From an uncultured Polaribacter sp. (GTDB taxonomy: Bacteria > Bacteroidota > Bacteroidia > Flavobacteriales > Flavobacteriaceae): a stretch of DNA of 64,000 bases. Location of the stretch: positions 186,001 to 250,000 of the forward strand of contig CALSRX010000005.1 of assembly GCA_943788865.1 (NCBI GenBank). The letters run 5' to 3'. The notes beneath the pieces were generated by a model. The model saw only the letters and a list, made by a program, of their open reading frames with translations. It was not told the origin of the DNA and made no database searches. Positions within the stretch are counted from its first letter, which is position 1, and every line of letters begins with the position of its first letter. Position numbers and translations under genes: made by a program. Below, one piece after another: positions 1-64,000 of this stretch.

Positions 1-458
1 GTTTCTAAACAATTAAAAATACGTCCCCTACAATAGGGATATCCAAATAAATCAATAAACCCACCTCCAGCACCCGCATATTCGAACTTCGTTTTGTCTT
101 TAAAATCTAATAATTTAGGCTGAATTATCGCGGTGTTTTCTTCTTTTTTGAATAGATCGATAATGGGAGTTAACCAATTCTTTGTAACTTCAATATCAGA
201 ATTCAACAAACAGTAAATATCTGCATCAACATCTTGTAAGGCATCGTTATAGCCTTTAGCATAACCTCTGTTTACAGAGTTTTCGATAATTTTAACAGAA
301 GGATAATGTTCTTTTACAAAACGGATAGAAGTATCTGTAGATGCATTGTCTGCAACATAAACGGTTGCTTCTTCTGAGCTAAAATTTATAACTGAAGGTA
401 AAAATTGTTCCAACAATTTTTGTCCATTCCAATTTAATATGACTACTGCAGTTTTCAA
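1..458 (-). CDS. Glycosyltransferase family 2, N-terminal part (runs off window)
   Basis: Reading leftwards from a TTG at 458, the product begins KTAVVILNWNGQKLLEQFLP, the usual opening of family 2 glycosyltransferases of the rhamnosyltransferase type. A nucleotide-sugar motif (VYVADNASTD), the segment NRGYAKGYNDAL and a DxD-like motif (LLNSDIEV) follow in order. No in-frame ATG precedes the TTG, so TTG is the likely start. About 152 codons are visible; the acceptor-binding half and C-terminus lie outside the window. By family it should transfer a sugar from an NDP-donor at the cytoplasmic membrane face, probably for surface polysaccharide or lipid-linked glycans. The acceptor cannot be told from this fragment. 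Confidence 0.85.
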   Translation of the reverse strand, partial: MKTAVVILNWNGQKLLEQFLPSVINFSSEEATVYVADNASTDTSIRFVKEHYPSVKIIENSVNRGYAKGYNDALQDVDADIYCLLNSDIEVTKNWLTPIIDLFKKEENTAIIQPKLLDFKDKTKFEYAGAGGGFIDLFGYPYCRGRIFNCLE

Positions 459-520
459 GGTGTCAAACTTACGTTTTAAAAATTATTTAAAGATATAAGA
501 ATTCGTTAATTTAAAACGAA

Positions 521-566
521 TGTCAGTTCGAGTGAATTTCATTTATTGAATTTTATATCGAGAACT
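521..566. repeat. Dispersed intergenic repeat, family A
   Basis: The unit opens with TGTCAGTTCGAGTGAATTT and closes with TATCGAGAAC. The same opening and closing blocks recur at 7931-7984 (reverse orientation) and 12081-12130. It lies in the gap between two genes transcribed in the same direction. Confidence 0.6.
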
Positions 567-580
567 TTTATACATAAATT

Positions 581-1024
581 TTATTTGTAATCTGGAATGT
601 CTTTTAAAAAAATGTAGGTTTCATTTTCAACATCCATTTTACAAAAGAAATGATCTAAGCCATTGGTTACAATCAAATAATTAGCTTTTAGCTTTAAATT
701 ATAGCGTGCAATTTGATCAAACGTAGCCTGTGTAATTTTTATTTGTGGTGCTTTGCATTCTACAATAATATCTGGATTTCCGAGCTTGTTATAAATTACA
801 ATATCTGTACGCTTTTTTAAGTTGTTAATTGTCAGTTGTTTTTCAATAGCAATTAACGAAATAGGATATTTTTTTTCCTTTATTAAGAATTGCACAAAAT
901 GTTGACGCACCCATTCTTCTGGAGTTAGAACAAAATATTTTTTTCTCAAATTATCAAAAATAAGCGTATGTTTTTCGTTACTTTTGAGTTTGAAAGAATA
1001 AGTTGGAAGATTGAGTTTTTGCAT
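581..1024 (-). CDS. HsdR N-terminal-domain-like small nuclease-fold protein
   Basis: About 147 residues matching the small stand-alone 'type I restriction enzyme R protein N-terminal domain' family common in Flavobacteriia. The core KKRTDIVIYN...DIIVECKAP supplies the Asp and Glu-x-Lys of a PDDEXK-like nuclease fold. I place the start at the Met of MQKLNLPTYSF, because family members begin this way; an in-frame Met seven codons upstream would overlap the divergent gene's leader. No helicase, methylase or specificity subunit is nearby, so it is not a working type I R-M system. The true role is unknown. It diverges from the PDDEXK gene at 1054. Confidence 0.7.
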   Translation of the reverse strand: MQKLNLPTYSFKLKSNEKHTLIFDNLRKKYFVLTPEEWVRQHFVQFLIKEKKYPISLIAIEKQLTINNLKKRTDIVIYNKLGNPDIIVECKAPQIKITQATFDQIARYNLKLKANYLIVTNGLDHFFCKMDVENETYIFLKDIPDYK

Positions 1025-1053
1025 ATCTATTGCCACGAATATCACAAATTAAA

Positions 1054-1419
1054 ATGATTTATAAAAAAGAAAGCTACGATATTATTGGAACTTTATTTGA
1101 AGTTCATGCTAATTTAGGAGGTGGTTTTTTAGAAGTGGTTTATAAAGATGCTATAGAGTATGAGTTTAAAAGCAAAAATATTTCTTTTGAAAGAGAAAAA
1201 GAATATGTAATTAATTATAAAGATATAGTTTTACCACATTATTTTTATGCTGATTTTGTGATTTTTGATAAAAAAATATTAGAAATAAAATCCGTTAAAG
1301 AATTTCATCCAAAACATATTGCTCAGTGTATTAATTATTTAAAAATTTCTAAAAATAAGTTATGTCTTTTGGTAAATTTCCAAAATGATTCTCTAGAATT
1401 TAAAAGAATTGTTTTGTAA
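1054..1419 (+). CDS. GxxExxY family protein (PDDEXK_3 fold)
   Basis: About 121 residues. It has the family signature GGGFLEVVYKDAIEYE (G-x-x-E-x-x-Y), then a nuclease-like core with an Asp in ADFVIFD and Glu-x-Lys in LEIKSVKEF. These proteins are widespread in Bacteroidetes and share the PDDEXK fold, but no substrate is established. I chose the Met of MIYKKES; the upstream Met (1030) would add eight residues unlike the family. It is divergent from the other PDDEXK-like gene (start codons 29 bp apart) and followed after 63 bp by holA. Confidence 0.75.
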   Translation: MIYKKESYDIIGTLFEVHANLGGGFLEVVYKDAIEYEFKSKNISFEREKEYVINYKDIVLPHYFYADFVIFDKKILEIKSVKEFHPKHIAQCINYLKISKNKLCLLVNFQNDSLEFKRIVL

Positions 1420-1482
1420 ATTTTTGCTCAGAATTAATTTAATTAGTGAATCCGTGGCAGCTTTTAATATCTAATAAAGAAA

Positions 1483-2487
1483 ATGAACGAAATAAATTCT
1501 ATAGTTACCAATATTAAAAACGGAAACGTAAAACCCATTTATTTTTTAATGGGAGAAGAAGCCTATTATATTGATAGAATTTCTGATTTAATAGAATATT
1601 CTGTTCTAGATGAAGCTGAAAAAGGCTTTAATCAAGTTGTTATGTATGGTAGAGATGTTTCTATAGAGGAAATAACATCTTCTGCGAAACGTTATCCGAT
1701 GATGGCAGAAAAGCAGGTTATTATTGTTAAAGAAGCACAAGATTTAAGCAGATCGATAGAAAAGTTGGTTTCTTATGCTGAAAATCCGCAACCTACAACT
1801 GTTTTGGTACTTAATTATAAATACAAAAAGCTAGACAAACGCAAAAAATTATACAAAGCCATTGAAAAAGTTGGAGTTATTTTTGAAAGCAAAAAATTAT
1901 ATGACAATCAGGTTTCAGATTGGATTCGTAGAGTTTTAAGTGGACGTAATTATAAAATTGAGCCAAAAGCGGCTTTAATGTTGGTAGAGTTTTTAGGGAC
2001 TGATTTGAGTAAAATCAACAACGAACTCGAAAAGTTGATTACAATTTTACCCCAAGACACTATTATTTCTCCAATTCATATCGAAGAAAATATCGGAATT
2101 TCAAAAGACTTTAATAATTTTGAATTACGAAAAGCAGTAGGAGAGAAGCAAATTGTTAAAGCAAATAGAATCATCAATTATTTTGCAGAAAACCCAAAGA
2201 ACAATCCTATTGTTATGACTATTTCTTTGTTGAATGGCTTCTTTACACAATTGCTGCAATACCATGGTTTGCAATCAAAAGATAAAATGAGCGTTGCAAA
2301 AGGTTTAGGAATAAACCCTTATTTTGTGGGAGATTATGTCACTGCAGCTAAGAATTACCCAATGCGAAAAGTGTCTCAAATTATTGGGCTACTTAGAGAA
2401 GCCGATGTAAAAAGCAAAGGTGTTGGAGCAAACGGAATGCCGCAAGCAGATATATTAAAAGAATTGTTATTTAAAATCATGCATTAA
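1483..2487 (+). CDS. holA: DNA polymerase III subunit delta
   Basis: At 334 residues this has the normal length of the clamp-loader delta subunit. It opens with IVTNIKNGNVKPIYFLMGEE, the conserved N-terminal segment of the family. A helical middle domain follows (LVEFLGTDLSKINNELEKL), then the C-terminal collar domain with the motif NPYFVGDYVTAAKNY. Delta opens the beta sliding clamp inside the delta/delta'/tau-gamma clamp loader during chromosome replication. Its stop overlaps by a few bases the stop of a convergent small membrane protein gene. Confidence 0.93.
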   Translation: MNEINSIVTNIKNGNVKPIYFLMGEEAYYIDRISDLIEYSVLDEAEKGFNQVVMYGRDVSIEEITSSAKRYPMMAEKQVIIVKEAQDLSRSIEKLVSYAENPQPTTVLVLNYKYKKLDKRKKLYKAIEKVGVIFESKKLYDNQVSDWIRRVLSGRNYKIEPKAALMLVEFLGTDLSKINNELEKLITILPQDTIISPIHIEENIGISKDFNNFELRKAVGEKQIVKANRIINYFAENPKNNPIVMTISLLNGFFTQLLQYHGLQSKDKMSVAKGLGINPYFVGDYVTAAKNYPMRKVSQIIGLLREADVKSKGVGANGMPQADILKELLFKIMH

Positions 2488-2624
2488 CGCATATAAAAGT
2501 AAAGAACAAGGCCTCCAATAATTAAGCCTTTAAAAAAAGCTATCCACAAAACTTGATAATCAGTTAGACCTAATTTTTGTTTGTATGTTTCTAGAACTCC
2601 TTTATGCCAATTTATAAATCCCAT
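2484..2624 (-). CDS. Small single-pass membrane protein (46 aa)
   Basis: A complete 46-residue frame starts MGFINWHKGVLETYKQKLGL and ends in a hydrophobic helix (VLWIAFFKGLIIGGLVLYFY) followed by MR and a stop. The composition, an amphipathic basic N-terminus followed by one transmembrane segment, is that of a real small inner-membrane protein rather than a chance frame. It converges on holA with overlapping stops. I do not recognise a function. Confidence 0.6.
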   Translation of the reverse strand: MGFINWHKGVLETYKQKLGLTDYQVLWIAFFKGLIIGGLVLYFYMR

Positions 2625-2710
2625 ACTTTCTAGGTTTTAAAAATAATAGCATAAAGGTAAGCATAGTTTTCATGAATATATATGATGAATGTCATTTCAT
2701 CAATCACAAA

Positions 2711-2738
2711 AAAAACCTCGCTATTTGCGAGGTTTATG
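2711..2738 (-). terminator. Rho-independent terminator of the M28 peptidase gene
   Basis: Perfect 8-bp stem AACCTCGC/GCGAGGTT (2714-2721 with 2727-2734). On the minus strand it is followed by a run of T, about 35 bp beyond the peptidase stop. Confidence 0.85.
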
Positions 2739-2770
2739 TTATTTGAAAAGAAAAAATTATTCTTTTACTT

Positions 2771-3799
2771 CTAAGGTTTATCAACAACCAATCTTTTATC
2801 TCTGTTTGAAATTTCCCAAGCAGTATGGAAAACCAATCGAGCTCTGTTTTGTAACAAATCGTAATTGATTTTGTCTGGAGTATCTGTATGTTGATGATAA
2901 TCATCGTGAGTACCATTAAAATAAAAGATGATTGGCACATTGTATTTTGCAAAGTTATAATGATCTGATCTGTAGTAAAAACGATTAGGATCTTTCTCAT
3001 CATTATAGGTATAATCTAATTCAATGTTTGTGTATTTTGTATTCATTGCTTCAGATAGGTCATGCAACTCTGTACTTAATTTATCTGCACCAATTAAATA
3101 CACATAATTTCTATCACCTTTACGTTTAGGGTCAATACGCCCCACCATATCAATGTTTAAGTTTGCAACTGTATTTGCAATTGGGAAAATAGGATTTTGA
3201 ACATAAAAACTAGAACCTAACAATCCTTTTTCTTCGCCAGTAACATGCAAAAACAAAACTGAACGTTTTGGTCTTTTGCCATCTTTTACTGCTTTTTGAA
3301 ACGCTTCTGCAATTTCTAACAAAGCAACAGTACCAGAACCATCATCATCTGCACCATTGTAAATTTTTCCATCTCGCATACCTACATGATCTAAATGAGC
3401 AGAAATTACTACAATTTCATCTGGTTTTTCGGAACCTTTAATATATGCAACAACATTTTCAGAATCTTTTAAAGGAACTCTTCTTTTTCTTTTGTTTAAA
3501 AAAGTAGCAGGAACTTCCTGAAAGTAATCATCGCCACCTAAAGGAGAAGCTATTCCATGATCTACATAAAATTTCTTTAAATAAGCAGCTGCTTTTTTCT
3601 GTCCAGGCTCCCCAGTATTTCTACCTTCAAATTCATCTGAAGCGTAAATAAATAAATGCTTTGCTAAGTCTTTATCTGTAATAGTTGCTGCGTATTTTTC
3701 TGAATAATCTACATTTGGATCTAAATTTGATGCATTTTTACTAGAGCTACAAGACACCAAAAGGGCAATTACACTAGCAGAGAGAATTAATTTTTTCAT
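2771..3799 (-). CDS. M28 family zinc aminopeptidase, lipoprotein
   Basis: 342 residues with a lipoprotein signal peptide, MKKLILSASVIALLVSC (lipid Cys17), so it is anchored to an envelope membrane. The M28 metal and catalytic motifs are all present: HLDHVG (His135, Asp137), GADDDGSG (bridging Asp near 151), VTGEEKG (Glu189-Glu190), DMVGR, and the late RSDHYNFA and HTDTPDKI segments with the last His ligand. It should use two Zn ions to remove N-terminal amino acids from peptides in the periplasm or at the cell surface. A strong terminator follows it. No operon partner is evident; the ABC genes upstream end 66 bp from its start. Confidence 0.9.
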   Translation of the reverse strand: MKKLILSASVIALLVSCSSSKNASNLDPNVDYSEKYAATITDKDLAKHLFIYASDEFEGRNTGEPGQKKAAAYLKKFYVDHGIASPLGGDDYFQEVPATFLNKRKRRVPLKDSENVVAYIKGSEKPDEIVVISAHLDHVGMRDGKIYNGADDDGSGTVALLEIAEAFQKAVKDGKRPKRSVLFLHVTGEEKGLLGSSFYVQNPIFPIANTVANLNIDMVGRIDPKRKGDRNYVYLIGADKLSTELHDLSEAMNTKYTNIELDYTYNDEKDPNRFYYRSDHYNFAKYNVPIIFYFNGTHDDYHQHTDTPDKINYDLLQNRARLVFHTAWEISNRDKRLVVDKP

Positions 3800-3865
3800 T
3801 GAAATAGTTTGTTAAATAAATTATTTGTTAGTTTTTAATATGTGCTGACGTCAAATATAAAAAAA

Positions 3866-4666
3866 CTAATTGTCTTTACTAATTGTAAATTGACCTAATC
3901 TTTTGTTGAAGCTTAAGATTTCTTTAGGAAATAGGTTGTCGAGTTTATTTTGCTCAATCAAATTTTCAGTTTTCCCACTAAAAACAGCATCTTTAGTCAT
4001 GACAATTAATTCATCAACAATTTCGATAGCTAAATTAATTTGATGCGTAGAAATAATGATTGTTTTTTGAGTGGTTTCTACAAGGTTTTTTAAGAGTTGA
4101 AAAATTTTATATGTATGATGCATATCTAAATGCGCGGTGGGTTCGTCTAAAATGATAACATCTGTATCTTGTGCCAATGCTCTGGCTATTAAAACACGTT
4201 GCAATTGTCCGTCACTCAATTCATAAAATCGATTGTCTTTTAAATGGGCTACTTCTGTTAGTTTGATCGCTGTGTTAATTTTTTCGATATCATATTCTGA
4301 AAGTGCATCAACCCAGTTTGTATAAGGTTGCCTTCCTAAGGCAATTAATTCAAATACGGTTAGTTGACTTTCTGGTAAGCGCTCTGTTAACACCAAGCTC
4401 AAATTGGTAGCCAATTCTTTATTGTTGTATTCTATTAAGTTTTTATCATTTAAAAAAACAGCTCCAGATAGTTGATTTTGGACTTTAGATATGGTTCTCA
4501 ATAAGGTAGATTTTCCGATTCCATTTTCTCCTAACAATGCTATAAATGTACCTTTTTCAATAGCTAAGTTTAAATCAGACGCAATAACTTTCTTTGTTTT
4601 TTTCTGCTGATAACCAATTGTTAAATTTTTGGTTTCTAAAACGATATGTTTCTTTGAGGTATCCAA
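3866..4666 (-). CDS. ABC transporter ATP-binding protein (FecE/BtuD type)
   Basis: 266 residues with Walker A (GENGIGKST), a signature loop LSDGQLQR (canonical LSGGQ modified to LSDGQ), Walker B/D-loop (VIILDEPTAHLD) and the switch His (STHQI). Length and spacing match the ATPases of iron-chelate, haem and cobalamin importers. It directly abuts the permease at 4667 and must be co-transcribed with it. No periplasmic binding protein is encoded beside them, so the substrate (ferric siderophore, haem or B12) cannot be decided here. Confidence 0.9.
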   Translation of the reverse strand: MDTSKKHIVLETKNLTIGYQQKKTKKVIASDLNLAIEKGTFIALLGENGIGKSTLLRTISKVQNQLSGAVFLNDKNLIEYNNKELATNLSLVLTERLPESQLTVFELIALGRQPYTNWVDALSEYDIEKINTAIKLTEVAHLKDNRFYELSDGQLQRVLIARALAQDTDVIILDEPTAHLDMHHTYKIFQLLKNLVETTQKTIIISTHQINLAIEIVDELIVMTKDAVFSGKTENLIEQNKLDNLFPKEILSFNKRLGQFTISKDN

Positions 4667-5692
4667 TTAAATGTACATTTTCTTTTTTCTAATTAATAAC
4701 CAAATTACTACAGGGGCTCCAAATAATGAAGTGATTGCATTGATTGGCAAGGTATATTCTACTGTTGGTAATTGCGCAATAATATCACAAATTAACAGCA
4801 CAATTGCTCCTGTGATTGCAGTAGCAGGAATTAATATTTTATGATTTGAAGTTGTAAAAATCAACTTTGCAATATGAGGAACAGCTAATCCAATAAAAGC
4901 AATTGGACCAGAAAAAGCTGTAATTACACCGGTTAATAAACTAGTGATTGCTAAAATAATGATTCTACTTTGCTTAATATTTATTCCTAAGCTTTTGGCA
5001 TATTTTTCTCCTAACAACAAACTATTTAAAGGTTTAATTATGGCAAAAACACCAATAAATCCAATTAAATATATGCTAATAAAAACAGTAAGTTCATCCC
5101 AAGATAAATTCCCTAAACTACCAAAACTCCAAAATACATATTGCTGAATTTGCTGTGCTTCACTAAAATAGGACAATACACTGATGATAGCCGCCGTAAA
5201 ACTTCCAAACATCAACCCGATGATTAAAATAGACATGGTGTTTCTTACTTTATTAGCTGCTAAAATGACTGCTGATAAAACCAAAAAAGAACCTAAACTA
5301 GAAGCAATTGCTATTGACCAACTTGAAGACTCTAAAAATAGAAAGCTTCCAAAAAAGGAAGAACCTAAAATGAGTAATGCAACCCCTATACTTGCACCAG
5401 AAGAAATCCCTAATACAAATGGCCCCGCTAACGGATTTCTAAACAAGGTTTGCATTAATAAACCACTTATAGACAATCCAGAGCCAACTAAAATTGCTGT
5501 GATTGCTTTAGGTAATCTAAAATTTAAAATGATAGTTTGCCAACTGTCTTTAACGGTTTCATCACCTAAAAAAATGGCGAAAATATCTTTAAAAGGAATA
5601 GAAACAGAACCTAAACTAATGTTTACAAAACACAAAAATACTACTAGAATTAGTAATAAGATAAATTGTTTTGTGTATGTTTTGTTTTTCAT
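4667..5692 (-). CDS. FecCD-type ABC transporter permease
   Basis: 341 residues, highly hydrophobic with about ten membrane segments. It carries the FecCD hallmarks: an N-terminal FRLPKAITAILVGSGLSISG, the LAGPFVLGISSGASIG loop, and near the C-terminus GPIAFIGLAVPHIAKL, which docks the ATPase. It pairs with the ATPase gene downstream with no intergenic base. Family members import iron chelates, haem or cobalamin. The partner binding protein is missing from this locus and would have to be encoded elsewhere. Confidence 0.9.
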   Translation of the reverse strand: MKNKTYTKQFILLLILVVFLCFVNISLGSVSIPFKDIFAIFLGDETVKDSWQTIILNFRLPKAITAILVGSGLSISGLLMQTLFRNPLAGPFVLGISSGASIGVALLILGSSFFGSFLFLESSSWSIAIASSLGSFLVLSAVILAANKVRNTMSILIIGLMFGSFTAAIISVLSYFSEAQQIQQYVFWSFGSLGNLSWDELTVFISIYLIGFIGVFAIIKPLNSLLLGEKYAKSLGINIKQSRIIILAITSLLTGVITAFSGPIAFIGLAVPHIAKLIFTTSNHKILIPATAITGAIVLLICDIIAQLPTVEYTLPINAITSLFGAPVVIWLLIRKKKMYI

Positions 5693-5703
5693 AAAAAGAG
5701 AAA

Positions 5704-5768
5704 TGTCTGGTCGAGTGGAGTCGAGACCTAATCAAGATTAAAACCTCTCGACTCCGCTCGAGTAGACA
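5704..5768. repeat. Inverted repeat with TCGAGT/TCGAGA arms (family A-related)
   Basis: Left arm TGTCTGGTCGAGTGGAGTCG and right arm CGACTCCGCTCGAGTAGACA form a long imperfect palindrome with an AT-rich loop, between the permease start and the rdgB stop. A half copy (GTCTCGACTGCACTCGACCA) is at 44551-44574. It may act as a hairpin terminator for rdgB on the minus strand. Confidence 0.6.
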
Positions 5769-5777
5769 AATTTAGGT

Positions 5778-6353
5778 TTAATTTTTTATTAAAAAACTCA
5801 CAAGTTGTTGAATTGCAATTCCACGATGAGAAATGTTGTTTTTTTCTTCAGAAGTCATTTCAGCAAATGAAGTTGTAAATCCGTGTGGTTTAAAAATTGG
5901 ATCATATCCAAAACCTTCACTTCCTTGTTTATTGGTTAATATTTCACCTTTACAAATTCCTTCAAATAAAAATTGTTCATCATTTAAATTTAGTGCTATT
6001 ACAGTTCTGAATTGTGCTTTTCTATTTGATTTGTTCTCTAATTTTGATAGTAGTTTTTGCATGTTGTTTTCAGAGCTATTTTCAGCTCCTGCATATCTTG
6101 CAGAAAAAACTCCAGGCGCTCCATTTAAACTTTCAACTTCTAAACCTGTATCATCTGCAAAACAATTAGATCCAAATTTTTTAGTAATGTAATTTGCTTT
6201 TAATTTTGCATTTCCTTCTAAGGTTGTTTCTGTTTCATCAATTTCATCAAAACAATTAATATCACTCAAACTTAACAATTCGATAGAGTTTGGTAACATT
6301 TTTTGGACTTCTGCTAATTTGTTGAGATTATTTGTGGCGAAAACAATTTGCAT
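5778..6353 (-). CDS. rdgB: XTP/dITP pyrophosphatase (RdgB/HAM1)
   Basis: The protein from the Met of [16 protein letters not shown] is about 191 residues, the normal family length. [20 protein letters not shown] (Asp-Asp-Thr-Gly active-site loop), SARYAG, the GFGYDPIF nucleotide-binding stretch and the C-terminal SHRG are all present. The enzyme removes dITP, XTP and similar damaged purine nucleotides before incorporation. I reject the start 13 codons upstream (MKVCLHL...) because family members begin at MQIVFATNN and a TACATTTG promoter element (6372-6379) would lie inside the longer frame. Confidence 0.93.
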
Positions 6354-6371
6354 AAATTTGTTAAATTTATG

Positions 6372-6379
6372 CAAATGTA
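6372..6379 (-). promoter_or_regulatory. Possible -7 element of rdgB
   Basis: On the minus strand this reads TACATTTG, matching the Bacteroidetes -7 consensus TAnnTTTG, 18 bp before the chosen rdgB ATG. No clear -33 element is seen. Confidence 0.4.
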
Positions 6380-6448
6380 AGCAAACCTTCATTTAGTGAA
6401 AAGAAATAACATTATTTTAGCAAGAGATAAGTAATACCCCTTATAAAT

Positions 6449-7366
6449 ATGAAATTCATATACAAAACGATAAAGTTTTTATTCATATTAATCATTTGTT
6501 TTTCTTGCTCGAAAGGAAACACTCCACCTGAACTAGATATTGACCCAACTTTTGTTAGAGGAAAATTTATAAATGATTATACATATCAAGTTCACCCAAG
6601 AGTAAGTGACGCGTTTTCTAATGCCTATTTTAGTTTATGGGTGCCAGAAAATTTAACTATCAAAGCTATACTTGTAATATCGCCAGGCTCAGGAAGTACT
6701 TCTTTAGGAGAGGTAGCTTTAAAAGAGTGGCAAGATTATGCTAAAAAAGAAAAACTTGCATTAGTGGGACTCCAAATTGAAAATAATAGAGCAAATGAAA
6801 TTGAGAGTAATGTTGAAGCATTGCTATATGCATTAAAAGAGTTAACAACTAAAAATACTATTTCCGAAGTAAATAATTTGCCTTTTTTGTTTAGTGGTTT
6901 TTCTGCAGGAGGTAAATACAGTTATTCATATGCTTTAAATCTAAAGTACAGAACGATTGCTTTTGCTAATATAAAAGGCTTTATGGCAGATGGAGGTGTA
7001 TCTGTGAGTACAGTACCGGGGTTAATTATTGTAGGAGAACTAGAAGGAAGTCAAAGAATTGCTGCAATTAAAGAGGCATTTTATGCACACAGGAAAGATC
7101 AAAATGTAATCTGTTTTGCAATAGAACCTAATACAGGGCATAGTATAGACAATTCAAATACTTTGGTCAGAGCATTTTTTAGTGCAGTTTTAAAAAAGAG
7201 ATTGGTAAATGGATCTTTAGTTGAATTAACTGAAGCAGAAGTTATACTTGGTAATTACGATACTAAAGAAGTTTTTCCTTATGCTAATTATCCTTATGAT
7301 AAAACGAAAGCGATTAGTTTAATTGATGATGATTTTAAAAATACGTGGCTTCAGTTTATTCAATAA
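6449..7366 (+). CDS. Lipoprotein with alpha/beta-hydrolase fold
   Basis: 305 residues beginning with a lipoprotein signal (FLFILIICFSC). The middle carries LVISPGSGS, an oxyanion-type strand-loop, then a nucleophile elbow LFSGFSAGGKYSY (G-x-S-x-G), and later NTGHSIDNS, which could supply the catalytic His. This order fits a PHB-depolymerase/esterase-like alpha/beta hydrolase tethered to the envelope. I cannot name a substrate. Its stop codon touches the stop of the convergent rlmH with no base between. Confidence 0.65.
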   Translation: MKFIYKTIKFLFILIICFSCSKGNTPPELDIDPTFVRGKFINDYTYQVHPRVSDAFSNAYFSLWVPENLTIKAILVISPGSGSTSLGEVALKEWQDYAKKEKLALVGLQIENNRANEIESNVEALLYALKELTTKNTISEVNNLPFLFSGFSAGGKYSYSYALNLKYRTIAFANIKGFMADGGVSVSTVPGLIIVGELEGSQRIAAIKEAFYAHRKDQNVICFAIEPNTGHSIDNSNTLVRAFFSAVLKKRLVNGSLVELTEAEVILGNYDTKEVFPYANYPYDKTKAISLIDDDFKNTWLQFIQ

Positions 7367-7840
7367 CTACTCATGATGATACGGCTCATTCTTTAAAATG
7401 GTAAAGCCTCTATAAATTTGCTCGACAATAAATAAACGAATCATTTGATGTGAAAATGTCATTTTTGATAGCGATATTTTTCCTTGCGCTTTTTGATACA
7501 CAGCGTCAGAAAAACCATAAGGCCCACCAATTACCAAAACCAATTGTTTCATACCAGCATTCATTTTTTTTTGTAAATATTGCGAAAATTCAATAGAAGT
7601 AAACTGTTTCCCTTTGTCATCTAACAATACCAACTGATCTGTGTTTTGTAGTTTCCCTAAAATCAATTCACCTTCTTTTTCTTTTTGCTGAATTTCACTT
7701 AAATTCTTTGCGTTTTTAATATCGGGAATGATTTCTAGCTCAAACTTAATATAATGTTGCAAACGTTTTTGATACACCTCAATTAATTGGTGTAAATTTT
7801 TATCATCCGTTTTGCCAATGGCAAGCAATTTAATTTTCAT
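7367..7840 (-). CDS. rlmH: 23S rRNA pseudouridine-1915 N3-methyltransferase
   Basis: 157 residues, the exact family size. It begins MKIKLLAIGKT and holds the SPOUT-type SAM-binding knot LVIGGPYGFSDAVY plus the C-terminal SKMTFSHQMIRLFIVEQIYR signature ending in NEPYHHE. RlmH methylates pseudouridine 1915 in helix 69 of 23S rRNA on the assembled 70S ribosome. It stands alone, convergent with the lipoprotein hydrolase gene. Confidence 0.96.
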   Translation of the reverse strand: MKIKLLAIGKTDDKNLHQLIEVYQKRLQHYIKFELEIIPDIKNAKNLSEIQQKEKEGELILGKLQNTDQLVLLDDKGKQFTSIEFSQYLQKKMNAGMKQLVLVIGGPYGFSDAVYQKAQGKISLSKMTFSHQMIRLFIVEQIYRGFTILKNEPYHHE

Positions 7841-7930
7841 GGTTTTAATATTGTCACTTCAAGTGATTTTCTGTCCTATCGAGCGAAGTCGAGATAAAAG
7901 AAAATAGTATCGAGAAGTCTCATGGTTAAT

Positions 7931-7984
7931 TGTTCTCGACACAAATTTATTCGTTTTTAACACATAAATTCACTCGAACTGACA
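7931..7984. repeat. Dispersed intergenic repeat, family A (reverse copy)
   Basis: Reverse complement of the unit at 521: it ends CACTCGAACTGACA and starts TTCTCGACACAAATTTATTC. A second degenerate unit with TATCGAGCGAAGTCGAGATA lies just before it at 7880-7915. Both fill the gap upstream of rlmH. Confidence 0.6.
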
Positions 7985-7998
7985 AAAAGTTGAAATTT

Positions 7999-8439
7999 TT
8001 ACTTTTTTAACAAAACAGAAAGTATAGTGTTTGTTTTTTTGTAGTCCCAAACGAGTAGATAAATATTTGCTAAAAGCATTAGGCCTGTGATAATTGGAGT
8101 GCCTTTAAAGTTCATAGAAATAACTATGATATTGATATTTATGATTATTGGTAAATACAGTACTGCAGCTAAATAAGTAGTTCTTGGAATAATTATAAGA
8201 ATTGAACACAATACTTGCATTATGCCTAAATAGTTCCAATAAAATCCACTTTGATATAATGCTTCAAAAAAGAAACCAACAGGATTGTCTGCACCTAAAT
8301 TGGTAAAGCGTAAGCCTAATACTTTTTTCAATCCAGAAGGAATGAATGCTATGGATAAAAGGATTCTTGTAAACCAAGTGAATGTTCTATAAAACAACTT
8401 GGTTTTGATGCTTTCTATAAAAAGTGATGTATGACTCAT
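7999..8439 (-). CDS. DoxX-like small membrane protein
   Basis: 146 residues with four predicted membrane helices and the DoxX-like opening RILLSIAFIPSGLKKVLGLRF, followed by FFEALYQSGFYWNYLGIMQV, a typical DoxX-family helix pair. DoxX-like proteins are often linked to thiol redox or quinone metabolism, but this subgroup has no demonstrated role. It is divergent from nadC with 90 bp between the starts. Confidence 0.7.
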   Translation of the reverse strand: MSHTSLFIESIKTKLFYRTFTWFTRILLSIAFIPSGLKKVLGLRFTNLGADNPVGFFFEALYQSGFYWNYLGIMQVLCSILIIIPRTTYLAAVLYLPIIININIIVISMNFKGTPIITGLMLLANIYLLVWDYKKTNTILSVLLKK

Positions 8440-8529
8440 GATGGTTAATTTCTAAATAGACGATTCGCAATACATTTTATTTCGATTCCTAAAAGGAATT
8501 GTTATTTTAGCAACACCAATTTAGTAAAA

Positions 8530-9393
8530 ATGATATCACAAGAACAATTTGAAAACGAATTAAATATCATAATCATAAATGCCATACGAGAAGATGTTGG
8601 GGAAGGAGATCACACCTCTCTTTCTTGTATTCCGTCAGATGCAAAAGGTAAAGCTAAACTATTGGTAAAAGACAGCGGAATTATTGCTGGAGTTGAATTT
8701 GCAAAAATGATTTTTAAACAAGTTGATGCAGACTTGCAAGTTGAAACGTTGATACAAGACGGAGAGAAAGTAAAATTTGGTGATATTGTTTTTTATGTAT
8801 CTGGGCGTTCTCAATCCATTTTGCAAGCTGAACGGTTGGTGTTGAACTCCATGCAGCGCATGAGTGCCATTGCAACAAAGACAGGTTTTTTTGCTGATTT
8901 ACTAAAAGGGACTAAAACAAAAGTGCTGGATACACGAAAAACAACCCCAGGAATTCGTGCCATAGAAAAGTGGGCTGTAAAAATTGGTGGTGGAGAAAAT
9001 CATCGTTTTGCCCTGTACGATATGGTTATGATTAAGGATAATCATATTGATTTTGCTGGAGGAATTACTGCTGCAATCAATAAAACAAAAAGGTATTTAG
9101 CAAAGAAAAATATTGATATCAAAATTATTGTTGAAGCAAGAACTTTAGAAGAAATTCAAGAAATTTTAGATTGCGGTGGTGTGTACCGGATTTTGATCGA
9201 TAATTTTAATTACGAAGATACACGTAAAGCTGTAGCACTCATTGGAGATAAGTGTTTAACGGAGTCTTCTGGTGGAATCAATGAAGAAACCATCAGAAAG
9301 TATGCAGAATGTGGTGTAGATTTTATTTCTTCTGGAGCATTAACCCACTCAGTGTATAATATGGATTTGAGCTTAAAAGCAGTTGATATATAA
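8530..9393 (+). CDS. nadC: Nicotinate-nucleotide pyrophosphorylase (quinolinate PRTase)
   Basis: 287 residues, full length. Recognisable segments are DVGEGDHTS, the PRPP-site DTRKTTPGIRAIEKWAVKIG, GGGENHRFALYDMVMIKDNH and the C-terminal SSGGINEETIRKYAECGVD. The enzyme converts quinolinate and PRPP to nicotinate mononucleotide in de novo NAD synthesis. nadA and nadB are not in the window. A 26-bp-arm inverted repeat directly after the stop may act as its transcription end. Confidence 0.95.
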   Translation: MISQEQFENELNIIIINAIREDVGEGDHTSLSCIPSDAKGKAKLLVKDSGIIAGVEFAKMIFKQVDADLQVETLIQDGEKVKFGDIVFYVSGRSQSILQAERLVLNSMQRMSAIATKTGFFADLLKGTKTKVLDTRKTTPGIRAIEKWAVKIGGGENHRFALYDMVMIKDNHIDFAGGITAAINKTKRYLAKKNIDIKIIVEARTLEEIQEILDCGGVYRILIDNFNYEDTRKAVALIGDKCLTESSGGINEETIRKYAECGVDFISSGALTHSVYNMDLSLKAVDI

Positions 9394-9398
9394 AATCT

Positions 9399-9474
9399 GT
9401 CATTCCCTTGAAAATGGGAATCTCATGATTAATAACTAAAATTTAAATAGATTCTCATTTTCAAGGGAATGACA
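9399..9474. repeat. Long inverted repeat, family B (TGTCATTCCC)
   Basis: Arms 9399-9424 and 9449-9474 are reverse complements over 26 bp with one mismatch (TGTCATTCCCTTGAAAATGG...). A related shorter element is at 11963-12035, and TGTCATTCC-type ends recur at 40216-40380. It sits between nadC and the YihY gene and could fold as a strong hairpin. Confidence 0.75.
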
Positions 9475-9534
9475 ATTGTATGATAAACACTAACTTTGCT
9501 TCCTAGCAACTTTGAACCTTTGTAACTTTAATAA

Positions 9535-10479
9535 ATGTCAAAAGAAATAGAAGACAAACTTGAGAAAATTCCCATTATTAATATTTTGGTGCGTTTTGGA
9601 AAAAAGATAAAAATTCCGGGTTTAGAAGGAATGTCTTTATACGATGTGCTAGAAATGTATGTAATCGGTATTGTAAAAGGCGCGTTAACATCTCGCGCAG
9701 GTGGAATTGCATATAGTTTTTTTATGGCAATTTTTCCGTTTCTATTATTTGTGTTAACGTTAATTCCGTATATATCTATTGATGGTTTTCAAGACGGATT
9801 ACTTTCATTAATTTCTGAAATTTTACCACCAAAAACATTTGAAGCAAGTCAGTTGGTAATTCAAGATATATTAGTAAATCAGCAAGCAGGATTGTTGTCT
9901 TTTGGTTTTTTAGTATCCATTTTTTTAATGACAAACGGTGTCAATGCTATTTTTGGCGGATTCGAATATTCGTATCATGTAAAAGAGGTGAGAAGCGTGG
10001 TAAGAGCTTATGTTATTTCACTTGGTGTTTCTTTAGTAATGGCGTTTTTCTTAGTAGTTACAGTAGCGTTAATTATTTTTTATCAAATAGGATTGGATAA
10101 ATTAAAGGAGCAGGGTTGGTTAGATGATGATATTTTTTGGTTACAAATAGGTAAAGGGTTTTTATTTGTTGCCATGGTTTTTACTATTGTATCTATGTTG
10201 TATCATTTCGGAACGAAAACAGGAAAACACACAAGGTTTTTCTCTCCAGGTGCTATCTTTACAACTATTCTGTCCATTTTTACATTTTACTTATTTAGCA
10301 TTTATGTAACAGAGTTTTCTAAGTATAACGAACTGTATGGTTCAATCGGAACCTTATTAATATTGATGTTGTTTGTGTGGCTAAATGCGATCATCCTCTT
10401 ATTAGGTTTTGAACTCAATGCAAGTATTTATAGTTTAAGACGCAGAAATAAAACCTTTACAACTCCCAAAAAATTATAA
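9535..10479 (+). CDS. YihY/BrkB family inner-membrane protein
   Basis: 314 residues with about six membrane helices. The family core is clear: LTSRAGGIAYSFFMAIFPFL, the repeated LLSFGFLVSIFLMTNGVNAI helix, and the late LYGSIGTLLILMLFVWLNAI segment ending in a basic tail. Once annotated as ribonuclease BN, these proteins are now treated as membrane proteins of unknown activity. It lies between nadC and hisS, in the same direction but with about 110-140 bp on each side. Confidence 0.88.
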   Translation: MSKEIEDKLEKIPIINILVRFGKKIKIPGLEGMSLYDVLEMYVIGIVKGALTSRAGGIAYSFFMAIFPFLLFVLTLIPYISIDGFQDGLLSLISEILPPKTFEASQLVIQDILVNQQAGLLSFGFLVSIFLMTNGVNAIFGGFEYSYHVKEVRSVVRAYVISLGVSLVMAFFLVVTVALIIFYQIGLDKLKEQGWLDDDIFWLQIGKGFLFVAMVFTIVSMLYHFGTKTGKHTRFFSPGAIFTTILSIFTFYLFSIYVTEFSKYNELYGSIGTLLILMLFVWLNAIILLLGFELNASIYSLRRRNKTFTTPKKL

Positions 10480-10590
10480 CTTTTTCACGATATTTGCATG
10501 CACAATTTTCAATTACGAGTGCTAAATTTTAAGTGATTAGTTTTGAGTGTAGCAACTAAAAACTAAAAACTAACAACTAAAAACAATTTA

Positions 10591-11958
10591 ATGAAACCAA
10601 GTATCCCAAAAGGAACAAGAGATTTTTCACCAACAGAACTTGCCAATCGTACGTATATTTTTAATACAATTAGAGTGGCTTTTGAAACCTTTGGATTTCA
10701 ACCTATTGAAACACCAAGTTTTGAAAACTCTACGACCTTGATGGGGAAATATGGTGAAGAAGGTGATCGATTGATTTTTAAAATTCTGAATTCTGGGGAT
10801 TATTTGAATAAAGCTGATGAAAGACTTTTATTAGAAAAAGATAGTACAAAGTTAACATCACAAATATCAGAAAAAGCATTGCGCTACGATTTAACAGTGC
10901 CATTCGCAAGATACGTTGTTCAACACCAAAATGAGATTACTTTTCCGTTTAAACGTTATCAAATTCAGCCTGTTTGGAGAGCTGATCGTCCGCAAAAAGG
11001 ACGTTTTAGAGAGTTTTTTCAATGTGATGCCGATGTTGTTGGAAGCAAATCGTTGTGGCAAGAAGTAGAGTTTATTCAGTTATACGATACTGTTTTTAGT
11101 AAGTTAGGTTTAACAGGAACGACTATCAAAATCAATAATAGAAAAATATTATATGGAATTGCAGAAGTAATTGGCGCAAAAGACAAACTCATCGATTTTA
11201 CAGTTGCCTTAGATAAGTTAGATAAAATTGGTAAAGACGGAGTTGTCAAAGAAATGCTATCCAAAGGGATTACGAAAAATGCCATTGAAAAAGTGAGTCC
11301 GTTGTTTGATTTTTCTGGTTCAAATACAGCTAAAATAAGTTCTTTAGAGGCGATGTTGCAAACATCCGAAGAAGGGAAAAAAGGCGTTGAAGAGTTGCGT
11401 TTTGTATGTGATACTATTGAGACTTTAGGATTGCAATCTGCAGCATTAGAAGTGGATGTTACTTTAGCAAGAGGATTGAATTATTATACCGGAGCAATTT
11501 TTGAAGTTGCAGCCCCAAAAGAAGTCAAAATGGGTTCGATTGGAGGCGGTGGAAGATATGATGATTTAACAGGAATTTTTGGTATGCCAGATGTTTCTGG
11601 AGTAGGAATCTCTTTTGGATTGGACAGAATTTATTTGGTCTTGGAAGAATTAGGGTTGTTTAAAACGGTAGCATTGCCAAAGCCAAAAGTATTATTTGTC
11701 AATTTTGGAGAAGCAGAAGCATTCTTTTCAATGAAAGCAATAGCTGAATTGAGAAAAAAGAATATCAAAGCAGAATTGTATCCAGATGATGCAAAAATGA
11801 AAAAACAAATGAATTACGCAAACAAGCGTGAAATTGAGTTTGTTGTTATTGTTGGATCAAAAGAAATAGAAAAAAATGAATTCACGTTGAAAAACATGAT
11901 TTCTGGAGAGCAAACAAATTGTACTTTATTAGAATTGATGGAGAAATTAAAAGCATAA
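10591..11958 (+). CDS. hisS: Histidine--tRNA ligase
   Basis: 455 residues. The opening [13 protein letters not shown] is diagnostic. Class II motif 2 is [20 protein letters not shown], the histidine-specific loop is [15 protein letters not shown], motif 3 is [13 protein letters not shown], and the C-terminal anticodon-binding domain begins at about residue 365 ([10 protein letters not shown]). It charges tRNA-His in the cytosol. The 110-bp leader holds runs of AACTAAAAACTAAAAACTAACA, a low-complexity feature also seen upstream of other genes here. Confidence 0.96.
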
Positions 11959-12080
11959 TTGTTTGTCATTACTGCGAAAGCAGGAATCTAAACTAACATA
12001 TTTATGGATTCTCTATTTCTCGGCAATGATAAAAGTTTTGAGTATGCTTGCGTTAGGGATTGAAGTGACATCCTTTTTTA

Positions 12081-12130
12081 TTGTCAGTTCGAGTAAATTT
12101 GTGAAGCATGAACAAATTTGTATCGAGAAC
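12081..12130. repeat. Dispersed intergenic repeat, family A
   Basis: Starts TTGTCAGTTCGAGTAAATTT and ends TATCGAGAAC, the same block order and spacing as the copy at 521-566. Confidence 0.6.
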
Positions 12131-12260
12131 AAAATTAAAAAGATACAACGGAAAGCTCGCTCGAACGCCCAAATTTTTAAAGCGAACGTGAAATAAAAAA
12201 ATAATTATAGTTTCATAGTTATAATTTATTAAGAAACTAAAATAATACGTTGCAAACACG

Positions 12261-12268
12261 TAAATTTG
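12261..12268 (+). promoter_or_regulatory. Possible -7 element of folE
   Basis: TAAATTTG matches TAnnTTTG and lies 20 bp before the first folE ATG. The -33 box is not obvious. Confidence 0.4.
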
Positions 12269-12287
12269 CAAACTAATTAAGAAAGAA

Positions 12288-12983
12288 ATGTTTGAAGTGA
12301 ACAGCAAAATGAATGACGAAAGAGTTGAAGAAATAGGAGAGAACCACGTTGGTACATCGGCAAAAACGCCTTTAAGAGACGATGCGTTTGCTATTTCTAA
12401 TGAAGAAAAAATCAACAAAATCCAAGAAAGTGTCAAAGATATTTTAGAGACCTTAGGAATGGATTTAACAGACGATAGCTTACAAGGAACTCCAAAGCGA
12501 GTTGCGAAAGCTTTTGTAAATGAATTGTTTATGGGATTAGACCCTGCAAATAAACCAACGGCGTCTACTTTTGAAAACAATTACAATTACGGAGAAATGT
12601 TGGTGGAGAAGAATATTATTGTGTATTCTACCTGCGAGCATCATTTATTACCAATTATTGGGAGAGCACATGTTGCTTATATTTCTGATGGAAAAGTAAT
12701 TGGTTTGTCTAAAATGAATAGAATTGTAGAATATTACGCAAAAAGACCACAAGTGCAAGAGCGTTTAACCATGCAAGTTGTGCAGGCTATGCAAGAAGCA
12801 TTAGGGACAAAAGATGTTGCTTGTGTAATTGATGCTAAACATTTATGTGTAAACTCTCGCGGAATTAAAGACATTGAAAGTAGTACGGTAACTGCTGAGT
12901 TTGGTGGAAAATTTAAAAACAAAGAAACCAAAGAAGAGTTTTTAGGGTATTTAACGATGAATACAGGTTTTAAGAATATATAA
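12288..12983 (+). CDS. folE: GTP cyclohydrolase I FolE
   Basis: 231 residues. The catalytic zinc and active-site motifs are present: STCEHHLLPIIGRAHVAY (Cys and His zinc ligands), IVEYYAKRPQVQERLT, and HLCVNSRGIKD with the second Cys ligand. It turns GTP into 7,8-dihydroneopterin triphosphate, the first step to folate and other pterins. The first 45 residues are a variable extension. A second Met seven codons in (12309) is an equally possible start. A terminator follows the stop. Confidence 0.95.
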   Translation: MFEVNSKMNDERVEEIGENHVGTSAKTPLRDDAFAISNEEKINKIQESVKDILETLGMDLTDDSLQGTPKRVAKAFVNELFMGLDPANKPTASTFENNYNYGEMLVEKNIIVYSTCEHHLLPIIGRAHVAYISDGKVIGLSKMNRIVEYYAKRPQVQERLTMQVVQAMQEALGTKDVACVIDAKHLCVNSRGIKDIESSTVTAEFGGKFKNKETKEEFLGYLTMNTGFKNI

Positions 12984-13007
12984 GAATATTCTAATAAAAA
13001 TAACACA

Positions 13008-13036
13008 GCGCCATTACGAAAGTAGTGGCGTTTTTA
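13008..13036 (+). terminator. folE rho-independent terminator
   Basis: Stem CGCCATTAC/GTAGTGGCG (one G-T pair) around a GAAA loop, then TTTTTATTTT. Confidence 0.85.
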
Positions 13037-13254
13037 TTTTATTTAAAAATCTTTTCTTATTTTTTGAGACACAATTATTATTCTTACGTTATATAAGTGT
13101 AAGGTTAACCAAACAGTATTTTTTTGAATCAAAAAGAAATCATACAGCCAACACATGAAATTAAATCTAAAGAAAAGGAAAGTTAAAATGAAGTTAGAGG
13201 CAGGATTTGGAACAATATATTTGCGAAAGAAGTAATTAAATTTAAACAACATAA

Positions 13255-13285
13255 AAAAAGCCGATGCATTTGCATCGGCTTTTTA
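13255..13285 (-). terminator. secA terminator (bidirectional hairpin)
   Basis: Perfect stem AAAAAGCCGATGCA/TGCATCGGCTTTTT with a two-base loop, about 10 bp after the secA stop. T-runs on both strands allow function in either direction. Confidence 0.9.
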
Positions 13286-13295
13286 ATTTAACTCT

Positions 13296-16200
13296 TTATT
13301 TTGTTAAAACCCATTCTCCTTTATCAATTAAAGGAATGGCTTGTTTGTATTTTACTTCTTTTTCTTCTCCAGACATTACATTTTTAATGGTAACACGTTC
13401 GTTTCTACCAATTTTAGGTTGCTCTCTAACAATTGTCTCAACAGGTTCTTGTTGTTGCTGTTTAGAATTGCTAATCGCTTGTTCTGTGCTGTTTTGCACA
13501 TCAGCTTTACTCGCGTTTAAGCGCTCTCTTTTTTGTTGACGCGCTTCAGAAATGTTTCCTTGGTTTGGAATTTCCCCTTTAAATAAGAATGATAAAACTT
13601 CTTTATTTACATCACTAATCATTTGTTTAAACAACTCAAACGCTTCAAATTTATAAACCAACAAAGGATCTTTTTGCTCGTAAGATGCATTTTGAACAGA
13701 ACTTTTTAATTCATCCATTTTACGTAAATGAGTTTTCCAGTTCTCATCAATAATAGCAAGTGTAATGTTTTTTTCAAAATCTTTCACCAATTCTTTTCCT
13801 TCAGATTCGTAAGCTCTTTTCAAGTTTGTTACTACTTGTAAACTTTTTACACCATCTGAAAACGGAACAACAATTCGCTCATAACGATCACCTTCATTCT
13901 CATACACATCTTTAATTACAGGAAAAGCAGCAACTGCATTTCTAGCAATTCTATCTTGGTAATGTGCATAAATTGTTTCATACAATGAATCAATTAGTGC
14001 TTGTTCATCCATAGAGCTAAACTCTTCTTCAGAAAAAGGAGAGGTCATCGATGAAAAACGAATCAATTCAAACTCGAAATTTTTAAAATCTTTTGACGGT
14101 TTATTTTCGTTAACAATTGCTTGACAGGTATCGTAAATCATGTTTACAATATCAATTTTTAGACGATCTCCATCTAAAGCATGCCTTCTACGTTTATATA
14201 CAAACTCACGTTGAGCATTCATAATATCGTCATACTCTAACAAACGTTTACGAATACCAAAGTTGTTTTCTTCTACTTTCTTTTGCGCTCTTTCAATAGA
14301 TTTTGTAATCATAGAATGCTGAATAACTTCTCCTTCTTTTAAGCCCATTCTATCCATCATTTTGGCAATTCTTTCAGAACCAAAAATACGCATCAAGTTA
14401 TCGTCTAAAGCAACATAAAATTGTGAAGAACCTACATCTCCTTGACGACCCGCTCTACCACGCAACTGTCTGTCTACTCTTCGAGAATCATGTCTTTCTG
14501 TACCAATAATTGCTAAACCACCAGCTTTTTTTACTTCTTCAGAAAGTTTAATATCTGTACCACGACCTGCCATATTAGTTGCAATTGTTACAATTCCGGC
14601 CTTACCAGCTTCGGCAACAATATCTGCTTCTTTTTTATGCAGTTTTGCATTTAAAATATTGTGCTTAATTCCACGCATTTGAAGCATTCTTCCTAGTAAT
14701 TCAGAGATTTCTACAGAAGTTGTACCAACCAAAACAGGTCTACCTTTTTTAACTAATTTTACGATATCATCAATAACCGCATTGTATTTTTCTCTAGTGG
14801 TTTTGTATACCAAGTCTTCTTTATCGTCTCTTTGTAAAGGTTTATTAGTTGGAATTTCAACTACATCTAATTTATAGATTTCCCATAGTTCACCAGCTTC
14901 TGTAATCGCGGTTCCAGTCATACCAGATAATTTGCGATACATTCTAAAGTAATTTTGTAAAGTTACAGTTGCAAAAGTTTGAGTTGCATCTTCAATTTTC
15001 ACATTTTCTTTAGCCTCGATTGCTTGATGTAATCCGTCCGAATAACGACGACCGTCCATGATACGTCCTGTTTGTTCGTCTACTATCATTACTTTATTAT
15101 CAATTACAACATATTCTGTATCTTTTTCAAATAATGAATATGCTTTTAATAATTGATTCATGGTATGAATACGTTCACTTTTAATGCTAAAGTCTCTATA
15201 TAATTCTTCTTTTTTCGCTGCTTTTTCTTCAGGTGAATCTTCACTTTCATCAATCTGACCTATTTTTACGCCGATATCTGGCAGCACAAAAAAGTCGTTA
15301 TCACTAGTTTTTCCTGATAAATGAACAATCCCTTTGTCAGATAAATCGATGGAATTGTTTTTTTCTTCAATAACATAGTACAATTCTTCATCTACTTCTG
15401 GCATCAATTTATTATTGTCTGCCATGTAAGTGTTTTCTGTTTTTTGAAGAATTTGTTTGATTCCTTCTTGGGATAAAAATTTAATTAACGCTTTGTTTTT
15501 TGGAATACCACGAAAAACTCTTAACAATAAAAAACCACCTTCTTTGGTGTTTCCTTCAGCGATTAGTTTTTTAGCTTCTGCCAACACACCAACTAAATAG
15601 TGTTTTTGTAAACTAACAATATCAGCAACTAAAGGTTTTAGTTCATTAAATTCATGTCTGTCTCCTTGTGGTACAGCACCAGAAATTATTAAAGGTGTAC
15701 GAGCATCATCTATTAATACAGAATCCACCTCATCTATAATTGCATAATTTGGTGCTCTTTGTACAAGATCTTCTTTGGTATGCGCCATATTATCACGCAA
15801 GTAATCAAAACCGAACTCATTATTTGTTCCGTAAGTGATATCTGCATTATAGGCTTTTCTTCGCTCATCAGAATTAGGTTGATGCACATCAATACAATCA
15901 ATACTTAATCCATGAAACTCTAAAATTGGACCCATCCAGGCAGCATCACGTTTTGCTAGATAATCATTAACCGTTACAACATGAACTCCTTTTCCAGTTA
16001 AAGCGTTTAGATAAACAGGTAAAGTAGAAACTAATGTTTTTCCTTCTCCGGTCATCATTTCAGCAATTTTACCTTGATGTAAAACAGATCCACCGATTAA
16101 TTGAACATCGTAATGAACCATGTCCCAGATAATTTCTTGTCCAGACGCATCCCAGGTATTCGACCAAACAGATTTATCGCCTACTAAAGTTACATTTTCT

Positions 16201-16628
16201 CTAATAGCAGAAAGCTCTCGGTCAAATGGAGTAGCGGTAACTTCGATTTCAGAATTGTTTGTAAATCTTTTTGCCGTTTCTTTGATAACCGCAAATGCTT
16301 CTGGCATTATTTCTTGTAAAACAGCTTCAGATGCTTCATAAGCATCATCTTTTAAAGTATCTATTTCAGAATATATTTCTTCTTGCCTATCAATACCTGC
16401 TGATAAAGCTTCTTGTTCTAGCTCAGTTATTTTTGTATCAAAAGATTTGGTTGCTTCTTTTATTTTAGATTTAAATTCTTCTGATTTAGCTCTTAATTCA
16501 TCATTTGATAAATTGCCTATTGCTTCAGCAAAAGAGTTTGTTTTTTCAACGATTGGTTGTAGTAGTTTTAAATCTTTTTGTTGTTTGTCTCCAACAAATA
16601 TTTTTAAGACCGAGTTTAATAAGCTCAT
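13296..16628 (-). CDS. secA: Preprotein translocase ATPase SecA
   Basis: 1110 residues, the long Bacteroidetes form of SecA (about 900 in E. coli). Motifs in order are the Walker [14 protein letters not shown] near residue 190, the [14 protein letters not shown] loop, [19 protein letters not shown] (Walker B), [14 protein letters not shown] and the arginine-finger motif RGRAGRQGD. An insertion of about 200 residues in the first half explains the extra length. The C-terminus ends GEWVLTK and lacks the Cys-rich zinc SecB-binding tail of proteobacterial SecA. SecA drives unfolded preproteins through SecYEG. Confidence 0.98.
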
Positions 16629-16748
16629 TGTATGTGTTCTATTTAAAATTCAATTTTATCAATTGAATATTGATTTATAATTAGTTGATAATAAATAAGT
16701 TGATATTTATTGACAGCAATTACAATTTAATGTTAAATGTAAACAAAA

Positions 16749-16776
16749 AAAAAGCCTCGATTGAGACTTTTTTGAT
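16749..16776 (-). terminator. Terminator of the DUF2795 gene
   Basis: On the minus strand AAAGTCTC-AATC-GAGGCTTT (one G-T pair) is followed by a long T run, about 15 bp after the stop at 16788. Confidence 0.75.
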
Positions 16777-16787
16777 GTAAATTTTTG

Positions 16788-17009
16788 TTAATATTCATCT
16801 TCGTTCCAAAGATAATCTTCTTCGGTCGGATAGTCTGGCCAAATTTCTATAATAGAATCATAAGCATCGCCTTCATCTTCAATTTCTTGCAAGTTTTCTG
16901 CAACTTCCAATGGCGCTCCTGTTCTAATAGCGTAATCTATCAATTCATCTTTCGTTGCTGGCCAAGGTGCATCTGCTAAATAAGATGCCAATTCTAGTGT
17001 CCAATACAT
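16788..17009 (-). CDS. DUF2795 family protein
   Basis: 73 residues, very acidic, with the DUF2795 pattern MYWTLELASYLADAPWPATK then LIDYAIRTGAPLEVAENLQ and a C-terminal tail rich in Asp, Glu and Trp. The fold resembles a small winged-helix-like domain and the family is conserved in Bacteroidetes. No function is known. It is monocistronic, between secA and the cobalamin adenosyltransferase gene, with its own terminator. Confidence 0.85.
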   Translation of the reverse strand: MYWTLELASYLADAPWPATKDELIDYAIRTGAPLEVAENLQEIEDEGDAYDSIIEIWPDYPTEEDYLWNEDEY

Positions 17010-17099
17010 TTTTAGTATAGTTTAATTTTCTGCAAAAATAATTTTTTTATTCAGAAAACCAAGTTTTTTTTGATAAATCTGTCAATAAAATAAAAGAAC

Positions 17100-17675
17100 T
17101 TATTTTTCTTTTTCAGGAATCCAAGGAGTTTCCTTTATTGATAAGTCTTTAGACAACTTCCGTGCCAATACAAATAGGTAGTCAGAAAGTCTGTTTAAAT
17201 ATTCTAATATAGCAGGATTAATTGTTTCGTTTTTGTTTAAGGCAGTTGCTAATCTTTCGGTTCTACGGCATACACATCTAGCAATGTGACAGAATGACAC
17301 CGTTTGACCTCCGCCAGGTAAAATAAAATTTGTCATAGCAGGCAAGTCTAAATTCATAGCATCTATTTCTTGCTCTAAGACTTTAATATTTGCACTTGTA
17401 ATTTTAGGAATATTTAAACGCTCTTTGCCATTTTTTAAGAGTTCTTTTTCTGGAGGAGTTGCTAACATCGCACCAAGAGTGAATAATTCATTTTGAATTC
17501 TAATCAAAGAGTTGATAGCGTTTTTGTCAATTTTCTGATCTCTAATTAGACCTATATAAGAGTTTAGCTCATCAACGGTACCGTAAGATTCTATTCTTAA
17601 ATGATGTTTAGGAACTCTTGTTCCTCCAAACAAAGCTGTGGTTCCTTTGTCTCCTGTTTTGGTGTAAATCTTCAT
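17100..17675 (-). CDS. PduO-type cob(I)alamin adenosyltransferase
   Basis: 191 residues. KIYTKTGDKGTTALFGGTRV is the N-terminal ATP-binding segment; RIESYGTVDELNSYIG and ILPGGGQTVSFCHIARCVCR with RRTER complete the active site at the trimer interface. The enzyme transfers the adenosyl group of ATP to cob(I)alamin to make coenzyme B12. No B12 synthesis genes accompany it, so the cell probably salvages corrinoids. Adenosylcobalamin would also be the expected ligand for the MerR/B12-fold regulator at 29982 if that protein works like CarH. It is 24 bp after the methyltransferase gene and likely co-transcribed. Confidence 0.93.
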   Translation of the reverse strand: MKIYTKTGDKGTTALFGGTRVPKHHLRIESYGTVDELNSYIGLIRDQKIDKNAINSLIRIQNELFTLGAMLATPPEKELLKNGKERLNIPKITSANIKVLEQEIDAMNLDLPAMTNFILPGGGQTVSFCHIARCVCRRTERLATALNKNETINPAILEYLNRLSDYLFVLARKLSKDLSIKETPWIPEKEK

Positions 17676-17699
17676 TAGATAAAATTACGAATTAACTAT

Positions 17700-18473
17700 T
17701 TAAACTCTTATTATAAAATGTTCTTTTTCTTGCTCTTTTCTAAAAAAAACAATTCCCCACTGATAGGTGTCAATTGAAACTTTCACTTTTGGATGTAGTT
17801 TTATTTCCTGCCAAGCACTTTCCATTTCTTTGCTACAATGAATATCATCAAAAATAAAGAAACTATCGTTGTTAATGAAATTAAGAGAATGATTGAAATA
17901 TTTTAAGGTTGCTTCTTTTTGATGATTTCCATCAAAATAAACCATATCTAAAGAATTTTTAAATTTTAATGTTGATAAAGTTTTGGAAAACTCTCCTGTG
18001 TAAACATCAATGTTTTTGAAAGAAAATTTTTCAAATTGTTTTATTGCAATTCCGGCAGTGTTTTCGCAACCTTCTAGTGTGCTTATTTTTGAAGTCGGAT
18101 TTCCAATATGCAATGCTGCTGTTCCCATACCAAGAGAAGTGCCAAATTCTAAAATGGTGTTTGGTTTTAAATACGCCGTAATTTTAATTAGTAAATTTGC
18201 TCGTTTAGTCTGTATTCCAGCGTGTTTAGCAACTCTAGAAACTTCTCTTGTATTACTTTTAAAAATTTTTGACCCTGCTCCAAAATCTGTAACTTCAATT
18301 ACATTATGGTTATTTAAAAGACTTCTTTTGTAAGATTTAAAAGCCGCACTTTCTAACGTGTTATTTTTCTTATGGAAACATTTTGTAATTAAATCAAAAA
18401 CAAAAGGAGAGTGGATTCCATGATGATTTGTTGAATAAAAAAGAAATGTTATGTAGGAAATAATTTTTTGCAT
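17700..18473 (-). CDS. SAM-dependent O-methyltransferase-like protein
   Basis: 257 residues. The Rossmann core shows motif I ILEFGTSLGMGTAALHIG, motif II acidic end STLEGCE, and DMVYFDGNHQKEATLKYF followed by FFIFDDIHCSKEMESAW, the layout of class I O-methyltransferases. The N-terminal HGIHSPFVFDLITKCF is typical of a Flavobacteriia-specific subgroup. The substrate is unknown. It begins about 85 bp from the divergent wza-like gene and reads into the adenosyltransferase gene. Confidence 0.8.
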   Translation of the reverse strand: MQKIISYITFLFYSTNHHGIHSPFVFDLITKCFHKKNNTLESAAFKSYKRSLLNNHNVIEVTDFGAGSKIFKSNTREVSRVAKHAGIQTKRANLLIKITAYLKPNTILEFGTSLGMGTAALHIGNPTSKISTLEGCENTAGIAIKQFEKFSFKNIDVYTGEFSKTLSTLKFKNSLDMVYFDGNHQKEATLKYFNHSLNFINNDSFFIFDDIHCSKEMESAWQEIKLHPKVKVSIDTYQWGIVFFRKEQEKEHFIIRV

Positions 18474-18557
18474 AAAAATAATAACAAAATTAAAAGAAAA
18501 TTATAGGATTAGCGGTATAAAAATTATATTTTTGAGTAGTAAGCATATTTTAGATTT

Positions 18558-19307
18558 ATGCTTAAGCGATTTTTTATATTCCTCTCTTTAATTTTTTTAG
18601 CTTCCTGTGTTCCAAATAAAGATTTAATTTATTTGCAAGGAGAACCCATAACAAAAAAAAATGTTTACAAATTAAATAATGAACCTTATAGGCTACAAGT
18701 AGATGATGTTTTGTCTATAGAACTTAAAGCAGAGGATGAAAAGTATGTAGCACTTTTTAAAAAAACGAATGTTCCAAGTCAGCTAAGTTCTAATAATGGA
18801 GGTTTTGAGAGTGGGTCAAGTCCACAAGTTGGTTATAGAATAGATAGACATGGTAACATTAGATTACCAATAATTGGTGAAATAAATGTATTAGGATATA
18901 CCACCAAAGAAGTTCGTTTAAAATTAGAAGAGGAGCTTTTAAAATACCTTAAAAGCAAAGATAAATTTTTTGTAACTGTTGATTTGTCTGGAATTAAATA
19001 TACCGTAATTGGTGAAATTCAAAACCCTGGACCAAAGGTGATTTATCAAAATAAAGTAAGTATTTTAGATGCAATATCTAACTCTGGAGACATCACCGTT
19101 ACTGGTAATAAGAAAAAAGTTGAAGTTTGGAGAAATACGATAAATACAAGAACAAAGAGGTTGCAAATATTAGTTATGTTCTTAACGACTTCTCAGTACA
19201 AGGAAAATATGGTTACGGCTATGGTTACGGTTATGGACAATATGGAAACGGATATCATGAAGATGAAGATTCATCTAATTTCTTTACTAAGATTTTTAAA
19301 TTGTTAA
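18558..19307 (+). pseudogene. Polysaccharide export protein (Wza-like), 3' end replaced
   Basis: The first about 190 residues are a normal outer-membrane polysaccharide export lipoprotein: signal FLASC, the LYDL-equivalent QVDDVLSIELKAE, the poly-export domain IDRHGNIRLPIIGEINVLGY, and the SLBB domain KYTVIGEIQNPGPKVIYQ followed by SILDAISNSGDITVTG. After about base 19128 the frame becomes unrelated (RTKRLQILVMFLTT...) and ends at 19307, so the last part of the SLBB region and the C-terminal membrane segment are missing. In the next frame the sequence is the tail of a Wzc kinase. A deletion of the wza 3' end and most of wzc best explains this. Confidence 0.75.
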
Positions 19308-19321
19308 AACCTAAATCTTAA
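19127..19321 (+). pseudogene. C-terminal remnant of a Wzc-type tyrosine autokinase
   Basis: Read one frame over from the wza-like gene, this gives KYKNKEVANISYVLND, then a Tyr-Gly cluster (KYGYGYGYGYGQYGNGY), acidic residues and the basic end KIFKLLKPKS. A VLND motif followed by alternating Gly-Tyr, acidic residues and a basic tail is the C-terminus of flavobacterial Wzc kinases, where the tyrosines are the autophosphorylation cluster. The roughly 700 residues that should precede it (Wzz domain, Walker motifs) are absent, and a stop codon lies just upstream in this frame. It cannot be a working kinase. Confidence 0.65.
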
Positions 19322-19325
19322 AAAT

Positions 19326-19356
19326 AAAAAGACCATGCTTAGCATGGTCTTTTTAT
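19326..19356 (+). terminator. Bidirectional terminator between wza/wzc remnant and fumC
   Basis: Stem AAAAAGACCATGC/GCATGGTCTTTTT with a TTA loop, 5 bp after the remnant's stop and 18 bp from the fumC stop on the other strand. Confidence 0.9.
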
Positions 19357-19373
19357 TTTTAAAGAATTGTAAT

Positions 19374-20771
19374 TTATTTTAAACTTCCTGTCATTTCTTC
19401 AGGCTTAACCCATTCATCATATTGTTCTGGTGTAACATACCCTAAACGAACTGCTTCTTCTTTTAATGTTGTTCCGTTTGCGTGAGCTGTGTTTGCTATT
19501 TCTGCAGCTTTATAATATCCTATTTTTGTATTTAAAGCTGTAACTAGCATTAAAGAATTATTCAATAATTCTGTTATTCTTGCCTGATTAGGTTCAATTC
19601 CAACAGCACAATTTTCATCAAAAGATTTACAAGCATCTCCAATTAATTGAGCAGATTGCAAAACGTTTGCAGCCATCATTGGTTTAAAAACATTTAATTC
19701 ATAATGCCCTTGTGTACCACCAACAGTAACAGCAATATCATTTCCCATAACTTGTGCACAAACCATAGTTAGTGCTTCTGCTTGAGTTGGATTTACTTTA
19801 CCTGGCATAATAGAGCTTCCTGGTTCGTTTGCAGGAATGATTATTTCTCCAATTCCAGATCTTGGACCTGAAGCCATTAAACGTATGTCATTTGCAATTT
19901 TATTTAAAGAAACGGCTAATTGTTTTAGCGCCCCGTGAGTTTCTACTAAAGCATCGTGTGCTGCAAGAGCTTCAAATTTATTTTCTGCAGTTACAAAAGG
20001 TAAGCCTGTAAATTCTGCTATATATTTTGCCACTAAAACATCATAACCTTCTGGTGTATTCAAACCTGTACCTACAGCAGTCCCCCCTAAAGCTAATTGC
20101 GATAAATGCTCTAATGTATTTTTTAAAGCTTTGATACCAAAGTTTAATTGTGCTACATAACCAGAAAATTCTTGTCCTAAAGTTAGGGGAGTAGCATCCA
20201 TTAAATGTGTACGCCCAATTTTTACAACATCCTTAAAAGCTTCTGATTTTTTTTGTAAAGTATCTCTTAATTGCTCAACACCAGGAATGGTAACCTCTAT
20301 AATTTTCTTGTATGCGGCAATATGCATTCCAGTTGGAAAAGTGTCGTTTGAAGATTGCGATTTGTTTACATCGTCATTAGGCTGAATTGTTTTTTCTCCT
20401 TCTCCAATAATGTTTCCTGCAATTTCATGAGCTCTATTGGCAATTACCTCGTTACAATTCATATTTGATTGTGTTCCAGAGCCAGTTTGCCAAATGACTA
20501 ATGGAAATTGATCATCATGCTTTCCTTCTAAAATTTCATTACAAACCTGAGCAATTAAATCTCTTTTTTCTGAAGCCAATACATCTAAATCACAGTTGGC
20601 AAAAGCTGCCGCTTTTTTTAAATATGCAAAACCATAAACAATTTCTATTGGCATAGATGCAGGTGCTCCAATTTTGAAGTTATTTCTAGAACGTTCTGTT
20701 TGTGCTCCCCAATATTTATCAGCTGGAACTTTTACTTGCCCCATTGTGTCTTTTTCTATTCTGTATTTCAT
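19374..20771 (-). CDS. fumC: Class II fumarate hydratase
   Basis: 465 residues, full family length. The fumarase/aspartase signature [16 protein letters not shown] is present, along with [17 protein letters not shown] and [20 protein letters not shown], which supplies the catalytic His. The enzyme interconverts fumarate and malate in the TCA cycle without an iron-sulfur cluster. Monocistronic, between two convergent or divergent neighbours. Confidence 0.97.
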
Positions 20772-20930
20772 TGTGTGTATTGTTTTTTAGCTACTACAAA
20801 ATTACTAAAAGTATCACAATCGGTTATCAACAATAAGAGAAAATACTTGTTCAAAATAATTTTTAATTATTAGTGTAAATTGAAAATATGTATTATTTTT
20901 GTGATATTAATTTATTTTAAAGAAACACAA

Positions 20931-21104
20931 ATGTTAGATTTTTCAGAATTTTCAGGATTTTTATTATTCATGTTTATTTTTACAGCTGGTTTTTGGTTGT
21001 TAATTTTCTTATTAACGTTTGTGGTTCCTTACTGGATTGGTGGTACAATTTGGGAGAACATGAAATTAAAAAGAGAAGCTAGAAAAGCTGCTGATAAAGA
21101 GTAG
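20931..21104 (+). CDS. Small membrane protein (57 aa)
   Basis: From the Met of MLDFSEFSGFLL, the product is 57 residues: one long hydrophobic stretch (FLLFMFIFTAGFWLLIFLL) that may cross the membrane twice, then a basic-acidic tail ending KREARKAADKE. An upstream in-frame ATG at 20880 would add 17 hydrophobic residues and probably lies in the promoter region. A strong terminator follows. I do not recognise the family. Confidence 0.6.
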   Translation: MLDFSEFSGFLLFMFIFTAGFWLLIFLLTFVVPYWIGGTIWENMKLKREARKAADKE

Positions 21105-21129
21105 TTTTTTAAAAAAAATATTTTCAATT

Positions 21130-21161
21130 AAAAAAGGGTTTGCATTTGCAAACCCTTTTTT
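21130..21161. terminator. Bidirectional terminator
   Basis: Perfect stem AAAAAAGGGTTTGCA/TGCAAACCCTTTTTT with a two-base loop, serving both the small membrane protein gene and the convergent TonB receptor gene. Confidence 0.9.
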
Positions 21162-21178
21162 AATGTTATTGAATGTGA

Positions 21179-23602
21179 TTATTTTCCAAACCCTTCTCCA
21201 CCTTCTTCAAAATCATCATTTTGTTGAGGTCTTCTTTGTCTTTGGTTTTTCTTTTGATTAAATCGATACACAAAACTTAAAGAAACTTGTCTTTGTCTCC
21301 ATTGATTTTCTCCATAGGTAGAAGAGTTTGGAGTATAAGAGTATCCTATACGTTTTCTTGAATTCAGTACATCACTTATATTTAAAACCATTGTACCGTT
21401 GTCTTTAAATAAATCTTTACTAAACGCTAAGTTAGCACTGAAAATTCCTTCACTAGTACTTTGAGCGTTTCGCTGTTCACCTCTATATGACATGGTGGTT
21501 TGCCATTGTATGTTTGCTGGCAATGTAATTCTAGAATTCAATCTTGCAGACCAGTTAGAATCTTTATTTCCAAAGTCAATATTATTCAATTTCCCAACAG
21601 TTTCAAATCCGTAATAATTAAAACTTCCTGAAAAATTTACTTTTTTAGAGGCAGTATAATTAGCATTAAATTCAAAACCATATCTATCTTCTGATGATAA
21701 ATTTATTGGAGACCTTACAATCACCGGAATTCCGTTTACAAAATCACCTCTTTCTTGGCTAATAAACTGATAAATACCTGTTGAATGACGATAGTAAATA
21801 GAAGAATTTAAAGTTACTTTTTTCAATTTCTTTAAATATCCAACATCAAATGAATTGGTATACGTAGGGTCTAAACCTACATTTCCTTTAAAAATATTTG
21901 TTTCTGAGCTTCTTGATTCAAATGGATTTAAAAAATAAGATCTTGGTCTTCTTAATCTTTTACTATATCCAAACGTTATACTTTCTGTATCGTTAAACTC
22001 ATATCCTAAATTTACAGTTGGGAATAAACCTATATAAGATTTGTTATAGTTTTCATTTGTTGTAAGCAATTCTATTTTTTGATCTGTTAATTCTGTTCTT
22101 AATCCTAATAAATAAGAAAGCTTATCATATTTTTTTCCGTATTGAGCATACAAAGCATATACATTCTGCTCAAAATCTAAATTATTTGATGGGTCGAATT
22201 TAGGGTCAGAATAAGGAACTAAAGGGATGTTTTTATAATCTGAATTCGATTTATCTAAATTAGCTCTATAACCAAGCTCAATTTGAGAGCCATCTTCTTT
22301 TGGATACACATAATCAATTTGGAAAAGTTTTCTAACCGAATTTTGAATGGTGTTATTATTTTCTACAAAAACATTGTTTTGAAAAATACTACCTGCTTGA
22401 TCCTGATCACTTTTACTGTATTGTAAATCTATTGTCAGCTTTTTTCCAGTTGCATTTAATCTGTTTGTGTAGTTTATAGAATACTGAATTGAATTAGAAT
22501 CTGATAATTCATTTTCATTTCTTGTACGAGTATCCGTTAGCACTTTATTAGCGTCAAAAACACCTACATTGTTAGATGTTGTATTTTCTCCGTCTGATTT
22601 TCGGATAACGATATTTCCTAAAATTGAGCTATTGTCAGTTAAATAATACTCTATACCAAAGCTAGAGTTAAACCCTTTTCTTAACCTATTATTGTTTCTT
22701 AACTCGTTAAGATATCCTGTGATGTTTTTTGAGTTGTCAAAATACGTTGAATTGTTAATGCTATTTCCAGGACCATCTCTGTAGCTATATCCTGAATTTG
22801 TAAACAAATTGAACTTTTTAGTTCTGTAGTTTAAGTTGGTAGAAATACCATATTGAGTAGGGTCTCCAATTGTTGGGTTGATTGAACCATTGAATCCAGT
22901 TACTTTTCCTTTTCTTAAAATAATATTTAAAATTCCAGCAGTTCCTTCAGCATCATATCTTGCAGAAGGAGAAGTAATTACTTCAACTCTTTCTATTGCA
23001 TCAGCTGGTAATTGACGTAAGGCACTCGTGCCATCTAAACCTACTAAAGAAGAAGGTTTTCCATCAATTAAAATACGAACATTTTCGTTTCCTCTTAAAC
23101 TAACATTTCCTTCAATATCTACACTTACAGATGGAACATTGTCTAGAACATCAGCAACATTTCCGCCTTTAACGGTCATGTCTTTACCAACATTGTATAT
23201 TTTTTTGTCAAGACGAATGTCTACAGTGGATTTTTCTGGTATGATGTTTACTTCATCAAGTATTTCTCCATCTTCAGATAAAACAATGGTTCCAAGCTTA
23301 ATATCTTTGTCAATAGTTCTGTTTTTGAAACTGATAGTTTTAAAAGAAATAAACTCCACACTTATGTCATAAGTGCCTTTAGCAATTTTGATGTAAAACT
23401 CACCTTTGTTATCAGTAATTCCACCGCTAATTTTTTTTGTTTTTAAGTTTCTTAAAACAACTGTAGCATACTCTAGAGGTTGTTTAGAATCTTTGTCAAT
23501 TACTGTACCTGATATGGCAAATGTTTCAGCTTGAGTAGGTCTTTGTGCAAAAATTGCCGATATACTAAAAAGGCAAATTAAAGCTAAAATTCTTTTGTTC
23601 AT
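21179..23602 (-). CDS. TonB-dependent receptor, outer-membrane beta-barrel family
   Basis: 807 residues with a signal peptide (ILALICLFSISAIFAQ). A carboxypeptidase-regulatory-like domain follows (FAISGTVIDKDSKQPLEYAT, about residues 28-110), then a plug domain with NVPSVSVDIEGNVSLRGNEN and ERVEVITSPSARYDAEGTAG. The rest is a beta-barrel with many aromatic-ended strands and closes in FVYRF plus an Arg/Gln/Glu-rich tail. It belongs to the barrel group that often acts without a SusD partner, and none is encoded here. The substrate is unknown. The arsC-like and prfB genes upstream are probably separate units. Confidence 0.9.
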   Translation of the reverse strand: MNKRILALICLFSISAIFAQRPTQAETFAISGTVIDKDSKQPLEYATVVLRNLKTKKISGGITDNKGEFYIKIAKGTYDISVEFISFKTISFKNRTIDKDIKLGTIVLSEDGEILDEVNIIPEKSTVDIRLDKKIYNVGKDMTVKGGNVADVLDNVPSVSVDIEGNVSLRGNENVRILIDGKPSSLVGLDGTSALRQLPADAIERVEVITSPSARYDAEGTAGILNIILRKGKVTGFNGSINPTIGDPTQYGISTNLNYRTKKFNLFTNSGYSYRDGPGNSINNSTYFDNSKNITGYLNELRNNNRLRKGFNSSFGIEYYLTDNSSILGNIVIRKSDGENTTSNNVGVFDANKVLTDTRTRNENELSDSNSIQYSINYTNRLNATGKKLTIDLQYSKSDQDQAGSIFQNNVFVENNNTIQNSVRKLFQIDYVYPKEDGSQIELGYRANLDKSNSDYKNIPLVPYSDPKFDPSNNLDFEQNVYALYAQYGKKYDKLSYLLGLRTELTDQKIELLTTNENYNKSYIGLFPTVNLGYEFNDTESITFGYSKRLRRPRSYFLNPFESRSSETNIFKGNVGLDPTYTNSFDVGYLKKLKKVTLNSSIYYRHSTGIYQFISQERGDFVNGIPVIVRSPINLSSEDRYGFEFNANYTASKKVNFSGSFNYYGFETVGKLNNIDFGNKDSNWSARLNSRITLPANIQWQTTMSYRGEQRNAQSTSEGIFSANLAFSKDLFKDNGTMVLNISDVLNSRKRIGYSYTPNSSTYGENQWRQRQVSLSFVYRFNQKKNQRQRRPQQNDDFEEGGEGFGK

Positions 23603-23713
23603 TAGTTTGATTTATAATTATAAATTATAAGACTATGGGTTTGTTGATTAGTTTAAAAACAGTGTTGTTAAACTTCTGTTAAAGAAATGGAGTTAATAAG
23701 AGTTTGGGTATTA

Positions 23714-24055
23714 TCAAATAATAGTTGATATATTTTCTAAAGGTCTGCCAATCACAGCTTTATTCCCGTTTATAACAATTGGTCTTTCTATTAGTTTTGG
23801 CTCTTGAATCATGGCAGAAATAATTTCTTTATCAGATAACTCTTTTCCTTTATAATTTTCTTTCCAGATTGTTTCGTTTTTTCTAACCAAATCAATAGGT
23901 TTAATTTGAAGTTTATCTATAATAGATGATAGTTCGCTATAAGTTGGAATATTTTCTAAGTATTTTATTATTTCAAATTCTTTTCCTGAATTTTCTAATA
24001 TTTCTAAACCTTGTCTAGATTTGCTACAGCGCGGATTGTGGTATATTTTTATCAT
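23714..24055 (-). CDS. ArsC/Spx-family thioredoxin-fold reductase
   Basis: 113 residues, glutaredoxin-dependent ArsC type. The active-site loop is HNPRCSKSRQGLEIL with Cys in CSKSR, and the C-terminal half has LIERPIVINGNKAVIGRP, where the conserved Arg-Pro and Gly-Arg-Pro bind arsenate in true ArsC. It may reduce arsenate to arsenite. No arsenite efflux pump or ArsR regulator is adjacent, so a general thiol-reductase role is possible. It lies 7 bp after prfB and is likely co-transcribed. Confidence 0.85.
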   Translation of the reverse strand: MIKIYHNPRCSKSRQGLEILENSGKEFEIIKYLENIPTYSELSSIIDKLQIKPIDLVRKNETIWKENYKGKELSDKEIISAMIQEPKLIERPIVINGNKAVIGRPLENISTII

Positions 24056-24062
24056 GTCTTTT

Positions 24063-25169
24063 TTATAAGGTTGTGTCTGTTTCTTTTTGACCGTTTAACA
24101 TTAAAAATGCTTTTAAAAACGCATCGATATCTCCATTCATAACTGCATCTACATTTCCTGTTTCATGAGCAGTTCGAACATCTTTGACTAATTTATAGGG
24201 GTGCATTACGTAATTTCTAATCTGACTTCCCCATTCGTTTTTCATCTTTCCAGCTTCAATATCTGCTCTTGCTGCTTGTCTTTTTTTGAGCTCTATTTCG
24301 TACAATTGAGATTTTAGCATTTGTAGAGCAGTAGCACGATTGTCATGTTGAGAACGTGAATTTGAACATTGAATTTGAATTCCGGTTGGTTTGTGTGTTA
24401 ATTGAACTTTCGTTTCAACTTTATTAACATTTTGACCTCCAGCTCCACTAGATCTAGCGGTAGTTATTTCAATATCAGCAGGGTTTATTTCAATTTCAAT
24501 AGAATCATCAGCAACAGGGTATACGTATACTGAGGCAAATGAAGTGTGTCTTTTGGCATTGCTATCAAAAGGAGAAATCCGAACCAATCGATGTACACCA
24601 TTTTCGCCTTTTAACCATCCAAAAGCATAGTCGCCATCAAATTCTAAAGTAACAGTTTTTATTCCTGCAGAATCACCACTTTGATAATTTAACTCTTTAA
24701 TTTTAAGTCCATTTTTCTCTGCCCACATCATATACATTCTCATCAGCATTTCTGCCCAATCACAGCTCTCAGTTCCTCCAGCTCCTGCAGTTATTTGAAT
24801 AACTGCACTTAAATTATCTCCTTCTTCAGAGAGCATATTTCTAAACTCTATAGCCTCTAATAGTTCTTCAGTTTTTGAAAATTGATCTGCAATTTCTTGC
24901 TCAGAAATTTCATCTTCTTTGTAAAAATCAAACAAAACTTGTGTGTCTTCTAATAAGCGAACAGCAGAATTATAATCTGTCACCCATTTTTTTTTGATCC
25001 GCAGCTCCTTCATAAAAGCTTCTGCTTCTTTTGGATTGTTCCAAAAGTCTGGGGCAACAGTTTTTTCTTCTTCATTGGTTATTTCTATTAGCTTTTGTTC
25101 AATATTTAAATACTGTTTTAGCTTAGCAATTCTATCAGAAATATTTTTGATTTGTTCTTGTGTAATCAT
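24063..25169 (-). CDS. prfB: Peptide chain release factor 2
   Basis: 368 residues read in a single frame. It has the GGQ peptidyl-tRNA hydrolysis loop ([18 protein letters not shown]) and the RF2-specific stop-codon tripeptide SPF ([13 protein letters not shown]), so it recognises UAA and UGA. The frame is open through the position where many bacteria have the autoregulatory +1 frameshift (here [10 protein letters not shown] in place of LRGYL-UGA), so the gene shows no programmed frameshift. The arsC-like gene follows closely. Confidence 0.96.
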
Positions 25170-25266
25170 AGTTAGTACAAAAATAAGTTAAAAATTATGA
25201 TTTAATATTTTATTCAATCTTATTTTCTCACCAATATTTTATAGTTTTATACAAAATCTTTTAACC

Positions 25267-27660
25267 ATGAAAAAAATCACAATTTTATTATTATTTGTTT
25301 TTGTAAATCAGACGTGTTTTTCACAATTTTTTAAAGACGATAAAAAAGTTACTAAATATGAAGGCTATTTTAATTTTTATTATGATAGCAGTAAAGACAA
25401 ACTATTTTTAGAAATCTCAAAGCTAGAATCTGAGTTTTTATATGTAAACGCATTGTCTGAAGGAGTTGGTTCAAACGATATCGGTTTAGATAGAGGAAAA
25501 TTGGGGGGCGGAGCCGTTGTGTTTTTTAGAAAGGCAGGAAATAAAATTTTATTAATTCAGCCTAATCAAGACTATAGAGCATTGACAGATAATCTTGAGG
25601 AAAAAAAATCGATCAAAGAAGCGTTTGCAAAATCGGTTTTACATGGTTTTGTTATTAAAGAAGAAAAAAACAACACCTATTTAGTTGATGCAACTTCATT
25701 CTTTATGCAAGATACTTTTGGCGTCTCAAACACCTTGTCTAGAAGCGGAGAAGGAAGTTATAATGTAGATGCTTCTAGAAGTGCTTTTAATTTAGAAAGA
25801 ACCAAAGCATTTAAAAAAAATGTAGAGTTTGATGTGTTGTTAACATTTAAAGGGAGTCCAAGAGGTAGAAATTTAAGATCTGTTACTCCAAATTCAACAG
25901 CAGTAACAGTGTATCAACATCATTCTTTTGTAGAATTGCCAGATAACAACTACAAACCAAGAGTTTACGATCCTCGTTCTGGTTCGTATCCAATGTCTTA
26001 CATGGATTATTCTACGCCAGTTAATGAATCTATTACTAAAAGATTTATAATGAGACATCGATTGGAAAAGAAAAACCCAAATGCAGCTGTTAGCGAACCT
26101 GTTGAACCAATTGTCTATTATTTAGATCCAGGAACTCCAGAACCTGTAAGATCAGCTTTGCTAGAAGGAGCAAGGTGGTGGAATCAAGCATTTGAAGCTG
26201 CAGGATATACAAATGCTTTTCAAGTAAAAATGCTACCAAAAGATGCAGATCCGTTAGATTTAAGATACAATGTAATTCAATGGGTGCATCGTTCTACGAG
26301 AGGGTGGAGTTACGGTGGAAGTATTTCTGATCCTAGAACAGGAGAGATTATTAAAGGACATGTAAGTTTAGGTTCGTTAAGAATTCGTCAAGATTTCTTA
26401 ATCGCACAAGCATTGCAAGCTCCCTATGCAACAAATACAGCAAATGATAAATTTGCTTTAGAAATGGCATTGGCAAGAATTAGACAATTGTCTGCTCATG
26501 AAGTTGGGCATACAATCGGATTTGCACACAACTATATAGCAAGTGCAATTAATAGATCTTCTGTAATGGATTATCCGCATCCACAGTTTTCATTAAAAAA
26601 CGGAAAAATTGATTTTTCAAATGCCTATGCAACGGGAATTGGAGAATGGGATAAAGTATCTGTAGCGTATTCGTATCAAGATTTTACAACAAATGAAGAG
26701 GAGGGATTGCAAAAAATCCTAAATGATGCTTTTGCAAGAGGGTTACGATTTATAACCGATCAAGATGCAAGACCAAAAGGAAGTGCTCATGCTTACGCAC
26801 ATTTATGGGATAATGGTAAAAATGTAGCAGATGAATTAAATGCATTATTAGAAATTAGAAAAAATGCAATTGATAAATTCTCTGCCGATAATATTAAAAG
26901 TAAAGAACCGTATTCTGTTTTAGAAGATGTTTTTGTTCCTTTGTATTTTTTACACAGATATCAGACTGAAGCAGTAGCTAAAGTTATTGGAGGATTGGAT
27001 TATAATTATGCTATCAAAGGAGGAAGTCAGACCATCGTGAAAAGAGTCCCTGGTTCTGTAGAACGTCAAGCACTTACGTCGCTTCTAAAAACAATTGATG
27101 TAGAAACGATAGCGATACCAACTTCAAAACTAGACTTGTTTCCGCCAAGAGCTTTTGGTTATGGAAGAACAAGAGAATCTTTTAAAAGCAAACTTGGTGC
27201 TGAATTTGACCCTTATGGTGCTGTAGAGACAGCTTCTGAAATGACTTTAGAGTTCTTATTTCATCCAGAAAGAGCTTCTCGTTTAGTAATGCATAAAAGC
27301 TTAGATAAATCACAATTAGGTTTAGAAGAAATGATTGATGAAGTGATTGAAAATTCATTTAAAAAATCATATAAAAACACGTACTATCAAGAGTTGCAAA
27401 ACGTTGTAAATGAGCAAGTTTTAAATCATTTGTTTTATTTGTCGGCAAATAAAAACAATTACAAACAAGTTACAGCCATCGTTAATTCTAAAATAGAAGA
27501 AATTGCATCTTGGTTGCTAAAAAGAAAATCTACAGGTGTTCAGTTGATGTATGATAAAGAACTTGTCAGAAGTATTTCTACATTTAAAAATGATCCATCT
27601 AAATTTAAAAAAGCACAATCACCAAAAATTCCAGATGGTTCACCAATTGGAATGCATTAA
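25267..27660 (+). CDS. Zinc-dependent metalloprotease (DUF5117/DUF4953 type)
   Basis: 797 residues with a signal peptide (ITILLLFVFVNQTCFSQ). The first about 300 residues match the DUF5118/DUF5117 regions. The protease core has the metzincin site HEVGHTIGFAH (His at about residue 411, H-E-x-x-H-x-x-G-x-x-H) and a following Met-turn SVMDYPHP. A long C-terminal helical region completes the family layout. It should be exported to the periplasm or surface and cleave proteins using zinc. The native target is unknown. The threonine aldolase gene follows after 13 bp. Confidence 0.88.
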   Translation: MKKITILLLFVFVNQTCFSQFFKDDKKVTKYEGYFNFYYDSSKDKLFLEISKLESEFLYVNALSEGVGSNDIGLDRGKLGGGAVVFFRKAGNKILLIQPNQDYRALTDNLEEKKSIKEAFAKSVLHGFVIKEEKNNTYLVDATSFFMQDTFGVSNTLSRSGEGSYNVDASRSAFNLERTKAFKKNVEFDVLLTFKGSPRGRNLRSVTPNSTAVTVYQHHSFVELPDNNYKPRVYDPRSGSYPMSYMDYSTPVNESITKRFIMRHRLEKKNPNAAVSEPVEPIVYYLDPGTPEPVRSALLEGARWWNQAFEAAGYTNAFQVKMLPKDADPLDLRYNVIQWVHRSTRGWSYGGSISDPRTGEIIKGHVSLGSLRIRQDFLIAQALQAPYATNTANDKFALEMALARIRQLSAHEVGHTIGFAHNYIASAINRSSVMDYPHPQFSLKNGKIDFSNAYATGIGEWDKVSVAYSYQDFTTNEEEGLQKILNDAFARGLRFITDQDARPKGSAHAYAHLWDNGKNVADELNALLEIRKNAIDKFSADNIKSKEPYSVLEDVFVPLYFLHRYQTEAVAKVIGGLDYNYAIKGGSQTIVKRVPGSVERQALTSLLKTIDVETIAIPTSKLDLFPPRAFGYGRTRESFKSKLGAEFDPYGAVETASEMTLEFLFHPERASRLVMHKSLDKSQLGLEEMIDEVIENSFKKSYKNTYYQELQNVVNEQVLNHLFYLSANKNNYKQVTAIVNSKIEEIASWLLKRKSTGVQLMYDKELVRSISTFKNDPSKFKKAQSPKIPDGSPIGMH

Positions 27661-27673
27661 AAGAGAATAAATA

Positions 27674-28693
27674 ATGAATATAAATTTAATTAGTGATACC
27701 GTTACAAAGCCAACTAAAGGGATGTTAGCGGCAATGATGAACGCTGAAGTTGGAGATGATGTTTTTAAAGCAGATCCAACTATTAATCAATTGCAAGAAA
27801 AAGCAGCTAAAATGTTTGGTACAGAAGACGCCTTGTTTTTTCCATCTGGAACCATGGCAAATCAAACAGCTATTAAATTACACACGCAACCGGGAGATAA
27901 AATGTTTTGTGATAAATGGGCACATGTCTTTAATTTTGAAGGGGGAGGAGCAGCATTTAACTCAGGAGTTTCTAGTCATTTAATTGATGGAGAAAGGGGA
28001 ATGTTTACGTCAGAACAATTGGCATATGCTGCTTCTGGAGGTATAGATATTCATTCACCATACTCGCGTTTAGTTTGTATAGAAAACACTACAAATAAAG
28101 GAGGTGGTGCTTGTTGGGATTTTAATGAGCTTCAAAAAATAAAAGAAATTTGTGTAGAAAATAAACTAGCATTTCATTTAGACGGTGCAAGATTGTTTAA
28201 TGCTTTGGTGGCTAAACATGAAAGTCCTAAACAATACGGTGAATTATTTGATACAATTTCAATTTGTTTATCAAAAGGTCTAGGAGCTCCTGTTGGTTCT
28301 ATTTTATTAGGAACAAAAGCGAATATTGCTAAAGCATTACGAATTAGAAAACTTTTTGGAGGAGCAATGAGACAAGCTGGTTATTTGGCGGCAGCAGCTA
28401 TTTATGCTTTAGATAATCATGTAGAAAGGTTGGCTGACGATCATAGAAGAGCAAAAACGATTGGAAAAACTTTAGAATCATGTTCTTTTGTTAAAAAGGT
28501 TGAGCCTATTCAGACAAATATTGTGATTTTTTATACACATGATTCGATAGATGAACTTGAATTTGTGAATAAAATGGCACAAAAAAATATTCATTTTATT
28601 TCTATGGGCGATGGTAAATTAAGAATGGTTACCCATTTAGATTTTACAGAAGAAATGCTAGATAAACTCATAAGTGAATTACATAAATTTTAA
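27674..28693 (+). CDS. Low-specificity threonine aldolase
   Basis: 339 residues of the PLP-dependent GLY1/LtaE family. The PLP-binding Lys lies in SICLSKGLGAPVGS; DVFKADPTINQLQEKAAKMF and ALFFPSGTMANQ are the substrate and phosphate-binding motifs, and AFHLDGARLFNA has the Asp that contacts the pyridine nitrogen. It splits threonine and allo-threonine into glycine and acetaldehyde. It probably shares a transcript with the protease upstream and ends at a strong terminator. Confidence 0.93.
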   Translation: MNINLISDTVTKPTKGMLAAMMNAEVGDDVFKADPTINQLQEKAAKMFGTEDALFFPSGTMANQTAIKLHTQPGDKMFCDKWAHVFNFEGGGAAFNSGVSSHLIDGERGMFTSEQLAYAASGGIDIHSPYSRLVCIENTTNKGGGACWDFNELQKIKEICVENKLAFHLDGARLFNALVAKHESPKQYGELFDTISICLSKGLGAPVGSILLGTKANIAKALRIRKLFGGAMRQAGYLAAAAIYALDNHVERLADDHRRAKTIGKTLESCSFVKKVEPIQTNIVIFYTHDSIDELEFVNKMAQKNIHFISMGDGKLRMVTHLDFTEEMLDKLISELHKF

Positions 28694-28729
28694 AACAAAA
28701 ACGCCAGCTTAAGCTGGCGTTTTTGTTTT
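28693..28729. terminator. Bidirectional terminator
   Basis: Long perfect stem AAAACAAAAACGCCAGCTT/AAGCTGGCGTTTTTGTTTT directly after the threonine aldolase stop. Its right edge touches the stop of the convergent membrane-protein gene. Confidence 0.95.
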
Positions 28730-29360
28730 AATTCAAGTTCTCTAAATTATCGAGTTCTTTGTAGTTTTTATTTAGTTTTTTAAGCAACCTACCATAAGTA
28801 AATCTATAAAACAGCCAAATAATTGTAAGCATAACTAACACCATTAAAACACTTGTAACTACAAAGATTGTTATAATTTCATTTGCTTCCATATTCAATC
28901 CATCAGCATTCATCGCTTTTATTAAATCTTTTGGTTGTCCTAGTAAAATAAAAATTAAAATAGCATTAGATAATACTATCCCTCCTAAATTGTAGTAAAC
29001 ATAATATTTAACTGTTTTTCTAACCGATAAAATTCTATTCATTAATCGTCTTGTGTTGTCTGTTATAGATATAGAATTATAATTTTTATAAAAAAGCACT
29101 AAGAAAACGATTATCACTACATAGTGTACATAGGTGCTTGCTTTTATCAACTCCATAACTTTAAAATCTTTATAGAACTCGAGATACTTTTGTGGGACCA
29201 TAAAATTTAAACTTGTCCAGAAAATTAGCTCAAGTACACCAATTATAAATATCCATTTTACAATTGATGAAGATTTTGAACGTGACATTTTGTAAATATC
29301 AATACTAGTATTTTCTACTTGTTGATTTCCCCAAGATTTTTTATATGTTTCTAAATCCAT
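28728..29360 (-). CDS. Membrane protein paired with ECF sigma factor (possible anti-sigma)
   Basis: 210 residues. A 35-residue soluble N-terminus (MDLETYKKSWGNQQ...) is followed by four hydrophobic helices. This type regularly sits immediately downstream of an ECF sigma gene in Flavobacteriia and is sometimes mis-named a beta-carotene monooxygenase; nothing here supports such an enzyme. Its start is 3 bp from the sigma gene's stop, so the two are co-translated. By position and topology an anti-sigma or sigma-tethering role is reasonable, but no ZAS-type zinc motif is visible. Confidence 0.6.
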   Translation of the reverse strand: MDLETYKKSWGNQQVENTSIDIYKMSRSKSSSIVKWIFIIGVLELIFWTSLNFMVPQKYLEFYKDFKVMELIKASTYVHYVVIIVFLVLFYKNYNSISITDNTRRLMNRILSVRKTVKYYVYYNLGGIVLSNAILIFILLGQPKDLIKAMNADGLNMEANEIITIFVVTSVLMVLVMLTIIWLFYRFTYGRLLKKLNKNYKELDNLENLN

Positions 29361-29363
29361 TTT

Positions 29364-29858
29364 TTAAGGGTTTAATATGTTTTTTAATTTGTCTTTTGCT
29401 CTATTCATTTTAACTCTTGCATTTACTTCAGTAATACCTAAGGTTTCAGAGATTTCTTTGTAAGGTTTGTCTTCTAAATACAAAAAAATTAATGCTTTAT
29501 CAATATCATTTAATTGACGAATAGCATTGTACAGTGCTTTTAATTGCAATTCTTCAGTATCATCGTATTGAATAGATTGTATTTTGTAACTAAAATCATC
29601 TATGTCTTGCGTTGTAATGGTTCTGGTTGATTTCCGATATAAAGAAATTGCTGTATTTAGGGCTACTCTGTACATCCAAGTACTAAATTTTGAATCACCT
29701 CTAAACTTGCTATAATTTTTCCACAGCTGAATTACAACTTCTTGAAACAAATCATTGTGAGCATCCTGATTTGTTGTATAGATTCTGCATATCTTATGAA
29801 CAATATTTTGATTTTGTTCAAAATCCTGTAAAAATTTAGACTCTAAATCTTTTTGCAC
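29364..29858 (-). CDS. RNA polymerase ECF-type sigma factor
   Basis: 164 residues with region 2 (HNDLFQEVVIQLWKNYSKFR, then FSTWMYRVALNTAISLYRK) and region 4 (DKALIFLYLEDKPYKEISET followed by LGITEVNARVKMNRAKDKLK, a helix-turn-helix). Regions 1 and 3 are absent, as in ECF sigmas. It is divergent from the MerR/B12-type regulator with a 123-bp shared control region, and co-transcribed with the four-helix membrane protein. The position beside a carotenoid cluster recalls LitS and CarQ, ECF sigmas that switch on carotenoid genes in light. That link is inferred from context only. Confidence 0.9.
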   Translation of the reverse strand: MQKDLESKFLQDFEQNQNIVHKICRIYTTNQDAHNDLFQEVVIQLWKNYSKFRGDSKFSTWMYRVALNTAISLYRKSTRTITTQDIDDFSYKIQSIQYDDTEELQLKALYNAIRQLNDIDKALIFLYLEDKPYKEISETLGITEVNARVKMNRAKDKLKNILNP

Positions 29859-29952
29859 GTATATGGTTTGTTAGTTCTAGCTTATAAGTAGTTCAAAAAT
29901 AGAAAATGTTACAGAATTAATCTTTTAAAATCTATTATTAAATAGAAAATTG

Positions 29953-29976
29953 TATATTTGTTTAACTAAAACAAAT
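29953..29976 (+). promoter_or_regulatory. merR-type regulator promoter with overlapping palindrome
   Basis: TATATTTG (29953-29960) matches TAnnTTTG. Overlapping it, ATTTGTTT-AACTA-AAACAAAT (29956-29976) is a perfect 8-bp-arm palindrome, 5 bp ahead of the TTG start. A related palindrome sits at the crtI start, so this is a candidate operator for autoregulation. Confidence 0.55.
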
Positions 29977-29981
29977 AAGAG

Positions 29982-30878
29982 TTGAACAATATTAAGACAA
30001 GCTTTACCATAAAAGATTTAGAAAACTTATCTGGAATTAAAGCACATACTATTAGGATTTGGGAAAAAAGATATCAGCTTTTAACACCAAAGAGGACCAG
30101 TGGAAACGCAAGGTATTATGACACAAACGACCTTCAGAAGCTACTAAATGTCTCATTGTTAAGTAAAAATAAGTATAAAATTTCTAAAATTGCAGAACTA
30201 TCTGAAGATGCAATTGTTTTGTTAGCAAGAGAGTTGGCGAATAAAAATGCTTTAATAGGTGATTCGATCAATTCTTTTAAAATGGCAATGTTTAGTTTTG
30301 ATCAAGCTTTGTTTAATCAAACCTATAATCAATTACTTATAAACAAAACCTTTAGAGATGTTTTTAAAGAAGTGTTTATCCCTTTTTTAAATCATATAGG
30401 ATTAATGTGGCAAACTAACACATTAACTCCTGCCCATGAGCGTTTTATATCAAATCTTATTTCTCAGAAAATACAAATTAATACTGAAAAAATTCAACAA
30501 AGTTTATTGGTAGATGATAGCGAAGTATATGTATTGTTTCTTCCTGAAAATGAGATTCACGAATTAGGTTTGATGTATTTAAACTATGAGTTTTCACTTA
30601 GGGGTAAAAAAACAATATATCTAGGGCAAAGTATTCCTTCAGATAACCTAAATTCTTTATTGGTAATGTTCCCTAAAATTAATTTTATTTCTTCTTTTAC
30701 AGTTTCTCCAGAAGATTCAGAATTAGATAGTTATTTAAATGAAATTGATGCTAAATTAAAAAACACTCCTCATGAGTTTTGGGTATTTGGTTATAAGGCT
30801 CAAAATTTAAGTCCTAAAGGGTTTAATAGTAAGTTTGTTTTTTATAAAAGCTTAATCGATTTGTTAAAAGAAATTTAA
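29982..30878 (+). CDS. MerR-family regulator with cobalamin-binding-type domain (CarH/LitR-like)
   Basis: 298 residues from a TTG start; no ATG lies before the conserved domain. Residues 8-75 are a MerR winged helix (SFTIKDLENLSGIKAHTIRI, then WEKRYQLLTPKRTSGNARYY). Residues about 100-165 form a helical bundle, and 178-298 a Rossmann-like B12-binding fold. The fold has E191-x-H193-x-x-G196 (EIHELG), the place of the axial His of CarH. The cap motif of CarH, W-x9-E-H, is W143...E153-R154 here, so the His is replaced by Arg. It sits directly before crtI with no terminator between. By family it should repress the carotenoid operon in the dark and release it in light or low B12. Whether it binds B12 is not certain. 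Confidence 0.85.
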   Translation: MNNIKTSFTIKDLENLSGIKAHTIRIWEKRYQLLTPKRTSGNARYYDTNDLQKLLNVSLLSKNKYKISKIAELSEDAIVLLARELANKNALIGDSINSFKMAMFSFDQALFNQTYNQLLINKTFRDVFKEVFIPFLNHIGLMWQTNTLTPAHERFISNLISQKIQINTEKIQQSLLVDDSEVYVLFLPENEIHELGLMYLNYEFSLRGKKTIYLGQSIPSDNLNSLLVMFPKINFISSFTVSPEDSELDSYLNEIDAKLKNTPHEFWVFGYKAQNLSPKGFNSKFVFYKSLIDLLKEI

Positions 30879-30888
30879 ATTTATTAAT

Positions 30889-30932
30889 AAATACAAATTT
30901 TTGTTTAATTAATTTGTATTTTTGTTAAACAA
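30889..30932 (+). promoter_or_regulatory. crtI operon promoter/operator
   Basis: TATTTTTG (30917-30924) matches TAnnTTTG and ends only 8 bp before the crtI ATG, implying a near-leaderless mRNA. The palindrome TTTGTT-A-AACAAA (30921-30933) overlaps it, and a wider pair AATACAAA...TTTGTATT lies just upstream. The half-sites resemble those before the MerR-type regulator. Confidence 0.5.
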
Positions 30933-32414
30933 ATGAAAAAAAAGATACATATTATAGGTTCAGGTTTTTCATCCCTATCAGCTTCTTGCTATTTAGCAAA
31001 AGCTGGTTACGATGTTACTGTATACGAGAAAAATAAAAAAACTGGAGGCAGAGCAAGACAGTATAAAAAAGAAGGGTTTACTTTTGATATAGGTCCAACT
31101 TGGTATTGGATGCCAGATGTTTTTGAAAAATTTTTTAACGATTTTGATAAAAACCCTTCAGATTATTATGAATTGGATAGGTTAGATCCAGCTTATCAAG
31201 TCTATTTTTCTGAATTAGAATCTATTATTATATCTGGTAAGTTAAAAGAGATTTTTGAAGCTTTCGAAGAAGAAGAAAAAGGAAGTTCGAAGTACCTTAA
31301 AGATTTTTTAGATGCAGCAAAGTTTAATTACAATACAGCAATTAAAGACTTGGTATACAGACCTGGAGTGTCTCCGCTAGAATTAATAACTCCAGTTACC
31401 ATTAAAAGAGTGAATCAATTTTTCTCAACGATTAGAACACAGGTTCGAAAAAAAATAAAAAGTCAAAAATTAATTCAAATATTAGAGTTCCCTGTATTGT
31501 TTTTAGGGGCAAAACCTAGTAATACACCTGCATTTTATAATTTTATGAATTATGCAGATTTTGGCTTAGGGACTTGGCATCCAAAAGGAGGAATGTATAA
31601 AGTTGTTGAAGCAATGACAACTTTGGCATCTAGTTTAGGTGTTGTTTTTAAAACGGATTCAAATGTTGAAAAAATTTGCTTAGATGATAAAGGGAGAACT
31701 ACAGGTTTAATTGTAAATGATAAGTTTGTAGAATCTGATATTGTTGTTAGTGGAGCAGATTATCATCATACAGAAACATTGTTACCAGCTAAATACAGAC
31801 AGTATTCAGAAAATTATTGGAGCAAAAAAGTCTTTGCACCTTCATCATTATTGTTTTATGTTGGTTTTGATAAAAAATTAAAAGATGTTTCTCATCATAC
31901 ATTATTTTTTGATACCGACTTTGATGAACATGCAAAAGCAATTTACGACTCACCTTCTTGGCCAGAAAAACCTTTGTTTTACGCTAGTTTCCCTAGTATA
32001 ACAGATGCTAGTTTGGCTCCTGAAGGAAAAGAAGCAGCAACTTTTTTAATTCCCTTAGCTCCAGGATTAGAAGATACTGAGGAACTGAGAGAGCAATATT
32101 TTATAAAAATTATTGAACGATTAGAAAGATTAACAAATCAAGATGTCCAAAAAAGTATTATATTTAAAAAATCGTATTGTGTAAACGATTTCATTAAAGA
32201 TTATAATTCTTATAAAGGAAATGCATATGGTTTAGCAAACATTTTAACTCAAACAGCTTTTTTAAGACCGAAAATAAAAAGTAAAAAAGTACAAAATCTC
32301 TTTTTTACTGGTCAATTAACTGTACCAGGTCCAGGAGTTCCGCCTTCTTTGATTTCTGGAAAAATAGTATCAGATTTAATTATTAAAACACATTTTCATG
32401 AAAGCACTATTTGA
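30933..32414 (+). CDS. crtI: Phytoene desaturase
   Basis: 493 residues. The N-terminal dinucleotide fold IHIIGSGFSSLSASCYLAKA binds FAD, followed by YEKNKKTGGRARQ and FDIGPTWYWMPDVFE. The C-terminal signature is FFTGQLTVPGPGVPPSLISG. CrtI dehydrogenates phytoene in four steps to lycopene at the membrane surface. It opens an eight-gene operon and overlaps crtB by 17 bp, so translation is coupled. Confidence 0.97.
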   Translation: MKKKIHIIGSGFSSLSASCYLAKAGYDVTVYEKNKKTGGRARQYKKEGFTFDIGPTWYWMPDVFEKFFNDFDKNPSDYYELDRLDPAYQVYFSELESIIISGKLKEIFEAFEEEEKGSSKYLKDFLDAAKFNYNTAIKDLVYRPGVSPLELITPVTIKRVNQFFSTIRTQVRKKIKSQKLIQILEFPVLFLGAKPSNTPAFYNFMNYADFGLGTWHPKGGMYKVVEAMTTLASSLGVVFKTDSNVEKICLDDKGRTTGLIVNDKFVESDIVVSGADYHHTETLLPAKYRQYSENYWSKKVFAPSSLLFYVGFDKKLKDVSHHTLFFDTDFDEHAKAIYDSPSWPEKPLFYASFPSITDASLAPEGKEAATFLIPLAPGLEDTEELREQYFIKIIERLERLTNQDVQKSIIFKKSYCVNDFIKDYNSYKGNAYGLANILTQTAFLRPKIKSKKVQNLFFTGQLTVPGPGVPPSLISGKIVSDLIIKTHFHESTI

Positions 32415-33240
32415 TCAAGTATCTAACAACTGCAGCAGGTTGGTTACAAAAAAATACAGCACTTCATTTTCTTTAGCTGTAAAGATGTTATCGCCAGAAA
32501 TTAGGACAGCTATATACAATATCTATGGATTTGTTCGTTTTGCAGATGAAATTGTTGACTCTTTTCATGCCTACGATAAAGAAAAATTAATCAATAAATT
32601 TGAAGCTGACTATTACGAAGCCTTAGAAGACGGAATTAGTTTAAATCCGATTTTGAATGCTTTTCAAAAAACAGTGTTTCAGTATCAAATTTCTGATGAC
32701 TTAGTGCAAGCCTTTTTAAAGAGCATGAAAGCTGATTTACATAAAACAGAATATACAACAAAAGAAGAATATGATTCGTATATTTATGGTTCTGCAGATG
32801 TGGTTGGCTTAATGTGTTTGCGAGTATTTGTTAATGGAGATACAGAAAAATACAATGAATTAAAAGATGCAGCTATGCGATTAGGCTCAGCTTTTCAAAA
32901 AGTTAATTTCTTAAGAGATTTAAAAGATGATATTGATAATTTAAACAGGTCTTATTTTCCGAACGTAGATTTACGTGCTTTAAATAATGAATCTAAAAAT
33001 CAAATTATTAACGAGATAGAAGAAGATTTTGAAGTTGCATTTAAAGAAGGAATATTAAAACTTCCTGTTGAAGCAAAATTTGGTGTATATATTGCGTATA
33101 GATATTACAGAAAGTTATTGAATAAATTAAAAAACACACCATCTTCTAAAATTTTGGAGACAAGAGTTAGGATTTCTAATCCGATGAAAATTAACTTATT
33201 AGCAAGAAGTTTTGTAAAGTATAAACTAAATTTAATCTAA
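32398..33240 (+). CDS. crtB: Phytoene synthase
   Basis: 280 residues of the squalene/phytoene synthase family. The two Asp-rich motifs that bind the Mg-diphosphate are VRFADEIVD and LRDLKDDIDNLNRSYFP. YSTSFSLAVKML at the start and YGSADVVGLMCLRVF complete the active site. It joins two geranylgeranyl diphosphates head-to-head into phytoene. No crtE is present in the window, so GGPP must come from a prenyl synthase elsewhere. Its stop overlaps the crtZ start (TAATG). Confidence 0.97.
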   Translation: MKALFDQVSNNCSRLVTKKYSTSFSLAVKMLSPEIRTAIYNIYGFVRFADEIVDSFHAYDKEKLINKFEADYYEALEDGISLNPILNAFQKTVFQYQISDDLVQAFLKSMKADLHKTEYTTKEEYDSYIYGSADVVGLMCLRVFVNGDTEKYNELKDAAMRLGSAFQKVNFLRDLKDDIDNLNRSYFPNVDLRALNNESKNQIINEIEEDFEVAFKEGILKLPVEAKFGVYIAYRYYRKLLNKLKNTPSSKILETRVRISNPMKINLLARSFVKYKLNLI

Positions 33241-33689
33241 TGATTTTTCCAGTAATCACATTATTTACGTTTGCAATTATGGAGGGTGTAACTTGGTGTA
33301 CACATAAATACATAATGCATGGTTTTGGCTGGTTTTTACATGAAGATCACCATCAGCCAGGTTACCCACATGTTTTTGAAAAAAATGATGCCTTTTTTGT
33401 TGTTTTTGCTGTTCCAAGTATTTTACTATTTTATTTTGGAATTAGACCTGAGTTAAATTATTTATTCTTTATAGGGCTAGGAATTTTATGTTATGGTATG
33501 GCTTATTTTTTAGTTCATGATGTTTTGATTCATAGAAGATTTAAATGGTTTAGAAACACAAACAGTAGGTATTTAAAAGGGTTAAGAAAAGCACATAAAA
33601 TTCATCATAAGCATTTAGGAAAACCAGATGGTGAATGCTTTGGAATGCTATTTGTTCCTTTAAAATACTTTAAAAAACACACTCCTTAA
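33240..33689 (+). CDS. crtZ: Beta-carotene hydroxylase
   Basis: 149 residues with four membrane helices and the di-iron histidine boxes of the fatty-acid hydroxylase superfamily: HKYIMHGFGWFLHEDHH, HDVLIHRRF and HKIHHKHLG. CrtZ adds 3-hydroxyls to beta-carotene, giving zeaxanthin via cryptoxanthin. Stop-start overlaps (TAATG) on both sides show tight translational coupling. No ketolase (crtW) is in the operon, so zeaxanthin is the expected end product. Confidence 0.95.
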   Translation: MIFPVITLFTFAIMEGVTWCTHKYIMHGFGWFLHEDHHQPGYPHVFEKNDAFFVVFAVPSILLFYFGIRPELNYLFFIGLGILCYGMAYFLVHDVLIHRRFKWFRNTNSRYLKGLRKAHKIHHKHLGKPDGECFGMLFVPLKYFKKHTP

Positions 33690-34399
33690 TGTACTTGTAT
33701 TTACTATTAAATTTAGGTTCTTTAAGTATTCCTTTGATGTATTCTTTTAATAAAAAAATGAATTTCATTAAGCAATGGAAAACAGTTTTTTTAGCCATTT
33801 TTTTAGTAGCCCTTTTTTTTATCATCTGGGATGTCATTTTTACAAAAAATGGTGTTTGGGGTTTTAATGCCGCTTATCATTTACCATATAAAATTGCAGG
33901 TTTACCAATTGATGAAATGTTGTTTTTTATTTGTATTCCGTATGCGAGTATCTTTATTCATTATTCATTAGAATATTTTAAACCAGATTTATTACTTTCA
34001 GAAAAAACGGTAAGAAACACGTCAATTCTTTTACTGATTTTGGTTGCAACGGTGTTATTTTTTAATCTAGATAAGTGGTATACAAGCGTAAATTATGCGA
34101 TGTTAATAGTTACTTTATTGATAGGGTTCTTCTACGGAAAAGAAATCTTAAAAAGATTTTACATTGCATTTATGATTATTTTAATTCCTTTTTTTTTAGT
34201 AAACGGTATCTTAACTGGAAGTTTTATTCCAGAGCCTGTTGTATGGTATAACAACTCAGAAAATTTAGGAATTCGATTATTTACAATTCCTGTTGAAGAT
34301 ATTGGTTATGCATTTAACATGCTATTTTGGGTAGTTTTTTTAAATGAAAAATTTAAAGAATTAAAATTATTTCAGACAGTAAAACACTCAAAAAGTTAG
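33689..34399 (+). CDS. Lycopene cyclase (CrtYcd-type, two-domain membrane form)
   Basis: 236 residues, six to seven membrane helices, made of two related halves. The first carries YHLPYKIAGLPIDEMLFFIC, the second TIPVEDIGYAFNMLFWVVFL; the paired Pro-x-(D/E)-(E/D) motifs are the hallmark of the CrtYc/CrtYd-type cyclases used by Bacteroidetes, actinobacteria and haloarchaea. It should cyclise both ends of lycopene to beta-carotene. It lies between crtZ and tspO. Confidence 0.9.
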   Translation: MYLYLLLNLGSLSIPLMYSFNKKMNFIKQWKTVFLAIFLVALFFIIWDVIFTKNGVWGFNAAYHLPYKIAGLPIDEMLFFICIPYASIFIHYSLEYFKPDLLLSEKTVRNTSILLLILVATVLFFNLDKWYTSVNYAMLIVTLLIGFFYGKEILKRFYIAFMIILIPFFLVNGILTGSFIPEPVVWYNNSENLGIRLFTIPVEDIGYAFNMLFWVVFLNEKFKELKLFQTVKHSKS

Positions 34400-34405
34400 C
34401 AAACG

Positions 34406-34879
34406 ATGAAGAATAAATATATTTTATTTTTAATTTTTTTAACAGCAAACTTTGGTGCTCTTGGCATTGGAACTATTTTAATGAATGATGGTCCAACTTC
34501 TAATTGGTACACTTCTTTAAATCAAGCTCCATGGACACCCGCAGGTTGGGTTTTTGGAGTAGCTTGGACTTCAATTATGTTGTTGTTTTCTGTTTACATG
34601 ACCAAATTAGCATTACTTTTTAAAGAAAAAAAAACCTTCTTGATACAATTGTTTCTTTTACAATGGCTGTTAAATGTAAGTTGGAATTTTGTTTTCTTTA
34701 ATCACCATTTAACAACAATAGGATTGATTGTAATACTTTGTTTGTGGTTGTTGATAGGCTACTTTACATTCAATTTTATCAAGCAATTAAAATGGGTAAC
34801 CTTGTTAATCGCACCCTATTTAATTTGGTTAACCATAGCATCTAGTTTAAACGCATATATCGTATTATACAATTCATAA
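34406..34879 (+). CDS. tspO: TspO/MBR family membrane protein
   Basis: 157 residues, five membrane helices. Family motifs are WYTSLNQAPWTPAGWVFGVA and, in the fourth helix region, LLQWLLNVSWNFVFFNHH. TspO binds tetrapyrroles such as protoporphyrin IX; in Rhodobacter it links oxygen and light to pigment gene control. Within a carotenoid-photolyase operon it likely handles photosensitising porphyrins or oxidative signals. It starts 6 bp after the cyclase gene. Confidence 0.93.
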   Translation: MKNKYILFLIFLTANFGALGIGTILMNDGPTSNWYTSLNQAPWTPAGWVFGVAWTSIMLLFSVYMTKLALLFKEKKTFLIQLFLLQWLLNVSWNFVFFNHHLTTIGLIVILCLWLLIGYFTFNFIKQLKWVTLLIAPYLIWLTIASSLNAYIVLYNS

Positions 34880-34883
34880 AAAA

Positions 34884-35429
34884 ATGAAATACATTCAATT
34901 AATTTGCCTAATTATTGGCATTAACTTTATAAGTAACATCACTAAAATGGAAACAAAAGAATCATTATACAACATAGAAATTAATAGTATTTCTGGAGAG
35001 AAAATAAATTTAGCTGATTACAAAGGCAAAAAAATATTGTTTGTAAATGTGGCTTCAGAATGTGGTTTTACTCCACAATATGATGGATTACAAGAACTAT
35101 ATGAATTGTACAAAGACAATTTAATGATTATTGGTGTGCCGTCTAATCAATTTGGGGGTCAAGAACCTGGAACTGCAGCACAGATTCAATCTTTCTGTAA
35201 ATTGAATTATGGAGTTACTTTTTTAATTACTGAAAAGGTTGATGTAAAAGGAGCAAATCAGCACCCATTATATGCTTGGTTGACTAAGAAAGAAAAAAAT
35301 GGAGTTAAAAACTCTTCTGTAAAATGGAATTTTCAAAAATATTTAGTAGATGAGAGTGGAAACTTTGTTGACTATTATTTTTCATTAACAAAGCCAATGA
35401 GCAGAAAGATTACCAAGCACCTAGAATAA
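34884..35429 (+). CDS. Glutathione peroxidase family protein
   Basis: 181 residues. The peroxidatic Cys lies in VNVASECGFTPQYDGLQ (Cys in place of selenocysteine), followed by IGVPSNQFGGQEPGT (Gln) and SVKWNFQKYLVD (Trp and Asn), which complete the catalytic tetrad. The hydrophobic N-terminus (about 20 residues) may be a signal or anchor, placing it in the periplasm; a start at the internal Met of METKESLY would make it cytosolic. It should reduce hydroperoxides, probably with thioredoxin. It overlaps the next gene by one base. Confidence 0.92.
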   Translation: MKYIQLICLIIGINFISNITKMETKESLYNIEINSISGEKINLADYKGKKILFVNVASECGFTPQYDGLQELYELYKDNLMIIGVPSNQFGGQEPGTAAQIQSFCKLNYGVTFLITEKVDVKGANQHPLYAWLTKKEKNGVKNSSVKWNFQKYLVDESGNFVDYYFSLTKPMSRKITKHLE

Positions 35430-35908
35430 TGATTAAATTCTCAAAACATTCAGGTATTTATACCTTAGAAGCTTCACAAGAATTAAATATTTCATTGTCG
35501 TTGGCATGGGATTATTTCTCATCACCTGACAATTTATCGAATATTACGCCACCAAAAATGGGTTTTAATATTACTTCTAAAGTTGATAGAAAAGTGTATC
35601 AAGGACAGATCATTACCTATAAAGTTTCGCCAGTTTCATTTGTGAAAACAAACTGGGTTACAGAAATCACAGCTGTAAAAGATCAAGAATACTTTATTGA
35701 TGAGCAACGTTTTGGACCTTATGCCATGTGGCATCACGAACATTTTTTTGAAGCATTGCCAAACGGAAATACATTGATGAAAGATAAGATTTCGTATAAA
35801 ATCCCTTTTGGTTTTTTAGGGAGTATTGCTCAAACGTTATTCATAAAAAAACAACTACTCTCAATTTTTGAATATAGAAAAGAAGTTTTAGATATTATTT
35901 TTAAATAA
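35429..35908 (+). CDS. SRPBCC (START-like) ligand-binding protein
   Basis: 159 residues of the polyketide-cyclase/Bet v 1 fold: LSLAWDYFSSPDNLSNITPP at the N-terminus, a central beta-sheet ending in YKIPFGFLGSIAQTLFIKK, and a C-terminal helix. Related proteins sit beside photolyase genes in many bacteria. The ligand is unknown; a hydrophobic molecule such as a pigment is a guess. It abuts phr directly with no spacing. Confidence 0.82.
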   Translation: MIKFSKHSGIYTLEASQELNISLSLAWDYFSSPDNLSNITPPKMGFNITSKVDRKVYQGQIITYKVSPVSFVKTNWVTEITAVKDQEYFIDEQRFGPYAMWHHEHFFEALPNGNTLMKDKISYKIPFGFLGSIAQTLFIKKQLLSIFEYRKEVLDIIFK

Positions 35909-37180
35909 ATGAATGTATTCTGGTTCCGTAGAGATTTACGTTTAGAAGATAATGTTGCATTGTATAAAGCAACTTTAGAAAAAGAGCCTGTTATTCCACT
36001 TTTTATTTTTGATTCAGAGATCATTGCTTCATTGCCAAAAGACGATGCAAGAATCACGTTTATCTACTCTACTTTAAAAAACATAGATTCTGAATTAAAA
36101 AAACTAGATTCATCTTTATTAATAAAAATCGGAAATCCATTAGAGGTTTGGAAAAGCTTAACGACTGAATATAAAATTGACAACGTTTTTTTTAATAAAG
36201 ATTACGAACCCTATGCAATTGCAAGAGATTTAGAAGTAACAAAGTATTTAAATTCACAAAACATTGAGGTTTTTGCTTACAAAGATCAAGTAATCTTTGA
36301 AGAGTCTGAAATTGTTAAAGATGATGGGTTGCCTTATACGGTTTTCACTCCTTATAAAAACAAATGGTTATCAAAGTTTACTAAAAGTTTAATCTCAGCA
36401 TACAATCCAACATCTAATTTCTATAAATTTAAATTAGATTTTCCTTCTTTAGAAACCATCGGATTTACTGAGAGCACAATCAAAGTTCAGCCTTATAGCT
36501 TAACGCATTTAGAAACATACGATGCTATTAGAGATTATCCATTCATAGATCAAACAACCTACGTTTCTCCTTATTTGCGATTTGGTTTAGTAAGTCCAAG
36601 AAAATTAATTAAAATAGCCTTAAAAAAGAATGCTACGTATTTAAGTGAATTAATCTGGAGAGAGTTTTTTATGCAAATCCTATTTCACTTTCCTAAAGTA
36701 GTGACAGAGAATTTTAAAAGCAAATACAATCAAATAGTTTGGAGAAATAACGAGCAAGAGTTTGAAAAATGGTGTAAAGGGGAAACTGGTTACCCAATAG
36801 TAGATGCTGGAATGCGTCAACTAAATAAAACAGGTTATATGCACAACAGAGTTCGTATGATTACAGCTGGGTTTTTGTGTAAACACTTATTAATTGATTG
36901 GCGCTGGGGAGAAGCATATTTTGCAGAAAAGCTATTAGATTTCGATTTGTCTGCAAATAACGGAAACTGGCAATGGGCGGCAGGAACTGGTTGTGATGCT
37001 GCGCCTTATTTTAGAATTTTTAACCCTTCAGAACAAATAAAAAAATTTGACAAAGAGTTGAAATACATCAATAAATGGGTTACAAACTTTAACGAACTTT
37101 CGTATCCGCAACCAATTGTTGAGCATAAATTTGCTAGAGAAAGAGCATTGTCAGCCTACAAAAAAGGACTCAATTCTTAA
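35909..37180 (+). CDS. phrB: Deoxyribodipyrimidine photolyase (class I type)
   Basis: 423 residues. The N-terminal alpha/beta antenna domain starts NVFWFRRDLRLEDN. The FAD domain has WREFFMQILFHFP, YPIVDAGMRQLNKTGYMHNR (DNA and FAD contacts), FLCKHLLIDWRWGE and LDFDLSANNGNWQWAAGTGC followed by DAAPYFRIFNP. It should split cyclobutane pyrimidine dimers using blue light; a signalling cryptochrome role is less likely given the intact repair motifs. It closes the carotenoid operon. No clear terminator follows. Confidence 0.93.
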   Translation: MNVFWFRRDLRLEDNVALYKATLEKEPVIPLFIFDSEIIASLPKDDARITFIYSTLKNIDSELKKLDSSLLIKIGNPLEVWKSLTTEYKIDNVFFNKDYEPYAIARDLEVTKYLNSQNIEVFAYKDQVIFEESEIVKDDGLPYTVFTPYKNKWLSKFTKSLISAYNPTSNFYKFKLDFPSLETIGFTESTIKVQPYSLTHLETYDAIRDYPFIDQTTYVSPYLRFGLVSPRKLIKIALKKNATYLSELIWREFFMQILFHFPKVVTENFKSKYNQIVWRNNEQEFEKWCKGETGYPIVDAGMRQLNKTGYMHNRVRMITAGFLCKHLLIDWRWGEAYFAEKLLDFDLSANNGNWQWAAGTGCDAAPYFRIFNPSEQIKKFDKELKYINKWVTNFNELSYPQPIVEHKFARERALSAYKKGLNS

Positions 37181-37232
37181 ATTCTACAATTCATCCTTCA
37201 AAAAACACAATTCGGTTTCTTTTAATTTTCAA

Positions 37233-37262
37233 TTGTTTAATTACAAATATTTTGTACATTTG
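37233..37262 (+). promoter_or_regulatory. rpsA promoter
   Basis: TTG at 37233-37235 and TACATTTG at 37255-37262 with a 19-bp spacer match the Bacteroidetes -33/-7 (TTTG, TAnnTTTG) promoter. This leaves a leader of about 115 nt before the rpsA ATG, long enough for autoregulation by S1. Confidence 0.6.
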
Positions 37263-37383
37263 CACTCCTTTTTACGAGAACAGATTTATAAAAGGAATAA
37301 AAAAAGAACAATTTATATAAACATCTCTTGATGTTGTTGTCGTTAAAAATCTGAATAACAACAAGATACAAAGTAAATTCAGA

Positions 37384-39221
37384 ATGTCTGAAGAAACAAA
37401 AAACACTGAAGAGCAAGTAGTTGCTACTGAAGTACAAGAAACAGCAACTGAAGCTGTTGCAGAAACAGTTGTAGAAACTGTAAACCCACAAGAATTTTTA
37501 GCAAACTTTAACTGGCACAAATACGAAGAAGGTATTGAAGCAGTTGATGATGCAAAATTAGAAGAATTTGAAAAAGCGTTAGAAGGAACTGTAGGTTTCG
37601 TAAACGAACGTGATGTATCGAAGGAACTGTAGTCAGAATTACAGACAGAGATGCAATTATTGACATCAACTCTAAATCTGAAGGAGTTATTTCTTTAAAC
37701 GAATTTCGTTACAACCCTAACTTAGCTGTTGGAGATATAGTAGAAGTATTAGTAGATAAAAGAGAAGATGCTCTGGTCAATTAGTATTATCTCACAAAAA
37801 AGCAAGAGTAATTAAAGCTTGGGATAGTGTTAACAATGCACATGAAACTGGTGAAATCGTTAACGGTTTTGTAAAATGTAGAACTAAGAGGTGGAATGAT
37901 TGTTGATGTATTTCGGAATCGAAGCATTCTTACCAGGTTCTCAAATTGATGTTAAGCCAATTAGAGATTACGATCAATATCGTAGAAAAAACAATGGAAT
38001 TTAAAGTTGTTAAAATCAACCACGAATTTAAAAACGTTGTTGTTTCTCATAAAGCTTTAATCGAAGCTGATATTGAAGTACAGAAAAAAGAAATCATTGG
38101 TCAATTAGAAAAAGGACAAGTATTAGAAGGTATTGTTAAAAATATTACTTCTTATGGTGTATTTGTTGATTTAGGTGGTGTTGACGGATTAGTACATATT
38201 ACAGATTTATCTTGGTCTAGAATCAATCATCCAAATGAGGTTGTTGAATTAGATCAAAAATTAAATGTTGTAATCTTAGACTTTGATGATAACAAATCTA
38301 GAATCCAATTAGGATTAAAACAATTATCTGCTCATCCTTGGGAAGCTTTAAATGCTGATTTAAAAGTTGGAGATAAAGTAAAAGGTAAGGTTGTTGTTTT
38401 AGCTGATTATGGAGCATTTATTGAAGTTGCTGAAGGTGTTGAAGGATTAGATTCACGTTTCTGAAATGTCTTGGTCTACACACTTACGTTCTGCACAAGA
38501 TTTCGTAAAAATTGGAGATGAAGTAGAAGCACAAATCTTAACGTTAGATAGAGAAGACCGTAAAATGTCTTTAGGTATGAAACAATTGCATCCAGATCCT
38601 TGGACAGATATTACTACAAAATATCCTGTTGGTTCTACGCATACTGGTACAGTGAGAAACTACACTAATTTTGGTGTGTTTGTAGAGTTAGAAGAAGGAA
38701 TTGACGGATTGGTTTATATTTCTGATTTATCTTGGACTAAGAAAATTAAGCACCCATCAGATTTTACATCTGTAGGAGATCAATTAGAAGTTCAAGTATT
38801 GGAGTTAGATGTAGAAGGTCGTAAATTAAACTTAGGACACAAACAAACTCAAGATAACCCTTGGGATGCTCATGAAGCAACATACGCTATAGATTCTGTT
38901 CATGAAGGTACAATTACTGAAAAGAACGATAAAGGAGCTACAGTAAATTTTGCTGACGGAGTTGAAGGTTTTGCACCAAGTCGTCATTTAGACAAAGAAG
39001 ACGGTGGAAAATTAGAAAAAGGAGACACTGTGCAATTCAAAGTTTTAGAATTTTCTAAAGAATACAGAAGAGTAGTAGTATCTCATACATCTATCTTTAA
39101 AGAAGAAGAGAAGAAAAATGTAAAAGCAGCTTCTAAGAAAGCAGCTGAAGCTGAAAAAACAACTCTTGGAGATATCGGTGGATTAGCTGATTTAAAAAAG
39201 AAAATGGAAGGAGGAAAATAA
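37384..39221 (+). CDS. rpsA: 30S ribosomal protein S1 (reading frame broken by six 1-bp indels)
   Basis: After an acidic Glu/Thr/Val-rich N-terminus ([16 protein letters not shown]), six S1 RNA-binding domains can be followed, among them [80 protein letters not shown] and [20 protein letters not shown]. The frame breaks near 37618 (base lost), 37772 (base lost), 37884, 37908, 37959 and 38456 (base gained each). Undoing these restores a continuous protein of about 610 residues with no substituted conserved sites. S1 is essential for mRNA binding by the 30S subunit, so consensus errors are far more likely than a real pseudogene. Confidence 0.9.
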
Positions 39222-39244
39222 TCCTCATTCATAATTCATATTTT

Positions 39245-39279
39245 AAAACGCCGTTGATTTTTTCAACGGCGTTTTTTTG
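39245..39279 (+). terminator. rpsA terminator
   Basis: Stem AAAACGCCGTTGA/TCAACGGCGTTTT followed by further T, about 25 bp after the rpsA stop. Confidence 0.9.
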
Positions 39280-39311
39280 TTAAATTTGATTTCAATTTAA
39301 AAAGATCCATC

Positions 39312-40208
39312 ATGACTAACTATTTCAAACCTCTATTTCTAATTGCACTTTTTGCACTTGCAGTTTCTTGTAAAAATAAAGAGCATTCTTTGGGTGATTT
39401 AAAAAACACAATTAAAAATCAAATTTCTGCAATTGATGGAGATGTAGCAGTTGCATTTTTAGATTTGTCTGATGAAAAAAATCAAGTTTTTATCAATGTA
39501 GATGAAAAGTTTCACGCAGCGAGTACTATGAAAGTTCCTGTGATGATAGAATTGTACAAACAACAATCTGAAGGGAAACTCAATTTAAACGACTCTCTAC
39601 TGCTTAAAAACGAATTTAAAAGCATTGTAGATGGTAGTTTGTATAAAATGGATATTGGCGATGACAGCGATGATGTTATTTATAGTAAAATTGGGTCTAT
39701 GCAAAAAATGTACGACTTAATGTACAGCATGATAACCGTAAGTAGCAACTTGGCAACCAATGTGTTGATAGAATTAGTAGACGCTAAAAAAACAACTGCA
39801 ACCATGCGTACACTTGGCGCGGAAAAAATTGAAGTTTTAAGAGGGGTAGAAGATCAAAAAGCATATGACTTAGGACTGAGCAATTCAACCACAGCAAACG
39901 ATTTATTGGTTATTATGAAAGCAATTGCAAATGGTACTGCCGGAACAAAAGAAGATTGCGAAGCAATGCTAACTATTTTAAAAGATCAAAAATGGAATGA
40001 TATGATTCCGAAATACTTACCAAAAGAGGTTGCCGTTGCGCATAAAACAGGTTCTATAACTGGCGTACATCATGATGCTGCAATTGTGTATGCTCCAAAC
40101 GGTAAAAGTTATGTGTTGGTATTGCTTTCAAAAAACTTAAAAGATTTTAAGAAAGGCACCGATCAATTGGCACAGATTTCTAAATCGGTGTATGATTTTA
40201 TGAAATAG
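39312..40208 (+). CDS. Class A beta-lactamase-fold serine hydrolase, lipoprotein
   Basis: 298 residues with a lipoprotein signal (LFLIALFALAVSC, Cys20). The serine penicillin-recognising fold is shown by S71-T-M-K74 (SxxK), S144-S-N (replacing the usual SDN) and K245-T-G (KTG). The omega-loop region around VLRGVEDQKAYD has a Glu at the place of Glu166 but lacks the usual Leu-Asn that follow. It may hydrolyse beta-lactams weakly or act on another ester or amide. Resistance cannot be claimed. It is monocistronic, after the rpsA terminator. Confidence 0.85.
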   Translation: MTNYFKPLFLIALFALAVSCKNKEHSLGDLKNTIKNQISAIDGDVAVAFLDLSDEKNQVFINVDEKFHAASTMKVPVMIELYKQQSEGKLNLNDSLLLKNEFKSIVDGSLYKMDIGDDSDDVIYSKIGSMQKMYDLMYSMITVSSNLATNVLIELVDAKKTTATMRTLGAEKIEVLRGVEDQKAYDLGLSNSTTANDLLVIMKAIANGTAGTKEDCEAMLTILKDQKWNDMIPKYLPKEVAVAHKTGSITGVHHDAAIVYAPNGKSYVLVLLSKNLKDFKKGTDQLAQISKSVYDFMK

Positions 40209-40359
40209 TTTTGTTTGTCATTGTGAGGAGTGATGTAGCAATCAATTTAATTTTTCATTTCGAAATGAGTCCATTTTTTTGGACGATTGAGAAATCTCAT
40301 GAAGAGATTCCTCTTCGTTCCTCATTCGGAATGACATTCCTTTTTGTCATTCCTGTGAA

Positions 40360-40379
40360 CCTGCCTGCCGGCAGGCAGG
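40360..40379. repeat. 20-bp perfect GC-rich palindrome
   Basis: CCTGCCTGCCGGCAGGCAGG is its own reverse complement, embedded in a family B (TGTCATTCC) element and far more GC-rich than the window. Confidence 0.85.
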
Positions 40380-40773
40380 AAAGAGGAATCCATTCTGACT
40401 TAAATTGATTTTGTAGATTCCCAATCAAGTTGGTAAAGACATTTTAATCTTTTTTCTTTTCCATTGAAGAAAAGAAACAAAATTCTAGCCTGCTTTTAAT
40501 TTTTTTGAATACTACATGATATTCCAATACCGTGTCCAGACCACTTTGCTCTTTGGACACTTTGCCGTTCCATATCAATTGTATTCGTACAAAAATTAAA
40601 AAAGGGCGGGTTACCTAACAGGAATTAATCTTTAGCCTTTCACCCTTAGCCTTTAGCCTTTAGCTTTTTGACTTTGCAACTCTGTAACTTTTAACCTTTG
40701 CCACTTTGATTAATACTGACCTTTCAACTTTTAACTTTTAACTTTTAAACTTTATAACTTCCTTCTTTTCATT

Positions 40774-40781
40774 TATCTTTG
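40774..40781 (+). promoter_or_regulatory. Possible -7 element of glmM
   Basis: TATCTTTG matches TAnnTTTG, 21 bp before the chosen glmM ATG. Confidence 0.4.
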
Positions 40782-40802
40782 TTCAGCGAATTAAAAAAGA
40801 AC

Positions 40803-42194
40803 ATGACATTAATAAAATCTATTTCAGGAATAAGAGGAACTATTGGAGGAAAAACAGCCGATAATTTAACACCAATTGATGCGGTAAAATTTGCTGCAGC
40901 CTATGGAACTTTTATTCTAGAAAGAAATAAAAATAAAGAAAATATAACCGTTGTAATTGGTAGAGATGCTCGTATTTCGGGCAAAATGATTTCTAGCTTG
41001 GTTGCAAACACCTTGGTAGGTTTAGGAATCAACGTAGTTGATTTAGGTTTGTCTACAACACCAACTGTAGAAGTTGCTGTTCCGTTAGAAAAAGCGGATG
41101 GCGGAATTATCTTAACCGCATCTCACAATCCAAAACAATGGAACGCCCTTAAGTTACTAAACGAAAAAGGAGAATTTTTAAATGGGGCAGAAGGGGAGTT
41201 GATTTTACAAAAAGCAGAAAATGAAGATTTTTCTTTTGCCGAAGTTGATGATTTAGGAACCTACACAAAAAATAAAAGTTACTTACAAAAACACATACAA
41301 GAAGTGCTGAATTTGGAATTGGTAGATGTGGATGCCATCAAAAAAGCCAATTTTAAAGTAGTGGTTGATGGTGTAAATTCTACTGGCGGAATCTTTATTC
41401 CGGCTTTGTTGAAAGAATTAAATGTTGACTGTGTCGAATTATATTGTGAACCAAACGGGGAGTTTCCGCACAATCCAGAACCTTTAAAAGAACATTTAAC
41501 AGATATTTCTGAATTAGTAGTGAAAGAAAAAGCAGATTTCGGAATTGTAGTGGATCCAGATGTAGATAGATTGGCATTGATTTCTGAAGATGGTTCTATG
41601 TTCGGAGAAGAATATACCTTAGTTGCCTGTGCAGATTATGTATTGGGAAGATTAGGTGGTGGAAATACCGTTTCTAATTTATCGTCTTCTAGAGCATTGC
41701 GTGATGTTACAGAAAAACATGGCGGAACCTATACTGCTTCTGCAGTTGGAGAAGTGAATGTGGTGATTAAAATGAAAGAAACCAATACGGTTATTGGAGG
41801 AGAAGGAAACGGCGGAATTATTTATCCAGCTTCGCATTACGGAAGAGATTCTTTAGTGGGTGTTGCCTTATTTTTATCGCATTTGGCGCATCAAAAAATG
41901 TCTTGTAAGGCACTGAGAGATTCGTATCCAAGTTACTTTATGAGTAAAAATAAAATTCAGTTAACACCACAAATAAATGTAGATGAAGTGTTGGAAACCA
42001 TGGCTTCTAAATACCAACATGAAGATGTAAATACTATTGACGGAGTTAAAATAGATTTTGCAAACGAATGGGTTCATTTACGTAAATCAAACACAGAACC
42101 TATTATTAGAATTTATACAGAAAGTACATCACAAGAAAATGCTGATGTGTTAGCAAAACGATTTATAAAAGAAATAGAAGATGTTATTGCATAA
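40803..42194 (+). CDS. glmM: Phosphoglucosamine mutase
   Basis: 463 residues from the Met of MTLIKSISGIRGTIGG. The phosphoserine loop is GGIILTASHNPKQWNALKLL, the metal-binding loop is DFGIVVDPDVDRLALI, the sugar loop is GGEGNGGIIYP, and the phosphate-binding loop is HLRKSNTEPIIRIYTES. It converts glucosamine-6-phosphate to glucosamine-1-phosphate for peptidoglycan and LPS, though related phosphomannomutases look similar. I rejected a start eight codons earlier because it lies 2 bp from the promoter-like element. The 3' end overlaps the next gene by 14 bp. Confidence 0.9.
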   Translation: MTLIKSISGIRGTIGGKTADNLTPIDAVKFAAAYGTFILERNKNKENITVVIGRDARISGKMISSLVANTLVGLGINVVDLGLSTTPTVEVAVPLEKADGGIILTASHNPKQWNALKLLNEKGEFLNGAEGELILQKAENEDFSFAEVDDLGTYTKNKSYLQKHIQEVLNLELVDVDAIKKANFKVVVDGVNSTGGIFIPALLKELNVDCVELYCEPNGEFPHNPEPLKEHLTDISELVVKEKADFGIVVDPDVDRLALISEDGSMFGEEYTLVACADYVLGRLGGGNTVSNLSSSRALRDVTEKHGGTYTASAVGEVNVVIKMKETNTVIGGEGNGGIIYPASHYGRDSLVGVALFLSHLAHQKMSCKALRDSYPSYFMSKNKIQLTPQINVDEVLETMASKYQHEDVNTIDGVKIDFANEWVHLRKSNTEPIIRIYTESTSQENADVLAKRFIKEIEDVIA

Positions 42195-43032
42195 AAGACT
42201 CATAAAAATAGTAGCTGTAGGATTTTTCATGTCTTTAAGCATGACTCCCGTTTTTGCACAGCAAAACAACCAATACCAACAAAACAACAAAGGAAAATTT
42301 TATGTGTATTGGGGCTGGAACCGTGGTGCCTTCTCCAATTCAGACATTCGGTTTAAAGGAGAAAACTATGATTTTACCTTGTCAGATGTATCTGCAAATG
42401 ATAGACCAACCCCTTTTGGATTAAACCCATATTTTAGAATTGATCGTATTACCATTCCGCAAACAAATTATAGAATAGGGTACTTTTTTAAAGAAAATTA
42501 TACTGTTTCAATTGGTGTAGACCACATGAAATATGTAATGAATGCAAATCAAAATGTGCAAATTAACGGAACCATCAACACAGGATCTAGCTATGATAAA
42601 GTGTATACAAATGAGAACATTACTTTGGTAGAAAACTTTTTAACTTTTGAGCATACCGATGGTTTGAATTATATCAATGTAGAAGTAAAAAGATTTGACG
42701 ATTTTAGCTATGTATTTGGTTTGAATTCAAAAAATTTACAGATCAATCTAACAGAAGGTTTAGGAGCAGGAATTCTATTTCCTAAAACGAACACAAAATT
42801 ATTAAATAAAGAAAGGTATGATGATTTTCATATAGCTGGCTGGGGTGTCTCTGCGAGTTTAGGGTTAAACATCACGTTCCTAAAACATTTTTTTATTCAA
42901 TCTGATATAAAAGCAGGATACATAAACATGTCAGATATCAGAACAACAAACAGCACTAAAGACTCAGCTTCTCAAAGTTTTTCTTTTATTGAGAATACGA
43001 TTGTTTTTGGAGGGCGATTTAGATTATTTTAA
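42181..43032 (+). CDS. Outer-membrane beta-barrel protein, unknown function
   Basis: 283 residues with a signal peptide (FFMSLSMTPVFAQ), then YVYWGWNRGAFSNSDIRFKG, repeated amphipathic strands, and a C-terminal strand ending GGRFRLF with a terminal Phe typical of barrel insertion signals. About eight to ten strands fit the length. It overlaps glmM by 14 bp and is therefore translationally coupled to it. No named family is recognised; the opening motif is common in Flavobacteriia. Confidence 0.7.
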   Translation: MLLHKRLIKIVAVGFFMSLSMTPVFAQQNNQYQQNNKGKFYVYWGWNRGAFSNSDIRFKGENYDFTLSDVSANDRPTPFGLNPYFRIDRITIPQTNYRIGYFFKENYTVSIGVDHMKYVMNANQNVQINGTINTGSSYDKVYTNENITLVENFLTFEHTDGLNYINVEVKRFDDFSYVFGLNSKNLQINLTEGLGAGILFPKTNTKLLNKERYDDFHIAGWGVSASLGLNITFLKHFFIQSDIKAGYINMSDIRTTNSTKDSASQSFSFIENTIVFGGRFRLF

Positions 43033-43043
43033 TTTATTAAAGA

Positions 43044-44513
43044 ATGCAATCATTAGAAAAATATTTCAATCAATTTAGAAATCATATTGTAGGAGTTGAT
43101 CAAAAGTTTGAATCTCCTTATGGAGAACAACATCTAATATATACAGATTGGACAGCAAGCGGAAGGTTATACAGACCTATTGAAGAGAAACTGTTGAATG
43201 ATTTTGGGCCTTTTGTGGCAAACACACACACAGAAACTTCTACAAGTGGTGCCGCTATGACATTGGCATATCATGAAGCTAGAAACATTATCAAACGTCA
43301 TGTAAACGCAGCAACAAACGATGTTTTAATTACTGAAGGCTCTGGTATGACAGGTGTTGTAAATAAGTTTCAGCGCATCTTAGGATTGAAAATCTCTGAG
43401 AGTTTAAAAGAATTTACTTCTGTTCCAGAAGAAATGAGACCCGTAGTTTTTGTTTCTCATATGGAGCATCATTCAAATCAAACTTCATGGTTAGAAACCA
43501 TTGCAGATGTTGTTGTTATTCCTTGTAATAATGAAGGATTGTTGTGTTTTGATAGTTTTGAAAAATTAATCAAAGAACATGAAAGTAGATCAATCAAAAT
43601 AGCTTCCGTTACAGCTTGTTCTAATGTAACAGGTATCAAGACAGATTACCATAGAATTGCTAAAATCATTCATTCTTACAACGGATTGTGTTTTGTAGAT
43701 TTTGCTTGCTCTGCACCGTATGTGGATATAGATATGCATCCAGCAGATGAGGAAGCTTATTTAGACGCTATTTTCTTTTCTCCTCATAAATTTTTAGGTG
43801 GACCAGGAACATCTGGAGTGTTGATTTTTAATAAGAAGTTATATAAAAATTTGGTACCAGATAATCCAGGAGGAGGAACTGTAAGTTATACAAATCCTTG
43901 GGGGGATCATGATTACTTTGATGATGTAGAAACGAGAGAAGACGGAGGTACACCTGCTTTTATGCAAACCATAAAAATTGCTTTATGTGTGCAGTTAAAA
44001 GAAAAAATGGGCACAGATAACATTCATGCAAGAGAAGAAGAAATCAATGCCAAGTTGTTTGCTTGTTTAGAATCTATTGAAAACGTACATATTTTAGCAC
44101 CTACTCATAAACATAGATTGGGTATTTTTTCATTTTACGTAACTGATGTTCATTTTAATTTAGTTGTAAAACTGTTGAATGATAAATTCGGAATTCAAAC
44201 TCGTGGAGGTTGTTCTTGTGCAGGTACCTACGGACATTTCTTACTAAATGTAGATCAGCAAACTTCTAAAGCGATTGAAAAACAAATTATAGAAGGCTGT
44301 TCTGTAGAAAAACCAGGTTGGGTTCGTTTATCTATCCATCCAACAATTACAGATGCCGAAGTTGATTTTATTTGTGAGGGTTTAAAAGCCGTTTGTAAAA
44401 ACGTTGAAGAATGGAAACAAGATTATGAGTACGATACTCTACAAAATGATTATAAGCATAAATCGCACATCTCTATTGAAAAAGAACTGGTAGAGAAATG
44501 GTTTAAAAGCTAA
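43044..44513 (+). CDS. Aminotransferase class V-fold PLP enzyme (cysteine desulfurase-like)
   Basis: 489 residues. PLP Lys is in FFSPHKFLGGPGTSGVLIF. HHSNQTSW and VDFACSAPYVDIDMHPAD bind the cofactor ring. A late Cys in RGGCSCAGTYGHFLL is at the place of the persulfide Cys of SufS/NifS, so a cysteine desulfurase or selenocysteine lyase-like reaction is possible. It is about 80 residues longer than SufS and has no suf genes nearby, so it is not the housekeeping enzyme. It follows the barrel gene after 11 bp. Confidence 0.82.
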   Translation: MQSLEKYFNQFRNHIVGVDQKFESPYGEQHLIYTDWTASGRLYRPIEEKLLNDFGPFVANTHTETSTSGAAMTLAYHEARNIIKRHVNAATNDVLITEGSGMTGVVNKFQRILGLKISESLKEFTSVPEEMRPVVFVSHMEHHSNQTSWLETIADVVVIPCNNEGLLCFDSFEKLIKEHESRSIKIASVTACSNVTGIKTDYHRIAKIIHSYNGLCFVDFACSAPYVDIDMHPADEEAYLDAIFFSPHKFLGGPGTSGVLIFNKKLYKNLVPDNPGGGTVSYTNPWGDHDYFDDVETREDGGTPAFMQTIKIALCVQLKEKMGTDNIHAREEEINAKLFACLESIENVHILAPTHKHRLGIFSFYVTDVHFNLVVKLLNDKFGIQTRGGCSCAGTYGHFLLNVDQQTSKAIEKQIIEGCSVEKPGWVRLSIHPTITDAEVDFICEGLKAVCKNVEEWKQDYEYDTLQNDYKHKSHISIEKELVEKWFKS

Positions 44514-44550
44514 TTTTCTGTCAATTTTAAAATTGTAAGAACCTAAATAG

Positions 44551-44574
44551 GTCTCGACTGCACTCGACCAGACA
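44551..44574. repeat. Half-copy of the TCGAGT inverted repeat
   Basis: GTCTCGACTGCACTCGACCA followed by GACA resembles the reverse complement of the left arm at 5704-5727. It lies in the gap between two convergent genes. Confidence 0.55.
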
Positions 44575-44598
44575 TTATTTTTGATTAATTAAAGGTTT

Positions 44599-45480
44599 TT
44601 ATTCTGTAGCTTTATCTTTATGCTTAAAACGTTTGTGAGACCATAAATAGAATTCAGGGTTTTTGTAAATGTGTTTTTCGGTTATCCTTAAATATCTATT
44701 TGTAATCTCGTTTGTTTCAAGTTCTTTTGGACTGTCAGTAATTAACTCAAATTCTGACTCATAGTAGCCGCGTTTAATACGTGTGGTATTCATGTTTACA
44801 ACCGCAAAATCAAACTTTTTAGAAATCATCTCCGCTCCAGTAAAAACAGGAACTTTTATATTCAGAAACTCTGTCCAATAGATGCTTTTATGAAGCATTG
44901 GAGATTGATCTGCAACTAATAAGTACAAACCCTGCTTTTGTTGTTTTGTGTTCTTTAAAACCGATTTAATGATCTCACTAGATTTAACACATTTCATACC
45001 GAATTTACTTCGAGAATTTTTAATCAAGTTTTCGAAATTTGTATTCTGAATTTTAGTATATGAAGTATAACAATCAATTTTTGCAAGCAATGGCATTCCA
45101 ACAACCCATTCCCAATTTCCGTAATGAGCACCTGTTAAAACAATACTTTTACCTTCGTTGTATAATTTGTCAATTAGCTCAATATTTTTATACCGATATC
45201 TTTTCTTGATGCTGGTTTCAGAAATCGTAATCGCTTTAATTGCTTCTATTAAAGTATCTACAAAATGACCAAAAAACTTTTTTTGAATTCTTTTAAGCTC
45301 TTTTTCTGGTTTTTGTGGGTACACCAATTTTAAATTATCTAAAACCACTTTTTTCCGATATCCTATTACATAAAAAAAGAGAAAGTAAATTCCGTCAGAA
45401 ATAATATAGAGTATTCTAAACGGCAGTTTAGAAAACAACCAAATTAATGGGTATGATAAATAAAAAACGAGTTTATGCAT
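44599..45480 (-). CDS. LpxL/HtrB-like lysophospholipid acyltransferase
   Basis: 293 residues with an N-terminal membrane anchor (LVFYLSYPLIWLFSKLPFR). The acyltransferase motif is TGAHYGNWEWVVG (H-x4-E in place of H-x4-D), followed by LVADQSP and PVFTGAEMISKKF. Family members add secondary acyl chains to lipid A at the inner-membrane cytosolic face. It is divergent from the rhomboid gene with about 100 bp between them. Confidence 0.88.
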   Translation of the reverse strand: MHKLVFYLSYPLIWLFSKLPFRILYIISDGIYFLFFYVIGYRKKVVLDNLKLVYPQKPEKELKRIQKKFFGHFVDTLIEAIKAITISETSIKKRYRYKNIELIDKLYNEGKSIVLTGAHYGNWEWVVGMPLLAKIDCYTSYTKIQNTNFENLIKNSRSKFGMKCVKSSEIIKSVLKNTKQQKQGLYLLVADQSPMLHKSIYWTEFLNIKVPVFTGAEMISKKFDFAVVNMNTTRIKRGYYESEFELITDSPKELETNEITNRYLRITEKHIYKNPEFYLWSHKRFKHKDKATE

Positions 45481-45581
45481 GCGTATTTTTGAATTGCAAA
45501 TATCGGATATAATTTTATTATAAAGAAGCCAATCTTTTAGATAGTTTTATGTTAAGTTTGTATACACATATAATTAAAATA

Positions 45582-46226
45582 ATGAATCAATTTGTTTTAG
45601 GAATCATCATAGTCAATGTTTTAATCTCTATCAAAGGATTTAACGAATATGCTTTTTTAGATAAATATAAATTTCAAGTAGGAAAAGTTTTAGGAGGAGA
45701 AAAAATTAGAATGCTTTCTTCAGGGTTTTTACATGTAGATTGGATGCATCTTGGATTTAACATGTATGCCTTGTATTTATTTGGAGGCATTGTTGCTGGA
45801 ATAATGGGAAACATTGCCTTTCTAATTGTTTATTTTGGAAGTTTATTGGCAGGTAATATGTACTCGCTGTATTACCATAAAAACGAACCTTATTACAGTG
45901 CAGCTGGAGCATCAGGAGCCGTTTCAGGAATTTTATATGCTGCTATTTTATTGTATCCAGACATGACCTTGATGTTGTTTCCGTTGCCAATTCCTATTCC
46001 GGCTTATGTATTTGGAATTGGATATTTGCTGTATTCAATTTACGGAATGAAAAATCAGCTTGGAAATATTGGTCATTCTGCGCATTTAGGTGGTGCCATT
46101 GGGGGATTTGTGATTTCTTTGGTGTTAATGCCAAATTTAATTTTTCAAAATACTTTAATGATTATTTTATTATCATTACCCATTATTCTATTGCTCTTAT
46201 TTGGAAAGAAATTAAAACAAACTTAA
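45582..46226 (+). CDS. Rhomboid-family intramembrane serine protease
   Basis: 214 residues from the Met of MNQFVLGII, with six membrane helices. The catalytic Ser is in AAGASGAVSGILY (G-x-S-G) and the His in NIGHSAHLGGAIGG; MHLGFNMYALYLFGG supplies the conserved His-Asn of helix 2. It cleaves membrane proteins within the bilayer. An upstream in-frame start at 45549 would add 11 residues and is less likely because the sequence there looks like a leader. A terminator shared with tRNA-Gly follows. Confidence 0.9.
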   Translation: MNQFVLGIIIVNVLISIKGFNEYAFLDKYKFQVGKVLGGEKIRMLSSGFLHVDWMHLGFNMYALYLFGGIVAGIMGNIAFLIVYFGSLLAGNMYSLYYHKNEPYYSAAGASGAVSGILYAAILLYPDMTLMLFPLPIPIPAYVFGIGYLLYSIYGMKNQLGNIGHSAHLGGAIGGFVISLVLMPNLIFQNTLMIILLSLPIILLLLFGKKLKQT

Positions 46227-46231
46227 TGCAT

Positions 46232-46263
46232 AAAAAAACCGAAACAAATGTTTCGGTTTTTTT
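46232..46263. terminator. Bidirectional terminator (rhomboid gene / tRNA-Gly)
   Basis: Stem AAAAAACCGAAACA/TGTTTCGGTTTTTT with a two- to three-base loop. It ends 1 bp from the tRNA-Gly 3' end on the minus strand. Confidence 0.88.
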
Positions 46264-46264
46264 G

Positions 46265-46337
46265 AGCGAAAGACCGGGTTCGAACCGGCGACATTCAGCT
46301 TGGAAGGCTGACGCTCTACCAACTGAGCTACTTTCGC
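46265..46337 (-). tRNA. tRNA-Gly (anticodon TCC)
   Basis: 73 nt on the minus strand. Acceptor GCGAAAG pairs with CTTTCGC; the D-arm is GTAGCTCAGTTGGTAGAGC; the anticodon arm is TCAGC-CTTCCAA-GCTGA with anticodon TCC; the T-arm is CCGGTTCGAACCCGG. Discriminator is T. CCA is not encoded. All stems pair. Confidence 0.95.
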
Positions 46338-46591
46338 ATTAATAGAGCTGCAAATATAAGGGCATTTTTTATTTTCACAATAAAATATTTCAAAAAATTA
46401 AAGAAAACTACAACCTTAAAAGTTAACATACAGAAAATGAAATCCTTGTTAGAATTTCTTGCTTTGTAAAAAGCAAAACATAAATTATTTTAAAAATTTT
46501 TTCAAAATAAAAAAATGAGTTCGTTTTTATTATTTAAAGTTATATATTAGCCTTGCAATCATGCCAAACTTAAAACGTTACATTTAGAATT

Positions 46592-47298
46592 ATGAGGTGT
46601 ATAATAATTGATGATGATGATACGGCTAGATTATTAGTTAAACATATAGCTAACAAAATAGACGAAGTAGAGATAGTTGCTGATTTTGATAATGCAATAG
46701 ATGGTATTAAATATTTAAACGAAGAATCGATAGATTTAGTTTTTTTAGATGTTCATATGCCTAATTTTATTGGTTTTGATTTTATCAAAACATTGAATAG
46801 CCCTCCGAATATTATTTTCACAACCTCTGATGGAGATTTTGCGTTAGATGCATTTGAATACGCATCTGTTGTAGATTACATCTTGAAACCTGTTACACTA
46901 GAAAGGTTAAAAAAAGCAGTTGACAAAGCACTTATTTTGGTTAATCAAAAAAAACGAAACTCAATTCAAGTTCCAAAAGAACCTGAAAAAGAGCTGTATG
47001 TTAATGTTGATAAGAAGTTGGTAAAGAGATTAATATTCCAGAAATTTGTTTAATTGAAGCGAAAGGAGATTATATTCAGATAAAAACAGAAAGTAATAAC
47101 TACATTGTTCATTCTACTTTGAAAAAAATTGAAGCTAAATTAGCTGAAAGTTATTTTTTTAGAGTGCATAAATCATACCTTATCAATATTCGTAAGATCA
47201 TAGACTTACGAGATAATACGGTTTTGATAAACAGAGATGTTGTTCCGGTAAGCAGAAAGAATAAAAGTGAATTAATGAAAAGATTAAATTTGCTTTAA
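46592..47298 (+). CDS. LytTR-family response regulator (frame broken by one lost base)
   Basis: Receiver domain first: MRCIIIDDDDTARLLVKHIA (acidic pocket), VFLDVHMPNFIGFDFI (phospho-acceptor Asp), TTSDG, and ILKPVTLERL (Lys). After KKLVK the frame shifts at about 47025, where GTAAAAGAG was probably read as GTAAAGAG. The other frame continues INIPEICLIEAKGDYIQIKT, YIVHSTLKKIEAKL and FRVHKSYLINIRKI, a full LytTR DNA-binding domain ending at 47298. Repaired length is about 236 residues. The partner histidine kinase is not adjacent. Confidence 0.88.
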
Positions 47299-47474
47299 AA
47301 ATATTGAAAAACATCCCTTTAAACTAAGAGAAAGAACCTCTTATCGGGAAAAAAGTACCATTCATCGAATTTTTAAATCTCAACTTTCATTTAAATTTAT
47401 CTTTACAATGTAAAAGAGCACAACTCAATTACAAAAAAATTTAATAGATAATTCGGGGGAGTTATTATAAAGAC

Positions 47475-47510
47475 AAAAAAAACTTTTATCATTTGATAAA
47501 GGTTTTTTTA
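47475..47510 (+). terminator. Terminator downstream of the LytTR gene
   Basis: Stem AAAAAACTTTTATCA/TGATAAAGGTTTTTT (one mismatch-type pair) with a short TT loop. It lies 180 bp beyond the stop; the intervening sequence contains no supported gene. Confidence 0.75.
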
Positions 47511-47540
47511 TTTCATATAAAGCCATTCACAGAAAAATAA

Positions 47541-47574
47541 AAAACCGAGATAATTAATTACCTCGGTTTTTTTT
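47541..47574 (-). terminator. tRNA-Met terminator
   Basis: Stem AAAACCGAG/CTCGGTTTT around an AT-rich loop, 2 bp from the 3' end of the minus-strand tRNA. Confidence 0.75.
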
Positions 47575-47575
47575 G

Positions 47576-47649
47576 TAGCGAAGACGGGATTTGAACCCGT
47601 GACCTCAGGGTTATGAATCCTGCGCTCTAACCAACTGAGCTACCTCGCC
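47576..47649 (-). tRNA. tRNA-Met (anticodon CAT)
   Basis: 74 nt on the minus strand. Acceptor GGCGAGG pairs with CTTCGCT through two G-T pairs; the D-arm is GTAGCTCAGTTGGTTAGAGC; the anticodon arm is CAGGA-TTCATAA-CCCTG; the T-arm is CGGGTTCAAATCCCG. The base pair next to the anticodon loop is A-C (31-39), a mismatch not expected in a normal tRNA. G1-T72 and the missing three G-C pairs of the anticodon stem argue for elongator Met rather than initiator. An Ile tRNA modified by lysidine cannot be excluded fully. Confidence 0.88.
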
Positions 47650-47758
47650 TTGATTATGAGGCTGCAAATATAACGTATTTTTGTTTTTTCGCAAGCTATG
47701 TTTTTAATTTTTTTAAAAAGGAATAAATACCTATATTGGCGTACTAAGTAAATGAATA

Positions 47759-48142
47759 ATGAGTAAAATTAAATTTGAATTAGAAATACCAATACATGCT
47801 TCTCCTAGTATGTTGTACACCTATTTTGCAACTCCCGCAGGGCTAGAAGAATGGTTTGCAGATAAAGTAAATTCTAGAGGAAAACTAGTAACTTTTGTTT
47901 GGGATGGAGTTGAAGAAAAAGCTTCAATTTTATCAAATAAAAATGATGAGAAAATAAAATATAAATGGGAGGAAAGTGAAGGAGATGACAGCTATTTTGA
48001 ATTTAGGATACAAGTTGATGCTCTTACCAAAGATGTTTCTTTAATGATTACCGATTTTGCTGAGGATGAAGATGAGGTAGAAGAATCTAAAATGTTATGG
48101 GAGAATCAAATAGAAGAATTAAAACATACAATAGGCGCTTAA
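47759..48142 (+). CDS. START-like domain protein (AHSA1-like fold)
   Basis: 127 residues beginning at 47759. FELEIPIHASPSMLYTYFAT and AGLEEWFADKVNSRG are the first helix-strand pair, followed by FVWDGVEEKASILS and an acidic C-terminal helix (DEDEVEESKMLWENQ). This compact SRPBCC protein is near-universal in Bacteroidetes but has no assigned ligand. A terminator follows. It is unrelated in detail to the SRPBCC protein at 35429. Confidence 0.88.
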   Translation: MSKIKFELEIPIHASPSMLYTYFATPAGLEEWFADKVNSRGKLVTFVWDGVEEKASILSNKNDEKIKYKWEESEGDDSYFEFRIQVDALTKDVSLMITDFAEDEDEVEESKMLWENQIEELKHTIGA

Positions 48143-48157
48143 ACACGACCTACTTTT

Positions 48158-48188
48158 TAAAAAAGCCTTATATTTTATAAGGCTTTTT
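48158..48188 (+). terminator. START-like gene terminator
   Basis: Stem AAAAAAGCCTTATA/TATAAGGCTTTTTT with a three-base loop, 15 bp after the stop. Confidence 0.9.
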
Positions 48189-48226
48189 TTTATGAAATTA
48201 TCAACCAAATTCTATAGCTTTTAATG

Positions 48227-48234
48227 TAATTTTG
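48227..48234 (+). promoter_or_regulatory. Possible -7 element of the class IV aminotransferase gene
   Basis: TAATTTTG matches TAnnTTTG, 26 bp before the ATG at 48260. Confidence 0.4.
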
Positions 48235-48259
48235 CATTTTGCAATTTAAGAAAAAAAGT

Positions 48260-49098
48260 ATGTTGAATTATAATGGTGACTTAATTGATAACAAAGATTT
48301 TTCTATATCAGAGAATAATAGAGCATTTAAATATGGAGATGCAATTTTTGAAACAGTACGCGTTGTAAATGCTAACGTAATTTTTTGGGAAGATCATTAC
48401 TTTAGGTTAATGGCCTCAATGCGAATGCTCCGCATGGAAATACCATTAAAATTCACACTAGAATTCTTAGAGCAAGAAATCTTAAAAACAATCCCTAATC
48501 AATTAGAAAATAACAATCTTCGGGTTAGGTTTTCTATCTATAGAAAGGATGGTGGTTTGTATGCACCAAAAACAAATGAAGTAGATTATCTAATCGAAGT
48601 TTCTGAAAACACCTATCAAACAAAAGAGTTATATCGAATCGATTTATTTAAAGATTTTTATAATTACTCGGGCTTACTTTCTACAATTAAAACAACAAAT
48701 AGAATGTTAAATACTCTAGCGAGTATTTATATGCAAGAAAATGATTTGGATAATTGTGTGTTGTTAAATGAAAAGAAAGGGATTGTAGAAGCTACAAATG
48801 CCAATATTTTTGTTGTTAAAGGAACAGAAATTAAAACTCCGGCATTAGACAGAAGGGTGTATAAAGGGAGTAGTTAGAAAAAAAGTAATTGAAATTCTTG
48901 AAAAGAATACCGATTTCACACTTGTAGAAACTTCAATCTCTCCATTTCGAAATGCAAAAAGCGGACGAAATTTTTTTAACAAATTCTATTATTGGAATTC
49001 AGCCAGTAACAAATTACAGAAAGAATGAATTTAAAACAGAAATAGGAGAGAAGATCTCGGCAAATTTAAAGCTACTACAAGTTATTTCTAAAGCTTAG
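48260..49098 (+). CDS. Aminotransferase class IV (PabC/IlvE-like), frame broken by two gained bases
   Basis: MLNYNGDLIDNKDFSISENN, then AFKYGDAIFETVRVV, YRKDGGLYAP, TNRMLNTLASIYMQEN and EATNANIFVVKG mark a fold-type IV PLP enzyme. The frame breaks at about 48849 (TTAGACAGAAGGG for TTAGCAGAAGGG). Repaired, it reads ALAEGCIKGVVRKKVIEIL. A second break at about 48947 (TTTCGAAATG for TTTGAAATG) is followed by QKADEIFLTNSIIGIQPVTN. The repaired protein is about 279 residues and matches aminodeoxychorismate lyases, which make p-aminobenzoate, though branched-chain or D-amino-acid transaminases are related. Confidence 0.82.
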
Positions 49099-49650
49099 TT
49101 TAATTGGATGTCACTAGGTGCATTTGCCCAAATTTTATATTTACCCCCTTTTTCTAACAATTTGTTTTTCCAAGATTGTAGTATTGTCTGTAGCAAAAAT
49201 ATTTGAGTAGTTATTTTCTGATACAAACCAAGAATCGTTTTTAGTTCTTCTTCTAATTGACTGCTTTCCCAACCAGAATATCCTAAAAAAAATCGAATAT
49301 CACTTATTTTTAAATCTTGATTGTTTAATAAGTCTTTTAATGATTCAAAATTTCCTCCCCAAAAAATTCCATTAGCAACTTCTATGCTATCAGGAATTAA
49401 TTCAGGAACCTTATGCACAAAATATAAATTATCTTGTTCAACAGGTCCACCTTGATAAACGTAAAAGAACAATCAATTTCAGGCACTAAATCTTTACGGT
49501 AAAACTTAAAGGTCTGTTTAATATAAATCCAATAGAATTGTTTTGGGTATGTTCTGTTAGCAGAATGATGGATCTATTAAATGAATTGTCATTTAAAATT
49601 GATGGCTCCGCAATTAATAAGTCTTCCTTTTTTGGTAATAGTGTATTCAT
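49095..49650 (-). CDS. YqgE/AlgH family protein, frame broken by two lost bases
   Basis: The N-terminal part from 49650 reads MNTLLPKKEDLLIAEPSIL, then FNRSIILLTEHTQNNSIGFI and LNRPL, the family signature. A T-run loss at about 49470 and an A-run loss at about 49500 split the frame. The rest continues YQGGPVEQDNLYFVHKVPEL, ANGIFWGGNFESL, IRFFLGYSGWESSQLEEEL. The repaired length of about 185 residues is normal. Biochemical function unknown. Its stop overlaps the stop of the class IV aminotransferase gene on the other strand. Confidence 0.88.
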
Positions 49651-49680
49651 AAAAAATAAATATACACTTTTTAAGAAATA

Positions 49681-49713
49681 AAAAAACTCTCCTAAAATTT
49701 AGAAGAGTTTTTA
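49681..49713 (-). terminator. HU gene terminator
   Basis: On the minus strand AAAACTCTTCTAAA pairs with TTTAGGAGAGTTTT (one mismatch), followed by T. It lies 20 bp after the HU stop. Confidence 0.8.
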
Positions 49714-49732
49714 AATACAATTGTTTGTATTC

Positions 49733-50008
49733 TTAGTTTACTGAACTACTTAATCCAGCACCTGCTTTAAACTTAACTACATTTTTTGCAGCAATTTGAA
49801 TAGTTTTTCCAGTTTGTGGGTTTCTACCAGTTCTAGCAGCTCTGTTAGATACTGACCAAGTTCCCCATCCAACTAAAGATACTCTTATCCACCACCTTTT
49901 AAAGCGCTAGTAACGTTAGAAGTTAATGAATCTAAGGCTGCCTTAGCTGCTAGCTTTAGAAATTCCTGCGTCAGCAGCCATTGCATCGATTAAATCTGAC
50001 TTGTTCAT
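49733..50008 (-). CDS. HU-family DNA-binding protein, frame broken by indels
   Basis: Read from 50008: [19 protein letters not shown], then a gained base near 49950 and a further disturbance near 49887 (GGTGGTGGATAAGAG). Joining the frames gives [58 protein letters not shown] and [10 protein letters not shown]. This is a full HU/IHF protein of about 90 residues with the RNPQTG DNA-intercalating arm. It is normally an abundant nucleoid protein, so a true pseudogene is unlikely. Confidence 0.88.
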
Positions 50009-50197
50009 GATTTGTAAATTTTAAAATTAATTGATCTAATATTTTTCGCTTAACTAAGCTTAACAAATATAGCACGGATTAAGGCTTTACGCAAGAAATG
50101 ACCTGAAAAAACCTTGTTTTTGTTAATAAAAGAGTGAAATTGTTAATAACCAAAGCAAAAAAAAGCTTAAAATCTCTGAATACCTATCAATAAGGGG

Positions 50198-51137
50198 TTA
50201 AGACATTTTTGATTCTGACGAAAAAGTGAAGCCATTTAGAAGCTTTTTGGTATCCATTTTCTTCTTTCCAGCGAGTTTTATTTCATCAATAATTAAGTAT
50301 CCGTTCTTGAACAGCAACTTTTAAGTTCTTTTTTTGTGCTAATTATTTTACCAATAGTATCTGTATGTGTTACAATTTCTTTAGAACTGCATAAATTTTG
50401 CTGTCGATTTCTTCATACCATTATTATGAATAGTTGTCCAAGCTGCTGGATACGGATTTAATCCACGTATTTTATTATATATTTTCTAAAGTATCTGTCC
50501 AATCAATTTTACAAGTTTCAGGAAATCAATTTGTAAGCAGTTTTTTCTTCTATTTCTGGTTGTTTTATTGTAATAACTTTATCTTCTTTAATAAGTGTAC
50601 GTTTCTAAACTAAGTCTGCTCCTAAATGCATTAATCTGTCATGAAGTTCCCAACAATTTCATTGTCTTTAATATCAATTTCTTTTTGAAGATGATTTCTC
50701 CTGTATCAATTTTATCATCAATAAAAAATGTAGTTACACCCGTTTTTGTTTCACCATTAATAATAGCCCAATTAATTGGTGCTGCTCCTCGATATTCTGG
50801 CAATAAAGAAGCATGTAAATTAAAGGTACCAAATTCTGGCATTTGCCATACTACTTTTGGCAACATTCTAAAGGCAACAACAATTTGTAAATTGGCTTTT
50901 AATCAGTTAATTCATTTATAAAATCTTGACTTTTAAGATTGGTAGGTTGTAAGACTGTTAAGTTTTGTGAAGTGCATATTTTTTAACTGCAGATTCATTG
51001 ATTTTTCTTCCTCTTCCAGCAGGTTTGTCTGCAGCAGTTATTACACCAACAATGTGTATATTGTGTTCTACTAAATGTTTTAAAATGGTAGCCGCAAAAT
51101 CTGGAGTTCCCATAAATACAATTCGTAAATCTCTCAT
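50198..51137 (-). CDS. fmt: Methionyl-tRNA formyltransferase, frame broken by multiple indels
   Basis: Read from 51137: RDLRIVFMGTPDFAATILKH, VGVITAADKPAGRGRK, SQDFINEL, FGTFNLHASLLPEYRGAAPI with NWAIINGETKTGVTTFFID (formate site and SLLP motif), GADLV, IKQPEIEEKTAYK, NPYPAAWTTIHNNG and the tail GKKKMDTKKLLNGF. At least six frame changes are needed, but each piece matches Fmt in order and the total is about 313 residues. Fmt formylates Met-tRNAi for initiation. Confidence 0.88.
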
Positions 51138-51206
51138 TCGTTAATGTGATATTGATTAAAATTATTGATGCTAATTTTTTCTTCTGATAAAAGTGTTGCA
51201 AATTTA

Positions 51207-53011
51207 CTAAAACGTGTCTTCTTTCTTGATAATATGTTGGCAGATTTCTTTAGATGTAGCAGTTTTTTTGATGTTAAATAGTTGATGATTTCTGAAGATA
51301 ATCTTGAAATCATTCTTTTTTGGAAACAAACATCACAAATACCACATTTATTGATTCTTTCTCATTAAAATAGTCTAGTACTTGGATGCTTCTACAACAG
51401 CTATCATTTTCTATAAACGCAACTAAATCTGTTGCTTTTTTTATTTTTTGCTTGATGTATTTCTGAATTTTTTAGAAATACTATTGATGGTTTTATCATC
51501 TTCTCTAGGAACTAAAAAATACAGTTCAGCATTTCTGTTGCTTTTTTATACTCTAATAATCTCTTCTGAATTTAATTTTGTAAAATTGCACAACCTGTTT
51601 AGAAAGTAAGTTCGCTTTTTTAGCCAACCAAAATTCATTAATTTTTGTTTCTTGCTCAAAAATTCCACCATAACTTCTAATAAAACTGAATTAATTTTGT
51701 TGTTTAGCTTTCTGATTTAGAATACTTTAAGACTCGTTTACTTGAGCTTAAAAATTGTACAGTAGATTTTTTATTATACATCAGAAACTGAATTATACCA
51801 TTTGCTTCTAGATAAATTTAACGTAGTATCTACTTTGTTTAGCTGGACTTTTATATTTTCTGAAAATGCAAAAGATTAAATTCAAAAGACTCTTCAATAA
51901 GTTCTCCTTTGGCAATTTGAAAGTTCGAAACATAATACTTTTGTAAATATGTTTTATTTCTGCAATTGTTGGAAACGTATTTTCTAATTCTTTCTTTGAA
52001 AATACGAATATCATTTTTATTCACCAGAAACGGCAGAAAATGCTTTTTTCCATTTCTTCCAGCTCTTCCAGCTTCTTGAATGTAATTTTCTATACTATTT
52101 GGAACTCTAAATGAATAACAACTTTTACATTGTCTTTGTCAATTCCCATTCCAAATGCATTCGTTGCTACAATAATGGAGTTTTTTCTGAAATCCAATTA
52201 TCAAAAGCTTCTTGTTTGTCGATGAAGATAGATCCACCATGATAATAACTAGCTTTAAAGTTGTTTGCATTTAAAAAGTTGCAGCATTTCTTTCTGTTTT
52301 ATTTCTACTGCTTACATAAATAATTACTGGAGCTTTTGTTTTAGTGCAAATTTGTAAAAGCGCTCCTAATTTATCTTCAAAGTAAAAATTTGATATGCTA
52401 AATTATTCTCTGTAAAACGATTTTTTAAAAAGATTGCATCCTTAATTTCTAAACTATTAGAAATATCTCTAAGTACTTCTTTTGTTGCTGTTGCAGTTAA
52501 TGCAATAATTGGAGTTGTAGGTTTTAATTCTTTTAAAACTTTTAATGTTTCTGTACGAGGGTCTAAAATCGTGTCCCCATTCAGAAATACAATGTGCTTC
52601 ATCAACAGCAATTAAATTAACAGTTAATGTGCTTATTTTTTCTTGTATAAAAGCAGATTGCAATCTTTCTGGTGATAGATATAAAGAATTATAATTACCA
52701 AATCTTATATTATCAAACAAGTAATTAAATCATCTTGAGATGTGCCAGATGTAATAGCTGACAGCTTTAATTCCCTTGCTATTTAAATTATCCACTTGAT
52801 CTTGCATCAATGCAATGAGCGGAGAAATAACAATACAAATTCCGTCTTTTAATAAAGCTGGAATTTGAAAGCAGATAGATTTACCTCCACCAGTTGGTAA
52901 CAATACAATTGTATTATTATTTTCGAGTACGGTATTTATAATTTTTTCTTGTGGCTCTCTAAACGAATTATGATTCCAATACTTTTTTAATATTTCTAAA
53001 GCATGACTCAT
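51207..53011 (-). CDS. recQ: RecQ-type ATP-dependent DNA helicase, frame broken by many indels
   Basis: Read from 53011: [20 protein letters not shown], Walker [50 protein letters not shown] box [32 protein letters not shown] and, later, IIYVSSRN. Frame changes begin at about 52767 (one gained base), then near 52725 and 52590, and continue to about 51250, where I place the end ([14 protein letters not shown]). Repaired length would be about 620-630 residues, the shorter Bacteroidetes RecQ form. It starts inside the last codons of the NTPase gene, overlapping it by 4 bp. Confidence 0.85.
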
Positions 53012-53550
53012 AAACTGTTATTGATAGCGTCTAAAATATAATTGGTTCGTTCTTGAATTGTACCAAAAGGTACGATACTAATTTTATATCCAATTTGTTG
53101 GTAGGTTTTCTTTAAATGATGATGAATTTTGATGGCCTGCTCAAAGCTTTCATATCGCTCATTATCAGAAGTGTAAATATCTTCCCAAGGCGGAAGCATG
53201 AAAACTTTTGTATAAAGATGTTTTCGACTTTTTTCGATAAAATATGTTGGGTAATCTGTATTAAAAAACTCTAAATAGGCATGTACATCTGGAATTCCTC
53301 GATCAAAGAAAACGAAAGACTCTTTTGATTTATTAGCATCTAAAAATTGCTTTTCTCTCCCTTCTAGAAGTAAATCACTAAACAATAAAGGTTCGGTTAA
53401 AAACAACTGATCAATTCCTTTTTGTTGAGCTTTTAAAGTCACTTCTCTTGAGATTTCTGGCATACAGTCAAATCCTCTAGAAATTAATTCATTTAATATA
53501 GATGACTTTCCAGTTCCTGGACCGCCAATAAGTACAATTTTTTGTTGCAT
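53008..53550 (-). CDS. P-loop NTPase (AAA_28-like predicted kinase)
   Basis: 180 residues. The Walker A motif is VLIGGPGTGKSSILNEL, with a downstream acidic strand FVFFDRGIPDVHAYLE (kinase-like lid/Asp). PEISREVTLKAQQKG and MLPPWEDIYTSDNERYESFE are conserved in the family and resemble nucleoside or NAD-pathway kinases such as NadR's kinase domain. The substrate is unknown. It overlaps recQ by 4 bp and is likely co-transcribed. Its frame is clean, marking the right-hand edge of the indel-rich region. Confidence 0.8.
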   Translation of the reverse strand: MQQKIVLIGGPGTGKSSILNELISRGFDCMPEISREVTLKAQQKGIDQLFLTEPLLFSDLLLEGREKQFLDANKSKESFVFFDRGIPDVHAYLEFFNTDYPTYFIEKSRKHLYTKVFMLPPWEDIYTSDNERYESFEQAIKIHHHLKKTYQQIGYKISIVPFGTIQERTNYILDAINNSL

Positions 53551-53595
53551 TCAGCAAAAATAACAGATTCTGATTATAAAAATAATAATATAATG

Positions 53596-53603
53596 TAATT
53601 TTG
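53596..53603 (+). promoter_or_regulatory. Possible -7 element of the DUF493-surA operon
   Basis: TAATTTTG matches TAnnTTTG, 33 bp before the DUF493 ATG at 53636. Confidence 0.45.
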
Positions 53604-53635
53604 CACCAATAATAAAATGTGATAAAGTTATTGGT

Positions 53636-53917
53636 ATGAGTAGTAAAGAAGATTTTTATATAAAACTAAAAGATAGTTTAGATGCAACAACTATATTTCC
53701 ATCAGAATATTTATATAAATTTATAGTACCTTCTAAAGGAAATCATTTTATGGAAGTTGAAGATATTTTTAAAGATAAACTAATTAAAATATCGTCGAAA
53801 GAATCTAAAACTGGTAAATACGTCAGTGTTTCTATAAAAATTATGCTAAGTTCTTCTGATGAAGTAATTTCTTATTATCGAAAAGCAGAAAAAATAGAAG
53901 GAATTATTTCTCTATAA
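53636..53917 (+). CDS. DUF493 family protein (YbeD-like)
   Basis: 93 residues of the small alpha/beta DUF493/YbeD family: FPSEYLYKFIVPSKGNHFME at the start, then KYVSVSIKIMLSSSDEVISY and the final short helix. The ferredoxin-like fold suggests a small regulatory or RNA/protein-binding role; none is proven. It leads a five-gene operon into the SurA-like proteins, 12 bp before the first. Confidence 0.85.
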   Translation: MSSKEDFYIKLKDSLDATTIFPSEYLYKFIVPSKGNHFMEVEDIFKDKLIKISSKESKTGKYVSVSIKIMLSSSDEVISYYRKAEKIEGIISL

Positions 53918-53929
53918 ACAGACATACTA

Positions 53930-55546
53930 ATGAAAATTAAGATTTTTACTACCCTTTTTTTAATAACATCTTTTGCGGTTTTTTCACAAAAAGATTCAGC
54001 TATTTTGTTTAGTGTTGATGGGGAGGCTGTTTCTGTTTTAGAATTTAAAAACGTATACCAAAAAAACTTAAATTTAATTCAAGATAAAGATCAAAAAAGT
54101 ATCAAAGAAAATTTAGATTTATACATCAACTTTAAATTGAAATTAAAAGAAGCATATCGCTTAAAATTAAATGAAACTAGCACGTATAATAGAGAGATAG
54201 AAACATACAAAAATCAATTAATTGCTCCATATTTACAAGATACAGCTTATTTGTCTAAGTTGGTAAAAGATGCATATTATAGAACAAAATACAAGGTTAA
54301 TGTTAGTCATATTTTAGTTAAAGTTTCAAGGAATGCAACACCAGCAGATACTTTAATGGCGTATAATAAAATACAAAAAGCACGAAAAGAAATACTTTCT
54401 GGCAAAGATTTTAAAAAAGTAGCACTTAGCTATTCCGACGATCAATCTGTGAAAACTAATTTTGGGAACTTAGGCTTTTTTACTGCATTTAAAATGGTGT
54501 ATCCTTTTGAAAACATAGCTTATCAAACAAAAGTGGGACAACTTTCTGAGCCTTTTAAAACGAATTATGGATATCATTTTCTTAAGGTTAATGACTTACA
54601 ATTATCTGAAGGAGAAGTTGAAGTTGCACATTTATTGATTAGAGACCAATCTAGAAGAGGGAAATATAAAATTGATAGCATTTATACGAGCTTGCAAAAT
54701 GGTGCTAATTTTGAAAAATTGGTTGTACAATATTCTGATGATAAAAGTTCGGTTTCAAAAGGAGGGAGGCTATCAAAATTTGGAGTTGGAAAAATGTTGA
54801 AACCTTTTGAAAAAGCATCCTTCAACTTGAAAAAGCCCGGAGATGTATCTATGCCTTTTACAACACAATATGGTTGGCATATTGTTAAATTTATAAAAAC
54901 CTATCCTGTTAAATCATTTAAAGAAATGAAAAATGAATTGACAGAAAAAGTTAGAACTAGCGGTGGAGCAAGAATGTCTGATTTACATGTGTTAAAGAAA
55001 TTAAAGAGTCAATATAATATTGAGGTGTTTAAAAAAGCAAAATCTGTTTTTAATTCACCAGGGATAAGAGCAGCAAAAAAGGACACTTTACAGCAAGTTC
55101 TTTTATCAATCAATGATACAAAAATTAAGCAAGAACGTTTTTTTGAATATATTATAAACAGAAGACATAAACCCGTTGATGCCCTTTTTGATGATTTTTT
55201 AAATGAGGAAATTTTTAGGTATTTTAAAGAGAATTTAAAAAACACAAATCCAGAATTCGCAAAGATCCTTAAAGAATATGAAGAAGGCCTATTGGTGTTT
55301 GATTTAATGCAGCAAAAAGTGTGGAATAAGTCGTCAAAAGACACTTTGGGATTAAAAAACTATTTTTACAAAAACAAAGCGAAGTATACGTTTAAAGATT
55401 TTTCTAAGAATAAAGGACAGGTTATGAACGATTATCAAGACTTTTTAGAAAAAAACCTGATTGCAGAATTGCGAAAAAAGCATACAGTAAAAATAAAAAA
55501 GAGTACTTTTAAAAAACTTGAAAAACAACTAAATTATAATGAATAA
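53930..55546 (+). CDS. Peptidyl-prolyl isomerase with two parvulin domains
   Basis: 538 residues with a signal peptide (FTTLFLITSFAVFSQ). After an N-terminal helical region come two PpiC-type domains: NVSHILVKVSRNATPADT with NLGFFTAFKMVYPFENIAYQ, then EVAHLLIRDQSRRG with GGRLSKFGVGKMLKPFEKAS. A long C-terminal helical region follows. This layout is that of a periplasmic SurA-like folding factor for outer-membrane proteins. It overlaps the next gene by 8 bp. Confidence 0.92.
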   Translation: MKIKIFTTLFLITSFAVFSQKDSAILFSVDGEAVSVLEFKNVYQKNLNLIQDKDQKSIKENLDLYINFKLKLKEAYRLKLNETSTYNREIETYKNQLIAPYLQDTAYLSKLVKDAYYRTKYKVNVSHILVKVSRNATPADTLMAYNKIQKARKEILSGKDFKKVALSYSDDQSVKTNFGNLGFFTAFKMVYPFENIAYQTKVGQLSEPFKTNYGYHFLKVNDLQLSEGEVEVAHLLIRDQSRRGKYKIDSIYTSLQNGANFEKLVVQYSDDKSSVSKGGRLSKFGVGKMLKPFEKASFNLKKPGDVSMPFTTQYGWHIVKFIKTYPVKSFKEMKNELTEKVRTSGGARMSDLHVLKKLKSQYNIEVFKKAKSVFNSPGIRAAKKDTLQQVLLSINDTKIKQERFFEYIINRRHKPVDALFDDFLNEEIFRYFKENLKNTNPEFAKILKEYEEGLLVFDLMQQKVWNKSSKDTLGLKNYFYKNKAKYTFKDFSKNKGQVMNDYQDFLEKNLIAELRKKHTVKIKKSTFKKLEKQLNYNE

Positions 55547-56399
55547 AAGACTTGCTTATTTTTTTCTGCTTGTAGCTTTCTCTTCCTGTCAATTTTTTGA
55601 TTTTGGTAAGAAAGAGGTTGTTCAAGAAAAACCAATAGCAAGTGTTAATAACAATTATTTATACAGAAAAGATATAGAATCATTGGTGCCAAAAAACAGC
55701 TCAAAGAACGATAGTATTTTAATTGTTAAAAGTATTATTAATAATTGGGCTATAAAAGAATTGTTAAAGCAAAAAGCTGAAGAAAACCTCACCAATGAAG
55801 AAAATCTTACCTATACTAAATTAGTGCAAGATTATAAAGTGAGTTTGTTGGTAAATGGCTATAAAGAGCGCTTAATTCAGCAGCAATTAGATACTGTAAT
55901 ATCGGAAGATGAAATAGAAGATTATTACAATTTAAATAAAAGTAATTTTCGACTAAACGAAGAGTTAATTAAAATTAAATACCTTCATTTCGGTAAAGAT
56001 TTATTAGATCAAAAAGAAATTATAAAACACTTTAAATCGGATAATTATGAAGATTTAATTGCTTTAGAAAATCAACAGATAAATTTCAAAGAAATTAACC
56101 TCAACGATTCTATTTGGATTAAATTAGAAGATGTTTTGTTAAAAATTCCAAAATTTAAAGAAGAACCTAAAGAATATTTGTTAAAAAAATCAAAATACCT
56201 ACAAAAAGAAGATTCTTTAGGGTTATATTTGGTGGCTGTAAAAGATGTTTTAAAAAGGAATGATATAGCGCCTATAAATTATATCACTCCAACCATAAAA
56301 CAACTGATTTTACACAAAAGAAAATTAGAATTAATTAGAGATATAGAAAAAACGTTAATCAACGATGCAATACAGAACAAAAATTTTAAAGAGTATTAA
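55539..56399 (+). CDS. SurA/PpiC-like chaperone lipoprotein lacking a parvulin domain
   Basis: 286 residues with a lipoprotein signal (AYFFLLVAFSSC). IASVNNNYLYRKDIESLVPK starts a SurA N-like helical domain, followed by DEIEDYYNLNKSNFRLNEEL, the connector normally leading into a parvulin domain. The parvulin signature itself (HIL...GG.LG) is not found, so it is probably a chaperone without isomerase activity. Sandwiched between two parvulin proteins, with overlaps of 8 and 35 bp, it probably works with them at the periplasm. Confidence 0.75.
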   Translation: MNKRLAYFFLLVAFSSCQFFDFGKKEVVQEKPIASVNNNYLYRKDIESLVPKNSSKNDSILIVKSIINNWAIKELLKQKAEENLTNEENLTYTKLVQDYKVSLLVNGYKERLIQQQLDTVISEDEIEDYYNLNKSNFRLNEELIKIKYLHFGKDLLDQKEIIKHFKSDNYEDLIALENQQINFKEINLNDSIWIKLEDVLLKIPKFKEEPKEYLLKKSKYLQKEDSLGLYLVAVKDVLKRNDIAPINYITPTIKQLILHKRKLELIRDIEKTLINDAIQNKNFKEY

Positions 56400-57741
56400 T
56401 AATCCAGCTTTTATTTTTATCATGGCTTTGTTTTCAGTAACTGCACAAGCACAGATGAATAAAATTGATGGAGTAGATGTTGTAATAGGAAAAAATGTAG
56501 TATTAAGTTCAGATATTGCAAAATTTAAACTTGATATAGAACAACGTAGCGAAGGGAAAATTAAGATTTCTGATTGTGAAATGTTAGAACAATTGATGCT
56601 TCAAAAATTGCTTTCACATCATGCGGTTATTGATAGTGTTTTAGTTACAGAAGCTGAAGTAAATTCTGCTGTAGACAGAAACTTAGCTTTTTTTACACAA
56701 GAGTTTGGTTCTATTGAAAAGGTTGTTAAGCAATATGGGTTTAACGATTTAAATGATTTAAGAACAGAACTTTTTAGTATTGAAAAAGAAAACGTTTTAG
56801 TTAGAAAAGAACAAGAAAAAATTAATGAAGGTGTTGATATTACTCCAGAAGAGGTTAGAATTTATTACAATGGCTTAAAAGAGAAAAATGAGCTTCCTGA
56901 GTTTCAAGCAGAAATTGAAATATCTCAAATTGTTATTTATGCAGAACCAACTGAAGAAGAAAACAATAGAATCATTAATAAACTAACTGAACTTAAAAAA
57001 GAAATAGAAGGGGGAGCAAGTTTTAAAATGAAAGCCGTTTTGAATTCTGATGACCCAACAGCAACTCAAAATGGTGGTCAATTAGAGGTTACAAAAGAAA
57101 GTCAGTTTATCAAAGAATTTAAAGAGGTGGCTTTTTCATTAGATGTGGGTCAAGTTTCAGAACCCTTTAAGACATTGTTTGGATATCACATAATTCAATT
57201 ACATCAAGTAAAAGGAAAAACTAGAATTGTTTCTCATATTTTAATGCAACCAGAAATCTTAGAATCTAAAGTTCAAGAAGCAAAAGAGAAAATTGAAAAA
57301 ATTAGAAAAGAAATTATTGAAGGAAAAATAACTTTTGAAGAAGCTGTAGCAAAATATTCTGAAGATAAAGACACAAAAAATAGTGGAGGAATGATTGTAA
57401 ACCCATATACAAATGAAACTCGTTTTGATTTGACAAGAATGGATCCTTCATTATATGATAAAGTAATCAACACCAAAAAAGGAGAAATTACAGAGGCTTT
57501 TTATGATGAAACTCAGCAAAATGAGAAAATGTACAAAATCATTTTAATGAAAGATAGAACGCTTACTCATAAAGCAGATTTGGTAAATGATTATGTAAAA
57601 GTTCAGAAATTGGCATTGCAAAAGAAAAAAGAAGAGAACATTACTAAATGGTCTAAGAATAAAATAAAAGATACTTATATTAAAATTAGTGATAAATACG
57701 ATAAATGTGAGTATCAAAGAAATTGGAGAAAAGAAAACTAG
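56365..57741 (+). CDS. surA: SurA-type peptidyl-prolyl isomerase
   Basis: 458 residues with a signal peptide (FIFIMALFSVTAQAQ) preceded by a basic segment. The SurA N-domain (IDGVDVVIGKNVVLSSDIAK) is followed by two parvulin modules: EIEISQIVIYAEPTEEENN with QNGGQLEVTK, and RIVSHILMQPEI with KNSGGMIVNPYTNETRFD. SurA escorts outer-membrane barrels across the periplasm. The start overlaps the previous gene by 35 bp. The MoxR gene follows after 6 bp. Confidence 0.9.
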   Translation: MQYRTKILKSINNPAFIFIMALFSVTAQAQMNKIDGVDVVIGKNVVLSSDIAKFKLDIEQRSEGKIKISDCEMLEQLMLQKLLSHHAVIDSVLVTEAEVNSAVDRNLAFFTQEFGSIEKVVKQYGFNDLNDLRTELFSIEKENVLVRKEQEKINEGVDITPEEVRIYYNGLKEKNELPEFQAEIEISQIVIYAEPTEEENNRIINKLTELKKEIEGGASFKMKAVLNSDDPTATQNGGQLEVTKESQFIKEFKEVAFSLDVGQVSEPFKTLFGYHIIQLHQVKGKTRIVSHILMQPEILESKVQEAKEKIEKIRKEIIEGKITFEEAVAKYSEDKDTKNSGGMIVNPYTNETRFDLTRMDPSLYDKVINTKKGEITEAFYDETQQNEKMYKIILMKDRTLTHKADLVNDYVKVQKLALQKKKEENITKWSKNKIKDTYIKISDKYDKCEYQRNWRKEN

Positions 57742-57747
57742 TAATTA

Positions 57748-58701
57748 ATGTCTGATGTAGCTGCAATTGAACAATTAGTAGAAAAAACAAATCTGCTAAA
57801 AAAAGAAATTTCAAAAGTAATTGTTGGGCAAGCAGATGCAGTTAATTTTGTATTGCTTTCTGTTTTTTGTGGAGGACACTCTCTTTTAATTGGAGTGCCA
57901 GGTTTGGCAAAAACATTATTAGTTCACACTGTTTCTGATGCGTTGGGATTGAACTTTAAAAGGATTCAATTTACACCAGATTTAATGCCTTCAGATATTT
58001 TAGGAAGTGAAATTTTAGACGAAAACAGAAAATTCACTTTTATAAAAGGACCTATTTTTAGCAATATTATTTTAGCAGATGAAATTAATAGAACTCCACC
58101 AAAAACTCAAGCAGCCTTATTAGAAGCAATGCAAGAGCGTTCTGTTACTGTTGCCGGACATCATTATAAATTAGATTTGCCTTTTTATGTATTGGCTACT
58201 CAAAATCCAATTGAGCAAGAAGGAACGTATCCTTTACCAGAAGCTCAATTAGATCGATTTATGTTTTCTATTAACTTAGAATATCCATCTTTTAAAGAGG
58301 AAGTAGAAGTAGTTAAGAACACTACTTCAAATGATTTTGAAAAAGTAAATTCAGTTTTTACAGGAACAGAGATTATAGAGATTCAACATTTAATTAGAAA
58401 AATTCCTGTTGCAGATAATGTAGTTGAATATGCTGTTTCTTTGGTTAGTAAAACGAGACCAAATGCAGAAAACACAACTGATTTTATCAACAACTACATA
58501 GATTGGGGAGCAGGGCCAAGAGCGTCTCAAAACTTAATTTTAGCGGCTAAAGCACATGCTGCAATTAATGGAAAGTTTTCTCCAGACATTGAAGATGTAA
58601 AAGCAGTAGCAATTCCTATTTTATCACACAGAGTTGTAAAAAATTACAAAGCAGAAGCAGAAGGAATTACCATTGCTGAAATAATTAAAAGCCTGTTATA
58701 A
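57748..58701 (+). CDS. MoxR-family AAA+ ATPase
   Basis: 317 residues. Walker A is LLIGVPGLAKTLLVH, Walker B is IILADEINRTPPKTQAALLE, and sensor 1 is VLATQNPIEQEGTYPLPEAQ with the arginine finger in LDRFMF. MoxR ATPases act as chaperones for the maturation of von Willebrand-factor-domain proteins. No VWA or DUF58 gene follows here, which is unusual; in many Bacteroidetes it leads a Bat operon. It ends the surA operon, and its stop abuts the stop of the convergent fucosidase. Confidence 0.9.
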   Translation: MSDVAAIEQLVEKTNLLKKEISKVIVGQADAVNFVLLSVFCGGHSLLIGVPGLAKTLLVHTVSDALGLNFKRIQFTPDLMPSDILGSEILDENRKFTFIKGPIFSNIILADEINRTPPKTQAALLEAMQERSVTVAGHHYKLDLPFYVLATQNPIEQEGTYPLPEAQLDRFMFSINLEYPSFKEEVEVVKNTTSNDFEKVNSVFTGTEIIEIQHLIRKIPVADNVVEYAVSLVSKTRPNAENTTDFINNYIDWGAGPRASQNLILAAKAHAAINGKFSPDIEDVKAVAIPILSHRVVKNYKAEAEGITIAEIIKSLL

Positions 58702-60039
58702 TTAATTACTTTCTATGGCTTTAACTTCTTCACGGTATAAGTCAATTTTACCATTTAAAAGAATTGCTATTACAGTAACATCTTTATCTTGAGCTTTTTC
58801 TGGTAGATCTATATATAACAAGCCAGGAACATTGCTCCAATATTGTTTACCAACTACTTTATGAGTTAATTTAGTACCATTACCAACCACCCAAATTCTA
58901 TTTACTTTATTCTTTAATCCTTTAATTAACAAGGAGCCATTAGGTTTGTTGTCAACATATAAATACAAGGTAGTTTTATCTTTGGATAAAGTGGTATACC
59001 CATTGAAATGTCCATGCGGAATTCCAGCTCTGGTGCCATAAATAGCTTCTTTATGTTTGTTAGTCCAACGTCCAATTCCCTTTAGAATAGTTACTTGTTC
59101 TTCAGGAATGGTTCCGTCTGGTTTAGGAGCGATGTCTAGCAATAAATTTCCCCCCATACTAATGCAGTCTACAAAAATTCTTATCAATTGATTGACTGTT
59201 TTGTAATTTGTGTCATTTGGTTGATAGCCCCAAGAATTATTCATGGTCATGCACAATTCCCAAAAATCACTTAAAGGCTTTGTTATTGGCACGCCTTGCT
59301 CTGGCGTTGCATAATCACCATACCCTTGTAATCTAGAATTGATAAATGTATTTGGATTCTTTTTTAGAAGTAATTGTCTAATTTCTTTTGCTTTCCATTT
59401 TTCAGCAGGCTGTTCCCAATCACCATCAAACCAATACAAATCTGGATTGAATTTTGTCAGCTCATTTAATTGTCCAAAATTAAATTTTGTAAACGCATCC
59501 CATTTTTTATCGTCTTTAGTGTATTTGGTTTTAGTTTTTGTAAAATTAGGGTAATCTGGATGCGACCAATCTAGTAATGAAAAATACAATCCAACTTTTA
59601 TGTTTTCTTTCCGAACGGCATTTACAAATGGAGTGATTAGATCTTTTTTTGCTGGAGTTTTTTTAACAACACTTAAGTCGTTTTGTTTTGTGTTCCAAAG
59701 CGCAACTCCATCGTGATGTTTAGTTGTAATTACTGTGTATTTTGCTCCACTTTCTTTAATGAGCTTTGCCCACTTTTTAGGGTTGTAATTTTTAGCTGTA
59801 AATCCGTTTAACTGTTTCATATAATCTGTATATGAAATGTAATTATTGTAAAAAGACCAAGATTCATCGATACCATTAACAGCGTATATTCCCCAGTGAA
59901 TAAAAATTCCCAGTTTTGCATCTTTAAACCATACCAATCTTTCTTCTTTAGGAATCTCTTTAGATTGTCCAAATGATTGAAAAGGCAGATGTAATAAGAG
60001 TGTAATTAGAACAATTAGAATTTTCTTGTGAGAATTCAT
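58702..60039 (-). CDS. GH29 alpha-L-fucosidase, secreted
   Basis: 445 residues with a signal peptide (LIVLITLLLHLPFQSFGQ type). WFKDAKLGIFIHWGIYAV, AKYTVITTKHHDGVALW and NPDLYWFDGDWEQ mark the GH29 barrel, with the nucleophile Asp near residue 205. NTFINSRLQGYGDYATPEQG may hold the acid/base Glu. A C-terminal beta-sandwich follows. It removes terminal fucose from glycans. No SusCD pair, sulfatase or other CAZyme is adjacent. Confidence 0.93.
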   Translation of the reverse strand: MNSHKKILIVLITLLLHLPFQSFGQSKEIPKEERLVWFKDAKLGIFIHWGIYAVNGIDESWSFYNNYISYTDYMKQLNGFTAKNYNPKKWAKLIKESGAKYTVITTKHHDGVALWNTKQNDLSVVKKTPAKKDLITPFVNAVRKENIKVGLYFSLLDWSHPDYPNFTKTKTKYTKDDKKWDAFTKFNFGQLNELTKFNPDLYWFDGDWEQPAEKWKAKEIRQLLLKKNPNTFINSRLQGYGDYATPEQGVPITKPLSDFWELCMTMNNSWGYQPNDTNYKTVNQLIRIFVDCISMGGNLLLDIAPKPDGTIPEEQVTILKGIGRWTNKHKEAIYGTRAGIPHGHFNGYTTLSKDKTTLYLYVDNKPNGSLLIKGLKNKVNRIWVVGNGTKLTHKVVGKQYWSNVPGLLYIDLPEKAQDKDVTVIAILLNGKIDLYREEVKAIESN

Positions 60040-60061
60040 TTAAATAAATGATTTAAAAATA

Positions 60062-60604
60062 TTACTCAATATACTCAAAAAAACTAAACACATTTCCTCC
60101 ATACTTTTTAGAATAACTAAAATTTGGATGTGAAGAGATATCGGTGTGCTTAGAATGCTCTATAATTAACAGCCCATCTTCATTTAAAAGAGCTCTATCA
60201 AAAATGATTTGAGCTACTTTTAAAAACTGCTCCGTTTCAAAGTTGTAAGGAGGGTCTGCAAAAATAACATCTGCTTTTAAAGGTGTTTTTTCTAAAAACT
60301 TATAGACATCACTCTTGTAGGTGTTTATGCTTAAATCGAGCTCTTTAGAGATGCTATTGATGTATTTTACACAACCAAAGTGCTGATCTATGCTGTAAAT
60401 GTTTTGAGTACCTCTAGAGGCAAATTCAAAACTAATATTTCCTGTTCCTGCAAATAAATCAATTACTGTAAGGTTCTCAAAATAATAGTTGTTGTTAAGG
60501 ATATTAAACAAAGATTCCTTTGCCATATCTGTTGTAGGTCTTACGGGTAAATTTTTAGGAGCAGATAATCTTTTTCCTTTGTGTTTTCCAGAGATAATTC
60601 GCAT
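60062..60604 (-). CDS. rsmD: 16S rRNA guanine-966 N2-methyltransferase
   Basis: 180 residues, the family length. RIISGKHKGKRLSAPKNLPV, VRPTTDMAKESLFNIL, VIDLFAGTGNISFEFASRG (SAM-binding motif I) and ADVIFADPPYNFE (catalytic DPPY) are all present. It methylates G966 of 16S rRNA during 30S assembly. Its start abuts the DUF3822 stop, so the two are one transcript. Confidence 0.95.
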   Translation of the reverse strand: MRIISGKHKGKRLSAPKNLPVRPTTDMAKESLFNILNNNYYFENLTVIDLFAGTGNISFEFASRGTQNIYSIDQHFGCVKYINSISKELDLSINTYKSDVYKFLEKTPLKADVIFADPPYNFETEQFLKVAQIIFDRALLNEDGLLIIEHSKHTDISSHPNFSYSKKYGGNVFSFFEYIE

Positions 60605-61441
60605 TTAAGGAAGTGTTGTGTAATGTGAATGATTTGAGATGTCTTTGTCTTGATCAAAAAAAGGAATGTCTAGATTGATAAAATCAACATTTCTAACATA
60701 TTGATAGGTGATATGATAGATTTCTGAGTCTTTTTCAACATCGCCAATAAAGTATAATAAAAACTTTTCTGGATTTAATTTTAATTGCTCAGCAGTAAAC
60801 AAAATGTAATAAATAAAATCTTCTTTGGTGTTGTATGAAAAAGAATTGTAAAACAATAGTTTTGAGTTTTCTATGACAACAATGTCAAAACTTGTTTCAG
60901 CAACATTTACAAAAAATTGTTTTTCAGAATTGTTTTTTGAATGCAATATTAATTTATCGATTAACACTGTTGAATAGTGTTTGTATTCAAATTCGCCAAA
61001 CTGTTGAAAAAAGAAGTTATTTATATTTATATATGGAACGTAAACGTTTTTAATGTCTAATTGAGACAAGCTATCAAAAGCAATGAAATCGTTTGTAAGC
61101 GTTTTTATATTATATTCTAAATACACCTTTAGTTCATTTTCATTAAATAATGGTGTAGGAACGAGTGTAGATAAATTATTTTGATGAATTACGGTAACTG
61201 TATCAAAGTCTTGTTTTAATGCCTTAAAATCGTTGAATAATTCTTCAATTTTTGAGAGTAGCAATTCTGGAGTTGCTATAGGCTCTTCAAAAGTGTGTGT
61301 CGTGAAATGCTGAATTTCTTTTGTAATAGAATTAGAAATACAAAAAGAAAATCCACCCAAACTAAATTGGATGGATACATCTTTACTATAAGTATCTTTT
61401 GTAATTTTATTTATCGTTTTTTGCACTTTCGTTTTTGTCAT
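60605..61441 (-). CDS. DUF3822 family protein
   Basis: 278 residues. The start SIQFSLGGFSFCISNSITKE and middle VNVAETSFDIVVIENSKLLF show two actin/ASKHA-like repeats, as in the DUF3822 family conserved beside rsmD in Bacteroidetes. Function unknown. It overlaps the upstream gene by 35 bp and abuts rsmD, giving a three-gene operon. Confidence 0.85.
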   Translation of the reverse strand: MTKTKVQKTINKITKDTYSKDVSIQFSLGGFSFCISNSITKEIQHFTTHTFEEPIATPELLLSKIEELFNDFKALKQDFDTVTVIHQNNLSTLVPTPLFNENELKVYLEYNIKTLTNDFIAFDSLSQLDIKNVYVPYININNFFFQQFGEFEYKHYSTVLIDKLILHSKNNSEKQFFVNVAETSFDIVVIENSKLLFYNSFSYNTKEDFIYYILFTAEQLKLNPEKFLLYFIGDVEKDSEIYHITYQYVRNVDFINLDIPFFDQDKDISNHSHYTTLP

Positions 61442-62171
61442 AAGATGGTGGCCAGTTACCTCCAGTTGTTACTTCGTTTAAAGATCCAACAGAAATAAAT
61501 TCACCTTTAATTTCATCTGAAGTATTTGCTTCTAATTCTTGTTTAATCAAAGAAGCATCCATTCCTTTTAAAACATCCGATTTATTTGCTTTTGCAAAAA
61601 ATACATCAACTTGTACATTAAATTTATCAACCATTCCAATTTCTAAAGAAAACTCTTTATCAGTTCCAGGAACTTTTGCCATGTTTTTGTATTCTCTTCC
61701 AGTAAATCTTGTTAAAACAGGTTCGTAACCAATAGTATCAGTTACCCTTTTTTCAACATCTACCATAATCGGTTGCCACTTTGTCCCTTTATTTACTTTT
61801 TCTACAACAGTTGTTGTGTTTGTTAAAGCTAGTTGTGCCGTGTCAACAAATTGAATTAAACCACTAATGCTTTTAGAATATTTACCAGTAACTTCTTTAT
61901 GAGCTATTTGTGCGTCTCTAATCATTTTTAACTGATCAATAACTTTTTCGTAAACAACTTTTTTGTTTTTATGAAAATTAATTGGTTTCATAACACCATC
62001 ATATATTTTCCACGTTAAGAATATTGCTAATACAAGCAATAAGATAGATACCACAGGTTTTAACTTTAACGGAAGGTATTTTACAATTAAAAATGCAACA
62101 GCACCAGTAATAATAATAGCGGCAATAATAGTAATTAACATTAGTATAGTTTTTAAAATGATTATTCGCAA
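61407..62171 (-). CDS. Membrane-anchored protein of unknown function
   Basis: 254 residues. Two hydrophobic helices near the N-terminus (ITIIAAIIITGAVAFLIVKY and PVVSILLLVLAIFLTWKIY) precede a soluble part with a coiled or helical stretch, VIDQLKMIRDAQIAHKEVTG, resembling type IV pilin-like or helical periplasmic segments. The rest is beta-rich and ends in a charged tail. Operon with DUF3822 and rsmD. I do not recognise a function. The segment NWPPSYDKNESAKN at the end overlaps the DUF3822 start. Confidence 0.65.
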   Translation of the reverse strand: MRIIILKTILMLITIIAAIIITGAVAFLIVKYLPLKLKPVVSILLLVLAIFLTWKIYDGVMKPINFHKNKKVVYEKVIDQLKMIRDAQIAHKEVTGKYSKSISGLIQFVDTAQLALTNTTTVVEKVNKGTKWQPIMVDVEKRVTDTIGYEPVLTRFTGREYKNMAKVPGTDKEFSLEIGMVDKFNVQVDVFFAKANKSDVLKGMDASLIKQELEANTSDEIKGEFISVGSLNEVTTGGNWPPSYDKNESAKNDK

Positions 62172-62243
62172 ATCTACAATTTTTTTTTAATGATAAAAAT
62201 TTTTATGCATAAATCAATTCCTATCTTTGAGATTTGAATTTAT

Positions 62244-63668
62244 ATGATTAAAATAAAAGCAGATTTTTATAAAGAACTTCTTCAAAAGTTTCCTTTTGAG
62301 CCAACAATTAAACAACAAAAATTATTAAATGAGTTGTCTAATTTTATATTTGATGACAATAATCGTGCCTTATTCTTATTAAAAGGATATGCTGGTACAG
62401 GTAAAACGACAACAATTAGTACGGTTGTAAACTCTTTATGGAAAGTTGGTAAGAAGGCAGTTTTATTAGCGCCTACGGGGAGAGCAGCAAAAGTAATCTC
62501 TGGATATTCTAAAAAACAGGCTTTTACCATTCATAAAAAAATATACTTTCCAAAAAAACAACAAAATGGTTCTGTAGATTTTGTAATACAACCCAATAAG
62601 CACACCAATACAATATTTATTATTGATGAAGCATCAATGATACCAGATAGACCTAGCAATGCAAAACTATTTGAAACTGGTTCGTTACTAGATGATTTAA
62701 TGAATTATGTGTATGCTGGAAAAAACTGTAAAATTATTTTTATTGGTGACACAGCCCAATTACCACCTGTAAAACTAAATGTGAGTCCAGCTTTAGAAGC
62801 AAAAACGTTGGAATTAGAATATCAAAAAGAGGTTACAGAAATAGAATTAGATGAAGTAATGCGTCAGCATGAGAACTCGGGAATTCTAGCAAACGCTACT
62901 TATTTAAGAATGCTTATCATGCATAAGTCAACAGATTTTCAATTCGACTTAAATTTTCCAGACATTATCCGCTTGATTGATGGCTATGATATTGAAGACG
63001 CAATAAATTCTGCCTACGATAATATTGGAGTAGAAGATACAGCATTTATTGTTCGTTCAAATAAAAGAGCCAACTTATACAATCAACAAATAAGAACTAA
63101 AATCAGAGGACAAGAAAATGAGATATCTGCCGGAGATTATGTCATGGTTGTAAAAAACAATTATTACTGGCTTCAAGATTCTTCTGAAGCAGGTTTTATT
63201 GCCAATGGTGATATTTGTGAAATAACTAGACTTAACGCAATAAAAGAATTGTACGGTTTTCGATTTGCAGAAGTAGAAGTAAGAATGATCGATTATCCAA
63301 ATCAAAAACCCTTTGAAACTGTTTTAATATTAGACACCCTTTCTAGTGAATCTCCTTCTTTAAGCTATGAAGAATCCAATAAATTGTATCAAGCAGTTAA
63401 AGAAGATTTTATACATGAAAAATCTAAATACAAACAATTACTTGCTATAAAAAAAAACAAATACTTTAATGCCTTACAAGTTAAATTTTCATATGCCATG
63501 ACCTGTCATAAATCACAAGGTGGGCAATGGAAAACTGTTTTTGTAGAGCAGCCTTATTTGCCTGATGGAATTGATGTTGAATATTTGCGATGGTTATATA
63601 CAGCGATCACCAGAGCAGAAGAAAAGCTGTATTTAATAGGTTTTAAAGATGATTATTTTACAGATTAA
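62244..63668 (+). CDS. RecD-like ATP-dependent DNA helicase (SF1B)
   Basis: 474 residues. Walker A is LKGYAGTGKTTTISTV, the motif Ia region VLLAPTGRAAKVISGYSKKQ, Walker B FIIDEASMI, motif III IFIGDTAQLPPV, motif IV VRSNKRANLYNQQIR and motifs V-VI FSYAMTCHKSQGGQWKTVFV with LYTAITRAEEKLYLIGF. This is a small RecD2/Dda-like 5'-3' helicase without an N-terminal extension. RecBCD partners are absent. It probably works in replication restart or repair. Its stop overlaps that of the next gene on the other strand. Confidence 0.9.
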   Translation: MIKIKADFYKELLQKFPFEPTIKQQKLLNELSNFIFDDNNRALFLLKGYAGTGKTTTISTVVNSLWKVGKKAVLLAPTGRAAKVISGYSKKQAFTIHKKIYFPKKQQNGSVDFVIQPNKHTNTIFIIDEASMIPDRPSNAKLFETGSLLDDLMNYVYAGKNCKIIFIGDTAQLPPVKLNVSPALEAKTLELEYQKEVTEIELDEVMRQHENSGILANATYLRMLIMHKSTDFQFDLNFPDIIRLIDGYDIEDAINSAYDNIGVEDTAFIVRSNKRANLYNQQIRTKIRGQENEISAGDYVMVVKNNYYWLQDSSEAGFIANGDICEITRLNAIKELYGFRFAEVEVRMIDYPNQKPFETVLILDTLSSESPSLSYEESNKLYQAVKEDFIHEKSKYKQLLAIKKNKYFNALQVKFSYAMTCHKSQGGQWKTVFVEQPYLPDGIDVEYLRWLYTAITRAEEKLYLIGFKDDYFTD

Positions 63669-64000
63669 TTAAAATAGTATCCAACATAAATACTTCCGTA
63701 AGAATTACTTTTAGCAGCCCTCAAGCTTTGTAGTTTTTTTGTGTGATATATAAACGTATAGCCATACAAAAAACGTTTTCTATAATAACGATATCCTAAT
63801 TCCATTGAAAAGTGAAAAGGCATCACATCAAATGTAACAGGACTTGTGTTGTTTAAAAAACTTCCTTCTATTGTTGCATCATAAAATGTGTAATGTATTA
63901 TTGGTTTGATAAAGATGAATGATTCTTTATGGCTAGTTGATTTTTTATTTAAGTTGGAATGAAAAGCGACTGAATTTGAAAAAGGCTGTAAGTTTTTGAC
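63665..64000 (-). CDS. LpxR-like lipid A deacylase, C-terminal part (runs off window)
   Basis: About 111 codons from the right edge to the stop at 63665. The sequence FSMELGYRYYRKRFLYGYTF, then IYHTKKLQSLRAAKSN and SYGSIYVGYYFN, resembles the last strands of the LpxR (DUF2219) outer-membrane barrel, which ends in a similar YT...R/K-E/L...(F/Y)GS...Y-aromatic pattern. LpxR removes the 3'-acyloxyacyl chain of lipid A. The catalytic Asn, Asp, Thr and His lie outside the window, so the assignment rests only on the C-terminus. Confidence 0.55.
   Translation of the reverse strand, partial: VKNLQPFSNSVAFHSNLNKKSTSHKESFIFIKPIIHYTFYDATIEGSFLNNTSPVTFDVMPFHFSMELGYRYYRKRFLYGYTFIYHTKKLQSLRAAKSNSYGSIYVGYYFN

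Follow-up and report, generated by a model that had tools for sequence, protein, structure and literature searches.

The window, by which we mean the whole 64,000-nucleotide stretch of an uncultured Polaribacter sp. contig analyzed here, contains a 249-aa open reading frame that scores as a polysaccharide export protein, and the question it raises is whether this frame encodes a short but working exporter or is what remains of a larger locus. Comparison with relatives makes it highly likely that the locus is a gene-loss scar, in which one 2.5-kb deletion ran across adjacent wza and wzc genes and joined the remainders out of frame. This reading explains why a misleading 249-aa frame still gives an export-protein score. 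The features discussed below are as follows.

17700-18473, minus strand: methyltransferase gene (Pfam Methyltransf_24), flank, divergent from wza
18558-19138, plus strand: 5' remnant of wza (outer-membrane polysaccharide export protein, OPX), with Poly_export and the first part of SLBB_2
18558-19307, plus strand: hybrid ORF of 249 aa, about 194-196 Wza residues followed by about 53-55 out-of-frame residues
19139-19145, plus strand: deletion junction GATAAAT, from alignments to HJF.25 and G020
19139-19321, plus strand: 3' remnant of wzc (BY-kinase), comprising the final 60 codons, Tyr-Gly-rich tail included, and the stop, in a frame different from that of wza
19318-19362, no strand assigned: terminator-like inverted repeat between the wzc stop and fumC, 98% identical to its own reverse complement (G000:C5:205318-205362, minus)
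19374-20771, minus strand: fumC, flank

Following the original prediction and general knowledge, we take 19374-20771 to be fumC (fumarate hydratase); a further neighbor of the locus in relatives is presumably cobA (cobalamin adenosyltransferase).

Two gene remnants joined out of frame

The hybrid ORF is listed among the open reading frames of the window as open from 18558 to 19307, without internal stops. Pfam places Poly_export (PF02563) at residues 41-133 with an E-value of 8.8e-13 and 48.7 bits (cut-off 28), whereas SLBB_2, which ends at position 49-50 of its 79-position profile, scores below its cut-off. In the Wza homologue of genome G020 (260 aa), SLBB_2 is complete and above the cut-off, and a C-terminal hydrophobic segment is visible by eye. 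Of the parts that make up an OPX/Wza protein, the hybrid therefore has Poly_export and lacks both a complete SLBB domain and the native C-terminus.

From 19139 onward a second frame translates as DKYKNKEVANISYVLNDFSVQGKYGYGYGYGYGQYGNGYHEDEDSSNFFTKIFKLLKPKS followed by a stop, and carries the Tyr-rich C-terminus YGYGYGYGYGQYGNGY of a Wzc kinase. Because this 60-residue tail by itself matches no Pfam family, its assignment to Wzc rests on a homologue: when the 828-aa Wzc of Polaribacter sp. HJF.25 was searched against the window's own genome (G000), the scar was matched by residues 754-828 at 84% identity (E 2.4e-29), far above chance level. The HJF.25 protein itself scores 156.1 bits against TIGR01007 (cut-off 108.05), and its Pfam Wzz match, at 22.4 bits, lies slightly under the cut-off. 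At the scar the periplasmic part and the Walker-type kinase domain of a Wzc BY-kinase are absent, and a profile search of the G000 assembly with TIGR01007 returned no match there. A naturally short Wza was considered and ruled out, since the remainder of the sequence is Wzc in another frame. Among plasmid records searched with the hybrid protein, all 30 matches fell below 60% identity and none was credited with 80% coverage of the query. In the Wzc tail the Tyr-Gly repeat (19208-19255) is six residues shorter than in HJF.25.

The paired arrangement is known from E. coli, where an OPX protein and a PCP-2 BY-kinase form the Wza-Wzc export pair (PMC11986026; PMC12881504). The window keeps the Poly_export/SLBB part of the former and the Tyr-rich tail of the latter but, unlike the E. 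coli pair, has most of wzc and the 3' end of wza deleted.

The deletion and its junction

Relatives were collected through fumC, and among the best 80 of 569 confirmed loci the top match was a Polaribacter sp. HJF.25 MAG (L037, JALQYN010000032.1) at 94-96% DNA identity, which contains the G124:C44 stretch letter for letter. Window positions 17001-19157 align to it at 95.6% over 2158 columns and positions 19139-21000 at 93.5% over 1890 columns. The flanks and both remnants are colinear with HJF.25 and with G020 (79-87%), with a single gap in each comparison. Both relatives share the gene order cobA, methyltransferase (opposite strand), wza, wzc, fumC (opposite strand). Thus, orthologues stand in place in relatives and the window differs by one colinear gap, as expected of a pseudogene formed by deletion. 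The original prediction had proposed comparing this locus in close relatives, and the comparison bears it out: wzc is intact in HJF.25, and both genes are intact in G020, between the same flanks. Full-length matches to both Wza and Wzc were found in G020 and G081, and the HJF.25 Wzc is also full length.

The break itself can be placed closely. The left partner, HJF.25 wza, reads GGAGAAATAC GATAAAT GGTAG, the right partner, HJF.25 wzc, reads ATGATTGAT GACAAAT ACAAG, and the window reads GGAGAAATAC GATAAAT ACAAG, identical to the left end in HJF.25 wza up to GATAAAT. Since the window matches the wza partner leftward and the wzc partner rightward, the junction lies within 19139-19145. Four base pairs, AAAT, are exactly common to both deletion ends in HJF.25, and the shared ends would reach 7 bp if the lost wzc end read GAT at its aspartate codon, as it does in G020. 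Relative to HJF.25 the window is without 2503 bp, and relative to the one-contig genome G020 without 2495 bp; alignment to these relatives shows the missing part to comprise the 3' portion of wza and the whole of wzc apart from its last 60 codons. The earlier reading from the sequence, of a Wza head joined to an out-of-frame Wzc tail by a deletion of more than 2 kb with both break points inside the genes, thus agrees with the Pfam and HJF.25 matches and with the size of the gap, and only its boundary, set at about 19128/19130, has to be moved some 10 bp downstream. Allowing up to three mismatches, the junction was found in one of 146 genus genomes, namely G000.

We propose that an ancestor carried adjacent wza and wzc genes between the divergent methyltransferase gene and fumC, and that a single 2.5-kb deletion, with its ends at a 4-7 bp stretch common to the two genes, would have taken about the last 65 wza codons together with the whole of wzc up to its last 60 codons. 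The deletion probably arose by replication slippage or by short-homology end joining. Short direct repeats can likewise mark the ends of spontaneous deletions (PMC3411829; PMC5426353), although the homology exceeded 10 bp at the 22 confirmed junctions in Salmonella (PMC3411829), compared with 4-7 bp here. Non-mucoid Klebsiella variants have likewise lost function in capsule genes, wza and wzc among them, in part by deletion; among the events tabulated in PMC7590720 are insertions of IS elements, point changes, and deletions of small size, whereas the window has one 2.5-kb deletion over two genes in a flavobacterium. Our literature searches returned nothing on Polaribacter wza and wzc, and nothing that combines phage resistance with capsule and wzc deletion in flavobacteria.

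What the genome retains and how old the scar may be

The genome of the window, G000, is a 2.37-Mb assembly of five contigs estimated to be 91.6% complete. A second Wzc was not found in it: the HJF.25 Wzc query matched only the scar and, at 29% identity, a sequence on C1, and TIGR01007 gave two matches, both under the cut-off and both away from the scar. In HJF.25 a second Wzc (42% identity) is encoded on a different contig, of 8.7 kb; no orthologue of this second wza-wzc contig was found in G000, where its 10 matches (65-83%) are scattered over four contigs. A second Wzc could sit in the unassembled part of G000. Poly_export has two matches in the genome, one at the scar and one in an 807-aa protein on C4 that has repeated SLBB domains as well.

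The Wza-Wzc route is therefore lost in the assembled genome, as had been predicted, while another export pair remains. The finding does not extend to capsule and EPS export as a whole, because the pair of the 807-aa OPX protein and a 374-aa Wzz protein is retained, and the cell need not have lost its surface polysaccharides altogether. The 807-aa OPX gene (G000:C4:762182-764411; L125:7757-11324) adjoins the gene for this 374-aa Wzz/GNVR protein, which has no kinase match, and the surrounding ORFs look by eye like nucleotide-sugar genes, an apparent sugar-polymer cluster. No glycosyltransferase cluster was seen by eye among the ORFs at 14-24 kb of the window, and the lost pair may have served either a capsule or another EPS. 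In E. coli-type systems Wzc is a regulator required for capsule export, and disruption of wzc in Klebsiella leads to non-capsulated cells (PMC11986026 and PMC7590720, respectively). The hybrid lacks the rest of SLBB, the Wza C-terminal segment, and the periplasmic and kinase parts of Wzc, and on these losses the export pair is very probably non-functional.

Two other readings of the locus have to be weighed against gene loss. The hybrid ORF could encode a short exporter that functions with its new tail, a reading compatible with its open frame and with a Poly_export score above the cut-off; we give it almost no credence, since SLBB_2 is cut and below the cut-off, the native C-terminal segment has been swapped for out-of-frame sequence, no partner Wzc was found in G000, and none of the other 145 genomes searched has the junction. 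Alternatively, the population may be intact and the assembler may have misjoined the two genes, or picked a deletion carried by only a minority of a mixed population. An assembly collapse had been named in the original prediction as the alternative, and a source assembly of five contigs and 91.6% completeness lends it some room. The joined pieces are, however, syntenic and in order, and the exact sequence common to both sides of the break is only 4-7 bp. In HJF.25 the longest exact word that both ends have in common measures 6 bp within 60 bp, and 11 bp, off register with the break, within 600 bp. Words of 4-11 bp lie below the usual k-mers of assemblers, and a k-mer assembler would not collapse on them. 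Collapse on k-mers was accordingly rejected as unlikely given the 4-7 bp of shared sequence, and we regard an artefact of any of these kinds as very improbable.

The deletion, which we thus take to be a real gene loss, is probably recent. Between the window and HJF.25, pS and pN are 0.222 and 0.022 for the wza head (193 codons) and 0.263 and 0.034 for the wzc tail (60 codons), compared with 0.139 and 0.023 for the intact methyltransferase gene, 0.097 and 0.011 for cobA, and 0.222 and 0.006 for fumC; being uncorrected and taken from short pieces, these values give no date for the deletion. Both remnants still bear what looks like the mark of selection: their pN/pS ratios resemble those of the methyltransferase gene and cobA and exceed that of fumC. 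This and the absence of an additional stop or further decay argue for a young deletion. This is an ordinary, well-supported gene loss that by itself alters no general view, and its interest lies in being a young-looking case of a flavobacterium losing its Wza-Wzc export pair. In HJF.25 the wza gene (L037:11955-12745, minus strand; the same as in G124:C44) has a one-base frameshift relative to G020 with loss of the C-terminal ~40 residues, either real damage or a MAG error. Given this frameshift, the pair may have begun failing earlier in this lineage.

The wza-wzc pair across the genus

To place the scar in context we surveyed 146 genus genomes, a set that holds one genome per species and whose grouping seems to take in named Tenacibaculum genomes as well. 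Some Wzc was found in 96 of them (E <= 1e-60) and the methyltransferase in 59 (E <= 1e-30). Of these 59, 46 have a Wzc on the opposite strand no more than 4 kb from the methyltransferase gene (a count drawn from 51 Wzc rows), and wza was also present in all 16 stretches from these 46 genomes that were fetched and searched. The remaining 13 comprise the window's genome, three in which the locus lies at a contig end (G080, G088, and G158), and nine without the pair; only G080 among the 13 belongs to the 96 with a Wzc, and its Wzc is on another contig. In the nine (G007, G010, G014, G030, G073, G075, G110, G121, and G140) no wza or wzc match was found between the methyltransferase gene and fumC. 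Six of the nine are less than 90% complete, yet the methyltransferase-fumC interval is unbroken. It holds a 414-419-aa ORF in G007, G010, G014, and G121 and two 169-aa ORFs in G030, and measures 122-390 bp in the other four. A search of the nine for wza-wzc relics returned matches of 52-59 bp to the wza upstream region in G140, G073, and G030 and of 24 bp in G014; because the methyltransferase gene has its promoter side in this stretch too, such matches do not prove a former wza-wzc pair. In G140 (L149:6879-7202) the gap is 324 bp, of which 52 bp resemble the window's wza upstream region, with no wza-wzc match, possibly a complete loss of the pair in a near relative.

A fumC+cobA tree was built from 22 loci, representing 21 of the 59 methyltransferase-bearing genomes and the outgroup L069, which has the wza-wzc pair in the same order. 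The tree left out G021, G013, and G025, whose stretches have no fumC match, G080, G088, G158, G119, and G087, which have contig ends or partial genes, and the further methyltransferase-bearing loci L038, L040, L046, L050, and L060; L049 is apparently the same contig as G121:C93. The window groups with pair-bearing HJF.25 at a support of 1.0. The nine pairless genomes occupy five places (a clade of four, G140, G073, G030, and G110/G075), or six counting the window, in a tree that has weak nodes (0.28, 0.51, and 0.53) and joins G026 with G030 without printed support. This distribution suggests recurrent loss of the pair. We would offer only tentatively, as less probable than not, the wider idea that the pair beside the methyltransferase gene has been lost repeatedly in Polaribacter and near relatives, perhaps through phage selection or genome reduction; if true, the window would show one of these recurrent, adaptive losses soon after it happened.

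Beside fumC in general the pair is uncommon. Among the best 80 of the 569 loci found through fumC in named genomes, wza and wzc were both present in the fetched stretch of only four (L037, L056, L069, and L116), and in all 19 further stretches from the same genus or order (L126-L144) fumC was found without wza or wzc. Since few loci found through fumC carry wza-wzc, the pair follows the cobA-methyltransferase neighborhood and not fumC as such. In L030 (G021) the wzc match at 3241-5687 is split over two frames, residues 1-347 and 344-821, which suggests a frameshift in another relative.
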